From Salinigranum marinum (GTDB taxonomy: Archaea > Halobacteriota > Halobacteria > Halobacteriales > Haloferacaceae): a DNA stretch of 64,000 nucleotides. Shown here piece by piece: positions 1-64,000 of this stretch (its first letter is position 1; every line of letters begins with the position of its first letter). The notes under the pieces were generated by a model. It did not search any database and was not told where the DNA came from. It saw only the letters and a list, made by a program, of their open reading frames with translations. The translations under genes were made by a program, and so were the position numbers. Location: positions 744,001 to 808,000 of the forward strand of contig NZ_CP100461.1 of the NCBI RefSeq assembly GCF_024228675.1, read 5' to 3'.

Positions 1-63
1 CGTCTCGGCCCCGCACGACAGAGCCCAGCCGGCCGGAGCCGACCGGTCCGGTTCGGTGTGAAC

Positions 64-306
64 ATGGTCGGCCCGAGCATCACCGACGACGAGCGTCGGC
101 TGGCCAACCGCCGTCTCCAACTCGGCTTCGTCGTGCTCGTGGGGGTCTCGGCCGGGCTGGTCGCACTCCAGGCCGGCGCGTCGACCCTCCAGGTCGGGAT
201 CGCCGCCGTCGCCGGCTTCGGTCTCGGCGGCGCGCTCCTCCTGTGGCTCCGTCGGTGGTCCGCGCAGTTCCGGCGGGAGACGAACCGACGACGGTCGCGT
301 CGCTGA
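64..306 (+). CDS. small two-helix membrane protein, unknown function
   Basis: Encodes 80 residues from the ATG at 64; a GTG at 58 in the same frame would add two residues. Two hydrophobic helices are visible, at about residues 20-39 and 44-62. They are preceded by a charged N-terminus (SITDDERR) and followed by a strongly basic tail (WLRRW to the terminal RRRSRR). The basic tail suggests a cytoplasmic C-terminus. I do not recognise the family and nothing nearby explains it; it converges on the metalloprotease gene that follows on the other strand. The hydrophobic pattern and GC-rich third positions support real coding. Confidence 0.65.
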   Translation: MVGPSITDDERRLANRRLQLGFVVLVGVSAGLVALQAGASTLQVGIAAVAGFGLGGALLLWLRRWSAQFRRETNRRRSRR

Positions 307-347
307 GGTCGTCGAAAGGGAGGTCCGACCGGCCGGGGAGACTCGAC

Positions 348-1310
348 TCAGGGGTCGATCCGACGGATCCACCGCGAGGGGTCGTCGAGTTCCGCGCTCG
401 TCGGGAGGTTCTCCGGCCGGTCCCAGACGCGGCTCGCCGCGGCCACCCCGCGGGCGTCGGCGACGCTCCGGAAGAACCGGGCACCGCGTTCGTACTGCCG
501 CCGCTTGAGACCGAGACCGAGCAGTCGTCGGGCGAGCCGAGCGATGGGGCCGCCGCCCTGCCGTCGCGCGTCGAGTTTCGCGCGGAGGTCGCCGTACTCG
601 TCGTCGAACGCCCGGTCCATCAGGAGTTCGGCGTACCCCTCGACGGCGGTCATGGCGACGTCGAGTTCCTCGAACGCCTCGCGGTCGAGGCTCCCCTCGG
701 CGAGGGCGTCGAGGCCGCGCTCCATGCGCGTCTCGAGGTGCCCGGAGAGCCACGGCGCGGCTCCGAACTCCGCCGCGTGGGCCACCTCGTGGAAGGCGAT
801 CCACCGACGGAACCGCGGGTACTCGACGTCCAGCAGGTCGGCGACCCGAACGATGTTCGGGTGGACGAAGTAGAGGCCGTGGTCGTCGTCGCCGTCCGCC
901 AGGAGGAGCGGATCGTACTGCCCGAGGACGTGTCTGGCGAGAAACGAGAGGACGAACGCCATGGTCCCCGTGTTGACGACGCGCGTCACGCCCGGGAGCA
1001 CCGTCGCGCCGTGCTCCTCGATGGGGTGCATCACCCGCTCGAACGTCCGGATGTTGGCGTCGATCCAGTGGTGGCGGTTCTGTATCTCGATCGTCCGCGG
1101 GAGGTCGAACTCGACCTCGCCCACCGACTGGAGCCGCGTCCGTGCGTCCCTGACGTCGGCGGCGTACCCTTCCCGCTCCGCCGCCGTGAGCGCGAGCGAC
1201 CCGGCCTCGGTCGAGACCTGCGCGGCCTCGGCGACGGCCTCCCAGTCGATGGCTCCCGTGCCGTCGCCGGTCGATTCCGCGACCGCCCGAACGCTCCGAA
1301 ACAAGTTCAT
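348..1310 (-). CDS. zinc-dependent metalloprotease, DUF2342 / F420-associated family
   Basis: Encodes 320 residues of the zincin family often annotated as coenzyme F420 biosynthesis-associated or DUF2342. The zinc motif HEVAH is at residues 174-178, inside the context WIAFHEVAHAAEF, and the upstream segment FVHPNIVRVADLL is typical of the family. The start is the ATG at 1310; an in-frame upstream extension to 1391 is possible but begins with non-family-like sequence. In this family the substrate is unknown, so a proteolytic role is inferred from the motif only. The C-terminal 130 residues are alpha-helical and basic. No F420 biosynthesis gene is adjacent here. Confidence 0.85.
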   Translation of the reverse strand: MNLFRSVRAVAESTGDGTGAIDWEAVAEAAQVSTEAGSLALTAAEREGYAADVRDARTRLQSVGEVEFDLPRTIEIQNRHHWIDANIRTFERVMHPIEEHGATVLPGVTRVVNTGTMAFVLSFLARHVLGQYDPLLLADGDDDHGLYFVHPNIVRVADLLDVEYPRFRRWIAFHEVAHAAEFGAAPWLSGHLETRMERGLDALAEGSLDREAFEELDVAMTAVEGYAELLMDRAFDDEYGDLRAKLDARRQGGGPIARLARRLLGLGLKRRQYERGARFFRSVADARGVAAASRVWDRPENLPTSAELDDPSRWIRRIDP

Positions 1311-1554
1311 GCGGTTCAGTCGGTGAGCGAGCGACAAAACCCTTCGGCCCGGGTTGTCGGCGACGTTCGCGTGGATCCGACCGGCGTCCACGTGGACGCG
1401 ACGGACCGTCCGAACGGCTGAATCCGTCCGTGATTGGAGCGAACACCGAGTGGACGCGGCGTGTCGCCAGGGCGATGTACCCTCGCCACGCTCGCGCCCG
1501 AACCCGATCCACTGACACCCACACGCTCATCCCCGTCGGAGCCAATGCGAACCC

Positions 1555-2367
1555 ATGCACGTCGATCACGTCGCCTTCGGCTGGGACGACCTCGACACGG
1601 TCCGGGCTGCGCTCGATGCGGTCGGGCTCCCGTTCGACGAGGGTGGGACCCACGCCGACGGCACGACACACATGGCGTTGACCGGCCTTCCGGACGGCTC
1701 GTACCTGGAGTACATCGCACCGACCCCGGGGACGAACCCCGAAGCCGCGGGGTTTTGGCCCGCGGCGCTCGCCGCCCGCGCCGGCCCCGCGGCGTGGTGC
1801 GTCCGCGTCGACGACGTCGTCGCCGAGACGAAACGAGCGATCGACGCCGGCTTCGCGGTCGAGGGGCCGCTGCACGGCGGCCGCGACCGACCCGACGGCC
1901 GGCGCGTCGAGTGGGACCAGACGTTCGAGCGCGTCGACGCTCCCGACAGGTGGCTGTTCCCGTTCCCTCTCGTCGACCGCACGCCCCGGTCGTGGCGCGT
2001 CTCCGAAACGGACGGAGTGACGCCGCTTTCGGGCGTCGACACGGTCGTCCTCGGCGTCGCCGACGTCGACGACGCGGCGGCGCTCCTTGATCGTCGGTAC
2101 CGGATCCCCGCACCCGTCCTGGCCGAAACCGACGCCGTCGCCGGCGACGTTACCGACGTCCCCGGCGCGCCGATCGCACTCACAGCGGCCGGTGACGCGC
2201 GACTCGCTCGGGTCGGGGAACGACCTGCGGCCGTCCTCCTCGGGACCGACGACCTAGCGGCGGCGCGGACGGCGTACGAGCTCACCGACCCCGTCGCGTG
2301 GGGCGCTCGCCGGGCGGCGTGGTTCGATCGCGACCTCTTCCGGGGGCGGGTCGGCGTAATCGAGTGA
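1555..2367 (+). CDS. VOC-superfamily glyoxalase-like protein
   Basis: Encodes 270 residues. The opening MHVDHVAFGWDDLD and the later GSYLEYIAPTPG fit the first beta-alpha-beta-beta-beta module of glyoxalase/dioxygenase (VOC) proteins. The region around residues 155-175 (GVDTVVLGVADVDDAAALL) looks like the second module. His4 and the Glu of YLEYI could be metal ligands, but the reaction is not predictable. The nearest named group is the Glyoxalase_3-type proteins. It converges on rps2 at the end of the ribosomal cluster, where other haloarchaea commonly carry mevalonate-pathway genes on the ribosomal strand. Confidence 0.75.
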   Translation: MHVDHVAFGWDDLDTVRAALDAVGLPFDEGGTHADGTTHMALTGLPDGSYLEYIAPTPGTNPEAAGFWPAALAARAGPAAWCVRVDDVVAETKRAIDAGFAVEGPLHGGRDRPDGRRVEWDQTFERVDAPDRWLFPFPLVDRTPRSWRVSETDGVTPLSGVDTVVLGVADVDDAAALLDRRYRIPAPVLAETDAVAGDVTDVPGAPIALTAAGDARLARVGERPAAVLLGTDDLAAARTAYELTDPVAWGARRAAWFDRDLFRGRVGVIE

Positions 2368-2490
2368 GCCGGGTTGCTCCCCCTTCCCGCGCACCTTCGA
2401 CGCAGAGACCGCCGTCGTCGGATCGACGGGCCGACACGGATGGCTCTCGGCGACTAGGGGGCGGAGGAAACGTGACGGCCGAAAACGGAG

Positions 2491-3285
2491 TTAGACTTCC
2501 TCGAACTCGTCCAGCGCGTACACCTGATCGGTGCCGCGGCGGTCGAGCGTCTCGTTGGCGAGCAGCCAGTACACCACGCTCAGCGCTCGCCGCCCCTTGT
2601 TGTTCGTCGGGACGACGAGGTCGACGTTCGAGGTCTGGTTGTTCGAGTCGCACATCGCGATGACCGGGATGCCCACGGTGATCGCCTCTTTCACCGCTTG
2701 GGCGTCACCGATCGGGTCGGTCACCACGACGACATCCGGTTCGATGTAGCCGGCGTAGTCGGGGTTCGTCAGCGTCCCCGGGATGAACCGCCCCGTTCTC
2801 GCTCTGGCACCGACGGCGTCGGCGAACTTCTCGGCGGGGAACCGGCCGTACTGCCGCGAGGAGGTGACGAGCATCTGCTCGGGCGCGTAGTTAGCGAGGA
2901 AGTCCGCCGCCACGCGGATGCGATCGTCGGTCTGGCTCACGTCGAGCACGTAGAGCCCGTCGTCGCGGACGCGGTGGATGAACCGCTCCATGTCCTTCGT
3001 CTTCTGCTGGGTCCCGATGTGGACCCCCGCGGAGAGGTAGTCCTCGACGGGGATGAGGAGGTCGGCCTCCTCGTCCGGCATGACGTCCTCGTCGAACGCC
3101 GGCCCGGCGGCCTCCTCCTCTTCGGCGTCGGCCTCGTCGGGCGCTGTCTCGGGTTCCGGTTCGGCCTCGACCTCGGCGGCCTCGGCGGGCGGTTCGGCTT
3201 CTCCTTCGGTCTCGGTCTCGACGGCGGCGGCCTCGTCGGCCCCCTCGTCGACGATCTCGACCGCGTCGTTGTCGTTGTCGCTCAT
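2491..3285 (-). CDS. rps2: 30S ribosomal protein uS2
   Basis: Encodes 264 residues of archaeal small-subunit protein S2. Residues 1 to about 70 form an extremely acidic extension (runs of E, D and A) found in haloarchaeal S2. The S2 core begins at [17 protein letters not shown], and the family motifs [14 protein letters not shown] and [18 protein letters not shown] are present. The start ATG at 3285 overlaps the enolase stop in an ATGA arrangement, so translation is probably coupled. It is the last gene of the ribosomal/RNA polymerase cluster. Confidence 0.97.
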
Positions 3286-4481
3286 ACTGCGTCGTCTGCG
3301 ATTCTGATGAGTTCGTTCAGCTTGGCTGTTCGCTCGCCCTGCACCGTGCCGGTCTTGATGAACGGCGCGTCGGTGGCGACGGCGAGGTGTGCGATGGTGG
3401 TGTCTTCGGTCTCGCCCGAGCGGTGGGAGATGACCGAGTCGTAGCCGTGCTCGGTCGCGAGTTCGATGGCGTCGAACGCGTCCGTGAGCGAACCGATCTG
3501 GTTCGGCTTGATGAGGATGGAGTTGCCGGCACCCTGGTCGATGCCGTCCTGGAGGCGCGACGTGTTCGTCACGAACAGGTCGTCGCCGCAGATGAGCGTC
3601 CGGTCGCCCACCCGCTCGGTCAGGGCGGCGAACCCCTCGTAGTCGTTCTCGTCGAGGGGGTCTTCCACGTACGCGAGGTCGTATTCGTCGACCATCTCGG
3701 CGATGTAGTCGATCATCTCCGCCGTGGACTTGACCTCGTCGCCGAAGTCGTACCCCTCGTCGGTGTGCAACTCGGAGGCGGCGACGTCGAGGCCGAACTT
3801 GATCTCGAAGCCGAGGTCGTCGGCGACGGCGTCGACCGCCTCCTCCATGACCTCGAACGCCTCCGCGTCCGAAACGGGCGGGGCCCACGCACCCTCGTCA
3901 CCCTTCGCGGCGGGGATGCCCCGCTCGTCGAGGGCGTCGGAGGCGGCGGCGTGGACCTGCGCGTTCGCGAAGACGGCCTCCTCGACGGAGGGAGCGCCGA
4001 CGGGCGCGGCGAGGAACTCCTGGATGTGGGTCGCCTCCTTGGCGTGTTCCCCGCCCCCGATGACGTTCCCGAGGGGGATGGGGAAGTTGTCGCCGCGGAA
4101 GGCACCGCCGAGATGCTGGTACAGCGGCAGGCCGAGCGTGTCCGCACCGGCCTTCGCGGCCGCCATCGAGATGGCCACCGCGGAGTTGGCACCGATCTCC
4201 GAGAAGTTCTCCGTGCCGTCCGCAGCGCGGAGCGTAGTGTCGACTTCGCGCTGGTCGCCGGCGTACACCTCGCCCTCCAGTCTGGGAATGGCGAGCCGGC
4301 GTGCGGCCGCGATGGCTTCCGACGGCGGGAGTTCGATGGCCTCGTACTCGCCGGTGCTCGCCCCCGAGGGGGCTGCGGCACGGCCGAAGCCACCGGAGTC
4401 GGTGAGTACGTCGGCTTCGACGGTCGGGTTCCCGCGCGAGTCGAGCACGCGACGCAGCGAGATGGAGCTGATTCGGGTCAT
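3282..4481 (-). CDS. eno: enolase (phosphopyruvate hydratase)
   Basis: Encodes 399 residues, the usual archaeal enolase length. It interconverts 2-phosphoglycerate and phosphoenolpyruvate in central carbon metabolism. The N-terminal [19 protein letters not shown] and the substrate-loop region with GASTGEYEA are classic. The enolase signature [14 protein letters not shown] places the catalytic lysine at residue 325, and GDDLFVTN carries a metal ligand. It sits in the conserved archaeal order rpoN-rpoK-eno-rps2, overlapping rps2 by four bases. Confidence 0.97.
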
Positions 4482-4514
4482 GCGCCGTCTCCATGTGCGA
4501 TAGGCACCCTCATG

Positions 4515-4691
4515 TCAGTTCCCCTCCCGTCGCACTGTGAAGGGGAGCACGCCCGCGTCGTACTCCTCGGCGGCGATGAGGATCGGCTCCGACTGGTCGG
4601 AGTCGATGAGCACGGGCGCGCCGTACGACACCTGCAGGGCTCGCGCCCCGAGGATGCGGGCCTTCTCGTAGCGGTTGTAGCGCTGCTTCAT
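4515..4691 (-). CDS. rpoK: DNA-directed RNA polymerase subunit K (Rpo6)
   Basis: Encodes 58 residues and is easily missed because it is short. Reading the minus strand gives [18 protein letters not shown], then a middle containing [11 protein letters not shown] and an end close to [10 protein letters not shown]. This is the Rpo6/omega homologue that stabilises assembly of the archaeal RNA polymerase. The start ATG at 4691 overlaps the rpoN stop (ATGA), so the two are translationally linked. Its position between rpoN and eno is the standard archaeal arrangement. Confidence 0.95.
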
Positions 4692-4879
4692 TGGTACGGT
4701 GCGACCACGTCGACGAGGTCCTTGTGCGAGACGATCATGCGACGGCAGCAGTGGCGGTGAACCCCGAGGTCGTCGAGGACCTCGGCCGGGTCTTCACCCA
4801 CTTCGGTGCGCGTCGTGAACTCGTCCCAGTGTTCACCGATGACGTTGCCGCACGTGAAACACCGGACGGGAATCATCAT
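4688..4879 (-). CDS. rpoN: DNA-directed RNA polymerase subunit N (Rpo10)
   Basis: Encodes 63 residues starting [18 protein letters not shown]. The zinc bundle is complete: C7 and C10 near the N-terminus and the adjacent pair C44-C45 ([12 protein letters not shown]). This is Rpo10/RPB10, part of the Rpo3-Rpo11-Rpo10-Rpo12 assembly platform. I chose the ATG at 4879; a second ATG at 4876 would remove one Met, and the longer frame up to 4939 adds atypical sequence. It overlaps rpoK by four bases. Confidence 0.96.
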
Positions 4880-4890
4880 GGCGAGATCAC

Positions 4891-5289
4891 CTAGCGGTAA
4901 GACTTCTGGTAGCGGGCACGCGCGCCGGGTCCGCCCCACTTCTTGGGTTCGGACTGGCGGACGTCGTTCACCAGCAGCGATCGGTCGAACTCCATGAACG
5001 CGTCGCGGAGTTCGGCGTCGTTGAGGTGCTGGACGATGCCGCGCGCGATGGCCGTCCGGACGGCGTCGGCCTGCCCGCTCACGCCGCCGCCGGAGACGGC
5101 GATGTCGAGGTCGACCTGCGAGCGGAGGTCCTCGCCGGCGATGCGGAACGGCTCCAGCATCTTCAGGCGGGCCATCTCCGGCTCGACCAGTTCGACCGGT
5201 CGAGAGTTGATGCGCACGCGACCCTCGCCGTCGCGCACGGTGGCGCGGGCGACGGCCGTCTTCTTCTTTCCTGAGGTGTTCGTTACCAT
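4891..5289 (-). CDS. rps9: 30S ribosomal protein uS9
   Basis: Encodes 132 residues. The start [18 protein letters not shown] and the C-terminus [17 protein letters not shown] are diagnostic of S9; the basic tail reaches the tRNA in the P site. The start overlaps the end of rpl13 by seven bases, and rpoN follows 11 bases downstream, so rpl13-rps9-rpoN is one transcription unit. Confidence 0.97.
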
Positions 5290-5720
5290 GTGACGTTCGC
5301 TCCCAGCTTCTCGCTCACGTCGCCGAGCGAGATGAACTTGATATTCGACAGGCGATCCAGCGACGTATCTTCGAGCAGTTCGCCCTCGTCGTCGTAGGGG
5401 TTGCCGACGTACACCCGGACGCGGTCCAGCGCCTCGCGGCCCCGCGGCTTCTTGTACGGCAGCATCCCGCGGACGGCGCGCTTGAAGATCCGGTCGGGCC
5501 GCTTCGGGTAGTACGGCCCTCTGTCGGAACCGACCTCGACACGCTTGCGGTAGACGCTCATCACGTCCGACTCCGAGCCGGTGATGACAGCGTGCTCGAC
5601 GTTGACCACGGCGACTCGCTCGCCGGCGAGGGCCTTCTGTGCGATCTCGCTCGCGACGCGGCCGAGGATGCAGTCGCGGGCGTCGATGACGACGTCCGCG
5701 TCGAACTCGGCGGCGTTCAT
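5283..5720 (-). CDS. rpl13: 50S ribosomal protein uL13
   Basis: Encodes 145 residues of archaeal L13. Visible family segments are [21 protein letters not shown] near the N-terminus, the YRKR context, and [18 protein letters not shown] in the middle. It overlaps rpl18e upstream by four bases and rps9 downstream by seven, so it is translated within a tightly packed operon. Confidence 0.97.
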
Positions 5721-6067
5721 CGGATCACCCGTACGTTCGATCCGTCGGGGTTCTGTTCGGCGATCTGTTCTAACGTCACGGCGTCGCCCACCTGCTCGAT
5801 CTTCTTCTGCGCTGTCGAGGAGAAGTCGACGGCGGCGACGGTGACGTTCTTCTGCAGCACACCACTGCCCAGCACCTTGCCGGGGACGACGACGGTCTCG
5901 TCCTCGCGGGCGTACCGTTCGATGCGTCCGAGGTTGACCTCTGCGTGGGTGCGCCGTGGCTTTTCGAGGCGGTCGGCGACGTCGGCCCAGACCGGGGAGC
6001 CGGAGTCGCGGGAGACCGCCTTCAGCTCGGCGATGAGACTGTTCAGTCTCGGATTCGTCTTACTCAT
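5717..6067 (-). CDS. rpl18e: 50S ribosomal protein eL18 (L18e)
   Basis: Encodes 116 residues from the ATG at 6067 ([20 protein letters not shown]). The segment [21 protein letters not shown] is the eL18/uL15-family RNA-binding core. The alternative upstream start at 6124 reads through a duplicated tRNA 3' fragment and is unlikely. The gene opens the rpl18e-rpl13-rps9 block directly downstream of tRNA-Leu. Confidence 0.95.
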
Positions 6068-6100
6068 GTTCTGTGACTCCAGTGAGGAGAAATCGGAGAG

Positions 6101-6122
6101 TACAGGGAGCAGGATTTGAACC
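6101..6122 (-). repeat. duplicate of the tRNA-Leu 3' end (attachment-site-like)
   Basis: These 22 bases match 6206-6227, the 3' end and T-loop of the neighbouring tRNA-Leu gene, at 21 of 22 positions; only 6102 (A instead of G) differs. The copy is in the same orientation, 105 bases downstream of the tRNA end. Beyond the T-loop the match stops and the T-stem cannot form, so it is not a tRNA. The intervening DNA holds two short inverted repeats (6124-6148 and 6177-6200). This is the arrangement left when an element integrates into a tRNA 3' end; that history is inference. Confidence 0.6.
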
Positions 6123-6205
6123 ACCGCGAGACGCGCTGCGCCTCGCGGGGGGCAAACCTGTCCGCTCGGGTTTTCACAGCTCTCCCGTTTGGTCGAGCTG
6201 AAAAG

Positions 6206-6290
6206 TGCAGGGAGCAGGATTTGAACCTGCGGACCCCTATGGGACAGCGCCCTGAACGCTGCGCCGTTGGCCAGACTTGGCTATCCCTGC
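6206..6290 (-). tRNA. tRNA-Leu (anticodon CAG)
   Basis: An 85-base class II tRNA. The seven-base acceptor stem pairs GCAGGGA with TCCCTGC, followed by discriminator A. The D-arm region is GCCAAGTCTGGCCAACGGC. The anticodon stem CAGCG/CGCTG encloses the loop TTCAGGG, giving anticodon CAG. A long variable arm typical of tRNA-Leu and a T-arm GCAGG-TTCAAAT-CCTGC are present. No CCA is encoded. It lies between rpoD and rpl18e on the same strand. Confidence 0.96.
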
Positions 6291-6465
6291 GTGCGTACTC
6301 CGCTACTGCGTGCCCCTTGAAACCGCTTTCGATCCCGACCCCGCGTGGGCGCGACGTCGCGGCCGACGCGGACGGTGACGGACGCTCGGCTGGCCGTGGG
6401 CGGGGCGAGCGAGCCGTCGTGGGTGGGTTTCGGGGGCGCATCTGTGCGTGTGTTCCTCTCGTGCC

Positions 6466-7218
6466 CTACAGGGCGACTTTCTCTTCGAGTTCGGCCGCGC
6501 GGGACTCGATGGACTCGACCGCGCGGGTCACCAGTTCGTCCACCGTGAACGAGCCGTCCGTCTCCACGTGGAAGACGAACGCACCGGGGACGTCGTGGAT
6601 CTCGACCTCCTTGCCGGGGTACCGCTCCGTGAGGTCGTTGTCGAACTGCTCCGTGGGAACGAGTTCGCCGTCGTCCTCGATGACGCCGCGCAGGATGTTC
6701 GGCTCCTGCTCTCCGAACTCGGCGTCGGGGTCGTCGCCGACGACCTCCACCCGCTGGAGGTGTCGGTATCCCACCGCGACGCCACCCTGCTGTTTGGCGT
6801 GGCTCTTCCCGCTGTCGAGGACGGCGTCGGCCTCGAGTTCGAGGCGCTGGCCCTCCTTGAGTTCGATGATGGGGACGTTCGTGTCCGCCGGCCGGACGAG
6901 CGCGTCCGACGTCTCGATGTCGCCGGAGTACGCCGTCGCCGGCCCCTCGACGTCGAGCGCGAGGGTGACCACGTCGCCGATCTCGAAGTCGTCCAGCGGC
7001 GTCGTCAGCGGGACGAGCCCGAGACGGAGCCCGATCATCTCGTCGAACATCACCGAGGAGTTCTCCACGAACCGCACGTCGTCGATGGAGAACGTCGGGA
7101 CGTCGGCGATCATCGCCCGGCGGATGCCGTTGGCAAAGGCCGGCGTCAGCCCGCGCGCAACGAAGCGCGCCTTTCGATCGGAGCGTTCGATGAACTCGAC
7201 TTCGAACTGTTCTGTCAT
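6466..7218 (-). CDS. rpoD: DNA-directed RNA polymerase subunit D (Rpo3)
   Basis: Encodes 250 residues from the ATG at 7218, two bases after the rps11 stop. [20 protein letters not shown] opens the subunit, and the motif [15 protein letters not shown] is the alpha-subunit dimerisation signature. Rpo3 pairs with Rpo11 and nucleates RNA polymerase assembly. The whole protein contains no cysteine, so it cannot hold the iron-sulfur clusters present in Rpo3 of some other archaea. The longer upstream frame to 7365 runs through rps11 and is not real. Confidence 0.97.
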
Positions 7219-7219
7219 C

Positions 7220-7609
7220 TTAGAACCGTCGGTTCTTGGGCGCTCGGGTACCGTCGTGCGGCAGCGGCGTGACGTCCTCGATGCGACCGATCTCGATGCC
7301 GGCGCGGGCGAGCGCGCGGATGGCCGCCTGGGCACCGGGGCCCGGGGACTTCGTCTTGTTCCCACCGGGACCGCGCACGCGAACGTGCAGTTTCGTGATG
7401 CCCGCCGCCTTGACCTCCTCGGCGATGGAGTCGGCCATCTGCATGGCGGCGTACGGCGACGCCTCGTCGCGGTTCTGCTTCACGACCGACCCGCCCGAGG
7501 ATTTCGCGACGGTCTCGGCGCCGGTCTGGTCGGTGACGGTCATCAGCGTGTTGTTGAACGACGCGTGGATGTGGGCGATCCCCCACCGCTCCTCGTCTGT
7601 TTCGCTCAT
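7220..7609 (-). CDS. rps11: 30S ribosomal protein uS11
   Basis: Encodes 129 residues. [19 protein letters not shown] is the S11 N-terminal signature, [20 protein letters not shown] the central glycine-rich segment, and the C-terminus [10 protein letters not shown] is typical. It lies six bases after rps4 and two bases before rpoD on the same strand. Confidence 0.97.
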
Positions 7610-7615
7610 TGGTGG

Positions 7616-8143
7616 TTACTCCTGCGCCTCCGCCCGCATCGGGTGGAGGTCGTCGTCCAGCGGGCTGTTCGCGTCGAAGGCGACAGCGCCGGCCTCGTCC
7701 ACCTCGATCTTCTGCGACGGCACCGTCACGCGGGCGCCGTCGACCGTGATGTGGCCGTGGCTGATGAACTGTCGCGCCTGCTTCGGCGTGTTCGCCAGCC
7801 CCTTCCGGTAGACGACCGTCTGCAGGCGGCGTTCGAGCAGGTCGGTGACGTCCAGCCCCAGCACCTGCGAGATGTCGTCCTCCTCGGAGAGGATGCCGAG
7901 CCGGCGAAGTCGGTTCAGGAAGCCGGCCCCGGCGGCCTCGGCGACCTCGACGTCACCCTGCGCCTCGCCGAGGAGGCGTCGGGCCTCGCGGCGAATGTCG
8001 CGCAGCTGTGACTGGGCTCGCCAGAGTTCCTCTTTGTTCTTCAGGCCGTAGTCGCCGAGCAGTCCACCCTCGCTCGCGATGCGCTCGCCCTGGAACGGGT
8101 GGTTCGGGGTCTCGTAGAACTTGGTGTTCTTTCCGGTTGTCAT
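7616..8143 (-). CDS. rps4: 30S ribosomal protein uS4
   Basis: Encodes 175 residues. The start [18 protein letters not shown] and the later [18 protein letters not shown], which forms the S4 RNA-binding domain, are characteristic of archaeal S4. The start overlaps the end of rps13 by four bases (ATGA). Archaeal S4 lacks the zinc-binding N-terminus of many bacterial forms, as here. Confidence 0.97.
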
Positions 8144-8655
8144 TCGTCTTCAGCGGCCTCCTCGGCCATGTCTTCCTTGATTGCCTCGACGTTGACGCCG
8201 ATGGTGCCTTCGCTCCGGCCGGTCGACTTCGTCCGCTGGCCGCGCACCTTCTGGCCGCGCTTGTGACGCACGCCCTTGTAGCAGTTGATCATCTTCATCC
8301 GGTTGACGTCGTGGGTGCGCTTCTGCCCGAGGTCCGAGCCGACGATGTGGCTCGTCTCCCCGGTGTAGAAGTCGCGCTGGCGGTTAGCCATCCACGCCGG
8401 AACGTGGTCGTGGAGGTTCTCGACGACCTCCACCACGGCGTCGATCTCGTCGTCTTCGAGCCGACCGAACGTCGCCATCCGGTCGACGTCGGCCGCGTCG
8501 GCGACGATACGCGCCGTGCGCTTGCCGATACCGTTCATCTCCGTCAGGCTTCGCTCGACGGACTTCGTCCCGTCGAGGTCCGTCTGTCCGATCCTGACGA
8601 AGTACCGAAGGTCGTCGTCTTCGGCAGCGTCGTCCTGTGGTTCTTCTGCACTCAT
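8140..8655 (-). CDS. rps13: 30S ribosomal protein uS13
   Basis: Encodes 171 residues from the ATG at 8655 ([20 protein letters not shown]). The short acidic N-terminal extension is a halophile feature. The family core follows: [19 protein letters not shown] and the C-terminal [18 protein letters not shown]. The ATG is 15 bases after the 3' end of tRNA-Ser on the same strand, so the tRNA is probably processed from the 5' leader of the operon. Confidence 0.96.
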
Positions 8656-8670
8656 GACTAGATTGGTGAG

Positions 8671-8755
8671 CGTTGCGGCGGGGATTCGAACCCCGGAGGC
8701 TTGACGCCACAGAGTTAGCAACCCTGCGCCTTGGGCCAGGCTTGGCTACCGCAAC
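8671..8755 (-). tRNA. tRNA-Ser (anticodon GCT)
   Basis: An 85-base class II tRNA. The acceptor stem pairs GTTGCGG with CCGCAAC, with discriminator G. The anticodon stem CAGGG/CTCTG encloses loop TTGCTAA, anticodon GCT. A long variable arm (TGGCGTCAAGCCTCC region) and the T-arm CGGGG-TTCGAAT-CCCCG follow. It is the first gene of the rps13 cluster. Confidence 0.96.
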
Positions 8756-8839
8756 CCGCGTTCTGATTCACTGTCGCCCGTCGCGGACTCGGGGCATGCT
8801 GCCCCTACAGTGTTTGCAGTCGATACAACTGGGAGAGTG

Positions 8840-8847
8840 TACTTAAG
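8840..8847 (-). promoter_or_regulatory. candidate TATA box for the tRNA-Ser/rps13 cluster
   Basis: The minus strand reads CTTAAGT within an otherwise GC-rich stretch, about 85 bases upstream of the tRNA-Ser 5' end. It is the only TATA-like element in the gap before moaA and would give a leader of roughly 60 bases before the tRNA. Assignment is by position and base composition only. Confidence 0.35.
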
Positions 8848-8909
8848 GGTCACGAAAACGGCCCCGGCGTGTGGGGCTCCGACACGGACGCGTGACGGGG
8901 CTGGGCGGG

Positions 8910-9896
8910 TCAGTCGTCGGCCGTCACTGGCTCGGGCTCGACACCGAGGTACTTCTCGTTGACGACCCAGTCGCCGTCGTCGTCCTTGACCAGGTACTCC
9001 CCGTAGTACGGGACCCGGTTTTCGACCGTCTCGTGGAAGGCCGTACGGATCTCCTCCCGACTCATCTCGCCCATCGGTCGGAGGTCGTCGTTGCGGTTGA
9101 GACAGCCCTTGAGATACCCCTCGTGGGTCACCCGGACGCGGTGGCAGTTCGAACAGAACTCCTCGTTCTCGACGGGGTCGACGATCTCGACCATGCCGCC
9201 CTCGACGAAGTAGCGCTTGCGGTCGTGCATCTCGCGGTGCTCGACCCGGTCGGCGATGTCGGCGAGCCAGTCGTGGACGCGCTGGATGTCGATGTTCCAC
9301 TCGGGCTTGCCCGTGAGCTCGGGCATGTACTCGATCAACTGGAGCTGGAGGCCGTCGTTCTCGGCGACGTGTTCGACCATCTCCTCCACGTAGCCCGCGG
9401 TGTGCTCGAACACGACCATGTTCAGCTTTACGGGGGTGAGTCCCGCGTCGACCGCGGCCTGCACCCCCTCCATCACCTTGTCGTACGCGCCCGACTTGGT
9501 GATCTCCGCGAACGCCTGTGGGTCGAGCGCGTCCTGCGAGACGTTCACCCGCGAGAGTCCGGCCTCCTTCAGCGCCTCGGCCCGCCCGGGAAGAAACGTC
9601 CCGTTCGTCGTCAGCGAGGTCTCCATCGAGTCCGGCGTGCGGCGGATGATCTCTTCGAGGTCCTGTCTGAGCATCGGCTCGCCGCCGGTGAACTTCACCT
9701 TCCGGACCCCGAACTCCTCGACGACGTCGAGAAAGCGGACGACGTCGTCGGTCGACATCTCGTTGTCCCCTGGCTCCATCGGCCCCCGGGTGTCGCCCAA
9801 CCCCTCGTTGTGGCAGTAGACGCAGTCGAAGTTACACCGGTCCGTGAGCGAGACCCGGACGCCTGTCACCTCCCGTCCGAAGTCGTCCTCGAGCAT
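8910..9896 (-). CDS. moaA: GTP 3',8-cyclase MoaA (molybdenum cofactor biosynthesis)
   Basis: Encodes 328 residues of the radical-SAM enzyme that starts molybdopterin synthesis from GTP. The N-terminal cluster motif C21-x3-C25-x2-C28 (CNFDCVYC) binds the SAM cluster. The second motif C248-x2-C251-x13-C265 binds the substrate-side [4Fe-4S] cluster, and the GGEP motif is at residues 71-74. The protein ends in TADD and lacks the C-terminal Gly-Gly pair found in many MoaA proteins. It is transcribed divergently from a winged-helix regulator. Confidence 0.94.
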
Positions 9897-9952
9897 GTGG
9901 GAGAGAGGTGGATGTGAGGAGTCTTAACTTGCAGGGTCGATTGGGCGGTCTC

Positions 9953-9975
9953 GTAACTTCTTCTGGTTACTTCTT
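9953..9975. promoter_or_regulatory. repeated element in the moaA / regulator divergent promoter region
   Basis: GTAACTTCTT (9953-9962) and GTTACTTCTT (9966-9975) are near-identical direct repeats 13 bases apart. Within them GTAAC and GTTAC also form an inverted pair. They sit in the AT-richest part of the 298-base gap between moaA and the regulator gene at 10195. Spacing near one helical turn is compatible with a protein-binding site; this is inference. Confidence 0.35.
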
Positions 9976-10165
9976 TTGGGTGTACGTAGCCGTTCGTAAT
10001 ATCTTTTGTGACATAATGCCGGCCCTCGGACGGACGACGGTCGACGGTCCTCGATGTCGAGCCTTCGCCCGGCCGCGAGACGAACGCGCCGAACAGAAGC
10101 CGTTCCACGGGCCGAAACGAGCGCGATATCCTGAGTGTGCTCGGCGGTGACGCGTTACTGGGCTG

Positions 10166-10175
10166 GTTATGTAAT
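10166..10175 (+). promoter_or_regulatory. TATA box of the winged-helix regulator gene
   Basis: GTTATGTAAT lies about 20-29 bases upstream of the ATG at 10195. That spacing predicts transcription starting at or next to the start codon, the usual leaderless arrangement in haloarchaea. It also supports choosing 10195 as the start over the upstream in-frame codons. Confidence 0.55.
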
Positions 10176-10194
10176 ATCGTCGCCACTCTGTGTT

Positions 10195-11010
10195 ATGAGC
10201 ACGGCACTGGACGACATCCGGTTTCTCGCCGATTCGAGCCATCGACTCGTCGCGATGGAGGCGCTGGCCGATGCGCCGTGCTCGCGGGCCGATATCCGAA
10301 CGGTGACCGGGGCGTCCGCGGCGACGGTCGGACGGCTCCTGAGTGACTTCGAACGCCGCGGGTGGGTCACAGAGGAGGAGCGACGGTACGCTTTGACGCC
10401 GCTCGGACGGTTCGTCTCGCGGGAGTTCACCACGCTCCACGCTAGGGTGACGGTCGCGCGCGACCTCCAGCCGTTGCTGGCGAGCCTCCCCTTCGACACG
10501 GTGGGGTTCGACCTCGAGCGCCTCGCTGGGGCGTCGGTAGCCCGTTCGACGCCGGACGACCCGCTTGCGATGGCGTCGCGGATCAGGGAGTACGAACTCG
10601 AGTCCGAGCACTCGACGAGCCTCACGGACTTCTTCCCCGAACCGTGTCTCGATGCTCGTCACGAGGCCGTCGTGAACGGGACACAGACGTTCGAGGTCGT
10701 CTTCACTCCCCCGGTACTGGAGGCGGTGATGGCGTTTCGCTCCGCCGAGAAGTTCGTCGAAATGGTCACCGCAGACCGTTGCTCCGCCTTCGTCTCCGAT
10801 GGCGACGTTACCCCTCCGATATGTCTCAACGATGGACTCGCCTGCCTCATCGTCCGAGACGAACGGAACACCTCTATCGCGATCATCGAAACCGACGACG
10901 AACACGTCGTCCGGTGGATGCAGGAGCGGTTCGAGACACACAGAGCGGACGCCACGCCCGTCACGGCTGCCTACTTAGCGACGCTGCGGACGGACACGCC
11001 CGCTCGGTGA
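10195..11010 (+). CDS. winged-helix transcriptional regulator, FilR1-like
   Basis: Encodes 271 residues. The first 80 residues form a winged helix (SSHRLVAMEALADAPCSRAD, then ASAATVGRLLSDFERRGWV and a wing with RRYALTPLGR). The C-terminal 150 residues resemble the FilR1-type domain of haloarchaeal regulators: NGTQTFEVVFTPPVLEAVM and ICLNDGLACLIVRDE fit its strand pattern. A second regulator of this design is at 28164-29021. It is divergent from moaA, but a link to molybdenum is not shown. The ligand is unknown. Confidence 0.8.
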   Translation: MSTALDDIRFLADSSHRLVAMEALADAPCSRADIRTVTGASAATVGRLLSDFERRGWVTEEERRYALTPLGRFVSREFTTLHARVTVARDLQPLLASLPFDTVGFDLERLAGASVARSTPDDPLAMASRIREYELESEHSTSLTDFFPEPCLDARHEAVVNGTQTFEVVFTPPVLEAVMAFRSAEKFVEMVTADRCSAFVSDGDVTPPICLNDGLACLIVRDERNTSIAIIETDDEHVVRWMQERFETHRADATPVTAAYLATLRTDTPAR

Positions 11011-11056
11011 ACGCCGTGCCGTCTCTTCGACTCCAAAAAACCGCTCTCCCTCGCCG

Positions 11057-11182
11057 TCACTCCTCGCCGAGTGCTCGTTGGTGAGCGAGGCGGACGACGG
11101 CCTGCCACGGGAGCACGCCCGTGGGGTGTTCAGCTTCGTCGTTCGATTCGGACTCCGGTCGTGGCACGTTTTTCGTTGCCAT
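11057..11182 (-). CDS. small acidic haloarchaeal protein, unknown function
   Basis: A 41-residue frame that reads as protein: MATKNVPRPESESNDEAEHP, then GVLPWQAVVRLAHQRALGEE. A low-complexity acidic N-terminus leads into an amphipathic helix beginning at a proline-tryptophan. A start at 11209 (MSASVVEQD) would give 50 residues. The opposite-strand frames here look like non-coding shadows. No clear TATA box is visible, and the product is too short to assign. Confidence 0.45.
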   Translation of the reverse strand: MATKNVPRPESESNDEAEHPTGVLPWQAVVRLAHQRALGEE

Positions 11183-11377
11183 ATCTTGCTCAACGACCGA
11201 CGCGGACATCACGATTCTTGGTGTCAGGTTTTTCACCTGCGGTCGTGTTTTCACCTGCCGTTCGTCCGTGCGCGTAGTGACAGGGCCTGTCCGTTCGCGA
11301 CGGTCGGACCGACGCTCACAGTTCATCACGGTCACCCCTTCACAACCCTTATTCGCCGGACGCGACGAGATGAGGGT

Positions 11378-12415
11378 ATGGACAACGCGGACGTACGAGA
11401 GCTCCTCCGAGCGGTCGAGGACCCTGCCCTCGGTGACGACGTCGTCTCGCTCGGCCTGGTCAACGCCGTTGAGGTCGAGGGCGACCGGGTTCGGGTATCG
11501 CTCGCGCTCGGCGCGCCGTACTCCCCACAGGAGTCCGCCGTCGCGCGGCGGGTGCGAGAGGTACTGGGTGACGCGGGTCTCGACGCGGACCTGACGGCGA
11601 AACTGCCCGCTCGGGCGGCCGAAGAGCAGGTGCTCCCGGGTGTGAAGAACGTCATCGCTGTCGCCTCGGGCAAGGGCGGCGTCGGCAAGTCGACGATCGC
11701 GGTCAACCTCGCCGCCGGCCTCTCGAAGCTCGGCGCGCGGGTGGGACTGTTCGACGCCGACGTGTACGGGCCGAACGTCCCCCGGATGGTCGACGCCGAC
11801 GAACACCCACAGGCCACGCCGGAGGAGACGATCGTCCCGCCCGAGAAGTTCGGGATGAAGCTGATGAGCATGGCCTTCCTCGTCGGCGAGGACGACCCCG
11901 TCATCTGGCGCGGCCCGATGGTCCACAAGGTCCTGACTCAACTCGTCGAGGACGTCGAGTGGGGCGCGCTCGACTACATGATCCTCGACCTCCCGCCGGG
12001 GACGGGCGACACCCAACTGACGATCCTCCAGACGCTCCCGCTCTCGGGGGCGGTCATCGTCACGACGCCGCAGGACGTGGCGCTCGACGACGCCCGGAAG
12101 GGCCTGCGGATGTTCGGCAAACACGACACCAACGTGCTGGGGATCGTCGAGAACATGGCCGGGTTCCGGTGTCCCGACTGCGGGAGCCGCCACGACCTCT
12201 TCGGGTCGGGTGGGGGCCGCGCGTTCGCCGACGAGAACGAACTGCCATTCCTGGGGTCGATCCCGCTGGACCCCGCCGTCAGAACGGGCGGCGACACCGG
12301 CGAACCGATGGTTCTGGAGGAGGGCAGCGAGACGGCCGACGCGCTCCGGGTGATGACCGAGAACGTCGCCAACAACGTCGGGACTGTCCACCGCCGGCGA
12401 GTCTCTCGTTCGTGA
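11378..12415 (+). CDS. Mrp/NBP35-family P-loop ATPase, iron-sulfur carrier
   Basis: Encodes 345 residues. Residues 1-85 form a DUF59/MIP18-like domain. The deviant Walker A motif GKGGVGKS is at 98-105, followed by the switch region LFDADVYGPNVP and Walker B MILDLPPGTGD near 201-211. C265 and C268 (RCPDCGS) form the CxxC pair that bridges an iron-sulfur cluster between subunits in this family. The likely role is to assemble and hand over Fe-S clusters to apoproteins. The stop overlaps the next start (TGATG), so the downstream small gene is probably co-translated. Confidence 0.93.
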   Translation: MDNADVRELLRAVEDPALGDDVVSLGLVNAVEVEGDRVRVSLALGAPYSPQESAVARRVREVLGDAGLDADLTAKLPARAAEEQVLPGVKNVIAVASGKGGVGKSTIAVNLAAGLSKLGARVGLFDADVYGPNVPRMVDADEHPQATPEETIVPPEKFGMKLMSMAFLVGEDDPVIWRGPMVHKVLTQLVEDVEWGALDYMILDLPPGTGDTQLTILQTLPLSGAVIVTTPQDVALDDARKGLRMFGKHDTNVLGIVENMAGFRCPDCGSRHDLFGSGGGRAFADENELPFLGSIPLDPAVRTGGDTGEPMVLEEGSETADALRVMTENVANNVGTVHRRRVSRS

Positions 12416-12684
12416 TGACGGCCGACGGCGGTGGCGGACACGTGGGTGACACCGATCGGGTCGACGACTCCGAGGGGTTCGCCCCCGACCCCGACCGGGT
12501 GCGCCTCCTCCGGGAGACCGCCGACGACCTCCGCGGCGACTCCTCGGCGAGCCAGCAGCTCGCCGCGGTCCTCTACCGCGTGAGCGACCTCTACGACGAC
12601 GGCGAGGAGACGACGCCCGAGGAGATCTACCGCACCGTCCGGTTCATCATGCAGGTAAACCGACGCGGCGGGTTGGACCGATAG
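12415..12684 (+). CDS. conserved haloarchaeal hypothetical protein
   Basis: Encodes 89 residues, very acidic and mostly helical (DPDRVRLLRETADDLRGDSS, then AAVLYRVSDLYDDGEETTPE). The ATG at 12415 overlaps the mrp stop codon, so the pair is an operon. No known motif, metal site or membrane segment is visible. Its coupling to mrp hints at an accessory role in the same process, but this is unproven. Confidence 0.75.
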   Translation: MTADGGGGHVGDTDRVDDSEGFAPDPDRVRLLRETADDLRGDSSASQQLAAVLYRVSDLYDDGEETTPEEIYRTVRFIMQVNRRGGLDR

Positions 12685-12806
12685 GGACCGCCGAGAGCCG
12701 ATCGGAGCCGGCTGCGGCCTCCGCTCCGCCATCTCGTTCCGCGACACGGCGGCGACGACACCCGACGAACCCGGAGGGTTTTGCCGCTCGGAACCGACAG
12801 CCGACT

Positions 12807-13442
12807 GTGGACGCACACCAAGACCGCCTCCGGAACCCGTTCAACATGGACGAGCAGTGTACGAACTGCGACGCGCTCCCCGAGACGCGCACACAGGTCG
12901 TCCACGGCTACGGCGACGTCGGGGGGGAGTTCCTCGTCGTCGGAGACGCACCAACGCAGGCCGCCGACCGGACCGGGGTTCCGTTCACCGGTGACGCCGC
13001 GGGCGAGCGGCTCCAGGGCGTCCTCGGCGACCTGGGCTTCTCGCGGTCGCCGCCCGATTCGACCGAACCCGACCTCCAGAACGTCTTTCTCACCTACCTG
13101 GCGCGCTGTCACCACCCCGAGCGTCCCCCGACCGACGGCGAGGTGGCGAACTGCGATCCGTTCCTCACGGCCGAGATCAGGATGATCAACCCCCACATCA
13201 TCGTCCCCATCGGGGGACGGGTGCTCGAAGCCCTCGCCACCGAGTACACCACACGCGCACCCGAGAGCTTCGACGTGGCGGCGGCCCACGCCACGACCAT
13301 CCGCGGGCGCGGCTTCGAACTGGTGCCGATGCTCCCGCTCGACGAGCAGACCGACGCCGACACCGAGGCGTTCGTCGACCACGTCCGCGAGAACGTCCTG
13401 GGGAGGGACTACCGCCAGACGAAGGGTCGCCGCGGGCGGTAG
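12807..13442 (+). CDS. uracil-DNA glycosylase superfamily protein, Fe-S type
   Basis: Encodes 211 residues from a GTG start (in-frame ATG at 12846 is internal to the conserved NPFNMDEQC). Four cysteines, C18, C21, C101 and C116 (C-x2-C-x79-C-x14-C), match the [4Fe-4S] ligands of family 4/5 glycosylases. Motif A is GDAPT (46-50) in place of the usual GEAPG, followed by the expected GVPFTGDAAGERL. The C-terminal His-Pro-Ser motif is not present. The fold assignment is good, but activity on uracil is doubtful because both catalytic motifs differ. Confidence 0.8.
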   Translation: MDAHQDRLRNPFNMDEQCTNCDALPETRTQVVHGYGDVGGEFLVVGDAPTQAADRTGVPFTGDAAGERLQGVLGDLGFSRSPPDSTEPDLQNVFLTYLARCHHPERPPTDGEVANCDPFLTAEIRMINPHIIVPIGGRVLEALATEYTTRAPESFDVAAAHATTIRGRGFELVPMLPLDEQTDADTEAFVDHVRENVLGRDYRQTKGRRGR

Positions 13443-13451
13443 CTCGGGCGG

Positions 13452-13646
13452 TCACCAGTAGGGAGTGTCCGACCGGCCCGCCCAGCGGAGCCCCGCGACC
13501 ACGCCACCGAGCAGGAGACCGGCCACGAAGGCGACGACGAGCGCCGCGGCCACGTCGAGCGTGCCGACGAGCACGACGAGTCCGCCGACGCCGAGACCGA
13601 CGACGGCCACGGCCGCGAGCAGGGCGAGGCGACGAACGAACTTCAT
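13452..13646 (-). CDS. small two-helix membrane protein
   Basis: Encodes 64 residues: a short basic start (MKFVRR), then two hydrophobic helices at about 7-28 and 32-53, rich in Val, Ala, Leu and Gly, and a short polar tail (GRSDTPYW). The positive-inside pattern places both ends in the cytoplasm. It converges on the glycosylase-like gene. Function unknown. Confidence 0.6.
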   Translation of the reverse strand: MKFVRRLALLAAVAVVGLGVGGLVVLVGTLDVAAALVVAFVAGLLLGGVVAGLRWAGRSDTPYW

Positions 13647-13759
13647 ACCACCACTGGAACGGGGAGCGACAAAACGAGTCGGGTGACCGTGCCGTCGGCC
13701 GTGTCGACGTCCGGCACCGAAGCGGCGCGTTCAAGGCGCCGCCGCCGTACGTCATTCAC

Positions 13760-14485
13760 ATGACCGTCGTTGCCGTACTCTGTGATCCGCCCCGACCGGG
13801 TCTCGTCCTCCCCGCTCTCGTCGAAGAGGGTCCGCTCTCCGGTGCAGAGGCCGCCGACCTGTACGCCGCGATGCTGAAAGACACCTTCCTCGCGGTCGAC
13901 CGCTCCGGCGGCGACCTCCTCGTCAACTACCGCCCGGAGGAGCTCCTGCCCGACGAACACCGAAACGCGGGGGACGTCACGGCGGAGGCGGCGGTGCGCG
14001 CGCTCGCCGCCGACGCGCTCGACGACCTCGACGACGTGCGGTTCGAGGTGCAGGTCGGCTCGTCGTACGCCGCCCGGGCGGGCAACACCGCCACCCACCT
14101 CCTGCGCGAGGAGGGCGTCGACTCCGTGGCGGTCGTCCGCGGGACGGCTCCGTTCTTGACGCGGACGGCCGTCGACTCCGCGGCGATGAAGCTTCGGTCG
14201 ACGCCCGTCGTCCTCGGGCCCGCACCGACCGGCCGGGTGTTCTACGCCGCGTTCACCGAGCCGATCGACTTCACGGACGCCTTCGCCGCGCCCGAAGTGT
14301 CGACGCTCGCCGCCCGGGGGGACGCGGCCGGGCTCGAAGTCGACTTCCTCCCGATGCAACCCGTGCTCCGGACGGCCGCGGACCTCGACACGATCCTCCC
14401 GCTCCTCGCAGCGCGCCGTGACGCCGGCCGCATCGTCCCGAAGTGGACGGCCCCGCTCGTGGCCGAACTGGGGCTGCTCGACTGA
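13760..14485 (+). CDS. DUF2064-like nucleotidyl/glycosyltransferase-fold protein
   Basis: Encodes 241 residues. The opening TVVAVLCDPPRPGLVLPALV, the helix EAADLYAAMLKDTFLAV and the later SAAMKLRSTPVVLGPAPTGRV resemble DUF2064 proteins, which share the GT-A/nucleotidyltransferase fold with CofC. The usual Asp-rich metal site of active transferases (DxD) is not evident, so the chemistry is uncertain. It is a single gene with its own upstream gap of about 110 bases. Confidence 0.6.
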   Translation: MTVVAVLCDPPRPGLVLPALVEEGPLSGAEAADLYAAMLKDTFLAVDRSGGDLLVNYRPEELLPDEHRNAGDVTAEAAVRALAADALDDLDDVRFEVQVGSSYAARAGNTATHLLREEGVDSVAVVRGTAPFLTRTAVDSAAMKLRSTPVVLGPAPTGRVFYAAFTEPIDFTDAFAAPEVSTLAARGDAAGLEVDFLPMQPVLRTAADLDTILPLLAARRDAGRIVPKWTAPLVAELGLLD

Positions 14486-14539
14486 GGCGCGCGAACGCGG
14501 CGTCGGGTGGGATGTTCTATTCAGTACCCGTCTCGGTTC

Positions 14540-15000
14540 ATGCGTCGAGCCGGCCGGGCCGACACGTACCGGGTCGAGGCGCACAACCGCGCCGGCTCCT
14601 CGGGTACCGGCGGGTTCGACGTCTCGGAGCGGCTGACGTTCGACTTCCGTCTCACCCGAACCGATCGCACCCCTCGGTGGACGGGACGGCGCTCGATCTC
14701 CGCGCTGCGCATCTGGGGTCGGTGGCCCACGCGGTCACCGACTCGCTCGGTGGGCGGCCACACGTCGCCCGCGTCACGGTCGAGGGAACGGTCGCGGCGG
14801 CGGGAGAGGAGTGCCCGTTCGGGTCGGCGGTCGTCTCGATCCACGCGACGCTCCTGGTCGAAAGCGGTGCGGACGACGCGTCGATCGACCGGTGGCGACG
14901 GACGTTGCGCGACCACGAGACCACACAGCGGGCGGTCCCGACGGACGTGTCGCTGTCCGTCTCGGTCGCTCGCGTCTCCCGATCGCGACCGACAGCGTAA
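14540..15000 (+). pseudogene. split or frameshifted conserved gene, distantly OsmC-like
   Basis: Two reading frames both look coding by G/C-rich third positions, but in succession. From 14540 the frame reads MRRAGRADTYRVEAHNRAG through LTFDFRLTRTD. From about 14660 the coding signal moves to the -1 frame (TALDLRAAHLGSVAHAVTDS, then HVARVTVEG and VVSIHATLLVES), ending with TAA at 15000. The joined product would be about 150 residues. The order of strands and helices faintly recalls OsmC/Ohr proteins, without their cysteines. An independent 107-residue gene starting at GTG 14677 is the alternative. Confidence 0.45.
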
Positions 15001-15031
15001 CGGCTTTGAGTCGGCCACCCAACCGTCGAGT

Positions 15032-15349
15032 ATGGACTGGCCACACGATCCCGACGGGGAGCAGGGTAGCGAGGGCCGACGCAAGTACGGCCACGCGGTC
15101 GTCGCCAAGAAAGTCGACGAGGACGAGGACTTCCCGCTCTCGCGGGACGCGTTCGTCGCCGAGTACGGCGACGACCCGATCCGGATCGACTCCGAGCGAG
15201 TCGTCTCGCTCCGCGAGGTGTTCGAGGGGGTCGACGAGGAGGAGTTCGCCGATTTCGTGGAGTTTCACCAGGCGCTCGGACGGGCGATGCGGGAGAACGA
15301 CCTCTGGTTCTACGAGGGTGCCGACGCGTTCGTCCGCGACCGCGCCTAG
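15032..15349 (+). CDS. DUF5785-type conserved haloarchaeal protein
   Basis: Encodes 105 residues, highly acidic. It begins MDWPHDPDGEQGSEGRRKYG and continues with DFPLSRDAFVAEYGDDPIRI, then a DEEEFADFVEFHQALGRAM helix. This pattern matches the haloarchaeal DUF5785 proteins as I recall them; no function is known. The stop shares a CTAG palindrome with the stop of uridine kinase on the opposite strand (15346-15349). Confidence 0.75.
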   Translation: MDWPHDPDGEQGSEGRRKYGHAVVAKKVDEDEDFPLSRDAFVAEYGDDPIRIDSERVVSLREVFEGVDEEEFADFVEFHQALGRAMRENDLWFYEGADAFVRDRA

Positions 15350-16029
15350 GCGTCGTCGAATTCGGCGTCGAGTTCGACCTCGACCGAGTCCCGTTCCCAC
15401 GTCCGGGCTGCGTCGCCGGTCACTTCGGCGCGAACCTTCTCCTCGAGGAGTTTCACGGCGACGCTGTTCGCCCCCTCGGGGATAATGAGGTCCGCGTTCC
15501 GCTTCGTGGGCTCGATGAACTGTTCGTGCATCGGCTTCACCGTCGAGAGGTACTGCTCGATGACGCCTTCGAGGTCGCGCCCACGCTCGATGACGTCGCG
15601 CTGAATCCGCCGGAGGATCCGGACGTCGGCGTCGGTCTCGACGTACAGGCGGAGATCCATCATCTCGTTGATCGCCTCGTCGTACAGCGCGAGGATCCCT
15701 TCGAGGATGACGACGTCGGTCGGATCGACCCGTTTTCGCTCGGCTTTGCGGTTGTGCCTCGTGAAGTCGTACTGGGGCATCTCGACCGGTTGCCCCTCGA
15801 GGAGGCTGCTCATCTGCGTCTGGAGCAGGTCCCACTCGAACGCCGACGGATGGTCGTAGTTCCGACTCTTCCGCGCTTCGAAGTCGAGGTGGCTCAGGTC
15901 GTGATAGTAGTTGTCGATCGGGATCCGCGTGACCGACTCGCCGACGTTCTCCGTGACGAGTCGGGCGACCGTCGTCTTCCCGGCGCCAGTCCCTCCCGCG
16001 ATGCCGATGACGAACGACGGGATACCCAT
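15346..16029 (-). CDS. udk: uridine kinase
   Basis: Encodes 227 residues. The P-loop GGTGAGKT is at residues 12-19, and IPIDNYYHDLSHLDFEARKS carries the catalytic/uridine-binding region of the family. The segment PTDVVILEGILALYDEAI is the Walker B region, and the lid helix with arginines (VRILRRIQRDVIERGRDLE) is intact. It phosphorylates uridine (and cytidine in homologues) in pyrimidine salvage. It converges with the DUF5785 gene, sharing four bases. Confidence 0.92.
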   Translation of the reverse strand: MGIPSFVIGIAGGTGAGKTTVARLVTENVGESVTRIPIDNYYHDLSHLDFEARKSRNYDHPSAFEWDLLQTQMSSLLEGQPVEMPQYDFTRHNRKAERKRVDPTDVVILEGILALYDEAINEMMDLRLYVETDADVRILRRIQRDVIERGRDLEGVIEQYLSTVKPMHEQFIEPTKRNADLIIPEGANSVAVKLLEEKVRAEVTGDAARTWERDSVEVELDAEFDDA

Positions 16030-16204
16030 CCGGCTAGTCCGGGACGGGAACCGGTTTCAACGTGTTGGTTTCGCTCCCATCGACCGTGTGACCGTGGGCC
16101 GCCGATCAGCGGTTCCGGCGACCACCGCCGGTCGGCCGGAGGTGGGCCGTCGGAGCCCAAACCCCGTCGAAACGTTCGCCAACTACAGAAATTTATCGTG
16201 GCGA

Positions 16205-16236
16205 TTTCGTTCACGAAACATGTGAGTTTCGTTCAC
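16205..16236 (+). promoter_or_regulatory. operator-like direct repeat upstream of the binding-protein gene
   Basis: TTTCGTTCAC occurs at 16205-16214 and again at 16227-16236, 22 bases apart, about two helical turns. The first copy extends to the palindrome TTCGTTCACGAA. The pair ends eight bases before the TATA box. The placement fits a regulator that occludes or recruits TFB/TBP. The regulator is not identified. Confidence 0.5.
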
Positions 16237-16243
16237 AAAGGTA

Positions 16244-16251
16244 GATTTATA
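16244..16251 (+). promoter_or_regulatory. TATA box of the binding-protein gene
   Basis: GATTTATA lies 25-32 bases upstream of the ATG at 16276, predicting a leaderless or nearly leaderless transcript. It is the strongest TATA match in the surrounding gap. Confidence 0.6.
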
Positions 16252-16275
16252 CGACGGTGTACCCATCGACGGATT

Positions 16276-17670
16276 ATGGTACGTGATATCGACCGACGTA
16301 AGTTCCTGAAGGGAGCCGGTGTCGCCGGTGTCGCCGGACTCGCCGGCTGCATCGGTGGTGGCGACGGCGGGTCGGGTGGGGGCTCGGAGGCGACCGAGAC
16401 GGAATCGAGTGACGGCTCCGAGACGGAATCCGGTGGGAGCACCGGTGGCGGCGGGATGAGCGGCCCAGACGGGCTCGTCGTCATCGGATACCCCGAGTCG
16501 GGGATTCAGCTGTTCCGTGACTACTACAGCCAGACCGACGGGAGCCAGTCGATCCTGATCCCCGACGGGCTCCGCGACGGCGCACTGCCCGCACAGGTCG
16601 GCAACCCGATGGAGAACGTCACGGGGACGGCGCCGGCGGCTGGCGGGCCGAACCAGGACGCGTTCAACGAACTCTTCCAGGAGGAGTACGGCTCCGCGCC
16701 CGGCGTCTTCACCTCCCAGTCGTTCGACTCCGCGGCCATCGGTATCCTCGCCAACGCTGCCGCCGGCGAGAACAGCGGGCCGGCGGTCAAGGACCAGATG
16801 CGTCGCATCGCCAACCCGGGCGGGATGGAGGTCGGTCCCCAGAACCTCGTCGAGGGCGTCGAGGCCGCCGCCAACGGCGAGGACGTCAACTACCAGGGGG
16901 CGTCTTCGGCGACCAACTTCGACCAGAACGGCGACCCCGCGTCCGCGGCGTACGACATCTGGGAGTTCGACGGCGTCGACTCGCAGTCGACGACGGCCGT
17001 CGAGACGCAGTCGTTCTCCGGCGAGAACCCCGACGGAGCCGGTCCGTCCGCCGACAGTGGCCCCGGCGGAAGCGACCGTGAGATCTCGCTCGGGATCCTC
17101 CTCCCGGAGACGGGCGACCTCGCCTCGACCGGCCAGCCGATGATCCAGGCGGCGCAGATCCCCGGCATTCTGGTCAACGAGGCCAACCCCGCCGGGCTCT
17201 CGGTGAACGCACAGATCGAGGACACTCAGACCTCGCCCAGCGCCGGCGTCGCCGCCGGTCAGTCGCTGGCGAGCGCGGGTGTGCCGTTCATCTGCGGCAC
17301 CGCCTCCTCGGGCGTGAACGTCCCGATGTCTCAGCAGGTGGCGATCCCCAACGAGATCGTCGGCTGCTCGCCGTCGTCGACGGCGCTGTCGGTGACGAAC
17401 CTCGAAGACAACGACTTCATCTTCCGGACGGCACCGTCCGACCAGCTCCAGGGCCGCGTCATGGCGCAGGTCATGTCCGAGCGGCTCGGTGCCTCTACGG
17501 TGTCGACGCTGTACGTCAACAACGACTACGGCCAGCAGCTCTCCGAGCGGTTCACCAGCGTCTTCGAGGACAGTTTCGACGGCGAAGTCATGACGCAGGT
17601 GGCGTTCAACATCGGCGAGTCGTCGTACTCGTCGGTCATCGAGTCGGCGCTCTCGGGCGGCAGCAACTGA
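16276..17670 (+). CDS. branched-chain-type ABC substrate-binding lipoprotein, circularly permuted
   Basis: Encodes 464 residues. Residues 1-25 are a Tat lipoprotein signal: twin arginine in DIDRRKFLKG and lipobox LAGC with Cys25. An acidic Ser/Gly/Thr linker follows to about 63. Residues 64-233 (from PDGLVVIGYPESGIQLFRDY to AAYDIWEFDG) match the C-terminal half of the Peripla_BP_6 fold. A second linker covers about 234-266. Residues 267-464 (REISLGILLPETGDLASTG to YSSVIESALSGG) match the N-terminal half. The order is thus reversed: a circular permutation. No permease or ATPase gene is adjacent. The single open frame, signal and promoter argue for expression. Confidence 0.9.
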   Translation: MVRDIDRRKFLKGAGVAGVAGLAGCIGGGDGGSGGGSEATETESSDGSETESGGSTGGGGMSGPDGLVVIGYPESGIQLFRDYYSQTDGSQSILIPDGLRDGALPAQVGNPMENVTGTAPAAGGPNQDAFNELFQEEYGSAPGVFTSQSFDSAAIGILANAAAGENSGPAVKDQMRRIANPGGMEVGPQNLVEGVEAAANGEDVNYQGASSATNFDQNGDPASAAYDIWEFDGVDSQSTTAVETQSFSGENPDGAGPSADSGPGGSDREISLGILLPETGDLASTGQPMIQAAQIPGILVNEANPAGLSVNAQIEDTQTSPSAGVAAGQSLASAGVPFICGTASSGVNVPMSQQVAIPNEIVGCSPSSTALSVTNLEDNDFIFRTAPSDQLQGRVMAQVMSERLGASTVSTLYVNNDYGQQLSERFTSVFEDSFDGEVMTQVAFNIGESSYSSVIESALSGGSN

Positions 17671-17777
17671 GCCGTCGACGCAACGACTCGACGTCAGGCC
17701 CTCTACCTTCCCGTATTTTCCCCACCACCGGCGGGTCCGGCTGTCTCACTCGGGCTGTTCGTCCTTCCCGGCGACGA

Positions 17778-18848
17778 CTACTGCAGGCGGTACCGCAGCA
17801 GCGCTGCGATGCCGCCGAGGTTCTTCAGCTGCTGGCCGGGGGCGAACTCCGCGGAGAACACGGTTACCTCGCCGCCTTTCTGTTCCGTCGTCTCGATCAC
17901 CTCGTTCGCGTCGACGTCCCACTCGCCCGCCCCCTGGCGCTCGTCTCTCAGCCTCGAATCGAGGACGAGCAGGTGCTCGACGGCACCGAACTCGGCGGCT
18001 TCGGCGACCTCCTCGACGCCGTAGGCGACTTTCGTCCCCGCTGCGATGCCGTCCATGAGTTCGTCGATGAGCCGCGACTCCTCGGCGATGCGGGTCTCCT
18101 TCTGGACGTCGTCGATCGCGCCGCGCTTGAGCACCTCGTGGACGCCGCGGTCGCCGACGCCGGCGGTATCGACCGTCTTCACGATCTTTTCCGCCGCGTC
18201 GAGGAACTCGCTTGCGATGTAATCACGAGCGTCGTTCTTCGTAAAGCCCGGCCCCGCGAGGACGACGGCGTCGACGTCGAGGTGCGACAGCGCCGACCCG
18301 ACCTCGTCGAAGAGTTCCGTCCGCGGGCGGGCGTACTCGCCTTTCCCCGTGGGCCTGGTGAAGGAGGCGTACTCCTCGGTGCCGTACTGGGCGACGGTGT
18401 GGATGTACGCCTCGCCCTCTTCGACGGTGACGATGGCGACGTCGGGGTTCTCGCTCGCCTGTTCGGCCTCCTCCAGCCGATCGGTCTGGTCCGGCTTCCA
18501 GTGTTTCTCGACCGTGATCTCCGACCGTTCCTCGACGTTCAGCGTGTGGTGGTGGCCGAGCTGGTCCTCGCGGGAGCAGCCGACGATCTCGCCGCCCACG
18601 CGGAGCCGGTTGGCGAAGCGGGCGAACTCGACGTCCTCGACCGAAAGCGTGAGGTGGAGGTGTTCGCGTTCGCCACCCGTATCGCGGAGGTTCTCCTCGT
18701 TGCGCTGGATGCGCCGGGTGGTGTCACCCTCGACGAGATCGCCCGGTTCGAGCACGTACGAGAGGTGCCAGAGGTCGTCGACGTTCTCGGGAACGAGCGT
18801 CACCCGCTCGCGTCCCTCCTCGCCGCGACCCCGGCTTACGATGCGCAT
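17778..18848 (-). CDS. pelA: mRNA surveillance protein Pelota (aPelota/Dom34)
   Basis: Encodes 356 residues. The N-terminal Sm-like domain contains [20 protein letters not shown], and the central domain includes [19 protein letters not shown]. The C-terminal eRF1-like domain carries [18 protein letters not shown]. Pelota enters the A site of stalled ribosomes and, with an EF1A-like or ABCE1 partner, splits them. The gene begins at ATG 18848 and has no close operon partner; another rescue factor, RqcH, lies 2 kb away. Confidence 0.95.
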
Positions 18849-18902
18849 GTCGGCTCTCGGCGGGCGGGCGTTACGTGTCTTGTCATTCCGGCCGACCGAC
18901 GA

Positions 18903-19607
18903 TCAGGGTTCGCTCCACCGCTTCTTCGACAGCCCCGCGGCGAACCCCCGTCCGACGAGGTAGTAGGAGGCGACCTGGACGTAAAAGAGCACGAAGATTC
19001 CGACGACGACGACGGTCAGCACCGAGCCGACGAGTCCGCCGGTGATCCCGACGACGATCGCGAGCAGCCACGCGACGGCGTAGTCGCTCGTGAACGCCCC
19101 CGCGAGGACGGTCCGGACGTCGAACGCCGCACGCAGTCGCCCTTCGATGGCGAAGTTCGCGAGTGCTGCGGGGAGGATGTACGTGACGACGAGCAAGAAC
19201 AGCCCGACGGCGGCGAGGAAGGCGACGAAGACGAGGGGTCCCGGTCCGACGACGGTCGGTGCCGGCGGGGGGCTCCCCGCACCCGCCTCGGCAATCATCG
19301 GATCGCTGGGGATGAACACGAGGATCGCTCCGAGCACGATCGCAAGCGGGACGAGCACGAACAACCCGTACACGAAGTTCACGACGGTCAGCTTCAGCCC
19401 GTCGACGAACAGGGTGCCCCACTGCGTGAACGAGGGGGGCGTGCGCTCCCGACGCGCGGCGTGGTCGAGCACCCGAACGAGGTAGCCCTGGACGACGAAC
19501 GCCGGGAGAACCAACACGCCGAGAAGAGTCAAAACCCCGCCGACGAGGAGCGTCGACAGCCAGTCATCGCCTCGACGGGGAAACGACAGAGCATCGAAGA
19601 GCATCAC
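18903..19607 (-). CDS. DUF4013 multi-pass membrane protein
   Basis: Encodes 234 residues. It begins MMLFDALSFPRRGDDWLSTL and continues with LVGGVLTLLGVLVLPAFVVQ, the N-terminal signature of DUF4013 proteins. About six hydrophobic segments are visible, with a proline/glycine-rich loop near 115-125. A paralogue lies just upstream (19809-20516) and a more divergent one at 37890-38588. The biochemical role of DUF4013 is unknown; it is an integral membrane protein. Confidence 0.85.
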   Translation of the reverse strand: MMLFDALSFPRRGDDWLSTLLVGGVLTLLGVLVLPAFVVQGYLVRVLDHAARRERTPPSFTQWGTLFVDGLKLTVVNFVYGLFVLVPLAIVLGAILVFIPSDPMIAEAGAGSPPPAPTVVGPGPLVFVAFLAAVGLFLLVVTYILPAALANFAIEGRLRAAFDVRTVLAGAFTSDYAVAWLLAIVVGITGGLVGSVLTVVVVGIFVLFYVQVASYYLVGRGFAAGLSKKRWSEP

Positions 19608-19808
19608 CCGGTCGGTGACCGGGCGCGGAGTTAGTTCTTGTGACTATTCTTGCACCACCGCCGCAGTCGCCCGGTTTCGGGACCGAGCGCCCGACTCCGA
19701 ACGTCAGCGCGAGGGTCCTCGAGAGAACACAGAGTCGGCCCGCTGGTGCGGGACGGACATCGATCCGTCGGGAAATCGATCCCGTCGGGATACCGATCGC
19801 CCGGTCGT

Positions 19809-20516
19809 TCAGACGGCCGGCTGTTCGCCGGGCATCTCGTCTTCCTCGTGCAGTTCGACGGGGTTGAGATCCGTCCAGGTGTGGCCGATGACGTAAAACG
19901 CCGCGACGGCGGCGTAGAACGTCACGAAGACGCCGACGATCGTCCCGACGATCGGGACGATGCTCAGCACGGACGTGACGAGCCCCGCGGCGAGGAGCAT
20001 CGCGAACGCGCTCAACCACCCTATCGCGTACGTTCTGGTCGTGATGGCCGCACGGATCTCGCCGAAGGCGAAGCCGGCCATGAGGTCGTCCTTCTCGACG
20101 TAGTTCGCGAGCGCCGCGGGGGCGATGTACGCCGCAACGAGCCCGAGGGCGAACGCCACGAGGAAGCCGACAACGGCGACGAGGCCGCCGATCGCGCCCG
20201 CGACCCCGGAGTCACCGGCGACCGCACCGCCGATGCCGATGAACGCGATGGTCGCCCCGAGCAGGCCCGGGACGAGACCGTACACGAGGTAGATGGCGAA
20301 CGCCTTCAGCCCGTCGACGATCATGGTCCCCCAGTCGTCGAACACCGGCGGTTCGTCGCCCCCGCGCATCGTCCCCCGGAGGACGCGAACGTAGTAGCCG
20401 AACACCGCAAACAGCGGGACGAGGAGGAAGCCGAACAGCGTCAGGACGCCGCCGAGCAGAACCGTCTTTATCCAGTCGTCGCTGCTGCGCAGGTATCTGA
20501 GTGATTCTTCAATCAT
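19809..20516 (-). CDS. DUF4013 multi-pass membrane protein (paralogue)
   Basis: Encodes 235 residues. The N-terminus SSDDWIKTVLLGGVLTLFGF aligns with the neighbouring DUF4013 gene, and RVLRGTMRGGDEPPVFDDWG matches its polar loop. About six hydrophobic segments are followed by a charged tail (HEEDEMPGEQPAV). The two genes are tandem on the minus strand, 201 bases apart, which suggests duplication with separate promoters. Function unknown. Confidence 0.85.
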   Translation of the reverse strand: MIEESLRYLRSSDDWIKTVLLGGVLTLFGFLLVPLFAVFGYYVRVLRGTMRGGDEPPVFDDWGTMIVDGLKAFAIYLVYGLVPGLLGATIAFIGIGGAVAGDSGVAGAIGGLVAVVGFLVAFALGLVAAYIAPAALANYVEKDDLMAGFAFGEIRAAITTRTYAIGWLSAFAMLLAAGLVTSVLSIVPIVGTIVGVFVTFYAAVAAFYVIGHTWTDLNPVELHEEDEMPGEQPAV

Positions 20517-20619
20517 AGTGATTCACCGAGCGTGCCGCCACACGGGCACGACACGTGTCGGCGTGGCCTGCACTTGCTCTGCGTTCTACACGCGACCGGA
20601 GGTAATATCTATGGTGCTC

Positions 20620-20640
20620 GTTCCGTCGGATAAACGGAAC
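20620..20640. repeat. inverted repeat between rqcH and the DUF4013 gene
   Basis: GTTCCGT (20620-20626) and ACGGAAC (20634-20640) form a perfect seven-base inverted repeat with a seven-base AT-rich centre, next to an AT-rich tract at 20641-20650. It lies between the end of rqcH and the start of the DUF4013 gene. It could be a protein-binding site for the downstream gene; on the transcribed strand the T-tract is on the wrong side for a simple terminator. Confidence 0.35.
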
Positions 20641-20684
20641 GTTATTTTCTGTCAACACCACCCGACTCCACCGGAGACGAACGC

Positions 20685-22790
20685 TCAGTCCGCGGCGTCA
20701 CGCAGTTCGCTCCCGCCGGGCGGGAGGAACTCCTGGATCAGATCAGGACTGGCCACCTTCCGGAGGAACGACTGGTCGGTGAAGCGTGTCTTGAACTCCC
20801 GGTAACACATCTTCGCCGCGTCGTTCTGCGCGTACCGGCCGGGTTCGAGGTGGATCGCGGTCTCGACGCGCGGATCGATCGCCGACGACGGACCGCCGAG
20901 CACGCGTGTCTCCCCCTCGCACTGGACGCCGACGGCGACGCGTGCCTCGACGTCGCGGAAGTAGGTGCGGTCGCCGCGGATGGCGAACCCACCTTTCTCC
21001 AGGTACTCGCCGCTCTCGGGCGTCTTCGACACCTGATCGGGCGTCACCATGTACGCGTCCCCCGCGTGGCGGCCGTCCTTCCACACCGACGAGTACGCGA
21101 CGGCGAACTGCGCGGCCTCTTCGAGCGTCGATTCGGGGAACTCGACGGGGTTCGACGGCTCCGACGGCCGCGACGCCTTGAGCACCGTTACCGGCCCGCC
21201 GTGCGCCTGCGCGTGGAAGAAGCGATCGTGCTTCGAGAGGTACTTCTTGACGAGGTCCTCGTTCTGGTCGGCGTTCCGCCCCCCGACGACGAGGTAGCCG
21301 TCCGAGGTCTCGAACCACCGGAAGCGTTCGTACCAGTGGCCGGGCTTGCGGATCGGAATCGACCGCCGCGAGAGCCAATCGACGTCCACGGGTTCCTCGT
21401 CCTCGTCCTCTTCGTCACCGTCGTCGGCCTCCCACGCCTCCTTGCGTGCTCTCACCGCGGCCAGTTCCTCGCGGGTGTCCTCGATCGCCGCCAGCGCCCC
21501 CTCCTTCTTCGACTCGATCCGCTTCGCCTCCGTGTAGAGGCGGTCGGCGTTCTTCTCGACCCCCATCGAGACGTCGACCGTCACCCGGCTGTCGTCGAGG
21601 TCGATCGTGACGGTTCCCGCCGCCGAGTCGACGCCGACGACCGCCTCCGCGGCGGGGATCCCCTGGTCCGCGCCCGCCGCGAGTTTCGACTCGATCTCCG
21701 ACCACGGGATCCCCTCCGCGCGCGCGTCGCGGACGGTCGAGAGCACCTCATCGACGATGTCGTAGTTCGCGTACAGCGCCTCGGCCTTCTCCCGCTCCGC
21801 GCGGGCCTGCTCCTCGAACCCCTCGATCGCGCCCTTTTGCTGTTCGATGATCCGTTGCTGTTTGGCGATCTCCGCCTCGAAGTCAGGTCGGTCGTCCCCC
21901 GTTTCGGGCTCCTCGTCGGCGAGTTCCAGCCGGTAGAAGTACTCGTCGAGCGCCTCGTTGAACGTCCCGTACGCCTCCTCGTTCAGGTTCTCGCGCTCAC
22001 GCTCACGGAGGGGGAACGGCGTCGCGTCGACCACGCGGTCGCCGTCGAGATACACCCGCGGGTCGAAGTCGCCCGACTTCAACTGCGAGGCGAGTTCGGC
22101 GATGGCGTCGTGGATCGCGCGGTAGTCGCTCTCGTCCGCGTCGGCGATGTCGAGCGTCTTCTCGACGCCCGCCCGCGTGCAGAGCTCCTCGGCGTACAAC
22201 CCGCCGAGGTTCAACTGGGTCGCCAGCGTCCGTACCACGTCGGTGTCGGAGTCGGCCATCTGCCGGCGGAAGGTGTCGAAGCCGACGGTGAGGGGATTCA
22301 GCCGCGAGGAGGGGAACTCGTACTGCGCGCCCGGGGCGACGGTCCGGGACTTCAGGCGGACGGTCTCGAGGCTGCGCACCACCTCGTCGGTCCCGTCAAG
22401 GACGGCGATGTTCCCCTGTCCGAACAGTTCCGCGACGATCTTCGTCCGCTCGTCGCCGCGCTCGAACTCGAAGACGAGGATGCGGTCGAACTCGAACTGC
22501 TCGACGCCACGGAAGTCCGCGTTGGCGATGCGGTTCCGGAGCATCATCGCGAAGTTCGGCGGGCGGCCAGGCGCGTCGGGGACGTGTTCGGGCGCGGCGA
22601 CGTGCGCGCGTTTCACGTCGCCGACCTCCACGATGAGTTCGACCCGGCCGCGGTCGAAGTCGCGCATGCGGAGGCGCAGGAGGTCGTCGCCGTAGAGGTA
22701 GGCCTTGTCGACTTTCGCCCCCTCGTACCGGGTGAGTTCGGTGACGAGCGCTGCGAGGTCGACGCTCGAAAGCTCCTGCTTGGGCTCCAT
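20685..22790 (-). CDS. rqcH: ribosome rescue protein RqcH (NFACT family)
   Basis: Encodes 701 residues. The NFACT-N domain begins MEPKQELSSVDLAALVTELT and includes NFAMMLRNRIANADF. A helix-hairpin region and a long coiled coil (IAKQQRIIEQQKGAIEGFEE onward) follow. The NFACT-R domain has the typical DGYLVVGGRNADQNEDLVKK and RFFHAQAHGGPVTVLKA. RqcH binds the 50S-peptidyl-tRNA product of ribosome splitting; bacterial homologues add alanine tails. The acidic insertion near 470 (DGDEEDEDEEPVD) is a halophile feature. Confidence 0.94.
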   Translation of the reverse strand: MEPKQELSSVDLAALVTELTRYEGAKVDKAYLYGDDLLRLRMRDFDRGRVELIVEVGDVKRAHVAAPEHVPDAPGRPPNFAMMLRNRIANADFRGVEQFEFDRILVFEFERGDERTKIVAELFGQGNIAVLDGTDEVVRSLETVRLKSRTVAPGAQYEFPSSRLNPLTVGFDTFRRQMADSDTDVVRTLATQLNLGGLYAEELCTRAGVEKTLDIADADESDYRAIHDAIAELASQLKSGDFDPRVYLDGDRVVDATPFPLRERERENLNEEAYGTFNEALDEYFYRLELADEEPETGDDRPDFEAEIAKQQRIIEQQKGAIEGFEEQARAEREKAEALYANYDIVDEVLSTVRDARAEGIPWSEIESKLAAGADQGIPAAEAVVGVDSAAGTVTIDLDDSRVTVDVSMGVEKNADRLYTEAKRIESKKEGALAAIEDTREELAAVRARKEAWEADDGDEEDEDEEPVDVDWLSRRSIPIRKPGHWYERFRWFETSDGYLVVGGRNADQNEDLVKKYLSKHDRFFHAQAHGGPVTVLKASRPSEPSNPVEFPESTLEEAAQFAVAYSSVWKDGRHAGDAYMVTPDQVSKTPESGEYLEKGGFAIRGDRTYFRDVEARVAVGVQCEGETRVLGGPSSAIDPRVETAIHLEPGRYAQNDAAKMCYREFKTRFTDQSFLRKVASPDLIQEFLPPGGSELRDAAD

Positions 22791-22951
22791 ACCGTCCTCG
22801 TATCAGCGGGTGCCGAAAAGGGGTGTCGCTTCCGATCGGTCCTCGGCCGCCTCACGGCCGGCCGAGAACCGACCGAGCGGACGGCTCGACTTGTCACCGC
22901 CGATTCGACGACGAGCGTGAGGCTCTTCGTCCTCCCGATCGACATCCGAAC

Positions 22952-23422
22952 GTGACACGATCGGTCCGACGGGTCGAAACGGAGGCGGAACTGGAAGACG
23001 CTCTCGCCGTCCGCCGGGCGGTGTTCGTCGACGAGCAGGACGTCCCCCCGGCGCTGGAGGTCGACGCATACGACGACCTCGGCGCGGCGACCCACTTCCT
23101 CGCAGTCGACGGCGATACCGCGGTCGGCGCGGCGCGGCTCAGGCCGGTCGACGCCGGGACCGACGGGGCGGACGATCACGCGACGCCGGCGCGGGCGAAG
23201 ATCGAACGCGTCGCGGTCCTCGCCGACCGTCGCGACGAGGGCTGGGGCGCTCGCCTGATGGACGCTGTTGAGGCGGAGGCCCGGAGGGCGGGGTTCGAGA
23301 CGCTCGTGCTCCACGCCCAGACTCCCGTCGAGGGCTTCTACGCCGATCGTGGCTACCGATCCGTCGGCGAGGAGTTTGAGGAGGCCGGGATCCCACACGT
23401 CGAGATGGTCCGCAACTGCTGA
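22952..23422 (+). CDS. GNAT-family N-acetyltransferase
   Basis: Encodes 156 residues from a GTG start. ALAVRRAVFVDEQDVPPALE is the N-terminal GNAT signature seen in ElaA-like proteins. KIERVAVLADRRDEGWGARLM forms beta-4 and the acetyl-CoA pyrophosphate loop, although the usual R/Q-x-x-G-x-G/A is read here as DEGWGA. The segment VLHAQTPVEGFYADRGYRSV is the C-terminal beta-5 to beta-7 region. Substrate unknown. It is divergent from rqcH across 160 bases. Confidence 0.87.
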   Translation: MTRSVRRVETEAELEDALAVRRAVFVDEQDVPPALEVDAYDDLGAATHFLAVDGDTAVGAARLRPVDAGTDGADDHATPARAKIERVAVLADRRDEGWGARLMDAVEAEARRAGFETLVLHAQTPVEGFYADRGYRSVGEEFEEAGIPHVEMVRNC

Positions 23423-23863
23423 GTCGTTCCCCGGTCGAACCGGCGACCCCTCTCCGTTCCGCCGACTGATGCCTCGAGGCGTAGCCTTACCGCAGAACTC
23501 CGGGGAGATACACCGATGCGTACGACTCCGGGGGAGGCGGAACGCGAGCACCGCGCGGACGCCGAGGCCGATCCGGACCGACCGAGACAGCGCGATACCG
23601 TGGACCGGCGTCGATCCGAAGGTGGAACGACCGGCGACGAGCGGACCCGAGCGACGGACGAGCGGGCGCGGAGCCACCCGGTCGGCGGGCGGCGCTCCGC
23701 TGTCTCGGGGTCGCCGGCGCGGTGACCGGACTGACCGTCGATCGCGTCCGCGCGAGGGGTCCACGACCACGGCGTCCGCGTTCGCTCGTGGGAGCTGCGC
23801 GTCGTCGGCCGTGCGTGACGGCGGTCGCTCGCGCAATGCCTGGATCAGAACGCTCTGTGAAAT
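23423..23863. other. intergenic stretch without a supported gene
   Basis: About 440 bases between two convergent genes. A 69-codon plus-strand frame at 23516-23725 (MRTTPGEAEREHRADAEADP onward) has GC-rich third positions, but it is low-complexity and rich in Arg and Asp, with no family resemblance. I could not see a tRNA, repeat or convincing promoter. The DNA may be eroded coding sequence or spacer. Confidence 0.4.
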
Positions 23864-25570
23864 CTACAGCCGCTTCGACACGTACGGGCCGTCCTGGTGG
23901 TAGCCGAGCTTGTCGCAGTAGTACTGTCGGACGCCGATCCCGGAGATGACCGCGAGCTTCGAGAAGCCGTCGTCGGCCGCGAGTTCCTCGGCCCTTCCTA
24001 AGAGACGCCGACCGTAGCCGCGGTGTTGCCAGTCGCCCTCGCCGCCGAGTCCGACCTCGCTCCCGTAGACGTGGAGTTCTCGCACGATGGCAGCGTCGCG
24101 GAGTTCCTCACGGACGGGGTCGGCGTCGGGGCGGTCGCCGTACGGCGAGTACGAGGGGTAGCGAAGGCGGCAGAAGCCGACGAGGAGGTCGGCGTCGGGA
24201 TCCTCGAACGCGAGGAAGTGCTCTCGACCGCCGACGGCGTCGTACGTCCGGGTCGAGAGCGTGATCCGATCGGGATCGGGGTCGGCGTCGTTCATCCCGA
24301 CCTCGCGGGCGCGGATGTCGCGTGGTTCGATTCCCCTCTCGGCGGCCCGCTGTTCGGCGAGCTGGCGGAGGTTCGACTTCCAGACGCCGGCGTCGATGAA
24401 GTCCGCGGGGATGTCGCGCTGGACGCGCTGCAACCGGGTGTACTCGGGGACGAGCCCCATCGCCTCCGCGACGACGTCGGCGGCCTCCTCGTTCGTCAGC
24501 GGGTCGAACTCCTCCCGGCGCCACTGGTCGTACACGCGGGTCCCTCTCACCACCAGGGTCGGGTAGATCTTGAGGTAGTCGGGCCGCCACTTCGGATTCT
24601 CGGCCAGTTGGCGGAAGTCCTCGACGCACATCTCCCGGGTCATGCCGGGCTGGCCGGGCATCATGTGGAAGCCGACTTTGAACCCCGCGTCGCGCAGGCG
24701 GCGGTTGGCGTCGACCGACGCCTGCGTACCGTGGCCGCGGTGCATCTCCCGGTTGATCCGTTCGTAGGTGGTCTGGACGCCCACCTCGACTTTCGTCCCG
24801 CCCAGCCGGAGCATCCGGTCGATCTGCTCGGGGTCACACCAGTCGGGCTTCGTCTCGAACGTGATTCCCACACAGCGAACGTCGGCGGTCTCGTTCTCCG
24901 CGATGACGTCCGCGACGTAGCGGAAGTCGTACTCGTCGGGGGCCTGTGCGAACGACCGCCCCTCCGCGGGGTTCGGGGGCGAGTCGAGGTCGTACTCGTT
25001 CATCGCCTGCAGGGCGCGCTTGACGAACCACTCCTGGTAGTCGTGGCTCCGCGCGGTCATCGTCCCGCCCATCAGGATGAGCTCCGCCTTATCGACCGGG
25101 TGACCGATGTGCCGCAGCTGTTCCAGCCGGAGCGTCACCTGGCCGTAGGGGTCGTAGTCGTTCTGCTCCCCGCGCGCGGCGGCGGGCTCGTGGCCCGTGT
25201 ACGACTGCGACGAGTCGAATTCGCTCGCCGGGCCGCCGGGACAGTACAGGCACTTGCCGTGCGGACACATGTGCGGCGAGGTCATGATCGCCACGGGCGA
25301 GACCCCCGAGGCGGTCCGGACCGGCTTGCGCCGGACGACCTCCATCACGTCCTCGCGGCGGTCGTCGGGCGCGTGCTGGAGGACGTCGGTGTTCTTCGGC
25401 ACTTTCGGCGAGGAGTGTTCCGAACACGCCCGCAGTTTCGCGCTCTCGAGCGACTCGGCGTTGACCTCTCCTGCCAGAATGCGCTCGACGAGCGTCTCGC
25501 AGGTCTTCCGGAAGGCCTCGGTCTCCTCTGGATCGGGGTCGTCGACGGTCCCCTCCGCGGTGCCGGTCAT
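23864..25570 (-). CDS. elp3: tRNA uridine-34 carboxymethyl synthase Elp3
   Basis: Encodes 568 residues. The radical-SAM cluster motif is C102-x4-C107-x2-C110 (MCPHGKCLYCPGGP), followed by the characteristic SQSYTGHEPAAARGEQNDYD. The segment GTKVEVGVQTTYERINREMH lies in the barrel. The C-terminal lysine acetyltransferase-like domain has WQHRGYGRRLLGRAEELA as its acetyl-CoA loop. Archaeal Elp3 acts alone to form cm5U at the tRNA wobble position. It precedes the glycosyltransferase gene by about 100 bases and is not obviously in an operon. Confidence 0.95.
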   Translation of the reverse strand: MTGTAEGTVDDPDPEETEAFRKTCETLVERILAGEVNAESLESAKLRACSEHSSPKVPKNTDVLQHAPDDRREDVMEVVRRKPVRTASGVSPVAIMTSPHMCPHGKCLYCPGGPASEFDSSQSYTGHEPAAARGEQNDYDPYGQVTLRLEQLRHIGHPVDKAELILMGGTMTARSHDYQEWFVKRALQAMNEYDLDSPPNPAEGRSFAQAPDEYDFRYVADVIAENETADVRCVGITFETKPDWCDPEQIDRMLRLGGTKVEVGVQTTYERINREMHRGHGTQASVDANRRLRDAGFKVGFHMMPGQPGMTREMCVEDFRQLAENPKWRPDYLKIYPTLVVRGTRVYDQWRREEFDPLTNEEAADVVAEAMGLVPEYTRLQRVQRDIPADFIDAGVWKSNLRQLAEQRAAERGIEPRDIRAREVGMNDADPDPDRITLSTRTYDAVGGREHFLAFEDPDADLLVGFCRLRYPSYSPYGDRPDADPVREELRDAAIVRELHVYGSEVGLGGEGDWQHRGYGRRLLGRAEELAADDGFSKLAVISGIGVRQYYCDKLGYHQDGPYVSKRL

Positions 25571-25676
25571 CGTCCCTGAGTGGTGGACTGAGGCGAATAA
25601 GCGTGTCGTTCGTCTAAACGCTCGGCCGAAACGACCGGCAGCGCGACCCGCGGCCTGCTGTGATACGCCCCGCGAC

Positions 25677-26618
25677 CTACCGACGCTCCCGCCCGAGCAC
25701 CTCGACGCGGCCGTCCTCTGCGAACCGGTACCGCCGCCCGGCCCACTCGAACTCGGTGACGACGCGTCCCGCGAGCGTCACGACGGGGAGCAACAGCAAC
25801 CCGGGGTACGCGAACAGGACGTTCACCCGACGGAGCCCGAGCCGGGCGTACACCCCGGCGATGGCGACCGTGAGGAGCGGTGCGACCGTGAGCGGGAAGC
25901 AGACGCCGGCCGCGGCCAGCGGCACGCTCAGGAGCGACCAGCGCCACCCCTCGTTGACGCCGACGATGCGGACGAACCGAACGAGGCGGTTCGAGACCCG
26001 CTCGAACTCCCCGGGGACCGTCACCGGGGTCACCAGTGACCGAACCGGGTGAACGCCGGGGAGTCGCTGGGTGAGCAGGTAGTCGTCGCTCAACACCTCC
26101 CGGAGTTCGTCAGCGAGCGCTGGGACGCTCACCGTCAGTTCCGACCGGGTGAACGTCACGCCGCCGCCCCAGGCGGTGTCGGCCACGCTCCCGACCTGGA
26201 AGCACATCAGGAACGCGAACAGCGCGCCGAACCACGCCTCGACGAGCCGCCACCAGCCGTCGCCGACGAACACCGGAACGGCGCTCGCCGGGCCGTGGTC
26301 CTCCCCGGCGGCGACCAGTCGGTCGATCCACTCGGCGTCGCGCTCGAAGTCGTCGTCGGTCCAGACGAACCGGTCGTTCTCGGCGCGCTCCATCCCGTAC
26401 GCGAGCGCGTTCGCCTTGCCCGAACAGCCCTCCGGCTCGCCGGCGACGAGCACCTCCACACCGTCCGGTGGGTCGTGCCCGGCGACCGGATCGACCGGCG
26501 TATCACAGATCACCAGCAGTTCGTCGTCGGGGCCGAGGCCGGCGACCAGCGCCTCGCAGGCGTCGCCCCACTCGACGGTCGGCAGCAGGACGCTCACGGG
26601 GTCGCGCTCGCTCATCAT
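25677..26618 (-). CDS. family 2 glycosyltransferase, membrane-anchored
   Basis: Encodes 313 residues (ATG at 26618, a second ATG at 26615). The GT-A core has VSVLLPTVEWGDACEALVAG, the donor-site GKANALAYGMERAENDRFVW and the metal-binding DDDFERDAEWI. The SDDYLLTQRLPGVH segment is the acceptor/catalytic QxxRW-like region. Two to four hydrophobic helices occupy about 225-290. The product is probably an envelope or membrane glycoconjugate enzyme; the acceptor is not predictable. It stands alone, with elp3 downstream on the same strand. Confidence 0.82.
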   Translation of the reverse strand: MMSERDPVSVLLPTVEWGDACEALVAGLGPDDELLVICDTPVDPVAGHDPPDGVEVLVAGEPEGCSGKANALAYGMERAENDRFVWTDDDFERDAEWIDRLVAAGEDHGPASAVPVFVGDGWWRLVEAWFGALFAFLMCFQVGSVADTAWGGGVTFTRSELTVSVPALADELREVLSDDYLLTQRLPGVHPVRSLVTPVTVPGEFERVSNRLVRFVRIVGVNEGWRWSLLSVPLAAAGVCFPLTVAPLLTVAIAGVYARLGLRRVNVLFAYPGLLLLPVVTLAGRVVTEFEWAGRRYRFAEDGRVEVLGRERR

Positions 26619-26844
26619 CCGTTCTGTCGGGTGGGAGGACCCGACGATAATCAACGTTCTCACACGGCCTGAACAGAACGAGCACAGCGAGCCCGCGTCA
26701 GCGGACGGCCGTCGTGTCGGCCGTCCGACGACCACCGTGCGTCACCCCCACGACGAGGAGGACCCCGGCGACAGTCGCGAAGGCGACTGACCCGGTCGAA
26801 CCCCGACCCCGACCGTGACGGTGACGGTGCGGAAGTCACCTCTC

Positions 26845-27930
26845 TCAGCGTACGAGTCGGTACAGCCGGAAGAACTCGTTCTCGATGGGGAGCACCTCGA
26901 CGTCGGAGAAGCCCGCCTCCGTCGCGTACTCCCGCAGCGTCTCCGCGCGCATCACGGTCCCCGTGCCGACGCCGTCGTCGACCATGCTCACCGGCAGGCA
27001 GTGGAAGACGCTCCAGCCGTACATGAACGCCTCGACGGTGCCAGCGTCGGGCGCGAACGAGTCGTCGACGCGCTCGTCCATGACGAGAACGGTGCCGTCG
27101 GGGGCCGCCAGGTCGTGCATCGACGACAGCACCGAGACGGGGTCGGACATGTCGTGGACACACTCGAACGCCGTCACGAGGTCGTACGACCCCTCGACGT
27201 CGGCGGCGTCGGCGTGGGTGAACGAGAGTCTCTCGCCCACGTCAGACGCGGCGGCGTTCTCGCGAGCCCTGTCGACGGAGGCTTCGTCGGCGTCGATACC
27301 GTGGACGGTCGCGTCAGGGTACGCCCGTGCGATGCCGATCGCCGACCAGCCGTGGCCACAGCCGACGTCGGCGACGCGCCCGCCGGCACGGAGCGCGGCG
27401 TCGACCCCGTCGAGCGACGGCAACCACTCCGTGCCGAGTTCGTTCACGAACAGCGGCCGGTTGAGCGCCGCCTGTCCCTCGTGTAAGTCCGCGCCGAACT
27501 CGTGGAACTCGATCCCCTCGCCCGTGCGGTAGGCCTCGGCGACGTCGCCGACGATCGACACCGCGCCCACGACGGTCCGCGGGAGCGACGCGAGGTAGTC
27601 GAGGCTCTCGGGGTCGGTGAGGACGGCCGCGTGTGCCGGCGGGAGCGCGAAGCGCCGTTCGGCGGCGGCCGCCCCGGGGTTCTCGCACGTCAGGAGCCCC
27701 GCGACCGCACCCTGTTCGAGCCACTCGCGCGCGTACCGTTCGCTCGTCTCCGTGGCCGCCGCGAGTTCGACGGACGTCGACGGTCCCTCGGCGGCGAGGG
27801 CGTCGTAGTAGCCGAGCCGCGAGCCGAGGTGGATGGCGTAGGTGGTGAACGTCCCCAGCGCGGCCTCGAAGACCCGTTCCTGAAATGTTTCGACGGCAGT
27901 TCGGTCGATCTCTGGCTGGCTCGTTGCCAT
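26845..27930 (-). CDS. class I SAM-dependent methyltransferase with winged-helix N-terminus
   Basis: Encodes 361 residues. Residues 15-100 form a dimerisation/winged-helix region like those of O-methyltransferases (AIHLGSRLGYYDALAAEGPS, then TSERYAREWLEQGAVAGLLT). Motif I is VADVGCGHGWSAIGIAR, with HGIDADEASVDRARENAA as motif II and FECVHDMSDPVSVL as motif III/IV. The substrate is unknown. It is transcribed divergently from the FilR1-like regulator at 28164, with a repeated 11-base element in the shared promoter region, so local regulation is plausible. Confidence 0.85.
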   Translation of the reverse strand: MATSQPEIDRTAVETFQERVFEAALGTFTTYAIHLGSRLGYYDALAAEGPSTSVELAAATETSERYAREWLEQGAVAGLLTCENPGAAAAERRFALPPAHAAVLTDPESLDYLASLPRTVVGAVSIVGDVAEAYRTGEGIEFHEFGADLHEGQAALNRPLFVNELGTEWLPSLDGVDAALRAGGRVADVGCGHGWSAIGIARAYPDATVHGIDADEASVDRARENAAASDVGERLSFTHADAADVEGSYDLVTAFECVHDMSDPVSVLSSMHDLAAPDGTVLVMDERVDDSFAPDAGTVEAFMYGWSVFHCLPVSMVDDGVGTGTVMRAETLREYATEAGFSDVEVLPIENEFFRLYRLVR

Positions 27931-27970
27931 GGCTGGACGGTGGCGTCCGAGCGGGCTATAGTTACTTTCT

Positions 27971-28076
27971 GAGACACAGTTTCCGAAACGAAACGTGTCG
28001 GTCGGGGTGTGACGGAGGTCGCGTCCGGAGACGACGGCCACGCGGTGACCCGCGTCTCACGGCCCGAGACACAGTT
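27971..28076. promoter_or_regulatory. 11-base direct repeats in the methyltransferase / regulator divergent region
   Basis: GAGACACAGTT occurs exactly at 27971-27981 and 28066-28076, 95 bases apart. One copy lies close to each of the divergent start codons (27930 and 28164). The identical orientation and placement suggest a shared binding site, possibly for the adjacent regulator. This is inference from sequence. Confidence 0.4.
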
Positions 28077-28163
28077 ATCACATCGGGGTGCGAACGGATG
28101 GTAACGCGTGTCATCCACTGGAGGGACCGTGGACACGCATCCCGAGATTCGGGGGAGGAGAAG

Positions 28164-29021
28164 ATGAGAGACGCAGATGGGGAAGTCCTCGACGAACTCC
28201 TGCAGAACGCGCTGGAGATCCAACACCGCGGCCTCAGGGCGGGACCAGCCGACGCTCGACTCGACACCGACGAGTTGCTCGACGTGGTCCGGCACCGCGA
28301 ACTGTTCGAGGCGCTGTACGACGAACCGCTCGACCGTCGCGACCTCGAAGCACGGCTCGACGTCTCGCGGGCGACGAGCCACCGGTTCACCCGCTGGCTC
28401 GCGTCGAACGCGTACGCCGACCGCGTCGACGGCGTCTACCACCTGACTGGCGAGGGCGAGGTCGTCGCCGAGGCCGTGATGGGGCTCGAGCGGAAGCTCC
28501 GGGCCGCCGACCGGCTGGCCCCCCTGCTCGACGTGATCTGTGAGGACCACCGGGACTTCGTGGTCGAACCGTTCGAGGACGCCACCGTGACCGTGGCGAC
28601 GCCGTCGGAGCCGTACGCGCCGGTGACCCGCTTTCTGACGCTCCTTCGCAGCTGTGGTCGGTTCCGCGGCTTCAACACCACCCACATGATCCCACCGGGG
28701 CTGGCCGATCTGTACGGCGATCCGTTCGCGGCGTGCGAGGTGGAACTGATCTCTCTCCCGAACGTGATCGAAGCGCTCCGCGAGACTGAGCGCGACGTCT
28801 GGCGCGCGCTCGACGAGGAGGACGGACATCTGAAGCTCCTGACCCGCGAGGCGCTCCCGTACGGACTCGCGCTGTTCGACGACCGGGTCGGGATCGGCGG
28901 GTACGACGAGGAGACCGGGACGCTTCGGGTGTTCGTCGACACGGACACGGCCATCGCGCGGGCGTGGGCCGAACGGGTCTACGAGACGTTCAGGCGAGAC
29001 TCGAAGCCGGTGACCGCGTGA
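28164..29021 (+). CDS. winged-helix regulator with FilR1-like domain
   Basis: Encodes 285 residues from the ATG at 28164, preceded by GGGGGAGGAG, a possible ribosome-binding site. The N-terminal winged helix includes LLDVVRHRELFEALYDEPLD and SRATSHRFTRWLASN. The C-terminal domain (FVVEPFEDATVTVATPSEPY onward, with GFNTTHMIPPGLADLYGD) matches FilR1-type effector domains of haloarchaeal regulators. It is the same architecture as the gene at 10195. It is divergent from a methyltransferase it may control. Ligand unknown. Confidence 0.8.
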   Translation: MRDADGEVLDELLQNALEIQHRGLRAGPADARLDTDELLDVVRHRELFEALYDEPLDRRDLEARLDVSRATSHRFTRWLASNAYADRVDGVYHLTGEGEVVAEAVMGLERKLRAADRLAPLLDVICEDHRDFVVEPFEDATVTVATPSEPYAPVTRFLTLLRSCGRFRGFNTTHMIPPGLADLYGDPFAACEVELISLPNVIEALRETERDVWRALDEEDGHLKLLTREALPYGLALFDDRVGIGGYDEETGTLRVFVDTDTAIARAWAERVYETFRRDSKPVTA

Positions 29022-29084
29022 GGTCGAGGCCGGACGAGCGTTCCCACGGTCGACTGGTCGGACGGCGAATACGTCGCCGGTGAG

Positions 29085-31154
29085 TCAGAGCTGGTCGGCG
29101 ACGGCGTCGACGACGGCGCTCAGCACGTCCTCACGCATCCCCGAGAGGAACTCGATTCGGCCGTCGCGGATGCCGAACGCCGTCACGCCCGCGGCGGGGA
29201 CGCGTTCCCGTGCCGCGGCGGCGACCGAACGGACGTCGAACGGCGCGGTGCTCCGGAGGTAGAGTTCGTCGGTGCCGATCCCGACGGTGACGAACGGCCC
29301 CTCGTCGGTGCGGTTTCTCCGGTGGAGTTCGTCGAGCAGCAGCGTCGTCGGCGGGAAGTCGAACCGGTGGGTGAACGAGTCGGTGTCGAGAACGGCGAAG
29401 TTGACGCCGCCGGCCTCTCGGGTTTCGAGGTTCGCCTCGGCTGTCTCGATCTCGTCTTCGAGTTTGACGCGGAACTGCTCGGAGACGTGGCCGGCCAGAC
29501 CGCCGTCGTCGTCGAACAGGAGGTCGGTGATGAGTTCGCGCTTGTCCTCGTACGACTGGTAGTACGCCTCCAGCGCGACCGCCTCGCGGATCTCGCGGAC
29601 CCGGTCGGCGTCGTAGCCGGCCTCGGCGGCGGCCTCGACGTACGCCTCGGGCGTCTCCTCCCAGTAGCTGACCGCCGGGAGGTGGGCGAGGTCGTCACGC
29701 ACCTCGGGGTTGACCGCGCTCGCGACGTTGGCGGCGAGCGCCCCCGTCGAGAGGTCGTCGGCGTCGTCGGCGTCGACGAGTACCTCGGTCACGTCGGCGA
29801 CCTCGTCGTCGGCCGCGGCGGCGTCGAGCACCACCCGACGCGCGCCGTAGACGCCGAGAAGCCCGAGACCGTCGGCGGACTCGGCCGTCGAGCCCGTCCC
29901 GACAAGCAAGACGAGCGGGAGCCGCTCGTCGTGGCGGTCGCGGTCCTGCAACATCCGCGTCACGTCGTTCGTCGCCGCGTCCATCCCGTACATCGGGTCG
30001 TCGAGCGGACGGCGCGTGAAGTAGTGGTACTCGGCGTCCGAGGTGGGGTACTCCTCGCGGATGAGCGGGAGGACGGCCCGCTCGATAGCCGCGCCGGCGA
30101 CGTAGCCGTCGGCGGTCGCCGCGTGCCGGAGGACGATCGGACGGTCGTCGAACACCGCCCGGCGGATCGCTTCGGCGGCGTCCGCGAGCTCCTCGGTGCG
30201 GGTCTCGACCGCGCCGTGCGGCGCGAGCGGTTCGACCGACTCCGGTCGGGCCCGGGAGGTCATCGCGTCGTCGAGACGGCCCTGGACGGTCGCGGCCTCG
30301 TCGTCCGTGAGGACGGTCAGCGCCTCGGTCTCGATCTGGAGTTCGCCGCGACGGAGTTCGACCTCGCCAGCCAGCCGGACGACGTCGTCGACGTCGACCT
30401 CGGGGTACGCGCGGACGCCCGCCTCGACGAAGGCGGCGCACTCGACCGTCCCGGTCTCGTCGCGGAGCTCGAACACCGTCGGTCCGGACGTCTGGTAGAC
30501 GTCGACCACGATCGCCTCGACGCTGACGTCGTCGCCGACGCGGTCGTCGAGGTCGTCGATCGAGACGCGGGAGAACGCCTCGTCGTCGACCGCCGTCGAG
30601 TCGCCCTCGTCGACCGCCGTCGAGTCGCCCTCGTCGTTCCTGTCGTCCACAGCGTCGCCGTCAGAGGACGCACGACCGTTCCCCGCGTCGCCCTGCGTGT
30701 CCGGGACGGAGTCGCTTCCTCCCCGGTTCGTGCGGTCGTTCGTGGTCCCTTTCGCCGGCTTGGGCCGTTTCTTCACCGGTCCCGTGTCGGCGTCGTCCTC
30801 GTCGCGTTCGAGCGGTTCGCCCGCGGGGTCGCCGTCGGGGTCGTCGATACGGGCACCCCGGAACTCGCTCTCGGACTGCCGGATGGACCAGCCGAGGTCG
30901 ACGTTGCCGTTGTCGCGGACGTTTTTCACCTGGACGAACACCGTGTCACCGCGCTCCCAGTCGAGGCTCTCGAGGCGGCGGTCGAGTTCGCTTCGGTGTA
31001 AGAGGCCGGTGACGCTCGGCGAGAGGTCGACGAAGACGCCGAACTCGGCGAACCCGTCGACGGTGCCCCGGTAGAAGCGGCCGGACGTGAGTTGGTTTGC
31101 GTGCTGTCCGCGGAAATCGAACCAGACGTCTTCTTCGTGGGTAATCCAATCCAT
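29085..31154 (-). CDS. S1/OB-fold plus degenerate DHH (RecJ/Cdc45-like) protein
   Basis: Encodes 689 residues. An S1 RNA-binding domain occupies about 20-85 (GRFYRGTVDGFAEFGVFVDL). A long acidic linker follows, then an OB-fold (VSVEAIVVDVYQTSGPTVFE). From about 330 the sequence resembles archaeal RecJ-like DHH proteins (IVLRHAATADGYVAGAAIE). The metal-binding motifs are altered: only one Asp remains in motif I, and the DHH motif reads as LDAAA. It is therefore probably a structural, Cdc45-like or inactive homologue involved in DNA or RNA metabolism, not an exonuclease. Confidence 0.8.
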   Translation of the reverse strand: MDWITHEEDVWFDFRGQHANQLTSGRFYRGTVDGFAEFGVFVDLSPSVTGLLHRSELDRRLESLDWERGDTVFVQVKNVRDNGNVDLGWSIRQSESEFRGARIDDPDGDPAGEPLERDEDDADTGPVKKRPKPAKGTTNDRTNRGGSDSVPDTQGDAGNGRASSDGDAVDDRNDEGDSTAVDEGDSTAVDDEAFSRVSIDDLDDRVGDDVSVEAIVVDVYQTSGPTVFELRDETGTVECAAFVEAGVRAYPEVDVDDVVRLAGEVELRRGELQIETEALTVLTDDEAATVQGRLDDAMTSRARPESVEPLAPHGAVETRTEELADAAEAIRRAVFDDRPIVLRHAATADGYVAGAAIERAVLPLIREEYPTSDAEYHYFTRRPLDDPMYGMDAATNDVTRMLQDRDRHDERLPLVLLVGTGSTAESADGLGLLGVYGARRVVLDAAAADDEVADVTEVLVDADDADDLSTGALAANVASAVNPEVRDDLAHLPAVSYWEETPEAYVEAAAEAGYDADRVREIREAVALEAYYQSYEDKRELITDLLFDDDGGLAGHVSEQFRVKLEDEIETAEANLETREAGGVNFAVLDTDSFTHRFDFPPTTLLLDELHRRNRTDEGPFVTVGIGTDELYLRSTAPFDVRSVAAAARERVPAAGVTAFGIRDGRIEFLSGMREDVLSAVVDAVADQL

Positions 31155-31346
31155 GGGTGTGTCACTGGGTTAGATGGGTGGGAGAGACCCGCCGTCGGCC
31201 GGCGGGTCAGGTCCGTTAGCCGAAGGAAACGCCCGCCGACTAAAACGATTGTCGATACGCCGGCGACAGCAGCGTCCCCCCGCCGAGCGTCGACCGTCGC
31301 CCCCCGTGGCGTGTGAGCACCCGCAGTCGCCGGGTTCTCCGGGCGC

Positions 31347-31616
31347 TCACTCGTCCGCCGCCGCGTGCGACTCGTCGGCACGCAACGATTCGATGTCCGA
31401 AGTGAGTGCGGTCACCTGGTCGGGGTCGAGCGCCACCTCGACGTGGTTGCCCTCGCCGTCGTCGAAGACGAACTTCACCCGGTCGCCGAACGCCCGGGCC
31501 TCTGTCTCCGTGACGTGGTACAGTTTCACCGTCGCACCTTTCGTCTTGGTGCCGACGTGTTTCACCGCGCCCTCGTCGAGTTCGATCACGAAATCCGTCA
31601 GGTCGAGCGTGAGCAT
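31347..31616 (-). CDS. conserved haloarchaeal hypothetical protein
   Basis: Encodes 89 residues forming what looks like a compact beta-rich domain: MLTLDLTDFVIELDEGAVKH, VKLYHVTETEARAFGDRVKF, then VEVALDPDQVTALTSDIESL and an acidic tail. No cysteines or membrane segments. It is in the same direction as the YIP1-family gene upstream and the DHH-like gene downstream. I do not recognise the function. Confidence 0.75.
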   Translation of the reverse strand: MLTLDLTDFVIELDEGAVKHVGTKTKGATVKLYHVTETEARAFGDRVKFVFDDGEGNHVEVALDPDQVTALTSDIESLRADESHAAADE

Positions 31617-31641
31617 GGGCTCGCTACGGCGAGGGGGCGGA

Positions 31642-32244
31642 TCAAATCACCGCCCAGGCGCGGGCGACGGCGATGATCGCGCCGAAGCCGCCGAAGGCGT
31701 AGCCGAACACCAGCGCCGCCGGGACGAGCGCCGCGACGGCCGCCCGGGCGACGCTCGTGCCGTGGACCTCCGCGAGACCGACGACGAGGAGAGCGGCCCC
31801 GTAGAGCGCACAGCCCGCCCGCACCGTCGGGAACGGCAGGCCGGCGAGGGCACACGGTGCCGTGGCGTAGGCGATGGTCTGGACGGTCTCGCTCACGCCG
31901 GCGCGGTCGGAGACGACGAGCATGAGCAACAGCGTCTGGATCGCCGCGGTAAGATGCAGCGTTGCGGGAGCGACGAGCAACCCGACCGCGAGCAGCGTCA
32001 ACGCCGCCGACAGCGCCGGCCCACCCTGGACCGCGGGGACCGACGTGGGGTCGACCAGAAAGCGGGTAGCGACGAACGTCAGGGCGACGACGACGGCGAA
32101 GACCAGCCCGGGTGCCTGGTCGCCCGGGACGACCCCGGCCCGGAAGAAGCCGCGCGGGCGGACGAGCACCTCGACCCAGGCACGGCCGAGCCCGATCGGT
32201 CCACGTTCGCGCCCCTCACCGGGCGTCTCGACCCACGTTGTCAC
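31642..32244 (-). CDS. YIP1-family membrane protein
   Basis: Encodes 200 residues from a GTG start (VTTWVETPGEGRERGPIGLG), a typical haloarchaeal YIP1 N-terminus; the longer frame to 32289 would overlap thymidine kinase. RAWVEVLVRPRGFFRAGVVP precedes about five transmembrane helices. The family fold occurs in trafficking proteins of eukaryotes, but its archaeal role is unknown. It sits 11 bases downstream of tdk and is probably co-transcribed. Confidence 0.8.
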   Translation of the reverse strand: MTTWVETPGEGRERGPIGLGRAWVEVLVRPRGFFRAGVVPGDQAPGLVFAVVVALTFVATRFLVDPTSVPAVQGGPALSAALTLLAVGLLVAPATLHLTAAIQTLLLMLVVSDRAGVSETVQTIAYATAPCALAGLPFPTVRAGCALYGAALLVVGLAEVHGTSVARAAVAALVPAALVFGYAFGGFGAIIAVARAWAVI

Positions 32245-32255
32245 AGTGTGAGTGA

Positions 32256-32918
32256 TTAGGCGCGCCGGAGCGTATGACAGTTCCGACATCGCGCCTCGTA
32301 GGACTCCTCCGAGCCGACGAGGACCGTCGGGTCGTCGACGTGTGCGGGCTCGCCGTCGACGAGCCGCTGGGTCCGCGTCGCCGGCTCGCCACAGACGGAG
32401 CAGATCGCCTGGAGCTTCTCGACGTACTCCGCGACGGCCATGAGCCGCGGGATCGGCTCGAACGGCTCGCCTCTGAACGTGGTGTCGAGCCCGCAGACGA
32501 CCACCCGGTAGCCGTCGTCCGCCAGCGACTCACAGACTCGGGGGAGCGCGGGCCCGAAGAAGTTCCCCTCGTCGATCGCGACGACATCGACGCCCTCGTC
32601 CAGCGCCGAGAGGTGGTCGTAGATCTCCCAGGCACCGTCCCGTCCGTGGTCCTCTTCGGCTCCGGCGGCGCGCTCGTCGGGGTCGCCGCCGTCCGTGCCG
32701 GCGGCCGGGCTCCCGACGACGGTCGCTTCCCAGGTCCGCCCGTCGTGTGACCCGACCGTGGTCTTCCCGTAGCGGTCGTCGACGGCGGGGCTGAAGACGG
32801 CGACCGCCTGGCCCGCGATCTCCGCGCGCCGCAGCCGCCGGAGGAGCTCCTCGGTCTTCCCGGAGAACATCGAGCCGGTGACGACCTCGATCCACCCGCT
32901 CTTGGTGATGGCGTGCAC
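32256..32918 (-). CDS. tdk: thymidine kinase, type II
   Basis: Encodes 220 residues from a GTG start (HAITKSGWIEVVTGSMFSGK). The P-loop GSMFSGKT is at 15-22. DVVAIDEGNFFGPALPRVCE supplies Walker B and the catalytic Glu, and the lasso/zinc domain has two CxxC pairs (CSVCGE and CRNCH). It phosphorylates thymidine for salvage. About 30 residues of acidic, Gly/Asp-rich insertion (near residues 75-100) interrupt the region between the P-loop domain and the Walker B strand, compared with bacterial homologues. Confidence 0.93.
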   Translation of the reverse strand: MHAITKSGWIEVVTGSMFSGKTEELLRRLRRAEIAGQAVAVFSPAVDDRYGKTTVGSHDGRTWEATVVGSPAAGTDGGDPDERAAGAEEDHGRDGAWEIYDHLSALDEGVDVVAIDEGNFFGPALPRVCESLADDGYRVVVCGLDTTFRGEPFEPIPRLMAVAEYVEKLQAICSVCGEPATRTQRLVDGEPAHVDDPTVLVGSEESYEARCRNCHTLRRA

Positions 32919-33031
32919 GCTTCGAGAGGGGCCAACCGAGACGCAAAACCGTTCCGGCTCTCGGTCGCCGGCGGGACTCTGATGTCGATCGGTCGGCGGT
33001 TCCGGCGCGGGCCACGCCACGCCGGACGGTG

Positions 33032-33229
33032 TCAATACAGCCCGCGAAGGAGCCCCAGCACGTCGACGCTGTACCCCAGCGCCTCGACGCCTCTGAAGCC
33101 GAGGTAGATCCCGACGATGCCCATGATGCCGGCGGCGTTCGGCGGGGCCGGGATGGGCACTTCGAGGGCCGCGAAGGCCGCGCCGGCGACCAGCCCCGTC
33201 GCGAGCGCGACGGCGACCTGGAGGTTCAT
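33032..33229 (-). CDS. XapX domain-containing membrane protein
   Basis: Encodes 65 residues. The pattern VPIPAPPNAAGIMGIVGIYL is the hallmark of the XapX (DUF1427) domain, which has two hydrophobic helices joined by a proline-rich turn. It starts one base before the stop of the FMN-reductase gene, so the two form an operon. In bacteria XapX accompanies xanthosine transport genes; no such genes are seen here and the function is unknown. Confidence 0.88.
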   Translation of the reverse strand: MNLQVAVALATGLVAGAAFAALEVPIPAPPNAAGIMGIVGIYLGFRGVEALGYSVDVLGLLRGLY

Positions 33230-33230
33230 C

Positions 33231-33821
33231 TCAGTCCCCCGCGCCGACGTTCTCGCCCGCCTCGAACGTCTCGGGATCGGGTTCGATGGTCGCGTACTGG
33301 ACGACGCGCCGCCCGAGTACGCGGACGCGCTCTGCGAGGTCCTCGTCGGTGATGCGCCCCTCGCCGCCGTCGTACGTGACGTGTCTGTACGCCCCCGGCA
33401 CCGCCGCCTGGTGCGGGACGACCCAGCAGTTGAGCGCTCGGCAGACCGACCGGAGGTGTTCGAGCGCGGTGACGGGGAACGACCCGCCCGCGACGCCGAG
33501 GAGGCCGACGGTCTTCCCCTCGAACTCGTCGAAGCCGCAGTAGTCCAGCGCGTTCTTCAGCACGCCCGAGTACGAGCCGTGGTAGACGGGCGTCCCGAGG
33601 ACCACCGCGTCCGCGCCGTCGACCGCGGCGAGGAGTCGTGCGCCGTCGCCCTGTTCGTCGGCCGCGAGGTCGGCGTCCAGCGGCGGGAGATCGAGCGTCC
33701 GGAGGTCGAGCAGCTCCGTCGACGCGCCCGCTTGCGCCGCCTCGTCGAGCGCCGTCTCCAGGGCGGCCCGGGTGTAGCTCTCGTCGCGGCGGCTCCCGCA
33801 GATGGCGAGGACGTGTGTCAT
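33231..33821 (-). CDS. NADPH-dependent FMN reductase
   Basis: Encodes 196 residues from the ATG at 33821 (MTHVLAICGSRRDESYTRAA). The flavodoxin-like phosphate loop is CGSRRDES, and GTPVYHGSYSGVLKNALDYC is the FMN-contacting segment conserved in this family. The cofactor is probably FMN and the donor NAD(P)H; the acceptor is unknown. It is co-transcribed with the XapX gene. Confidence 0.9.
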   Translation of the reverse strand: MTHVLAICGSRRDESYTRAALETALDEAAQAGASTELLDLRTLDLPPLDADLAADEQGDGARLLAAVDGADAVVLGTPVYHGSYSGVLKNALDYCGFDEFEGKTVGLLGVAGGSFPVTALEHLRSVCRALNCWVVPHQAAVPGAYRHVTYDGGEGRITDEDLAERVRVLGRRVVQYATIEPDPETFEAGENVGAGD

Positions 33822-33920
33822 GCGCGGAGCGACGAGCGACGGGGAGAAAGGTGCCACGATCCGCGCCCCAGGCGCCAACCGATGCGAGCGAACCCACGCC
33901 GATCGACTCGGGCGGGTGCC

Positions 33921-34868
33921 TCAGGCCTGGAGGCGAACGCGAACCGTTTCGTCTTCGTCGTCATCGGCATCCCCATCGCTACGGTCGTCGCCGTCGACGA
34001 CCTCGACCAGTCCGTCGTCGGCGAGATCGGAGACGAGGTCGCGGAGCCACGCCCGGGAGTCGGGTCCGTAGTCGACTCTCACCCTCGGGCCGAGTTCCGA
34101 GAGCGCGAGCGCGTCGTACTCGCCCAGGACGCGAACGACTCGCCCCCGGAACTGCCGCCGCGAGCCCTCGAAGCTCGGCTGCTCGGGGACGTCCGGCGCG
34201 GTGAAGTCGCCGGTCTCGTAGGCGTGACACCACCGCCGCCACGGACAGCCGGCCTCGTCACAGCGCGGCGTCTTCCCGCAGGCGACGCCGCCGAGTTCCA
34301 TGATCGCGTTGTTCCAGACGCGCGACTCCCCCGCGGGCATCAGCCCCTGCGCGACGGTCTCGAACGCGCCGTCGTCGTCCGCGACGGCGAAGGCGCGGTA
34401 GAGCACGCGCTTGACGTTGGTGTCGACGACCGCCTCCCCGGTGTTGAACGCGAAGGAGGCGACGGCGTTGGCCGTGTACGGCCCGACGCCCATCAGTTCC
34501 TCTAACTCGGCGGGTGACTCAGGGAACGTCCCGTCGTACTCCGCCGTGAGCTGTCTCGCGGCCTCCTGGAGGTACTTCGCCCGGTTGTTGTATCCCAGCG
34601 AGTGATCCGACCAGAAGCGCACGACGTCGGCGCGGTCGGCGGCGGCGAGCTCCTCGACCGTCGGCCACTCCTCCAAGAAGTCCTCCCAGGCGTCGACGAC
34701 CCGTCCCAGCTGGGTTTGCTGGCTCATCACCTCCGACACCAGGATCGAGTACGGATCCGTCGTGCGCCGCCACGGGAACTCGCGGTGGTCGGACTCGTAC
34801 CACTCGACGAGCGCCGCACGGACGGCGTCGCGGTCCACCCCCGAGAGCGGGGACTCCTCGTCGCTCAT
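33921..34868 (-). CDS. mutY: A/G-specific adenine glycosylase MutY
   Basis: Encodes 315 residues, shorter than typical bacterial MutY. SILVSEVMSQQTQLGRVVDA contains the catalytic Glu and the QQTQ motif. The helix-hairpin-helix is ELMGVGPYTANAVASFAF and VVDTNVKRVLYRAF carries the catalytic Asp. Four cysteines (CGKTPRCDEAGCPWRRWC) hold the [4Fe-4S] cluster. The C-terminal 75 residues are highly acidic, and a canonical NUDIX-like 8-oxoG recognition domain is not evident. It removes adenine mispaired with 8-oxoguanine. Confidence 0.92.
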   Translation of the reverse strand: MSDEESPLSGVDRDAVRAALVEWYESDHREFPWRRTTDPYSILVSEVMSQQTQLGRVVDAWEDFLEEWPTVEELAAADRADVVRFWSDHSLGYNNRAKYLQEAARQLTAEYDGTFPESPAELEELMGVGPYTANAVASFAFNTGEAVVDTNVKRVLYRAFAVADDDGAFETVAQGLMPAGESRVWNNAIMELGGVACGKTPRCDEAGCPWRRWCHAYETGDFTAPDVPEQPSFEGSRRQFRGRVVRVLGEYDALALSELGPRVRVDYGPDSRAWLRDLVSDLADDGLVEVVDGDDRSDGDADDDEDETVRVRLQA

Positions 34869-34927
34869 CGACGGGGGAAGGGACGACCGGAGTAAAGGCG
34901 TAGTGGTTCGCACCCACCGATGGACGG

Positions 34928-35797
34928 TCAGTCGTTGTCCTTGCGAACCTGTGTCGGGTGTTCGGCGATGAACACGCTCGTGTGATCCGGCACGTCGTCC
35001 GTGATCCAGGAGTTCGCGCCGATGCTCACGTGATCGCCGATCGTGACCGGGCCGAGGACGTTGCTGCCGGCCCCGATGACGACGTGGTCGCCGATGTCGG
35101 GGTGGCGCTTGTACCCCTTCTTGAGCGTGTGCTCTTCGTCTTCTTCCTCCTCGAAGTGGAGCGCGCCGAGCGTGACGTTCTGGTAGATCCGAACCCACTC
35201 GCCCACCGTCGCGGTCTCGCCGATGACGACGCCGGTGCCGTGGTCGATGAAGAAGTGCTCGCCGATCTCCGCGCCGGGGTGGATGTCGATCCCCGTCTCG
35301 ACCTTGGCGTACTCGGTGAGCTCCCGGGCGTACTCGGGCGCACCGAGTTCGTAGAGGACGTGAGCGACCCGATGGATCGTGACCGCGTGAAAGCCGGGAT
35401 ACGACCGGATGATCTCGACGTAGCTCTTCGCGGCCGGATCGCCCTTGTAGGCGGCCTCGACGTCCCGTTTGAGCGTCCGCCGGAGCGCCGGCAGCCGGTC
35501 CAAGAGCGCGTCGACCGTCTCCGTCGGGTCGTCGTCCTTCGGCGCGTACGAGTCGACGCCGAGGTGAACGAGTCGCCCGAGTTCCGCGAGTCGGTCGCCC
35601 AGCGCCTCGTCGTCGCCGACCAGCGATCCCGCGTTCCAACAGCGGGGGAACAGCAGGCGTTCGAGGGCGCTCACCTCGTCGCGCAGGTGGTCCCGGCGGG
35701 GGAACCGCATCGACGTGCGTGTCGGGAACGGCTCCGCGTCGTCCCGGAAGGACGCCTGCAGCGCCAGGTGGGCGTCCCCGGCGTACGTGTAGCCCAT
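34928..35797 (-). CDS. cysE: serine O-acetyltransferase
   Basis: Encodes 289 residues. The N-terminal helical region ends with KSYVEIIRSYPGFHAVTIHR, the serine acetyltransferase signature. The left-handed beta-helix follows with hexapeptide repeats (GIDIHPGAEIGEHFFIDHGT, VVIGETATVGEWVRIYQNVT). The catalytic His lies in FFIDHGTGVVIGE. It makes O-acetylserine for cysteine synthesis. The acidic loop EEEEDEEH is a halophile insertion. The start at 35797 is chosen because MGYTYAGDAHL begins the conserved region. Confidence 0.9.
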   Translation of the reverse strand: MGYTYAGDAHLALQASFRDDAEPFPTRTSMRFPRRDHLRDEVSALERLLFPRCWNAGSLVGDDEALGDRLAELGRLVHLGVDSYAPKDDDPTETVDALLDRLPALRRTLKRDVEAAYKGDPAAKSYVEIIRSYPGFHAVTIHRVAHVLYELGAPEYARELTEYAKVETGIDIHPGAEIGEHFFIDHGTGVVIGETATVGEWVRIYQNVTLGALHFEEEEDEEHTLKKGYKRHPDIGDHVVIGAGSNVLGPVTIGDHVSIGANSWITDDVPDHTSVFIAEHPTQVRKDND

Positions 35798-35917
35798 ACC
35801 TCTGACGTAGGGGGAGCCGAACCAAGAGAATTGTGAACACGTCTTCACCGGTCGGAGATGCACGGCCGTGACGGGTGAACAAAAAGCCGTATGTCCCCAG
35901 GCCCCCTCTCGCCGGCG

Positions 35918-36238
35918 ATGACACTCGACGACCTCGACGCCGACGTCAAAGACGTCTACAGCGGGCTGAACGACGAACACACCGCCGACCTCGACCGCGA
36001 GACGAAGAACGAACTCGCGATGCTCGCGGCCGTGTTCGACGCCGACGTGAACGAACTCCTTCGACGAGGGGTCCACGCGCTCTTCCGCTCGACCGTCGAC
36101 ACCGGCGACCTCGACTTCCACCTCCGGCAGGCGTACGACGTCACCTACGACGAGTATCTCGCGGGAATGACGTACGACGAGATGACCGGGGCCGACCAGT
36201 ACCCACAGCGCGACGACGAACGCCGCTACCAGATGTAA
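35918..36238 (+). CDS. conserved acidic haloarchaeal protein
   Basis: Encodes 106 residues (ATG at 35918; an ATG at 35891 is possible). The protein is mostly helical and acidic (MTLDDLDADVKDVYSGLNDE, NELAMLAAVFDADVNELLRR) and ends with a Tyr-rich stretch (YDVTYDEYLAGMTYDEMTGA). No motif or membrane segment is recognised. It converges on the next gene, with only seven bases between them. Confidence 0.75.
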   Translation: MTLDDLDADVKDVYSGLNDEHTADLDRETKNELAMLAAVFDADVNELLRRGVHALFRSTVDTGDLDFHLRQAYDVTYDEYLAGMTYDEMTGADQYPQRDDERRYQM

Positions 36239-36245
36239 TCCCCGG

Positions 36246-36698
36246 TCACGACCGCCACTCGACGCGCACCAGGTCGGCCCGTGGCGTCTCCGGGGGGCGG
36301 GGCCGGAGTTCGACGCCCGTCCCCGTTCCGTCCGCTCGCTCGCGCTCGATCGAGAGGGCGTCGACGGCGACGACGAGCCGACCGCCGTCGAGCGTCGCCC
36401 GCAGGACGACGCCCGTCGCCGTCGGCGCGACGTACGGCGGGGCCGCGACCGGCGTCGCCCTGAAGCGCCGTCCCGTGCGTTCGACGCAGTCGGCGAGCAC
36501 CGACGGCAACTCGCCCCAGACCCCCGCGCTTCGGAGCCGTGATTCGATCTCCCGCCGGACTGCGCTCGTGTCGGTCCGTCCGGCGTCGGTCGTGACGGCC
36601 GCGGCCGCCGCCGCGGCGCACGTGCGGACGGCGTCGACGACTCCCGGATGACTCTCGACGAGGGAGTCCCGGACGGCGCTCGTGTCGACGTCGGTCAC
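36246..36698 (-). CDS. conserved haloarchaeal hypothetical protein
   Basis: Encodes 150 residues from a GTG start that lies 23 bases from a strong TATA box, so the start is well supported. The N-terminal half is helical (ALA-rich AVRTCAAAAAAAVTTDAG, then EIESRLRSAGVWGELPSVL). The C-terminal half contains beta strands (TGVVLRATLDGGRLVVAVDA). I do not recognise a family function. It is transcribed alone. Confidence 0.7.
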   Translation of the reverse strand: MTDVDTSAVRDSLVESHPGVVDAVRTCAAAAAAAVTTDAGRTDTSAVRREIESRLRSAGVWGELPSVLADCVERTGRRFRATPVAAPPYVAPTATGVVLRATLDGGRLVVAVDALSIERERADGTGTGVELRPRPPETPRADLVRVEWRS

Positions 36699-36720
36699 AC
36701 CGTCGGGTACTCCTCACGGC

Positions 36721-36730
36721 ACTATATACT
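36721..36730 (-). promoter_or_regulatory. TATA box of the hypothetical gene ending at 36246
   Basis: The minus strand reads AGTATATAGT, a near-perfect archaeal TATA box, 23 bases upstream of the GTG at 36698. The spacing indicates a leaderless transcript. Confidence 0.65.
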
Positions 36731-36757
36731 GTCGCCCGACACTGCCCGACTCCGGCT

Positions 36758-37300
36758 TCAGCCGTCGACACCGACGACGTGTTCCGCGACGACGACCGGA
36801 TCGTCGCCGTATGGGACGACGACCAGCCGGAGGACGTCACCGCGGTCGAACCCACGGGAGTCGGTGACGCCCGTCGAGCCGGTCTGGAACCCGCGACTCT
36901 CGACGAGCCAGCGCCCGTCGGCGCCCGGAAGTCGCCTGCTTCGCGACGCTCGGAGGAATCGGGTTTCCCCACGGTGTCGGTCTCCGAGTCGTGTCCGTCG
37001 GGCGATCACGTACCAGCCGTCGCCCTCCTGGTCGAGGCGACGGGCGAGGTCAGGATCGGTCGCGTCCTCGACCCGCGCTTCGAGCCGAACGGCCACGAGC
37101 CGTCGGGCCGGCACGAAGCTGACCCAGACGGGCCGCTCGCGGTCGCCGTCACTGTCGACGTCGACCGTCTGCCCCTCGAACGTGATCTCTCTGACGTACG
37201 GGTTCGTCGAATCGGACGGTCCGTTCTGGAGCTGTCCTGCCACGCTGATCGACAGCAAGGAGACCCCAGCGCCGGCGAGGATGCTCCGTCGATTCCACAT
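36758..37300 (-). CDS. secreted or exported hypothetical protein with Tat-like signal
   Basis: Encodes 180 residues. The N-terminus MWNRRSILAGAGVSLLSISV has a twin-arginine pair and a hydrophobic segment, a Tat-like signal, but no lipobox cysteine. The mature part is beta-rich with acidic loops (YVREITFEGQTVDVDSDGDR, SFVPARRLVAVRLEARVEDA). No known domain is recognised. A TATA box lies 24 bases upstream of the ATG at 37300, which fixes the start. Confidence 0.75.
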   Translation of the reverse strand: MWNRRSILAGAGVSLLSISVAGQLQNGPSDSTNPYVREITFEGQTVDVDSDGDRERPVWVSFVPARRLVAVRLEARVEDATDPDLARRLDQEGDGWYVIARRTRLGDRHRGETRFLRASRSRRLPGADGRWLVESRGFQTGSTGVTDSRGFDRGDVLRLVVVPYGDDPVVVAEHVVGVDG

Positions 37301-37320
37301 GCTCGAAGGAGCGATCGGCC

Positions 37321-37328
37321 GATATATG
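37321..37328 (-). promoter_or_regulatory. TATA box of the exported hypothetical gene
   Basis: CATATATC on the minus strand, about 21-28 bases upstream of the ATG at 37300. It is the only AT-rich element in the gap before the bolA gene and predicts a leaderless transcript. Confidence 0.55.
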
Positions 37329-37443
37329 ACGGTTCGCCCTCGATTATCACTCGTCGTACCTCCAACGAGTGAGCAGCCTGGCGGGACGAGTTCCCGGAAC
37401 CGGTATCCGTCGACTTTTGCCCCCGGAGCGCCACGGGGCGGGT

Positions 37444-37713
37444 ATGAACACGGCCGAGGTCGAACGACTCATCGAGGCAGGGATCGAAGAGGCGGAGGCG
37501 ACCGTGACGACGCCGCGAAACCCCGACCAGGAGTTCGAGGACGCACACTTCGCGGCGGTCGTCGTCTCCCCCGCGTTCGAGGGGAAGTCGCTTGTCCAGC
37601 AGCACCAGCTGGTGTACGACGCCCTCGACGGACACATGACGACAGACATCCACGCGCTGGAGATGAAGACGTACACGCCCGCGGAGTACGACGACCACGC
37701 CGACGGGGCGTGA
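37444..37713 (+). CDS. BolA/IbaG family protein
   Basis: Encodes 89 residues. EDAHFAAVVVSPAFEGKSLV is the BolA core, and LVQQHQLVYDALDGHMTTDI contains the family helix; a conserved His near DIHALEMKTYTP is expected for metal or Fe-S binding with glutaredoxins. BolA proteins assist iron-sulfur and redox regulation in other organisms. It is a monocistronic gene, divergent from the exported hypothetical protein. Confidence 0.87.
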   Translation: MNTAEVERLIEAGIEEAEATVTTPRNPDQEFEDAHFAAVVVSPAFEGKSLVQQHQLVYDALDGHMTTDIHALEMKTYTPAEYDDHADGA

Positions 37714-37889
37714 CGGCGACCCCGCCACCGGGGCGTGTGGCGGCTCCCGGACGGGCCCAGAGCCACCCGATCGCCGTCGCAGGACGACACCGTTTTCAGA
37801 GCCCGCGGAGAGGCCGAGACGTGTACCGAACCCACGACCACGAGCGTGTGCGACCGCCGACCACCGGGGCGCACCGCTTGGAGTGAACG

Positions 37890-38588
37890 GTGCTCGCTGA
37901 GGCGCTCCGGTACCCGCTCGGCGGCCGTGCCGGCCGCGACGCGTTCGCCACCTGTACGGGGCTCGTGTTGGCCGTTCTCGTCCTGTTCCGCGTGGGGAGT
38001 GCGCTCTGGCCCACGCCACTCGTGGCCCTCCCCGTGGTGCTCGCCCTCCCGCCCGCATCGCTGTTCGCCGGCTATCTCGGACGCGTCCTCTCGGCCGATC
38101 CGGGGCGAAGCGGCGCGCCGCCGTTCGCCTGGTCGCTCGGCGCGTTCCGCGTCGGCCTCCGGCTGCTCGTCGTCGCCAGCGTCTACCTCCTCCCGGCGGT
38201 CGTCGCCCTGTTCGGGACGGCGTTCGTGCTGATCAGCGGGGGCGGCGGCTCGCTCCTGACGATCGCGCCGACCGTCGCGCTCCTCGTCACGGTCGCGTCC
38301 GTCTACGTCCTCCCCGGGGCGCTGTCCGCGGCCGTCCACCGTGGGCTCCGGGCCGGCTTCTCGCGGCGGTCGCTCGGCGGCCTGGCGAGCGGCTCGTACT
38401 TCTTCGCGTGGACGGTCGCCACGTCGCTCGTCGTCGTCGCGTGGAGCGCCCTCGCGACCGCGGGCGTCGCGACGGTCGCCGCAGTCCTCGGGGCGGTCGC
38501 GGTCGCGTACGCACACGTCGTCGCGGCCCGTATCCTCGGCGAGGGCCTGTTCAGGAGCCCGTGGGAGCCCTCCCCCGGGGGTGTCTGA
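37890..38588 (+). CDS. DUF4013-like membrane protein
   Basis: Encodes 232 residues from a GTG start (VLAEALRYPLGGRAGRDAFA). About six hydrophobic helices are visible, with motifs parallel to the two DUF4013 genes at 18903 and 19809: an ASLFAGYLGRVL segment, a SVYVLPGALSAAVHRGLRAG segment and a C-terminal VVAARILGEGLF. The N-terminal conserved DDW signature is missing, so it is a divergent member. Function unknown. Confidence 0.65.
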   Translation: MLAEALRYPLGGRAGRDAFATCTGLVLAVLVLFRVGSALWPTPLVALPVVLALPPASLFAGYLGRVLSADPGRSGAPPFAWSLGAFRVGLRLLVVASVYLLPAVVALFGTAFVLISGGGGSLLTIAPTVALLVTVASVYVLPGALSAAVHRGLRAGFSRRSLGGLASGSYFFAWTVATSLVVVAWSALATAGVATVAAVLGAVAVAYAHVVAARILGEGLFRSPWEPSPGGV

Positions 38589-38597
38589 GTCGGAGCG

Positions 38598-39740
38598 TCA
38601 GCGCTGGGGCGCGTCGACGATCTCCTCGTCGACGACCGTCCGGTTGTGTAGCGCCCGTCCGGTCCGGCGGTCGAAGACGTGGATCGCCTCTTCGGGCAGT
38701 CGCGCGGCGACGGACTGTCCCCGGCTGAGCTGCCGCATACCGCTCGTCGTCGCCACGAGCGTTCGTTCCGTCTCGTCGCCGAGCGTCAGGTAGACCGTGT
38801 TCTCGTCGCCCATCGGCTCGACCACGTCGACCTGCGTCTCGAAGTCGTGCGGGCCCGAGGCGCTCGCGACGAGTTCGATCGCCTCGGGGCGGATCCCCAG
38901 GACGAGTTCCGTCTCGTCGCCGATGTCGGCGGCGAGCGCATCCGAGACGAGGTAGTCGAACGCGTCGGCGACCAGGCTGTCGCCCTCGCGGTCGACGTCG
39001 AAGAAGTTCATCGACGGCTCACCGAGAAAGCCCGCGACGAAGACGTTCGCGGGCTCGTGGTAACACTCCAGCGGCGTCGCCACCTGCTGGAGTTCGCCGC
39101 CGTCGAGGATGGCGATCCGGTCGCCCATCGTCATCGCCTCGGTCTGGTCGTGGGTGACGTACATCGTCGTCACGCCGAGGTCCTCCTGCAGCCGCTGGAG
39201 TTCGGTGCGCATCTGCGCCCGGAGTTTGGCGTCGAGGTTCGACAGGGGTTCGTCCATCAGGAACACCTCGGGGTCGCGGACGATGGCCCGCCCGAGCGCG
39301 ACGCGCTGCTGCTGGCCGCCCGAGAGGTCCCGCGGCTTGCGTTCGAGGAGTTCCGAGATGTCCAACAGCGACGCCGTCTCCGCGACGCGGTCGTAGATCT
39401 CGTCCTCCGGGAGGTCAGTGCTCTCTTCGAGCCCGAACGACATGTTCTCCCGCACGGACATGTGCGGGTACAGCGCGTACGACTGGAACACCATCGCGAT
39501 GTCCCGATGCTGCGGTTTGACGTCGTTGATCGCCCGGTCGTCGAGGCTGATCGTGCCGTCGGTGACGGTTTCGAGCCCCGCGACCATCCGGAGCGTCGTC
39601 GACTTTCCACAGCCCGACGGCCCGACGACCACCAGGAACTCGCCGTCGTCGATCGACACCGAAACCTCGTCGACCGCGACCACCTGTTCGTTGCCGTCCT
39701 GAAACACCTTCGTGAGCGAATCGAGTTCGAGTGATGCCAT
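38598..39740 (-). CDS. ABC transporter ATP-binding protein, MalK/UgpC type
   Basis: Encodes 380 residues. Walker A GPSGCGKSTT, Q-loop FQSYALYPHMSVREN, signature LSGGQQQRVALGRAI, Walker B EVFLMDEPLSNLDAKLRAQM and the H-loop THDQTEAMTM are all intact. The C-terminal 130 residues form an OB/TOBE domain (LVLGIRPEAIELV). It is the energy unit of the sugar importer in this cluster and lies 126 bases downstream of the second permease gene, so it may be read from the same transcript. Confidence 0.94.
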   Translation of the reverse strand: MASLELDSLTKVFQDGNEQVVAVDEVSVSIDDGEFLVVVGPSGCGKSTTLRMVAGLETVTDGTISLDDRAINDVKPQHRDIAMVFQSYALYPHMSVRENMSFGLEESTDLPEDEIYDRVAETASLLDISELLERKPRDLSGGQQQRVALGRAIVRDPEVFLMDEPLSNLDAKLRAQMRTELQRLQEDLGVTTMYVTHDQTEAMTMGDRIAILDGGELQQVATPLECYHEPANVFVAGFLGEPSMNFFDVDREGDSLVADAFDYLVSDALAADIGDETELVLGIRPEAIELVASASGPHDFETQVDVVEPMGDENTVYLTLGDETERTLVATTSGMRQLSRGQSVAARLPEEAIHVFDRRTGRALHNRTVVDEEIVDAPQR

Positions 39741-39866
39741 CTTATCGCCTCCTGTTGTCCGTCGTCGGTCCTCCGCGTGCCGTCGTGAGCGGCTGTCGTG
39801 GGCGGCGGCGCGGCTCCGTCGCGAGCCGACGCTCCGCGTCCGTCTTCGCCCGCCGTCGCGCGTCGG

Positions 39867-40775
39867 TCACGTCGCCACCCCCTCGGCGAACTCCTCGCCG
39901 AACATGATGTACACCGCCAGCGTCGGGAGCGCCGCGAAGAACGCTCCGGCCATCCGAAGCCCGAAGTCCTGCCCCTCTAGCGACTGGCCCAACCCGGCGA
40001 GGATCAACACGACGGGCGCGGCGGCGCTGGACTCGGTCGCCACCAGGATCAGGGTGAACAGCAGGTCGTTCCAGATCTGTGTGAACTGGTAGATGAGGAC
40101 GACCGCGAACATCGGCGTCGACAGCGGGAAGACGATCCGCTGGTACACCCTTCGTAACGTCGCGCCGTCGAGTCGCGCGGACTCGATCATCTCGGTGCTG
40201 ATGTTCTTGTAGTACGACCGGAAGAGGATCGTACAGATCGGGATCCCGTAGGCGACGTGGGTGACGATGAGTTCGACGATGCCGACGTAGTCGTCGTTGA
40301 TGCCGGCCGCCCAGAGGAACGCCAGCCACTCGTCGAGCGGGGCGATCTGTGCCCAGAACTGGCTCAGCGGCACGAGGACGGCCTGGTACGGGATGAAGAT
40401 CCCTGCGACGAACAGCGCGAGCAGCGGTGCCTTGTACCGCATCCGCCAGGTCGTGATCGTGAGCCCGTACGCCGCGATGCTCCCGAAGAACGCGGAGAGG
40501 ACCGTCGCCGGGACGGCGTACAGGAGGCTGTTGCCCATGCCGCGCAGCAACGCGTCGACGGCGGTCCGCCACTTCTCGAGCGTGGCGCCGTTCGGACCGG
40601 GCGGCGCGAAGGGCGCCGTCCCGGTGATCGCACTGCTGGTCTTAAACGACGTGACGAGCCCCGACTCGATCGGGGTGAGGTAAAAGGCGATCAGCCCGAG
40701 GAGCACCGCGTACAGTCCGACGCGGTAGCCGTCGAGGGTCTCGAGACGGCCGCGTAGCGACGTCTCGGTGCTCAT
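39867..40775 (-). CDS. carbohydrate ABC transporter permease (MalG/UgpE-like)
   Basis: Encodes 302 residues. The EAA-like loop SARLDGATLRRVYQRIVFPL docks to the ATPase. About six transmembrane helices are visible, starting RVGLYAVLLGLIAFYLTPIE, with a periplasmic-type loop carrying SAITGTAPFAPPGPNGATLE. It overlaps the other permease gene by four bases, consistent with coupled synthesis of a heterodimer. Confidence 0.92.
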   Translation of the reverse strand: MSTETSLRGRLETLDGYRVGLYAVLLGLIAFYLTPIESGLVTSFKTSSAITGTAPFAPPGPNGATLEKWRTAVDALLRGMGNSLLYAVPATVLSAFFGSIAAYGLTITTWRMRYKAPLLALFVAGIFIPYQAVLVPLSQFWAQIAPLDEWLAFLWAAGINDDYVGIVELIVTHVAYGIPICTILFRSYYKNISTEMIESARLDGATLRRVYQRIVFPLSTPMFAVVLIYQFTQIWNDLLFTLILVATESSAAAPVVLILAGLGQSLEGQDFGLRMAGAFFAALPTLAVYIMFGEEFAEGVAT

Positions 40776-41809
40776 AGGTTCCCCCTCCTGAACTGGTACG
40801 CGAGGTACGGGCCGATGACCGACAGCGCCATCAAGAAGAGGATGATGGCGAGGGCGGCACCGTACGCCCAGTTCTGGTTGGAGTACGCCTCACGGACCAT
40901 CTTCGTCGCCAGGATGTCCGCGCCGTTCGGCGGGCGATAGTTGGCGTTCAGCGAGTAGAGGAAGTCGAACGCCTTCAGCGCGAACACCATGAGCACCACC
41001 GCGGCACCGATCGTCGCGCTCTTCAACTGCGGGACGATGACGCGCCAGTACATCTTCAGCGTCGAGGCCCCGTCGACCTTCGCCGCCTCGTAGTGTTCGG
41101 TCGGGATCGCGCGCAAGCCCGCGAGGTAGACGACCATCGCGTACCCCGAGAACTGCCACATCAAAGCGAAGATAACCGCCCAGAGGACGATCCCCTGGTT
41201 GCCGATCCAGTCGATCGGTCCGATCCCGAACGTGCCCAGCGCGATGTTGACGACCCCGTTGTTGAAGTTGTACATCCAGAGCCAGAACTGCGCCGTCACG
41301 ACGAACGAGAGGCTCATCGGCAGCAGGTAGATCGTCCGGAACGTGTTCTCGAACCGGATCCCGCGGTCGATCAGGATCGCCAACACGAGCCCGACCGCGA
41401 GCGTCGCGGCGGTGAACGAGACGAGCAACACGACCGTGTTGAGCGCGGCGTCGACCGCCCCCGGGTCGGTCGCCGCCCGGACGTACATCTCGAGGTCGAG
41501 GTTCGAGTAGTCCGGCGCCTGGGCGAACCCCTCGTAGTCGGTGAGCGAGATCATCAGGTTCCAGATGATCGCGCCGTAGACGAACAGTCCCATCAACAGG
41601 AACGCCGGCAGCCAGAACGGAAGCGACTCGGCGAAGTCACTCCCGAAGCGGCCGTCGACACGACCGATCAGCCGATCGAGCGGCCCCCGACGCACCCGTT
41701 CGCGCTCGGACTCGCTCACGACGCCACCGTCGGTGCGCGTGTCGTCGTCCCCCGTGTGCCGGCCCCCACCCGGGAGTAGTCGTCGAATCGTTCGAAAGAT
41801 TCGGGACAT
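40772..41809 (-). CDS. carbohydrate ABC transporter permease (MalF/UgpA-like)
   Basis: Encodes 345 residues. A polar, charged N-terminus of about 65 residues precedes the first helix (SLPFWLPAFLLMGLFVYGAI). The EAA loop EHYEAAKVDGASTLKMYWRV and about six helices are present. With the partner gene 39867-40775 it forms the membrane channel. It lies 15 bases downstream of the binding-protein gene, so the operon order is binding protein, MalF-like, MalG-like, then ATPase. Confidence 0.92.
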   Translation of the reverse strand: MSRIFRTIRRLLPGGGRHTGDDDTRTDGGVVSESERERVRRGPLDRLIGRVDGRFGSDFAESLPFWLPAFLLMGLFVYGAIIWNLMISLTDYEGFAQAPDYSNLDLEMYVRAATDPGAVDAALNTVVLLVSFTAATLAVGLVLAILIDRGIRFENTFRTIYLLPMSLSFVVTAQFWLWMYNFNNGVVNIALGTFGIGPIDWIGNQGIVLWAVIFALMWQFSGYAMVVYLAGLRAIPTEHYEAAKVDGASTLKMYWRVIVPQLKSATIGAAVVLMVFALKAFDFLYSLNANYRPPNGADILATKMVREAYSNQNWAYGAALAIILFLMALSVIGPYLAYQFRRGNL

Positions 41810-41824
41810 GGTACGACTGTTCGA

Positions 41825-43216
41825 TTAGTTCGAGACCGCGTCGAGGAAGCCCTGCGTCGCCGCGTCGACGTTGTACGGGCCGGTGAACTCCGAGGAGATG
41901 ACCTCGTTGAGCGCGGTCATCTTCTCGCTCGTGACCGCGAGACCGTGCTGGAGCGTCGGCGGCCGTTGGTCGGCTTCGGCGAAGTCCTGGGCGGTCTCCT
42001 GGAGGTACGGCCCGAACTCGTCCATGCTGACGTCGGTCCGCGTGGGGATGGAGCCCTTGTACTGGTTGAACGCGATCTGCGCCTCCGGGCTGCCGACGAA
42101 GCTCAGGTACGCCTTCGTGTTCTCGGAGGTCGGGTTGTTCGACGGGTAGAGGAACGAGTCGAAGTGGAGCGTGTACATCCCCTCGGTCCCGGGGAACGTC
42201 TTGAAACCCCAGTCCTCGTCGTAGTTGAAGTCCTCGGCGTTGCGGTACGCGCCCGCGGCCCAGTTACCCTGGTGGATGAACGCCGCGTTCCCGTTGATGA
42301 GGTTCTGGTTCGACTCGGTCAGCCCGATCGAGGAGGCGTCGTCGCTGATGTAGTTCTCCAGCACCGCCGCCGTCGACTCGAACGTGGCGCGGACGGCCTC
42401 TTCGGGGCCCTCGCCGTTGATGAAGCTCATGTAGGCGTCGTACCCCTCCTGTCCGAGCATCATCGCCGCCCACAGCTGTGTCGTCGTCCAGGTGCCCGAC
42501 ATCCCGTGGGTGAACGGGATGTAGTCCGTCTCGGACGCGACCGTGTCGAGCGCGTCGGCGAACGCCGAGACGCTCGTGAGCGAATCGACGTCGACGCCGG
42601 CCTCCTCCACCACGCTCACGTTGTAGAACAGGCAGTTCAGCCGGTGGGAGCCGAGCGGAACGGCGCGGAAGCTCCCGCCCTGCTGGTGGAGGTCGACGGC
42701 CTCTTGAACCATGACGTCCTCGAAGCCGTTCTCCGACCAGACGTCGTCGACGGTCCCGAGCGCGCCCTCGTACCGCTGGAGGTTCTTCCCGGGCCAGTTG
42801 GCGAACGTGCTCGGCGGGTCCCCGCTCTGCAGTCTGTTGGCGACCACGGCGTCGAGGTTCTCGTTGCCGCCGCCGCCGATCGGGTTGAACTCGGCGGAGA
42901 TGTCGGGGTACGCCTCGCCGAACGCGGTAGCGAGCGCCTCGGCCGCCCGCGCGCCGTCGCCCCCGGTCCAGCCGTGGAGTATCTCTACCGGCGCGCTCGA
43001 GGAGCCGGAGCCGCCGTCGCCCGAACCGCCGCCACCGTCGCCGCTCCCGCCGTCTCCACTGCCGCCGTCACCGGAGCTGCCGCCACCGTCGCCGCTCCCG
43101 CCGTCCCCGTTCCCGCCGCCACCGGCACAGCCAGCGAGACCCGCCATCCCGACACCTGTGAGTCCCGTAAGCTTGACGTACGTCCGTCGTGAGATATCGC
43201 GATCGTTGTCTGTCAT
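41825..43216 (-). CDS. extracellular sugar-binding lipoprotein of an ABC importer
   Basis: Encodes 463 residues. The Tat signal contains DRDISRRTYVKLTG and the lipobox GLAGC (Cys near residue 30), giving a lipid-anchored protein. A 45-residue Gly/Ser/Asp linker follows, then the family 1 binding fold (VEILHGWTGGDGARAAEALA, NPIGGGGNENLDAVVANRLQ, FIHQGNWAAGAYRN). It captures the solute for the permeases downstream. The family suggests a sugar, but the specificity is not readable. Promoter elements lie upstream in the divergent gap with fumC. Confidence 0.93.
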   Translation of the reverse strand: MTDNDRDISRRTYVKLTGLTGVGMAGLAGCAGGGGNGDGGSGDGGGSSGDGGSGDGGSGDGGGGSGDGGSGSSSAPVEILHGWTGGDGARAAEALATAFGEAYPDISAEFNPIGGGGNENLDAVVANRLQSGDPPSTFANWPGKNLQRYEGALGTVDDVWSENGFEDVMVQEAVDLHQQGGSFRAVPLGSHRLNCLFYNVSVVEEAGVDVDSLTSVSAFADALDTVASETDYIPFTHGMSGTWTTTQLWAAMMLGQEGYDAYMSFINGEGPEEAVRATFESTAAVLENYISDDASSIGLTESNQNLINGNAAFIHQGNWAAGAYRNAEDFNYDEDWGFKTFPGTEGMYTLHFDSFLYPSNNPTSENTKAYLSFVGSPEAQIAFNQYKGSIPTRTDVSMDEFGPYLQETAQDFAEADQRPPTLQHGLAVTSEKMTALNEVISSEFTGPYNVDAATQGFLDAVSN

Positions 43217-43530
43217 GGTTTCTTTGTAGTATAAGCCGCTCGTTACGACAGTGAGACAGTATCTACATAAAACTTATCGAATTTACCATATATAGAATGA
43301 ATGTTCCAGACAGTGCTCGGAGGCTCCGAGGCCGTCGGCTGACGCTTCCACGCGTGAACTGTTGGTGAACGAATACACTGGTTTTGGACAGGTGCGGTGA
43401 GACTCCCGGACCAGCCGGGGGAGCAGATCCCGCGTCGGCGTGCGGACACCGCGGCGACGGCTCGGCTCGCCGGCCGTCGTAGCGTGCCGCAAGAGTAGCT
43501 TTTAGGCGACCCCGTTCCGTTGCGCCGGAC
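43217..43530. promoter_or_regulatory. divergent promoter region between the sugar importer and fumC
   Basis: This 314-base gap carries no gene. For fumC, AGCTTTTA at 43497-43504 lies 27 bases upstream of the ATG, a good leaderless TATA box. On the importer side, AT-rich DNA at 43260-43305 includes TATATA and TTATACTA-type elements, but the exact box is ambiguous. It is the least GC-rich segment of this part of the window. Confidence 0.45.
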
Positions 43531-44937
43531 ATGAGTGAGGACTACCGGGTCGAACGGGACAGCCTCGGCGAGATGCGGGTTCCAGCGGAGGCGTATTGGG
43601 GCGCACAGACACAGCGAGCGATCGAGAACTTCCCCATCTCGGGCATCAGCTTCGGCCGGCGGTTCGTCCGCGCGCTCGGTGTCGTGAAGAAGGCCGCGGC
43701 GCAGGCCAACCGCGACCTGGGCCTGCTCGACGACGCGGTCGCCGACGCGGTCGTCGAGGCCGCTGACGAGGTCATCGCGGGCGACCTCGACGACCAGTTC
43801 CCGGTCGACGTCTTCCAGACCGGATCGGGCACCTCCTCGAACATGAACGCCAACGAGGTGATCGCCAACCGCGCCGCGGAGCTCATGGGCGAGGAGATCG
43901 GCGACCGCGCGGTCCACCCGAACGACCACGTCAACTACGGCCAGTCGTCGAACGACGTGATTCCGACCGCGATGCACGTCTCGGCGCTCGAAGCGATGGA
44001 GAAGGACCTCCGTCCCGCCCTCGAAGCGCTCGCCGAGGCGCTCGGGGCGAAGGAAGCGGAGTTCGAGAACGTCGTCAAGACCGGCCGGACACATCTGCAG
44101 GACGCCACCCCCATCACCCTGGGACAGGAGTTCGAGGGCTACCGGACGCAGATCGAGAAGGGGGTCACGCGCGTCGACCACGTCCACGACCACCTCTCGG
44201 AGCTCGCCCTCGGCGGGACCGCCGTGGGGACCGGCCTGAACACCCATCCCGAGTTCCCCGAACGCGCCGCCGAGTACATCTCCGAGGAGACGGGCATCGA
44301 GTTCCGCGAGGCCGACAGCCACTTCGAGGCACAGGCGGCCCACGACGCGATGAGCGAGGCCCACGGTGCGCTTCGAACGGTCGCGGGATCGATGAACAAG
44401 ATCGCCAACGACCTCCGGCTGCTGGCATCCGGACCGAGAAACGGCCTCGGCGAACTCGAACAGCCGGAGAACCAGCCCGGGTCGTCGATCATGCCCGGCA
44501 AGATCAACCCCGTCGTCGCCGAGGCCGTCAACCAGGTCCACAAGCAGGTCGTCGGCAACGACGCCGCGGTCGCCGCGGGCGCGGCGGAGGGCCAGATCGA
44601 CCTGAACCTCTACAAGCCCGTCCTCGCGCACAACGTCCTCCAGTCGACGGAGTTGCTCGCGAACGCCGCAGGGGTGTTCGCCGAGCGGTTCGTCGCGAAA
44701 CTCGAAGCCAACGAGGACCACTGCGCCGACCAGGTGGAGCGCTCGATGGCGCTCGCCACCGCGTTGAACCCCGCCATCGGCTACGACAAGGCGTCGAAGG
44801 TGGCGAAACAGGCGCTCGCCGAGGGCAAGACCGTCCGGGCGGTCGCCGTCGACGAGGGCTACCTCACCGACGAGGAGGCCGACGAGGTGCTCGACCCCGC
44901 GCGGATGACCGAGCACGGGATCCTCGGCGACGACTGA
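43531..44937 (+). CDS. fumC: fumarate hydratase, class II
   Basis: Encodes 468 residues of the fumarase/aspartase superfamily. The signature GSSIMPGKINPVVAEAVNQV contains the catalytic Ser loop. DVFQTGSGTSSNMNANEVIA and VKTGRTHLQDATPITLGQEF match the other conserved regions of class II fumarases. It converts fumarate to malate in the TCA cycle. A large opposite-strand open frame here is a shadow caused by GC-rich codons. The gene has its own TATA box. Confidence 0.95.
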   Translation: MSEDYRVERDSLGEMRVPAEAYWGAQTQRAIENFPISGISFGRRFVRALGVVKKAAAQANRDLGLLDDAVADAVVEAADEVIAGDLDDQFPVDVFQTGSGTSSNMNANEVIANRAAELMGEEIGDRAVHPNDHVNYGQSSNDVIPTAMHVSALEAMEKDLRPALEALAEALGAKEAEFENVVKTGRTHLQDATPITLGQEFEGYRTQIEKGVTRVDHVHDHLSELALGGTAVGTGLNTHPEFPERAAEYISEETGIEFREADSHFEAQAAHDAMSEAHGALRTVAGSMNKIANDLRLLASGPRNGLGELEQPENQPGSSIMPGKINPVVAEAVNQVHKQVVGNDAAVAAGAAEGQIDLNLYKPVLAHNVLQSTELLANAAGVFAERFVAKLEANEDHCADQVERSMALATALNPAIGYDKASKVAKQALAEGKTVRAVAVDEGYLTDEEADEVLDPARMTEHGILGDD

Positions 44938-45229
44938 CCGCCTGTCTGCCGGCACGTCGAAGTCCCAGGGGTGTCTGTCCCGCGACTCCGTTCGGCGTCG
45001 CCCACGTAATCCGGACAGTCACGCCCCGCAGTCGTTCCTGAACGCGGACACAGCTGGCCGAGACGTCGTCCCGGATCCGCGTTAGCCGCCCGTCTGACGG
45101 GAGCTTGACAGTCGGTCGGAGCCGCGGAACTCGTCGCCCGTCCCCCGGGCTGCGTTTGTTGCGTGTGAACGCGTCTCGAAACCGAGGAAAAACGACATCT
45201 TGAAGCTACATGCAGGTGTTCATGTCACT
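44938..45229. other. intergenic stretch before the zinc-ribbon gene
   Basis: About 290 bases with no open frame I can support and no tRNA. AT-rich DNA just before 45230 (GAGGAAAAACGACATCTTGA) probably holds the promoter of the zinc-ribbon gene, although no clear TATA box is visible. Confidence 0.4.
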
Positions 45230-45394
45230 ATGGCGGGGATGCAGATAACAAAGCAGTCCGGTCGAGACATGCTCGTATGCCGAAAGTGTGCCGCGGAGTT
45301 CCCCGAGGGCAGAGCCACGAAGGACGGGTGGCATTACGAATGTCCCGAGTGCGGCGAAGCCGAAGGGATCGGCGACGGTCTCCGGCGCGTCTAG
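45230..45394 (+). CDS. small zinc-ribbon protein
   Basis: Encodes 54 residues. Two CxxC pairs, C17/C20 and C38/C41, make a rubredoxin-like zinc ribbon (MLVCRKCAAEFPEG and WHYECPECGE). The start at 45230 or the second ATG at 45239 are both possible. Haloarchaea encode many such small zinc-finger proteins, mostly of unknown function. Its stop shares a CTAG palindrome with the stop of the metalloprotease gene. Confidence 0.8.
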   Translation: MAGMQITKQSGRDMLVCRKCAAEFPEGRATKDGWHYECPECGEAEGIGDGLRRV

Positions 45395-47256
45395 GACGAA
45401 TCGCGGTTCTGCAACAGTAGTCGCATCCCCACGAGAGCGCCCGCCGCGACCGCCAGGCCCGCTCCGAACCCCGGCGTGTCGACGCGCTCGGCGATCTCTT
45501 CTCCCGTTGCTTCGACCCGTTCCGTCGTGACGTCGTCGCCCCGCGTGGTGCCGTCGTCGGCCGTGGTCGCCGAGTCGGTCGACCTCCCGTCGGTGGCCTC
45601 GGTCCCACCCTCGACGCTCCGTTTCGGCCGGTCCGTTCGGACGGACGGGTCCGTCGGGTACGCGTCGATCGCGTCGTTCGTCCCGTCGCCGTCGGTGTCG
45701 GGGCTCGTCGGATCGGTGCCCACCGTGCGCTCGGTAGCGTCCGAGAGTGCGTCGCCGTCGGTGTCGGGATCCGTCGGGTCGGTCCCGATCTCGTGTTCGC
45801 GGGCGTCGTCCAGCCCGTCGGCGTCCGTGTCCGCCGTGAAGGGGTTCGTCTCCGGATCGTTCTCGACCTCCGCCCGACTGGTGAGACCGTCACCGTCGGG
45901 ATCCAGGTCGGGACCGTGGACGTAGCGTGTCGGGTCGTCGGGGACGGGTGGGAGCGCGTCCGTCGTGACGTAGCGGTCGAGCCACGGGCCGATCGCGTCG
46001 TCACCCGTCGTCTCGACCACCTGCGCCCGGAAGGCGTCGTAGTCGTCGAACGCCCGGGTCGTGACGAACACGTCGTACAGCGTCCGCTCGCCTCTCGTTC
46101 GGTCGCGGATCTCGGCGTCCAGCGCGGCCAGCACGTGCGCCCCTTTCTCGTAGTCGCCGAGCGTCCCGCGCCAGCTCTCCCGGTCCGCGAGAACCACCGC
46201 CGTCCGGTTCGGGGCGAAGCGCTCTGCGGTCGTCGCCCCGTAGAACGCCTCGTAGGACGCGCCGCCGGCGTTCAGCGTCGAGAGGTAGCCGTAGTACTCC
46301 GCGGTGGCCTCGGTGAGCCACGCGGCTGAGCCGTTGCCGACCCCGCCCAGTCGCGAGTGGACGTACTCGTGTGCGAAGGCGTTCTCGGGCTCGGTGACCC
46401 TGGTGGCGTCGGCGGTCACCCAGAAGGCGTCGCCGGACGCCTCGCCCGTCACGAACGTCCCCTCGGCGGCGGCGGCGTGGTCCTCCGTCGGCAGCACGAA
46501 GACGACCAGCCGGTCGCGACGCACGCCGAAGTCGAACCGGCCCCGCGCCCGGTCGAGGAACGCCCGGGCGGACGAGAGGTTCGCCGCCGCCGTGTCGTTG
46601 CCGACCACGAACGTGACCGCTTCGGTGCCCTCGTCCGTCTCGACGACGTCGTGTGGCCCCATGAACGCCATCCGGTCGGCTCCGTAGCCCGTCCTCTCGA
46701 CCGTCGTCGTCGAGACGAACCGCGGCCGGGGACCGCTGTACGTGATGCCGACCCCGGTCCGCGGGGCGGTCGCGAACGCCCACTCGTCCCGTTCGACGCC
46801 CCGACTCCCGGCGGCGATGTGGTCAGTCGGAACCGTCAGCCGCAGATCGAGCGTCGGCGTCCGCGTCGACGCCGACCGCGTCCACTCGAACGTCGTCTGG
46901 TCACGTCGGTCGAACCCGTCGCTGTCGGCGACCGACACCGACGACCCAGCGATTCCGGGCAGTCGGACGCGGAACACCGTGACCGAGTCGGGCAGGGTGT
47001 ACGCGACGGTGAGTCGCACGACCCCGGCTCGCTCGTCGGACGCGAACGTGTAGCTCGTGTTGACCGCGGGCCCGTTCGGCGCGTGGCGGTCCGCGAACGG
47101 ACCACCGGCATCCGCGTCCGCGGGATCCGTGGTGGTTGTCGGCGGGGCCGTCCCGCCGCCGTCGACGGCGGCGACGGGCGTCGCCACGACCTGCACCACG
47201 AGGAGGGCGACGAGGACGGCCACGGCCGTCCGGATGCACGTCCGAGACGGGGACAT
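45391..47256 (-). CDS. secreted HExxH metalloprotease-like protein with TSP3 repeats and PGF-CTERM anchor
   Basis: Encodes 621 residues. A Sec signal covers about 1-30. The zinc motif HEYVH is at 296-300, and E316 in AWLTEATAE is the likely third ligand (HExxH-x15-E), resembling the gluzincin active site. Upstream beta-rich DNA encodes an N-terminal domain (about 60-200). From about 445 to 545, repeated DPDxDGL-type units (such as DADGLDDAREHEIGTDPTDP) form calcium-binding thrombospondin type 3 repeats. The tail TPGFGAGLAVAAGALVGMRL from residue 594 looks like a PGF-CTERM signal for archaeosortase processing and lipid anchoring. Its role in the envelope is unknown. Confidence 0.85.
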   Translation of the reverse strand: MSPSRTCIRTAVAVLVALLVVQVVATPVAAVDGGGTAPPTTTTDPADADAGGPFADRHAPNGPAVNTSYTFASDERAGVVRLTVAYTLPDSVTVFRVRLPGIAGSSVSVADSDGFDRRDQTTFEWTRSASTRTPTLDLRLTVPTDHIAAGSRGVERDEWAFATAPRTGVGITYSGPRPRFVSTTTVERTGYGADRMAFMGPHDVVETDEGTEAVTFVVGNDTAAANLSSARAFLDRARGRFDFGVRRDRLVVFVLPTEDHAAAAEGTFVTGEASGDAFWVTADATRVTEPENAFAHEYVHSRLGGVGNGSAAWLTEATAEYYGYLSTLNAGGASYEAFYGATTAERFAPNRTAVVLADRESWRGTLGDYEKGAHVLAALDAEIRDRTRGERTLYDVFVTTRAFDDYDAFRAQVVETTGDDAIGPWLDRYVTTDALPPVPDDPTRYVHGPDLDPDGDGLTSRAEVENDPETNPFTADTDADGLDDAREHEIGTDPTDPDTDGDALSDATERTVGTDPTSPDTDGDGTNDAIDAYPTDPSVRTDRPKRSVEGGTEATDGRSTDSATTADDGTTRGDDVTTERVEATGEEIAERVDTPGFGAGLAVAAGALVGMRLLLQNRDSS

Positions 47257-47360
47257 GCGTGGGTGTACGCCCGGCGGCTACTTCAACAGGCGGCCTGGCG
47301 GGATCTCCGTCCGGAAGCACCCGACGGACCACTCCGGACGTAGCGAACGGCGGAACTGGA

Positions 47361-47370
47361 GCCTTTTTTA
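47361..47370 (+). promoter_or_regulatory. TATA-like box of gatE
   Basis: GCCTTTTTTA lies about 26-35 bases upstream of the ATG at 47396, and GGAGAGGA at 47383-47390 could be a ribosome-binding site. The two signals agree on the start codon. Confidence 0.5.
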
Positions 47371-47395
47371 GGCCCGCCGTTCGGAGAGGACACCA

Positions 47396-49264
47396 ATGAG
47401 CGCGCACGACTACGCGGACCTCGGGCTCGTCGCCGGGCTCGAGATCCACCAGCAACTGGACACCTCGCGCAAACTGTTCTGCGAGTGTCCCACCGAGCGA
47501 CGCGAGCCCGACGAGGCCGAGCGGACGCTCACCCGCTATCTCCACCCGACGAAGAGCGAACTCGGCGAACTCGACGACGCCGCCCTCGAGGAGAGCCGGG
47601 TCGACCGCGAGTTCGAGTACCTCGGATTCGACACGACCTGCTTGGTCGAGGAGGACGACGAGCCGCCGTCGCGGCTCTCCCGCGAGGCGCTCGACGTGAC
47701 GATGCAGATCGCCGCCCTCCTCGAGATGGACGTCGTCGATCAGGCCCACGTCATGCGGAAGCTCGTCATCGACGGCTCGAACACCTCCGGGTTTCAACGG
47801 ACGACGCTCGTCGCACAGGCCGGCGAGATCTCGACCTCCGAGGGGCCGGTCTCGATCGAGGACCTCCTGCTCGAAGAGGAGTCGGCCCAGCGCGTCGAAG
47901 CCACGGAGGCGGGCGTGCGGTGGTCGCTCGACCGTCTGGGGATCCCCCTGGTGGAGATCGGCACCGGGCCGGACATCTCCTCGCCCGAGCAGGCGCGGGA
48001 GGCCGCCGAGACCATCGGGATGTTGCTCCGTTCGACGGGGAACGTCAAACGGGGGCTCGGGACCATCCGGCAGGACGTCAACGTCTCGATCGCCGACGGT
48101 GCCCGCGTGGAGATCAAGGGCGTCCAGGCGCTCGACCAGATCGACGAGATCGTTCGCCTCGAAGTACAGCGGCAGGTCGAGCTGCTGGAGATCCGCGATC
48201 GCTTGCACGAGCGAGAGGCGTCGGTGGGCGAACCGCAGGACGTCACCGACGTCTTCGCAGACACGGAGTCGGGCGTCATCGCCGGGGCGCTCTCGGCGGG
48301 CGGGTCGGTCCAGGCCGTCCGCCTCGCCGGTTTCGACGCTCTCGTCGGCCACGAGCTCCAGCCCGATCGCCGACTCGGCACCGAACTGTCGGACCACGCG
48401 AAGCGCCACGGCGCGGGCGGCGTCTTCCACACCGACGAACTGCCGGCCTACGGCGTGACCGAGGGGGAAGTCGCGGCCCTGCGCGAGGCGGTCGGGGCCG
48501 GGCCCGACGACGCCGTGGCGCTCGTCGCCGACGGGACGGCGACGGCCGAGATCGCCATCGACGCGGTCGCCGAACGCGCCCGCACGGCGCTCGACGGCGT
48601 CCCCGAGGAGACCCGGGACGCCACCGAGGAGGGAACCACGCGCTACCTCCGTCCCCTGCCGGGCGCGGCGCGGATGTACCCCGAGACGGACGTCCCGCCC
48701 GTCGACCCCGATCCCTCCGAGGTAGAGGTCCCCGAACTGCTCACCGAGAAGACCGAGCGCTACCAGCGCGAGCACAGCCTCGACGCCGGGCTCGCCGAAC
48801 AGGTGGCGTACGGCCGCCGCTTCACGTTGTTCGAAACAGCAGTACAGCAGGGCGTCGACCCGACGCTGGCGGCCAACACGCTGGAGTCGACGCTGACCGA
48901 ACTCCGCCGGGACGACGTCGCCGTCGACCGTCTGACCGACGAGCATCTCCTGGACCTCTTGCTCTTGGTCGACGGCGGCGACCTCGCGAAGGAGGGGATC
49001 GGCGAGGTGCTGACCGTGCTCGCCGACGACCCATCCCTCACGGCCGAAGCGGCCGTCGAGGAGGCGGGCCTCGCCGGCGTCGGCGACGAGGAGGTCCGCG
49101 AGGCGGTCGTCGGAGTCGTCGAGCGCAACGCCGACCAGATCGACGAGGAGGGGATGGGCGCGTTCTCGGCGCTCATGGGCGAGGCGATGGGCGCGCTCAG
49201 AGGGAAGGCCGACGGCGGCCAGGTGAGCGACGTCCTGCGCGAGGAGATCCAGAAGCGCGCCTGA
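47396..49264 (+). CDS. gatE: glutamyl-tRNA(Gln) amidotransferase subunit E
   Basis: Encodes 622 residues. The GatB/E core includes LVAGLEIHQQLDTSRKLFCE, SNTSGFQRTTLVAQAGEIST and EIGTGPDISSPEQAREAAET. The RQDVNVSI segment is present, and a GAD/AspRS-like insertion around 280-420 separates GatE from GatB. The C-terminal YqeY-like tail (VSDVLREEIQKRA) contacts tRNA. It activates Glu-tRNA(Gln) and, with GatD, makes Gln-tRNA(Gln). GatD is not in this window. Confidence 0.95.
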   Translation: MSAHDYADLGLVAGLEIHQQLDTSRKLFCECPTERREPDEAERTLTRYLHPTKSELGELDDAALEESRVDREFEYLGFDTTCLVEEDDEPPSRLSREALDVTMQIAALLEMDVVDQAHVMRKLVIDGSNTSGFQRTTLVAQAGEISTSEGPVSIEDLLLEEESAQRVEATEAGVRWSLDRLGIPLVEIGTGPDISSPEQAREAAETIGMLLRSTGNVKRGLGTIRQDVNVSIADGARVEIKGVQALDQIDEIVRLEVQRQVELLEIRDRLHEREASVGEPQDVTDVFADTESGVIAGALSAGGSVQAVRLAGFDALVGHELQPDRRLGTELSDHAKRHGAGGVFHTDELPAYGVTEGEVAALREAVGAGPDDAVALVADGTATAEIAIDAVAERARTALDGVPEETRDATEEGTTRYLRPLPGAARMYPETDVPPVDPDPSEVEVPELLTEKTERYQREHSLDAGLAEQVAYGRRFTLFETAVQQGVDPTLAANTLESTLTELRRDDVAVDRLTDEHLLDLLLLVDGGDLAKEGIGEVLTVLADDPSLTAEAAVEEAGLAGVGDEEVREAVVGVVERNADQIDEEGMGAFSALMGEAMGALRGKADGGQVSDVLREEIQKRA

Positions 49265-49436
49265 AGCGGATTCGCCGCGTTGCTCGTACTGTCTGCTGAC
49301 ACGTTTCGACGTCCGGGAGCGTCGGCGTGAGAGACCCTGTGTCCGTAACGCGCACCGTTTGAGGCGAAAATCAGCGACTGAGACAGACGGGGAGAGACGG
49401 CATCCGGGCCCGGCGATACCCCTCGAACCTCCCCAG

Positions 49437-49491
49437 CCTCGCGGCTCGCGAGGGGTGAGTGAGCAGCGCGGGACGCGGCCCGCTCACTGAC
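49437..49491 (+). other. tandem hairpins in the gatE / lrp spacer
   Basis: CCTCGCG-GCT-CGCGAGG (49437-49453) is a perfect seven-base stem with a three-base loop. GTGAGTGAGC (49455-49464) and GCTCACTGAC (49482-49491) pair at 9 of 10 positions with a 17-base loop. They follow gatE on the plus strand by about 170 bases and could end transcription of both convergent genes or form a small structured RNA. No poly-T tract follows, so the role is open. Confidence 0.4.
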
Positions 49492-49541
49492 TCATGTACC
49501 AGCTCCGCCATCACCCACTCGCCGGTTCGCCCGGGTCCGTC

Positions 49542-50024
49542 TCACTCGTCCACCAGCGCCTCCAGGAGGCTGTCGAGGCCGTAGCTCTGGAGCGGGCGGG
49601 CGCTGTCGCGCAGGCTCGCGATGACGAACGTCGAGTTGGTCCGCTCGACTTCGGGGATCGACTCGAAGTCACGGACGAGCCGTTCGACGTCGTCGCTGTC
49701 GGGGAGGCGGGCGACGACGACGAAGTCCGTCTCGCCCATCGTGAAGTACAGCTGCGTGACGCCCTCGACGGCGAGGAGCTTCTCCGAGATGTCCTCGTAG
49801 CGGTCGTAGTCCGCGAGCACCTCGACGATGACTGTCACGCCCAGTCCGACGGCGTCGAGATCGAGGTCGTAGAGGTCGTTCTCGATGACGCCCGCCTCGC
49901 GGAGGTTGTTCAGCCGGTAGTGGATCGTCGAGACCGGGATGCCCGTCTCCTCGTGGAGCCGATCCGGGCTCCCCGTCCCGAGGTCCGAGATGGCCTTCAA
50001 CAGCCTGACGTCGCGTTCGTCCAT
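49542..50024 (-). CDS. Lrp/AsnC-family transcriptional regulator
   Basis: Encodes 160 residues. The helix-turn-helix lies at about 8-55 (DERDVRLLKAISDLGTGSPD, IPVSTIHYRLNNLREAGV), followed by the RAM effector domain (VTVIVEVLADYDRYEDISEK, EGVTQLYFTMGETDFVVVAR). It controls amino-acid or central metabolism genes in most archaea. It is divergent from the EamA exporter across 172 bases, so that exporter is the likely first target. Confidence 0.92.
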   Translation of the reverse strand: MDERDVRLLKAISDLGTGSPDRLHEETGIPVSTIHYRLNNLREAGVIENDLYDLDLDAVGLGVTVIVEVLADYDRYEDISEKLLAVEGVTQLYFTMGETDFVVVARLPDSDDVERLVRDFESIPEVERTNSTFVIASLRDSARPLQSYGLDSLLEALVDE

Positions 50025-50196
50025 GCACCCCGCTACCGGCCTGGGGGTCTTGAATCTCCGTATCACCTCGACCGCGTCCGCGCGAGCGACAGCCAACGAA
50101 CCGCGCCGAACTGGGAGGAACATTCAACAACAACTCGTCTCTTTGTAGAAGCATTTAACAACTCTCCGGCTCTGAAACCGAAGTAGATTCGATAGA

Positions 50197-51129
50197 ATGA
50201 GATTCGGCCAAAGAAACCTCCAATCTGCACCGGTTCTGTTCGTCCTCCTTGCGACCATCTGGGGTGGGTCGTTCGTCGCGATCGAGGTCGGACTCGAACG
50301 CCTCCCTCCGCTGTTGTTCGCCGCGCTCCGCTACGATGTCGCGGGCGCGATCGTCCTCGGCTACGCGGCGATCACCCGCGAGCGGTGGCTCCCGACCCGA
50401 CGCTCGGAGTGGCTCTCGGTCGCCGTCGACGGCGTCTTGCTCATCGCCGCCTTCCACGCGCTGTTGTACCTCGGCCAGGGCTACGTCTCGGGAGCCATCG
50501 CCGCCATCGTCGTCAGCCTGGTTCCGCTCCTGACGGTCCTGTTCGACTACTCCCTGCTCGGTGACGGGGACGTCGACACCGTCGGCGGTGCCGGGCTCGC
50601 GTTCGGCTTCGTCGGCGTCGCCGTCGTCGCGAACCCCACCGCGATCGGGTTCGGCTCGACGGCGCTCGTCGGCGTCACGCTCGTCTTCCTCGCCGCGGCG
50701 AGTTTCGCGTTCGGCAGCGTCGCCAGCCGTCCGCTCCGGAGCCGACTCCCCGCGACCGCACACATCGCCTGGACGATGCTCGCCGGGGGAGTCGTCCTCC
50801 ACGTCGCCAGCGCCGTCCGCGGCGAGGCGTGGGCGGCCACTTGGACCCCGACCCTGTTCGCCGCGTTCGCGTATCTCGTCCTCGCGTCGAGCGTCTTCGG
50901 CTACCTGCTCTACTTCGAGCTCCTCGATCGGGTCGGCCCCGCCGAACTCAACCTGGTCAACTACCTCGTCCCGGTCGTCGCGGCGGTCGTGAGCTGGGCT
51001 CTCCTGGGGCAGGTCCTCGGCGCGACTGCCGTGACTGGCTTCGCCGTCGTGTTCGTCGGCTTCGCGCTCCTCAAACGCGATACGCTCTGCCGGCTCGTCA
51101 GATCACGCCGCGCCGTCCCCGACTGCTGA
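50197..51129 (+). CDS. EamA/DMT-family transporter
   Basis: Encodes 310 residues with ten hydrophobic helices in two EamA repeats. VLFVLLATIWGGSFVAIEVG starts the first repeat, and TALVGVTLVFLAAASFAFGS starts the second. The family exports metabolites such as amino acids in bacteria; the substrate here is not readable. Its location next to an Lrp regulator, transcribed the other way, suggests amino-acid export control, as in bacterial Lrp-exporter pairs. Confidence 0.9.
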   Translation: MRFGQRNLQSAPVLFVLLATIWGGSFVAIEVGLERLPPLLFAALRYDVAGAIVLGYAAITRERWLPTRRSEWLSVAVDGVLLIAAFHALLYLGQGYVSGAIAAIVVSLVPLLTVLFDYSLLGDGDVDTVGGAGLAFGFVGVAVVANPTAIGFGSTALVGVTLVFLAAASFAFGSVASRPLRSRLPATAHIAWTMLAGGVVLHVASAVRGEAWAATWTPTLFAAFAYLVLASSVFGYLLYFELLDRVGPAELNLVNYLVPVVAAVVSWALLGQVLGATAVTGFAVVFVGFALLKRDTLCRLVRSRRAVPDC

Positions 51130-51213
51130 GCCGGTCCTCGGGCGGATCGCCCGGCGATCACGTCTCCACCGAGCGACGACAGGCTATTGGGTCCGACCGG
51201 CGAACCCTCGGCC

Positions 51214-51657
51214 ATGACCGTCTTCTTCGAGGACCTCGCGGTCGGCGACACGTTCGCGCTCGACTCGTACGACGTGACCGAGTCGGAGATCCGTGAGTTC
51301 GCCGAAAAGTACGACCCACAGTGGTTCCACACCGACCCAGAGCGCGCCCGCGAAGAGTCGATCTACGGCGGGCTCATCGCGAGCGGGTGGCACACAACCG
51401 CGATGACGATGCGGCTGCTCGTCGACGGCTTCTTCGCCGACTCGGCCGCGCTCGGGGCGAAAGGCGTCGACGAACTCCGCTGGCGCAGGCCCGTCACGCC
51501 GGGCGATACGCTCACCGCGACGATCGAGGTGGTCGATCGCGAGGCCGAACGGCCCGAGCGCGGGCTCGTCCGCCTGTCGATCGTGACGACGAACGACGCC
51601 GACGAGACGGTGTGTTCGATGCTCGCCGACGTGCTGTTCGCCCGCCGCGAGCGCTAG
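51214..51657 (+). CDS. MaoC-like hydratase (hot-dog fold)
   Basis: Encodes 147 residues. FFEDLAVGDTFALDSYDVTE is the opening typical of MaoC-like proteins. The hydratase signature is present: the Asp and His of KYDPQWFHTDPERAREESIY, then GGLIASGWHTTAMTMRLLVD. It likely hydrates an enoyl-CoA-type substrate. The start is the ATG at 51214. It converges on trmJ with one base between stop codons. Confidence 0.9.
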   Translation: MTVFFEDLAVGDTFALDSYDVTESEIREFAEKYDPQWFHTDPERAREESIYGGLIASGWHTTAMTMRLLVDGFFADSAALGAKGVDELRWRRPVTPGDTLTATIEVVDREAERPERGLVRLSIVTTNDADETVCSMLADVLFARRER

Positions 51658-51658
51658 C

Positions 51659-52414
51659 TCAGGAGTCGGGCGGATCGACCCGCTCCGTGGCCTTCCGGAA
51701 CAGGCCGGTGAGCGTGGTGATCTCGCGCTCAGTGGGGTGGGCGCGCCCGACGAGTCGCCGCATCATCCGCAGGGTCTTCTCGCGCTTGTGCTCGCGGTGT
51801 TCGACGCCGGCGAGGAAGGAGCCGAAGAACTCGTGAAATCGGTCGATATCGGCCTCGGCCGCGCGCTCGCGCTCGACGTCCGGCAACTGCGTTCGGTCGC
51901 CGTCGGGCCCGAGCGTGAGCGTCCGCAACTCGTACAGCGCGACGGTCGCGGCCTGGCCGAGGTTCAACACGGGGTACTCAGCGGAGGCGGGGATCGAACA
52001 CACCTCGTCGAGCCGTTCGAGTTCGGCGTTCGACAGCCCCGTCCCCTCCCGGCCGAAGACGAGCGCCGTCCGCGTCTCCACCGCGGCGAGCGAGTCGGCG
52101 AGCTCGCTCGGCGTTCGGAACGGAAAGCGGACGTGCCGGCGGGCGTCCTCGTTGGTGATCGCGGTGAACCCGACCGTGTGGTACCCTTCGACGACCTCGT
52201 CGAACGTCACCTCGTCGGCCGCCGGCAGGACGTCCTCGCGGGCGTGGCCGGCGAAGCCGTACGCCTCGCTCTCGCGGTCGATCTCGGGGGGGTCGACGAG
52301 CTTGAGGTCCGAGAAGCCGAAGTTCTTCATCGCGCGGGCGATGGTCCCGACGTTCCCCGGCGTCTGCGGCTCGACCACGACGACCACGGGCGCGGCGGGC
52401 GGCTCCGAGCTCAT
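51659..52414 (-). CDS. trmJ: tRNA 2'-O-methyltransferase TrmJ (SPOUT)
   Basis: Encodes 251 residues. The SPOUT fold is seen in VVVVVEPQTPGNVGTIARAM (motif 1 with its Asn and Arg), TALVFGREGTGLSNAELERL (motif 2) and PVLNLGQAATVALYELRTL (motif 3, the knot that holds SAM). The C-terminal 90 residues form a helical extension. Archaeal TrmJ methylates the 2'-O of C32 in tRNA. Its ATG overlaps the stop of the upstream zinc-binding gene by four bases. Confidence 0.92.
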   Translation of the reverse strand: MSSEPPAAPVVVVVEPQTPGNVGTIARAMKNFGFSDLKLVDPPEIDRESEAYGFAGHAREDVLPAADEVTFDEVVEGYHTVGFTAITNEDARRHVRFPFRTPSELADSLAAVETRTALVFGREGTGLSNAELERLDEVCSIPASAEYPVLNLGQAATVALYELRTLTLGPDGDRTQLPDVERERAAEADIDRFHEFFGSFLAGVEHREHKREKTLRMMRRLVGRAHPTEREITTLTGLFRKATERVDPPDS

Positions 52415-53052
52415 CGCGTCGGGTAGTCCGCTCCGAAGTCGACGTCGGCGAACTCCCGGTCGGTCTCGCTCTCCTCGTCGCCCGCGTCGGCGTCGTCGCC
52501 CTCTTCATCGGTGTCGTCGGCCCCGTCGCCCGTTCCGCGGTCGAGTCCCGTTCCCTCGCGGAGGTCGATCCGCTCGCCCTCGAACTCGTTCGCCTCCTCG
52601 AGCCGCCGCTGGATCTCGCTCGGATCCGGCGGCTCCGGCAGCGCGTCGGGGTCGGTCTCGACGTAGTCGAGCCCGGCGTATCCGTCGGGTGCGCGGCCGC
52701 CGCCGGCGAACCACTCGTGGAAGGCGTCGCGGAACTCGTCGTCGCCCACGAGCTCGCGCCCACTCTCCTCGCGGAACCAGTAGAGGAAGTCGGCCTCGTG
52801 GTCGTCACAGAGCAACACCTCGTCGAGCGGTTCGCCGTAGACGATCGTCGCCTGCCGGCACCGCTTTTTCTCCTCGTCGCCGTGGACGAGATAACAGGCG
52901 TCGCAGGCGCGCTCGACGATGAGTGACAGCCGGACGAGCCGTTGTCGGGCCTCCTCGGGGATCTCGGTGAGCGGTCGGAACTCCCCTTCCTGAGTGAACA
53001 CCTCGCGCTCCTCGAACCGCCAGCCGCGGAGCCCGATGCTGACCTTCGCCAT
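52411..53052 (-). CDS. haloarchaeal zinc-binding conserved protein
   Basis: Encodes 213 residues. The N-terminus MAKVSIGLRGWRFEEREVFT is conserved-looking. C50, C53, C65, C82 and H85 form a probable treble-clef-like zinc site. The C-terminal third is extremely acidic (DEEGDDADAGDEESETDREF). It forms an operon with trmJ, so it may help in RNA modification or binding. No function is known to me. Confidence 0.75.
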   Translation of the reverse strand: MAKVSIGLRGWRFEEREVFTQEGEFRPLTEIPEEARQRLVRLSLIVERACDACYLVHGDEEKKRCRQATIVYGEPLDEVLLCDDHEADFLYWFREESGRELVGDDEFRDAFHEWFAGGGRAPDGYAGLDYVETDPDALPEPPDPSEIQRRLEEANEFEGERIDLREGTGLDRGTGDGADDTDEEGDDADAGDEESETDREFADVDFGADYPTR

Positions 53053-53156
53053 ACTCGTCGTACCGGGGCGGCGGACAAAAAGAGCGTGACTCGCGAGTCC
53101 GTCACCCGGTCGGTCGACGCCGGACCCGCCGCACGGCCGTCGCCGCGACCGGTCGG

Positions 53157-53163
53157 CATATGT
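53157..53163 (+). promoter_or_regulatory. TATA box of the dihydropteroate synthase-like gene
   Basis: GCATATG lies 23-29 bases upstream of the ATG at 53186 in otherwise GC-rich DNA, consistent with a leaderless transcript. Confidence 0.45.
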
Positions 53164-53185
53164 TCACCGAGTCCTCAGCGGGCGT

Positions 53186-54325
53186 ATGCGAACGGTCAAC
53201 GCTGCCGGCCTGGAGATCGGTGACGACGCCCCGCCGCGGATCATGGGTGTGTTGAACGTCTCGAAGGAGTCGCCGTACAAGCCGAGCGTCTTCGACGACG
53301 CGGGTGCGGCGGCCGAGTACGTCGACACCGAACTCATCGACCAGGGGGCGGACATCGTCGACGTCGGGCTCGAATCCGCGAACAAGAAGTTCGAGGTGCT
53401 CTCCGCTGAGGGCGAACTCGATCGGCTCGAAACCGCACTGGAGGTGCTCGACAGCGTCTCCGGCGACGCCGTCTTCTCGATCGAGACGCGCTACCACGAA
53501 GTCGCCGAGGCGGCCCTCGAAGGGGGGTTCGACATGGTGAACGACATCTGCGGCTTCGCCGACCCCGAGATGCCGCGCGTCTGCGAGGAGCACGACGTCG
53601 CGGTCGCCAAGATGGCCTCTCCCCCGGACCTCGAACGGCCCGGCGCGGTCGAGGAGGTCGACGACATCTACGACGCCCTGGCGCTGAACGGCTTTACCGA
53701 CAAGACCATCGTCGATCCGGCGTTCGGCGGGTGGTCCGAGGCGAAGACCACTGACCAGGACCGCGAGACGCTCCGTCGCCTCCGGGAGTTCCGGGGGTAC
53801 GGCCGCCCGATCCTCGTCTCGATCAACCGCAAGAACTTCCTCCGCGAGGTTGCCGGCCGCTCGACCGACGAGGCGCTGCCGGCCTCGCTGGCGGCGACGT
53901 CGATGGCGGTCGAGCGCGGCGCACACGTGATTCGCACCCACGACGTCGCCGAGACGCGTGACGCGGCGCTCATCGGCCGGGCGTTCACGCGCGACCGAGT
54001 GTGCGTCGCGGGAGAGATCGACGTGGAGGAACTCGACGTGGCGACCCCCGGCGACGCCACACGCCACCTCGATCGGGTCGGCGGAGCGACCGAGACGGCG
54101 GCCGAGAGCGTCGTCAGGACCGTCGAACTGACCGGCGCGTCGACCGACGAGCGCGCGGCGCTCGATGACGCCGCCCGCGAGGCCGGCGTGACGCTCGTGA
54201 CGGCGGCCGACGGCGACCGCCTGTTGCTGTTCGGCACGCCTGGGGGGTACGCACGACTCCGATCGGCCGGCAGCGGTGTGACCGACGCCCTCGACGCCGC
54301 GCTCGAACGGCTTCCGACGAACTGA
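53186..54325 (+). CDS. folP: dihydropteroate synthase-like protein
   Basis: Encodes 379 residues. PPRIMGVLNVSKESPYKPSV aligns with the DHPS opening motif, and the TIM barrel continues with GADIVDVGLESANKKFEVLS. The classic DIIDIGGEST block and the aryl-binding Ser-Arg elements are altered, so the aryl substrate may differ from p-aminobenzoate in bacteria. Residues 270-379 add a domain with GDRLLLFGTPGGYARLRS. mptE follows on the same strand, so the two probably make a reduced pterin for folate-type cofactors. Confidence 0.8.
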   Translation: MRTVNAAGLEIGDDAPPRIMGVLNVSKESPYKPSVFDDAGAAAEYVDTELIDQGADIVDVGLESANKKFEVLSAEGELDRLETALEVLDSVSGDAVFSIETRYHEVAEAALEGGFDMVNDICGFADPEMPRVCEEHDVAVAKMASPPDLERPGAVEEVDDIYDALALNGFTDKTIVDPAFGGWSEAKTTDQDRETLRRLREFRGYGRPILVSINRKNFLREVAGRSTDEALPASLAATSMAVERGAHVIRTHDVAETRDAALIGRAFTRDRVCVAGEIDVEELDVATPGDATRHLDRVGGATETAAESVVRTVELTGASTDERAALDDAAREAGVTLVTAADGDRLLLFGTPGGYARLRSAGSGVTDALDAALERLPTN

Positions 54326-54506
54326 ACAGCCATCCCGACCGACATTCACGGACGAGAAAACTTATGCAGGGTTACCGTAAACCGACAATGCGGAGGCCGG
54401 AGGGGCACGCGGGTAGGGGTACACGCTGCCACTCCGGCTCGTGCGGTTCGTTATTTTTCGCTCGCCAGCGGCGGCCTCGTCGCGACGCGCCCCCGGAGGG
54501 ACACCG

Positions 54507-55187
54507 ATGAACTTCGCCGAATGGGAACCGGTGTACGAGCAGATCCTCGCGGCGTTCGGTTTCGAGCGCGCAGCCGACGAGCGGGCCCGGGACGTTCTCG
54601 AATCGCTCGTCTCCGATCGCGCGTGCTTCGACACCGAGACGCTCGGGGGGCGCGTCGCGGGCGACACCGTCGCGGTCGTCGGTGCCGCGCCCTCGCTGGC
54701 GGCGGAGGTCGACCGGGCGGCCGCGGCCGACCACGTCTTCGCCGCCTCGACCGCCGCGGACGTCTGCCGCGACCACGGGGTGGTCGTCGACCTCATGGTG
54801 ACCGATCTGGACAAGAACCCCGAGACGGCCGTCGCGCTCACCCGCGCCGGGACGCCGGTGGCGGCGCACGCCCACGGCGACAACGTCCCCGCGGTCCGCG
54901 AGTGGCTCCCCCAGTTCGATCTCGGCGACACGATCCCGACGACGCAGGCGGCACCTGTCCCCCCGGTCGAGAACTTCGGTGGCTTCACCGACGGCGACCG
55001 GGCGGCCTTCCTCGCCGACCACCTCGGCGCGGGGTCGCTCGTCTTCGTCGGCTGGGAGTTCGACGACCCCGGGGTCGACGCGATGAAAGCCGAGAAGCTC
55101 CGGTGGGCCGCACGCCTGTTGACCTGGCTGGAGGACCGCCGCGACGAGCGCTACGCCGTCCTCGACGGTCACCGCGATCCGCTCTGA
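54507..55187 (+). CDS. mptE: 6-hydroxymethyl-7,8-dihydropterin pyrophosphokinase MptE-like
   Basis: Encodes 226 residues. The start MNFAEWEPVYEQILAAFGFE has a ribosome-binding site GGAGGG nearby. The pattern VAVVGAAPSLAAEVDRAAAA and VVVDLMVTDLDKNPETAVAL is the DUF115/MptE core, whose Asp residues bind the pyrophosphate donor. GSLVFVGWEFDDPGVDAMKA follows near the C-terminus. It activates the pterin for the DHPS-like gene upstream, replacing bacterial FolK in archaea. Confidence 0.88.
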   Translation: MNFAEWEPVYEQILAAFGFERAADERARDVLESLVSDRACFDTETLGGRVAGDTVAVVGAAPSLAAEVDRAAAADHVFAASTAADVCRDHGVVVDLMVTDLDKNPETAVALTRAGTPVAAHAHGDNVPAVREWLPQFDLGDTIPTTQAAPVPPVENFGGFTDGDRAAFLADHLGAGSLVFVGWEFDDPGVDAMKAEKLRWAARLLTWLEDRRDERYAVLDGHRDPL

Positions 55188-55217
55188 TCCGAGAGTCAGG
55201 GTCGCACGGTCGGCGCA

Positions 55218-55257
55218 GGTCGGATCGGGTCGGATCGGGTCGGATCGGATGGGATCG
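55218..55257. repeat. short tandem repeat of a 10-base unit
   Basis: GGTCGGATCG is repeated three times from 55218 to 55247, with a fourth diverged copy to 55257. It lies in the short gap between the stop of mptE and the next gene and may cause slippage. No CRISPR features are present. Confidence 0.6.
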
Positions 55258-55269
55258 GGTCCCAGGGGG

Positions 55270-56088
55270 TCAGTGGCCGACGACCGACGGCGAGGTGTCG
55301 TCGTCGGCCACGGCGACGCTCGCGACGAAGCCGCTCTCGAACAGACGCGCGTCACACCCCGTACAGGTCACCGCGACGACGGTGTCCACCGCGCCCGGAA
55401 CGCGACTGGTCGCGCGGTCGAGGCTGAGCTCGCCGTCGCAGACGGGGCAGACGTCGAGGTACAGTCGGAGCGTAGCGAGCATCGCGCCGCGGAGCCGCGG
55501 CGAGAGCAGGTCCCACTGCGGACAGAACCGGCGCAGTTCGGCGATGCTGGCCGTGTCGGCGACGAGGGCAGCCCGCGACAGCCACGCGCCGAGCCGTCGC
55601 TCCCGCGCCTCGGCCACGAGCAACTCGCCGACCGGGGCGACGCGCACCGCGTCCGACGGGAGCCCGAGCACGACGGCGAGCGACCGGGCGTCGTTCTCGC
55701 GCCGCCCCGCGGTGACGACGTGGGTTCTCCAGGCGGCGGCGAACGACTCGGTCGGTCGGAACTCGTCGCCCCGGACCGCGAAAACGCCGGCCCGGAGGAG
55801 CTCCCGCTCGTCCCGCGGGATCCGTTCCGGCCCCGGTGTGGCGAGCGCGTCCGCGCGCCGCTCGACAGCCCGGAGTGCCCACGGCGTCCCCGGGATGGCG
55901 TAGCCGCGCCCGACGAGCAACGCGAAGCCGACCGCGATGAGCACCGACCCGGCGAGAGGGACGAGCGACTCGGCCGCGACCGCGAGGAGGCTCACGACCA
56001 GCACGTTCGCCACGACGAACCCGGGGTCGCGGGCCTGCCCGGTGTATGCAGGGTGGGCGAGCGAGCCGACGAACGCGCGAAGGTGCAT
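55270..56088 (-). CDS. membrane protein with C-terminal zinc ribbon
   Basis: Encodes 272 residues from the ATG at 56088. Two hydrophobic segments are near residues 25-70 (VVANVLVVSLLAVAAESLVP). A cytoplasmic helical domain follows. The C-terminal 60 residues contain CPVCDGE and CTGCDA, a zinc-ribbon-like pair. The family is unknown. It is divergent from photolyase, with a 263-base gap, and converges on mptE. Confidence 0.75.
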   Translation of the reverse strand: MHLRAFVGSLAHPAYTGQARDPGFVVANVLVVSLLAVAAESLVPLAGSVLIAVGFALLVGRGYAIPGTPWALRAVERRADALATPGPERIPRDERELLRAGVFAVRGDEFRPTESFAAAWRTHVVTAGRRENDARSLAVVLGLPSDAVRVAPVGELLVAEARERRLGAWLSRAALVADTASIAELRRFCPQWDLLSPRLRGAMLATLRLYLDVCPVCDGELSLDRATSRVPGAVDTVVAVTCTGCDARLFESGFVASVAVADDDTSPSVVGH

Positions 56089-56351
56089 AGGTGGAGCTGG
56101 CCCGTGGCCGGGCGTCGTTCGGGAGTTCGCCGGATCCGGAGTTAGGTATGAACCGGATACTAACGGATTACGTGACGGTTCGGCCCGGTAGGACGCCGTG
56201 AACCGGTCGGATCGCCTGACTGACGCCGTCCGCACTAGCCGTCGAGCGGACCGGACGGCCGTGTGACCAGTCACGACCCCCGACCGTCGCGAGGTACGAA
56301 CGCCGACCGGTGGGTCGGTAACTTCACCACGAGTCCGTCCTTGGGGCCGGT

Positions 56352-57761
56352 ATGCAGGTTCACTGGCACCGCCGGGACCTCCGAACCGCGGACAACCGAG
56401 GACTCTCCGTGGCGACGGACGCGGGCCCGACCGTCCCCCTCTTCGTCTTCGACGACGCAGTACTCGCACACGCCGGCGCGCCGCGGGTCCGGTTCATGCT
56501 CGACGCGCTAGCGGAACTGCGCGAGCGCTACCGGGCGCTCGGCTCCGATCTGGTCGTCCGCCGCGGCGACCCGCGCGAGGTCGTCGTCCGCGTCGCCCGC
56601 GAATTCGACGCCGACCGAGTCGTCTGGAACAAGGACTACTCGGGGCTCGCCCGCGAGCGCGACGCGGCGGTCCGGCGGGCGCTGGACGGCGCCGACGTGG
56701 CGCGGGAGTCCGTCCACGACCACCTCCACCACGAACCCGGCTCGATCACGACGAACAAGGGCGATCCGTACTCGGTGTACACCTACTTCTGGAAGAAGTG
56801 GCGCGACCGCGAGAAGGCCGATCCGTACCCCGACCCCGACGAGGGGGCGCTCGCCGCGGTCGACGCCGAGACGACCGGCGACCTCCCCTCGATCGAAGCC
56901 CTCGGCTTCGAGGCACCCGACGCGACGGTCCCGACCGCGGGGACGGCGGCGGCCCGCGAGCGGCTCGACCGGTTCTGCGACGACGCCGTCTTCCGGTACG
57001 AATCGGACAGAGACTACCCGACGCGCGACGCGGTTTCGCGGCTCTCGGCGGATCTCAAGTGGGGGACGATCGGCGTCCGCGAGGTGTACGCGGCGACGGC
57101 GGCGGCGATGGCCGAGGCGGGCGAGGAAAAAGCGGAGGAGTCGGTCGCGGAGTTCCAGTCACAGCTGGCGTGGCGCGAGTTCTACACGCACGTCCTCTTC
57201 TTCAACCCCGAGGTCGTCACGGAGAACTTCAAGGAGTACGAGAACGAAATCGAGTGGCGGGACGACCCCGAGGAGCTGGCGGCGTGGCGCGCGGGCGAGA
57301 CGGGCTACCCCATCGTCGACGCGGGGATGCGTCAGCTCCGCGAGGAGGCGTACATGCACAACCGCGTGCGGATGATCGTCGCCTCCTTTCTCACGAAGGA
57401 TCTCCGCTGTGACTGGCGGCACGGCTACGCCCACTTTCGAGCGAAGCTGGCGGATCACGATACGCAGAACGACAACGGTGGGTGGCAGTGGGCCGCCTCG
57501 ACGGGCACCGACGCCCAGCCGTACTTCCGCATCTTCAACCCCATGACCCAGGGCGAGCGCTACGATCCCGACGCGGAGTACATCGCGGAGTACGTGCCGG
57601 AACTGCGCGGCGTCGACCCCTCCGTCGTGCACTCGTGGCACGAGTGTTCACCCCTCCAGCGCCGGAACGCCGCGCCGGCGTACCCCGAGCCGATCGTCGA
57701 TCACTCCGAGCGCCGCGAGGCGGCGCTGTCGATGTTCGAGCGGGCGCGCGGCGAGGACTGA
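56352..57761 (+). CDS. phr: deoxyribodipyrimidine photolyase / cryptochrome family
   Basis: Encodes 469 residues. The N-terminal antenna domain starts MQVHWHRRDLRTADNRGLSV. The FAD domain has FQSQLAWREFYTHVLFFNPE, and the signature GMRQLREEAYMHNRVRMIVA, followed by HDTQNDNGGWQWAASTGTDA, contacts FAD and the DNA lesion. It repairs UV-induced cyclobutane dimers with light. The C-terminal ends are RREAALSMFERARGED. It overlaps tail-to-tail with the histidine kinase by 61 bases. Confidence 0.92.
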   Translation: MQVHWHRRDLRTADNRGLSVATDAGPTVPLFVFDDAVLAHAGAPRVRFMLDALAELRERYRALGSDLVVRRGDPREVVVRVAREFDADRVVWNKDYSGLARERDAAVRRALDGADVARESVHDHLHHEPGSITTNKGDPYSVYTYFWKKWRDREKADPYPDPDEGALAAVDAETTGDLPSIEALGFEAPDATVPTAGTAAARERLDRFCDDAVFRYESDRDYPTRDAVSRLSADLKWGTIGVREVYAATAAAMAEAGEEKAEESVAEFQSQLAWREFYTHVLFFNPEVVTENFKEYENEIEWRDDPEELAAWRAGETGYPIVDAGMRQLREEAYMHNRVRMIVASFLTKDLRCDWRHGYAHFRAKLADHDTQNDNGGWQWAASTGTDAQPYFRIFNPMTQGERYDPDAEYIAEYVPELRGVDPSVVHSWHECSPLQRRNAAPAYPEPIVDHSERREAALSMFERARGED

Positions 57762-59512
57762 CCGGCCTCCCTGGTCGCCTCCTCGATCGACCCCGACCCC
57801 GACCCTGACCCTGCCCCTGCCCTCGACTCCGCGGCCGGGACCGGCCCACGCGCCGATCCGACGGTCGTCTCGGCCCCGTGAGCGGCGATCTCGGTCTCGC
57901 CGGTCGCGGTCGTCGAGAGGTCAAGCGACCAGCCGTGGACCCGCGCGAGCGCTCCCGCGTTCGCCAGCGCGATCCCCTCCGTCACGGCGGTACCGTACCG
58001 GAACGCCGAGGCCGCTCTGTCGTGCGGGATCGGCCGCCCGTCGTGTCGCACGACGAAGCCGTCGTGGGTCGGCGCGACGGTCACCCGCTCGGCGTCCCGC
58101 GCCGCAGCGTGCGCGAGGAGGTTCGACAGTAGCTCCCGGAGCCGTCTCCCCTCGGCGACGACGGTGCCGTCGCCGCCAGCGACGACCCGCACGTCCTGGT
58201 GGTCCAGCCCTGCCCGGGCGTCGTCGACCACCGATCCGAGCGCGTGCGGTTCGACCTCGAACGTCGACTGGGCGAGTTCGGCGAGCGTCGCGAGATCGCC
58301 GACGACGTCGTCGATCCGCCCGTGGGCCGCGCCGATCGCGTCGGCCGCCCGCATCGCCGTCGCGTCCGTCGTGTCGGCCGTCAGCCGGTCGCCGAGGATG
58401 TCGGCGTAGCCGGCCGCGATGTTGAGGTCGTTTCTGAGTTCGTGGGCGACCGCCTCGGCGAAGTTGTCCATCTCCTGTCGCTGTCGTCGCAGATCCCGCC
58501 GCTGACTCTCGATCCGTGTGACGTCGGTGAGCACACAGACGCGCCCGAGCCGATGTGGGCCGAGGTCGACGGGAGAGCGCCGGACGACGTAGTGCCGCGG
58601 GCGACCGTCAACCGTGAGGACGACCGGCGTCTCGTCCATCGCGCCATCGGCCGTCTCGGCGAGGGCCGCCGGGGCCGGTTCACCGACGGCCAGGCGTTCG
58701 GCCGCCGGCGCGAACAGGTCGGCGGCGGCCGGGTTGTGGTCCTGGACGCGGTCACGATCGTCGAGCACGACGACCGGGTCGCGGAGGTCGTCGATGACCT
58801 GCGTGCGCGCCGGTGTGCGGAGTCGATCGAAGTCGCTCTCGACGACGAACAGCGAGCCGACAGCGAACACGGCCACCCCGACCGGCTCGTACGTCACCCC
58901 CAAGAGGAGGTCCGGCCGCAACACCGACACGACGTCGGGGACGATCGGCACCCCGGCCGCACCCGCGAGCAGAGTGACGCGGCCCGTATCCTGACCCGAC
59001 CGGGCGTACATTCGAACCAGGAGGACGAAGCCGGCCGCGACCAGCGTGTACGCGACGGCTGTGACGACCCAGTGCGGCCAGTGGCGCATCAACACCAGAT
59101 GTGGGAACGGGTCGACTTCGAGGGTGTGGCTGAAGTATCGGTGGTGGGCGACGTTGGAGAGTTTGACCGACGTGACGACGAGAAACCCTACGAGGGCGAC
59201 CAGGCGAAGCGCCGGGTCGCGGTGAAACGCTCGCCCGGAGTACGCCGAGACGAAGTAGAGCCAGCAGCCGACGGTGGCGAAGCCGACGACGAGGCCGACA
59301 GTGAACAGCGCGGCCTTCGCGGATTCGGTCGTCGCGACGAGCTGTGCGACGGTCAGCGCCGCCCAGAGCCCCGACGTGCAGAACAGCGACACGAGTCCCC
59401 AGCGCACGTCGCCCCGCAGGCGCTCGGCGGCGCGCCACGCGCCGGCCAGACAGCCGACGGTCGCGAGCGCGAACGTCGTGACGTAGAGCAGCTGTGTCGT
59501 GGGGAGCGTCAC
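57701..59512 (-). CDS. sensor histidine kinase with seven-helix N-terminal domain
   Basis: Encodes 603 residues. About seven helices cover residues 1-230 (HisKA_7TM type). A PAS-like domain follows (TQVIDDLRDPVVVLDDRDRV) to about 340. HisKA carries the phosphorylated His in EAVAHELRNDLNIAAGYADI. The ATPase domain is degenerate: RELLSNLLAHAAARD serves as the N box, but the glycine-rich G1/G2 boxes are weak. The last 40 residues are Gly/Ser-rich low complexity and overlap the photolyase end. It probably senses a membrane signal; no response regulator is adjacent. Confidence 0.88.
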   Translation of the reverse strand: MTLPTTQLLYVTTFALATVGCLAGAWRAAERLRGDVRWGLVSLFCTSGLWAALTVAQLVATTESAKAALFTVGLVVGFATVGCWLYFVSAYSGRAFHRDPALRLVALVGFLVVTSVKLSNVAHHRYFSHTLEVDPFPHLVLMRHWPHWVVTAVAYTLVAAGFVLLVRMYARSGQDTGRVTLLAGAAGVPIVPDVVSVLRPDLLLGVTYEPVGVAVFAVGSLFVVESDFDRLRTPARTQVIDDLRDPVVVLDDRDRVQDHNPAAADLFAPAAERLAVGEPAPAALAETADGAMDETPVVLTVDGRPRHYVVRRSPVDLGPHRLGRVCVLTDVTRIESQRRDLRRQRQEMDNFAEAVAHELRNDLNIAAGYADILGDRLTADTTDATAMRAADAIGAAHGRIDDVVGDLATLAELAQSTFEVEPHALGSVVDDARAGLDHQDVRVVAGGDGTVVAEGRRLRELLSNLLAHAAARDAERVTVAPTHDGFVVRHDGRPIPHDRAASAFRYGTAVTEGIALANAGALARVHGWSLDLSTTATGETEIAAHGAETTVGSARGPVPAAESRAGAGSGSGSGSIEEATREAGQSSPRARSNIDSAASRRSE

Positions 59513-59585
59513 CTTCGTCCGAGGACGGGTGCGAACCGTCTATACGTTTGCGCCTCGGTTCTCAGTCGTGAGACCGACAGTGGCG

Positions 59586-62111
59586 TCACTCCACGGTGGG
59601 CGTTGTCGGGGGAGCCCCCGACCCGTTGCCGGGCGTCTCGGCGTCGACGTCGCCGACGCCGAAGAGCCGTTCCCAGACGACCAGCGCGGCGGGCAACACG
59701 AGCAGTGACGAGAGGAAGGCGTAGATGACCGAGAGTCCGGTAAGGAGACCGAAGTCTCCAATGGCGGGGAACACCGACAGCACGAGCACGCCAATGCCGA
59801 AGACGGTCGTGAGTACGCTCCCGAGGAGCGCGCCGCCGGTGCCGTAGACGGTCCGCGAGAGCGCCGTGAGCACCGTCGGCTGGACGCGGCGCTCGTCGAT
59901 GTACCGGTGGGTCAGGTGGACGGAGTAGTCGATCCCCAGCCCGATGGTCATCGCGAGCACCGTCGCGGTGAAGGCGTTGAGCGAGAAGCCCAGATAGCGC
60001 ATCGACCCGGCGACGAACGCCACGGTGACGACGATGGGAACGAGGTTCGCGAGGCCGAGCGACGCCCGGCCTTCGAGCACCCAGTAGATGAACAACAGGA
60101 AGACGGCGGTGCCGGCGATGGCGAGCGCGAGGCTGACGATGGCGGACTCGAAGATGATGTCCGAGATGGCTTTGAAGACGACGATGTTGCCGGTCGCGGT
60201 CGCACCCATGCGGTAGCGATCCGCGACCAGACGGGTGTCGGCCGTGACCTCGGTGTCGGTCGCGTCGGCCTGCACGGCGTACACCACGCGGGCGTTGCGG
60301 CGATCCTCGGTCAGGTAGTTGAGCGTCCGCTCGCGGGCGGGCGAGGAGAGCAGATAGTCGTACACCTCGCCGAGGTTCTGGTCGGGGATGCCGTTGGCGT
60401 TGCGGTCGTTTCGTGCGACGAGCGCATCGAACGCCGGATCGCGCTCCTGATAGTCGCGGATGACGGTCACGACCGACGTCTCGCGGGCGTGACGGCCGTC
60501 TTTCACGAAGCTCTCTGGGGGATCCTCGCCCGCCCGCCAAATCGACTCCAGCGCCGAGTTGCGCTCCATCGGCCCCTCGACGTAGACGACCGTCTCGTCG
60601 TCCTCGCTCGACTCGAAGTTGTCTTCGAGGAAGTTGATCGTGGCCGTGATGGTGTAGTCGCTGGGTCTGAACGGCTCGGGGAGGACGTCGTAGAAGTCGG
60701 CGGTCTCCTCTGGCGGGAGGAACTGTTCCTGGGAGAACGTCGTGTCGATGCCGGTGGCGTAGTAGCCCGCGAAGCCCGCCGAGAGGAGCACAACGACGAG
60801 GAAGACGGCGGGAGCGCGCTTTGCGATCTCGACGCCGAGGGAGAGCACACCGCCGAGCGACGAGCCCTCGGAGCCGATCGGAGCCTGCGAGAACGTCGGG
60901 ATGGGGTAGCGCTCGCGGAGCCCGTCGGTGTACAGCTTCAGCGCGGGGAGGAAGACGCCGAAGATGAGGAAGGTGAAGGTGATCCCGATGGAGGCGACGA
61001 CGCCGAACTCCCGGATGGGGAGCAGTCCGCTGACGAGGTTCGAGGAGAAGCCGATGACCGTCGTCGTGGTGACGATGAAGAAGGCCACCAGGAGTTGATC
61101 GGTCGTCGTGCGCATCGCCCGGACGGGGTCGTCTTCGTCCAAGCCCTCCTCGCGGTAGCGGTTGATGGCGTGGATGCCGAAGTCGATCCCCACGGCGAGG
61201 AGCAGGGGTGGAACAGCGATGAGGATCTGCGAGAAGGCGATGCCGGCGAAGCCCATGAAGCCGAACGTCCAGACGATCGCCATTCCGAGTGCGACCGTCG
61301 CGAGGAGGAGGTCGACGAGATCGCGGTAGGCGACGATCAGAAAGAGGATGATGAAAAAGACCGCCGCGGGCACGACGATCAACAGCGAGTCACCGATGAC
61401 GGTGCCGAACTCCTGGGCGATGACGCCGGAGCCGAAGACGACGATGTCGCCGCCGGCGGCGTCGGCGACGTAGATCGCCTCGACCTGGATCGGTTCGAGC
61501 GGGCTGGAGCCGCCCTGGCCCGACCCGCTGGAGATCCCCGCGGGCACCTCGTGGCGGACGATCCCGACGGTCGCCGAGGCCGAGGGCGCGGTGGGGTTGA
61601 AGTCGTCGCTCAACAGCGAGGCGAAGCCGGGGTTCTCCCGCGCCAGCGTCCCGACCGCGGTCCGGATCTCGCCCGGGGTCGCACGTTCGACCGCGTCGAT
61701 CTCCGCTTCCAGCGTCGACGCCGAGGGATCGAGCTGGCGGGCGACGATGCGGGCGGCGCTCTCGGTCTCGACGACGCGCATGTCGGGGTCCTCGGCCATG
61801 CGCTGTTGGACGGTGAGCATCCGCAACAGCCCCTGCTTCGAGAGGACGTTCTCGTCGCGCTGGATCAGCTGCGTCGAGCCTTCGTCCGGCGCGAACGGGT
61901 CGGAGAACTTGTCGTTGACGTCCTGGAGCGCCCGTTCGGCGGGGATGTCCTCGGAGAACTGCTCGGTGCCGGACTCGGTCGACACGGCCGGGAGCCCGAC
62001 AGCGAACCCCGCGGTTAGCACGAGAAACGCGAGGACGACGGTGCCGGGCCGGCCGGTGATCCAGTCGTCGGCCGCGTCGATGAACCGCTGGTAGTCGACC
62101 TTCGCGGGCAT
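59586..62111 (-). CDS. MMPL/RND-superfamily transporter
   Basis: Encodes 841 residues. It has two bundles of hydrophobic helices, the first starting DSLLIVVPAAVFFIILFLIV with VGIDFGIHAINRYREEGLDE. The second bundle is near residues 650-830 and contains TIGLGIDYSVHLTHRYIDER. Large extracellular loops precede each bundle. The GIDF/GIDY motifs are characteristic of proton-coupled MMPL/RND pumps. The next gene encodes the COG1361 protein, which in haloarchaea often accompanies such pumps; only three bases separate the stop and start. Confidence 0.9.
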   Translation of the reverse strand: MPAKVDYQRFIDAADDWITGRPGTVVLAFLVLTAGFAVGLPAVSTESGTEQFSEDIPAERALQDVNDKFSDPFAPDEGSTQLIQRDENVLSKQGLLRMLTVQQRMAEDPDMRVVETESAARIVARQLDPSASTLEAEIDAVERATPGEIRTAVGTLARENPGFASLLSDDFNPTAPSASATVGIVRHEVPAGISSGSGQGGSSPLEPIQVEAIYVADAAGGDIVVFGSGVIAQEFGTVIGDSLLIVVPAAVFFIILFLIVAYRDLVDLLLATVALGMAIVWTFGFMGFAGIAFSQILIAVPPLLLAVGIDFGIHAINRYREEGLDEDDPVRAMRTTTDQLLVAFFIVTTTTVIGFSSNLVSGLLPIREFGVVASIGITFTFLIFGVFLPALKLYTDGLRERYPIPTFSQAPIGSEGSSLGGVLSLGVEIAKRAPAVFLVVVLLSAGFAGYYATGIDTTFSQEQFLPPEETADFYDVLPEPFRPSDYTITATINFLEDNFESSEDDETVVYVEGPMERNSALESIWRAGEDPPESFVKDGRHARETSVVTVIRDYQERDPAFDALVARNDRNANGIPDQNLGEVYDYLLSSPARERTLNYLTEDRRNARVVYAVQADATDTEVTADTRLVADRYRMGATATGNIVVFKAISDIIFESAIVSLALAIAGTAVFLLFIYWVLEGRASLGLANLVPIVVTVAFVAGSMRYLGFSLNAFTATVLAMTIGLGIDYSVHLTHRYIDERRVQPTVLTALSRTVYGTGGALLGSVLTTVFGIGVLVLSVFPAIGDFGLLTGLSVIYAFLSSLLVLPAALVVWERLFGVGDVDAETPGNGSGAPPTTPTVE

Positions 62112-62114
62112 CGC

Positions 62115-63722
62115 TTACCTCCGCCGGACCACGACGACCGCGACCCCGATCAGCACGAGGGCACCCAGCCCGGCGACGAGGGTGATCGGCAGGTCGCCCC
62201 CGCCGCCTGTCTCGACGGTGACGGGCAGTCGGAACGTGTCCGAGACCTGCGTCGTCCCGTCCTCGCGGTCGTACTCGAAGTCGACCGAGACCGGGTAGTC
62301 CTTCGCGAACGTCGAGCCGGCGGTGCTCACCTCGAAGGTGATCTCCGCGGACTCGCCGGGACCGAGTTCGCCGATGAACGCCTCGTCGTCGTTCGAGGAG
62401 ATGGGGTCGTCGACGAACAGCTTCGCGGAGATGTCCGACAGCGTCTCGTCTTCGGCGTTGGTGACCGTCAACGTGAGCCGACCGGAGTCGCCCGCGGCGA
62501 CGGTCGCCTCCGACGCTTCGACGGTGAAGGGGTCGCGCTCGGCGTCGACGGCGACCCGGGCGTTGAGCGGACCGCTCTGCCGGCTGTCGCCGCCCTCGTT
62601 CTCGTACTGGACGAGGAACCGGAGTTGGCGTGACCCGGGGTCGGCGGCGCTCGACACCTCGATGTCGAAGGCGAACTCCGCGGACTCGCCCGGCGCGAGG
62701 TCCGGAATCGCGTACTCGGTCTCGCTCGCGTCGAAGTTCTCGCTCGCGGGCTGGTAGACGACGACGCCGTCGCTGATCGTCCCGGGGCCCTGGTTCGTCA
62801 CCGTTCCCGTGACGGTTCCCTCGTAGTTGACGCGGAGCGTCGATTCGACCGCGGAGAGCGCGAACGACTGCTCTTCGAGCGGTCGGACGCTCGCGCGGAG
62901 CTCGTTCGAGCTCCGGACGATTCCGTCGGTGTCCGTGTACGTCACCCGCCCGATGACGGTGTAGTCCCTGAGTTCGGCGCTGTCGGCGAGGTCGACGGGG
63001 AACGTCACCTGCTTGGTCTCGCCGGGTGCCCACTCGCCGACGAAGCTCTCGGCCGTCTCCGCCCGCCCGAACTGCAGGTCGTTGTTCTGGGAGGTGAGCT
63101 GGACGCTGGCCTCGCGGGCGGGGTCGGTGCCGACGTTACGCACCGAGGCGACCATCGTTCCGTTGTCACCGATCTGGGTGTCCGTCTCCACGTCGACCAC
63201 CCGGAACCGGGCCCGATCCTGGACGACGATCGGGATCGTGACGCGCTGGGTGGCCGAGCGGTCGTTGAACTTCGGGTTGTTGTTCGGGTTCGCCTCGTCG
63301 TAGGTCACGACGCTGGTGTACGTGTACGAGAGTTCGACCGGGAGCCGGTAGGTTCCGGGCGGAACGTCCTCCGGCACCGTGACCGCGATCTGAGCCGGAC
63401 CAGTGACGCCTTCGGCCACCTGTCCGACGGCGATGTCGTCGGTTTGCACGTCGAGCCCGGGGACCTCTTGGATGTCGAGGCGCACGGCACGGGCCGTCGT
63501 CACCCGGGTGGTGAACGCCTCGGGACCGCCGCGAACGAGGGTCCCGTCGTTGACGATCGAGACGTTCAGCGTCTTCGTCTCCCCCGGTTCGACCCGATTG
63601 TCGGGAACGGACAGCGAGAGTTCGGGGCGACCGATGACCTGGTTCTCCGCCGCCGCGGCGAGCGGCACCCCGGAGAACACGATTGCGAGAGCGAGGACGA
63701 CAGTGAGGAGTTTCTGAGACAT
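62115..63722 (-). CDS. COG1361 S-layer-type exported protein, exporter partner
   Basis: Encodes 535 residues from the ATG at 63722. A Sec signal covers about 1-25 (SQKLLTVVLALAIVFSGVPL). Repeated beta-sandwich segments with Gly-Pro-rich turns follow (VEPGETKTLNVSIVNDGTL, APGETKQVTFPVDL, LGPGESAEITFEVS). A C-terminal helix near 511-530 anchors it. COG1361 proteins are CARDB-like adhesion folds; adjacency to the MMPL gene suggests an accessory for transport at the cell surface. The upstream region has a TATA-like GAATAAAC at about 63736-63743. Confidence 0.87.
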   Translation of the reverse strand: MSQKLLTVVLALAIVFSGVPLAAAAENQVIGRPELSLSVPDNRVEPGETKTLNVSIVNDGTLVRGGPEAFTTRVTTARAVRLDIQEVPGLDVQTDDIAVGQVAEGVTGPAQIAVTVPEDVPPGTYRLPVELSYTYTSVVTYDEANPNNNPKFNDRSATQRVTIPIVVQDRARFRVVDVETDTQIGDNGTMVASVRNVGTDPAREASVQLTSQNNDLQFGRAETAESFVGEWAPGETKQVTFPVDLADSAELRDYTVIGRVTYTDTDGIVRSSNELRASVRPLEEQSFALSAVESTLRVNYEGTVTGTVTNQGPGTISDGVVVYQPASENFDASETEYAIPDLAPGESAEFAFDIEVSSAADPGSRQLRFLVQYENEGGDSRQSGPLNARVAVDAERDPFTVEASEATVAAGDSGRLTLTVTNAEDETLSDISAKLFVDDPISSNDDEAFIGELGPGESAEITFEVSTAGSTFAKDYPVSVDFEYDREDGTTQVSDTFRLPVTVETGGGGDLPITLVAGLGALVLIGVAVVVVRRR

Positions 63723-63854
63723 GGGAGTGACTGAACGTTTATTCAGTATCTTTGGGACGCGGTGTGTAATAACGTATTGCATTTATGAGCCATATGACAC
63801 GTGTTCGTCCGGCAAACGTTTTCAGCGGGGGAGCCGAGGTGACGACAGCACACG

Positions 63855-64000
63855 ATGGAGGGTGAGACGGAGCCGGTTCGGATCGAGGTACTGCTCTACG
63901 AGGGGTTCGACGAACTCGACGGCGTCGGGCCGTACGAGGTGTTCGAGACGGCGGCGGCGTTCGGATCCGCCGTCGAGGCGCGGACGGTCGCGCTCGACGA
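63855..64000 (+). CDS. DJ-1/PfpI-family protein (partial, runs off the window)
   Basis: Only the first 48 codons are present. From the ATG at 63855 the sequence reads MEGETEPVRIEVLLYEGFDE, then LDGVGPYEVFETAAAFGSAV. This is the opening of DJ-1/PfpI or GATase-like proteins (LLYEGFDELD is typical). The catalytic Cys is beyond the window, so the exact subgroup is unknown. Confidence 0.7.
   Translation, partial: MEGETEPVRIEVLLYEGFDELDGVGPYEVFETAAAFGSAVEARTVALD

Follow-up and report, generated by a model that had tools for sequence, protein, structure and literature searches.

A haloarchaeal Liv-type binding-protein locus as a probable hot spot of circular permutation

One syntenic locus of haloarchaea, which encodes a substrate-binding lipoprotein, is probably a hot spot of circular permutation: a loop in lobe 2 of the protein appears to have been opened independently three times and one of the resulting rings to have been reopened twice, giving three interchangeable topologies. 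We came upon the locus in Salinigranum marinum, in a stretch of 64,000 nucleotides (contig NZ_CP100461.1, positions 744,001 to 808,000) that is called the window in what follows. The window protein is very probably a functional lipid-anchored binding protein of a Liv (branched-chain/hydrophobic amino acid, HAAT-type) ABC importer, with its type I fold circularly permuted. To our knowledge, most natural circular permutations are single events of ancient date. In the present family, orthologues of canonical, permuted and twice-permuted order share a chromosomal slot and a partner operon; this holds even inside a single genus, and there are close relatives on both sides. The locus thus offers an experiment of nature on the mechanism of permutation, on the repeated choice of the same loops and on whether a binding protein is affected by where its membrane tether sits. 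It also means that annotation and alignment tools based on order mishandle a common haloarchaeal transporter protein.

An earlier note on the window, made from its letters alone, described an open reading frame at 16276-17670 with a Tat signal, a lipobox and the two halves of a Peripla_BP_6-type fold in reversed order. The start and stop of this 464-aa frame, its Tat motif (R7 R8) and its lipobox (LAGC, Cys25) agree with that description, and the reversal is borne out by aligning the segments separately. The Pfam Peripla_BP_6 profile matches in two stretches (93.2 bits against a cut-off of 31.7), the best of which places residues 269-460 on profile positions 1-188. In a phmmer search of solved structures, residues 270-460 match positions 17-202 and residues 63-188 match positions 204-331 of the same chain, 3td9, the solved structure of T. 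maritima LivK; a profile built from 51 relatives of permuted order gives the same swapped two-part match on 3td9 and on 4gnr. Since the two segments match one 3td9 chain in reversed order, the protein consists of a C-half (63-233) followed by an N-half (from residue 268). As to the low-complexity acidic linkers through which the halves were said to meet, the acidic joint exists, but the 34-residue internal linker is in part the old C-terminal tail (234-249), which forms a strand in the predicted model. The parts of the gene and its surroundings are listed in Table 1.

Table 1. Features of the permuted binding-protein gene and its neighbourhood (window coordinates)
Feature	Position	Strand	Basis
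5′ neighbour udk, a uridine kinase gene (PRK family), shared with some permuted and some canonical loci	15346..16029	-	Pfam PRK; tblastn
Promoter-like element GGTAGATTTATA (TATA/BRE-like), putative function	16240..16251	+	Upstream comparison
CDS, circularly permuted Liv-type (Peripla_BP_6) substrate-binding lipoprotein, 464 aa	16276..17670	+	Translation; Pfam; orthologues in >100 genomes; dN/dS
Tat signal and lipobox LAGC, lipidated Cys25	16276..16350	+	Sequence; Pfam TAT_signal 21.9 bits, slightly below the 22.7 cut-off
Gly/Ser/acidic tether from lipid anchor to fold, residues 26-62	16351..16461	+	Sequence; low pLDDT at 1-39 and 53-60
Ancestral C-terminal half, first in chain, residues 63-233	16462..16974	+	Alignment to 3td9; profile on 3td9, 4gnr
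Ancestral C-terminal tail, residues 234-249	16975..17022	+	By-eye alignment with tails of canonical orthologues; strand 239-248 in model
Acidic joint ENPDGAGPSADSGPGGSD, residues 250-267, from old C to old N terminus	17023..17076	+	Linker comparison; common to CP1 and CP2 proteins
Ancestral N-terminal half, second in chain, residues 268-464	17077..17667	+	Alignment to 3td9; Peripla_BP_6 positions 1-188
Synteny edge: DNA similarity to congeners ends, expected livFGMH operon missing	17659..17673	.	blastn to L170, L273, L274
Pelota (eRF1-like), 3′ neighbour; in G166 and G167 its distance to the binding-protein gene is ~20 kb	17778..18848	-	Pfam; search of relatives

Structure prediction, which the note had proposed as a check, gave a single confident AlphaFold model (mean pLDDT 84, pTM 0.79) with both halves in one fold; regular alpha/beta structure extends over these and over the former C-terminal tail. 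The predicted model is two-lobed with a cleft, and its Foldseek matches are LIVBP-like structures. The N-to-C order of canonical type I (Peripla_BP_6/HAAT) binding proteins is not found in it, and we class the protein as a permuted variant. Foldseek comparison respects chain order: with the window model about half of the LIVBP-type structures is recovered (best matches 183-207 columns, target TM 0.36-0.51), and with the model of a CP2 protein (see below), whose order is mostly canonical, nearly the whole fold (338 columns of 3td9, TM 0.71). The new termini had been expected at the interdomain hinge, and they are not there. By the usual division of LIVBP lobes, LivK residue ~203 falls in the C-lobe, and the new ends therefore lie in a helix/strand loop of lobe 2, rich in Gly and Asp. 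The swapped halves of the window protein are not its two lobes.

The promoter-like element is likewise found upstream of the orthologues in four other genomes (G166, G167, G039, G040). Directly upstream of it in the window (16205-16239) is a near-identical pair of 13-mers, TTTCGTTCACGAA and TTTCGTTCACAAA, with a spacing of 22 bp, which is not evident in the congeners G166 and G167.

For comparison with relatives, loci were collected by homology alone, and the family was cut into blocks N1 (beta1-alpha1), N2 and C and searched with a doubled ‘ring’ sequence as query. Three topologies occur: canonical N1-N2-C; CP1, the window type, C-N1-N2; and CP2, N2-C-N1 (L103-L105, L149-L151). We distinguish five protein classes: canonical, CP1, CP1b (Halorubrum-type), CP1c (a third group, in f3/g34 genomes) and CP2. 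CP1, CP1b and CP1c have the same cut loop and different joints and linkers. The CP2 joint between C and N1 is of the same kind as that of CP1 (e.g. FEGDNPDGAGPSAEETPGSDPGR in L103); canonical proteins stop at the tail before the joint, so CP1 and CP2 have the joining event in common. CP2 appears, from its joint and block order, to be the CP1 ring reopened at another site, after beta1-alpha1.

In the relatives a convergent livF-livG-livM-livH operon lies 3′ of the gene. livF was found at 54 of 59 CP1, all five CP2, 10 of 11 CP1b, all seven CP1c and 29 of 37 canonical loci, and is 3′ and convergent in every one of these 105, with median gaps of 40-343 bp; livG/livM are absent from the stretch examined in 8 of the 37 canonical and 4 of the 59 CP1 loci. 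The same arrangement of gene and livF is seen in canonical outgroups from outside the taxonomic class (L280, L281). Since they occupy the same slot facing livF, permuted and canonical genes are mostly positional orthologues, and the permutation has therefore most likely taken place in situ. Some genomes also have canonical paralogues (L206, L227), which in G166 are close to liv genes of their own. Pelota was dropped as a candidate for a conserved synteny partner, the conserved 3′ neighbours being livFGMH. The binding-protein gene, udk and liv operon all occur at L273 (G167) too, but differently rearranged: the operon there lies beyond up14 and on the same strand.

Circular permutation is by default explained by duplication and partial deletion (PMC3320104). 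Applied here, a tandem duplication in situ followed by partial deletion would have joined the old C and N termini by the acidic linker and opened new termini in the Gly/Asp-rich loop of lobe 2. The note had proposed tandem duplication followed by loss of the outer halves. The duplication is plausible, but since the signal is retained, the first copy's N-half must have disappeared by internal loss and not as an outer half; and among the loci examined we found no tandem-fused intermediate, which the note had suggested looking for, no free complete half and no relic. Apparent readthrough relics in G141 and G393 proved to be spurious extensions of alignments. The missing fused intermediate and downstream relic count in favour of gene fission with refusion in the other order, an alternative that we consider unlikely, though it is the strongest of those weighed here. 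Fission for its part lacks free-standing complete halves in the same loci. Tandem pairs of CP1 genes (L088, L167) indicate that duplication does occur at the locus, and the CP1 joint ends, read by eye, in GG(S)D-R, resembling the end of canonical lipoprotein tethers; both argue for tandem duplication. The lobe-2 and beta1-alpha1/beta2 loops of canonical proteins are often rich in Gly and Asp, like the tethers, and we speculate that such loops and tethers could favour in-frame joining through short repeats.

The two tandem pairs lie at 4809-7613 of L088 (Haladaptatus sp. DYF46) and 6380-9165 of L167 (genome G247), and G381 has another pair of this kind. A lipobox is apparently lacking from one of the two L088 genes.

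For the trees, the cores were rotated into canonical order and stripped of their linkers. When distant canonical outgroups (30-36% identity) were used, the root within CP1 was unstable; closer syntenic outgroups from other taxonomic classes took their place. With these (36-39% identity), CP1 and CP2 group together in a single clade (100/99) and the tree is rooted among canonical genes, several backbone branches being weak. In the in-group tree CP2 is nested twice within CP1; CP1b is nested in a canonical sub-clade (97/97 with L163/L248; 99/93 with L112 and the L239-L247 group) and CP1c in a different one, with lower support (90/77). The trees indicate that CP1 arose once, from a canonical ancestor, that two canonical sub-clades acquired this cut independently (CP1b and CP1c), and that the second cut was made twice within CP1 (CP2). 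In AU tests a single origin was rejected for all permuted forms (p=0.0095), for CP1(+CP2) with CP1b (p=0.0048), for CP1(+CP2) with CP1c (p=0.0094) and for CP2 (p=0.004, and 0.00175 with an earlier tree). These p-values are indicative, because the groups were defined with the trees already in view. CP1b and CP1c as one group were not rejected (p=0.063), so the events may number four. On these trees we count at least four rearrangements, and probably five.

The cut loop common to CP1, CP1b and CP1c would also follow from a single ancient permutation, if some genes had later reverted to the canonical order or if permuted and canonical genes had exchanged sequence by gene conversion. The result for CP1b with CP1c leans the same way, as does the first, distantly rooted tree, in which CP1, CP1b and CP2 as one clade were not rejected (AU p=0.115); rejection came after closer canonical relatives were added. 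We hold this history to be improbable, a little more so than fission. It runs against the AU tests, which reject a placement on one side of a branch for all permuted forms, for CP1(+CP2) with CP1b and for CP1(+CP2) with CP1c; the linkers of the three classes differ, the syntenic outgroup is canonical, and reversion likewise requires repeated rearrangement. By best single match, moreover, both halves of CP1b are clearly closest to canonical relatives; for CP1c the N-half is clearly nearest to canonical proteins and the C-half about equally near to CP1, CP1b and canonical ones.

The precedent for a permuted binding protein is TpMglB-2 (Tp0684), the founding member of the ‘Type Ic / Cluster Bc’ binding proteins and a solved natural circular permutant that retains ligand binding and conformational change (PMC4990184); the new part here is repeated and secondary permutation. 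Both are natural circularly permuted type I binding lipoproteins of ABC importers. TpMglB-2 is of the glucose/galactose type, occurs in spirochaetes and Gram-positives and has the first three N-lobe strands at its C terminus. By its published description (PMC4990184), it differs from the present family, which is archaeal, has Liv/HAAT homology and is cut in lobe 2 (CP1) or after beta1-alpha1 (CP2), and which arose several times and has canonical orthologues in the same slot. Neither the cut site nor the MglB homology of Type Ic / Cluster Bc is found in the window protein. With LivJ/LivK, LIVBP and Peripla_BP_6 proteins (3td9, 4n0q, 4gnr, 2liv) it shares the fold, cleft motifs and partner operon livHMGF; LivJ/LivK and LIVBP differ from it in their canonical order, N then C. 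Saposin/swaposin and the DNA methyltransferases are families permuted by duplication, the methyltransferases being cited for documented intermediates (PMC3320104). They too are natural circular permutations, whereas in the present family every topology is found at a single syntenic locus, a derived ring seems to have been opened anew on two occasions and no intermediate was seen. A literature search, with subscription journals mostly outside its reach, found no report of permuted haloarchaeal or Liv-type binding proteins.

No variation is seen among the five sampled classes at the cleft positions S345, P366, T369, Y418, G419, P73, D97 and G98; position 72 carries either Y or F. By analogy with LIVBP, these positions are probably ligand contacts; the conserved cleft positions are drawn from both swapped halves. 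Amino-acid binding has presumably been retained. An amino-acid-like ligand would be bound in the interlobe cleft by residues from both halves and passed to LivHMGF.

The livHMGF operon, which adjoins the gene in a sister species, is ~130 kb away from it in the window genome. A close livHMGF set lies at ~890.8-894.8 kb of its contig (G000:C1), on the same strand as the binding-protein gene, and is followed by putative nurA and herA genes (named by eye). Its LivM is 94% identical to that of the congener G166, whose set faces the orthologue, and no binding-protein gene was found beside it in the neighbouring sequence examined. The DNA similarity to congeners stops at 17656-17673 in the window (Table 1) and at the livF end in L272. 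We infer that the gene and livHMGF were separated by an inversion of ~130 kb, one of whose ends lies between the two, and that the distant set remains the partner, for a ligand of the Liv class. The note, seeing no adjacent permease, had suggested an orphan sensor or binder. Indeed no transporter gene stands beside the binding-protein gene within the window; yet it is very unlikely that the protein has ceased to serve a transporter here and acts as a sensor or receptor, since the genome carries a livHMGF set so close to that of the congener and with no binding-protein gene next to it, and since the cleft motifs are conserved. Between pelota and an NFACT (RqcH-like) gene in the window there are two adjoining DUF4013 membrane-protein genes (18903-20516), ~42% identical to each other.

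In a family-wide search, full-length matches in the permuted order (47-91% identity) came from over 100 of the 171 family genomes, and canonical-order relatives appear as split matches; a contig scan gave 80 further loci in many genera. dN/dS of the folded part is 0.08-0.21 (window gene against three relatives), and the window gene is under purifying selection; this and the conservation of the order across so many genomes exclude chance. Low-complexity linkers are able to mislead assemblers, but an assembly artefact or a chimeric gene in this genome only, for which no support was found, is refuted by this selection and by the recurrence of the order across genera, and its probability is practically nil. 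Nor do all family members share the order, canonical-order orthologues being present. The permutation, called unusual in the note, is so for binding proteins in general, but the permuted order is the common state of this orthologue in many haloarchaea. A plasmid search gave no match above 60% identity, and the best haloarchaeal matches listed consist of two separate pieces. Permuted copies at three loci (L094, L114, L226) are apparently frameshifted or truncated, suggesting occasional decay of the gene. A canonical orthologue at L163 (6406-7680) has no obvious lipobox Cys in its signal region and is possibly secreted or otherwise anchored.
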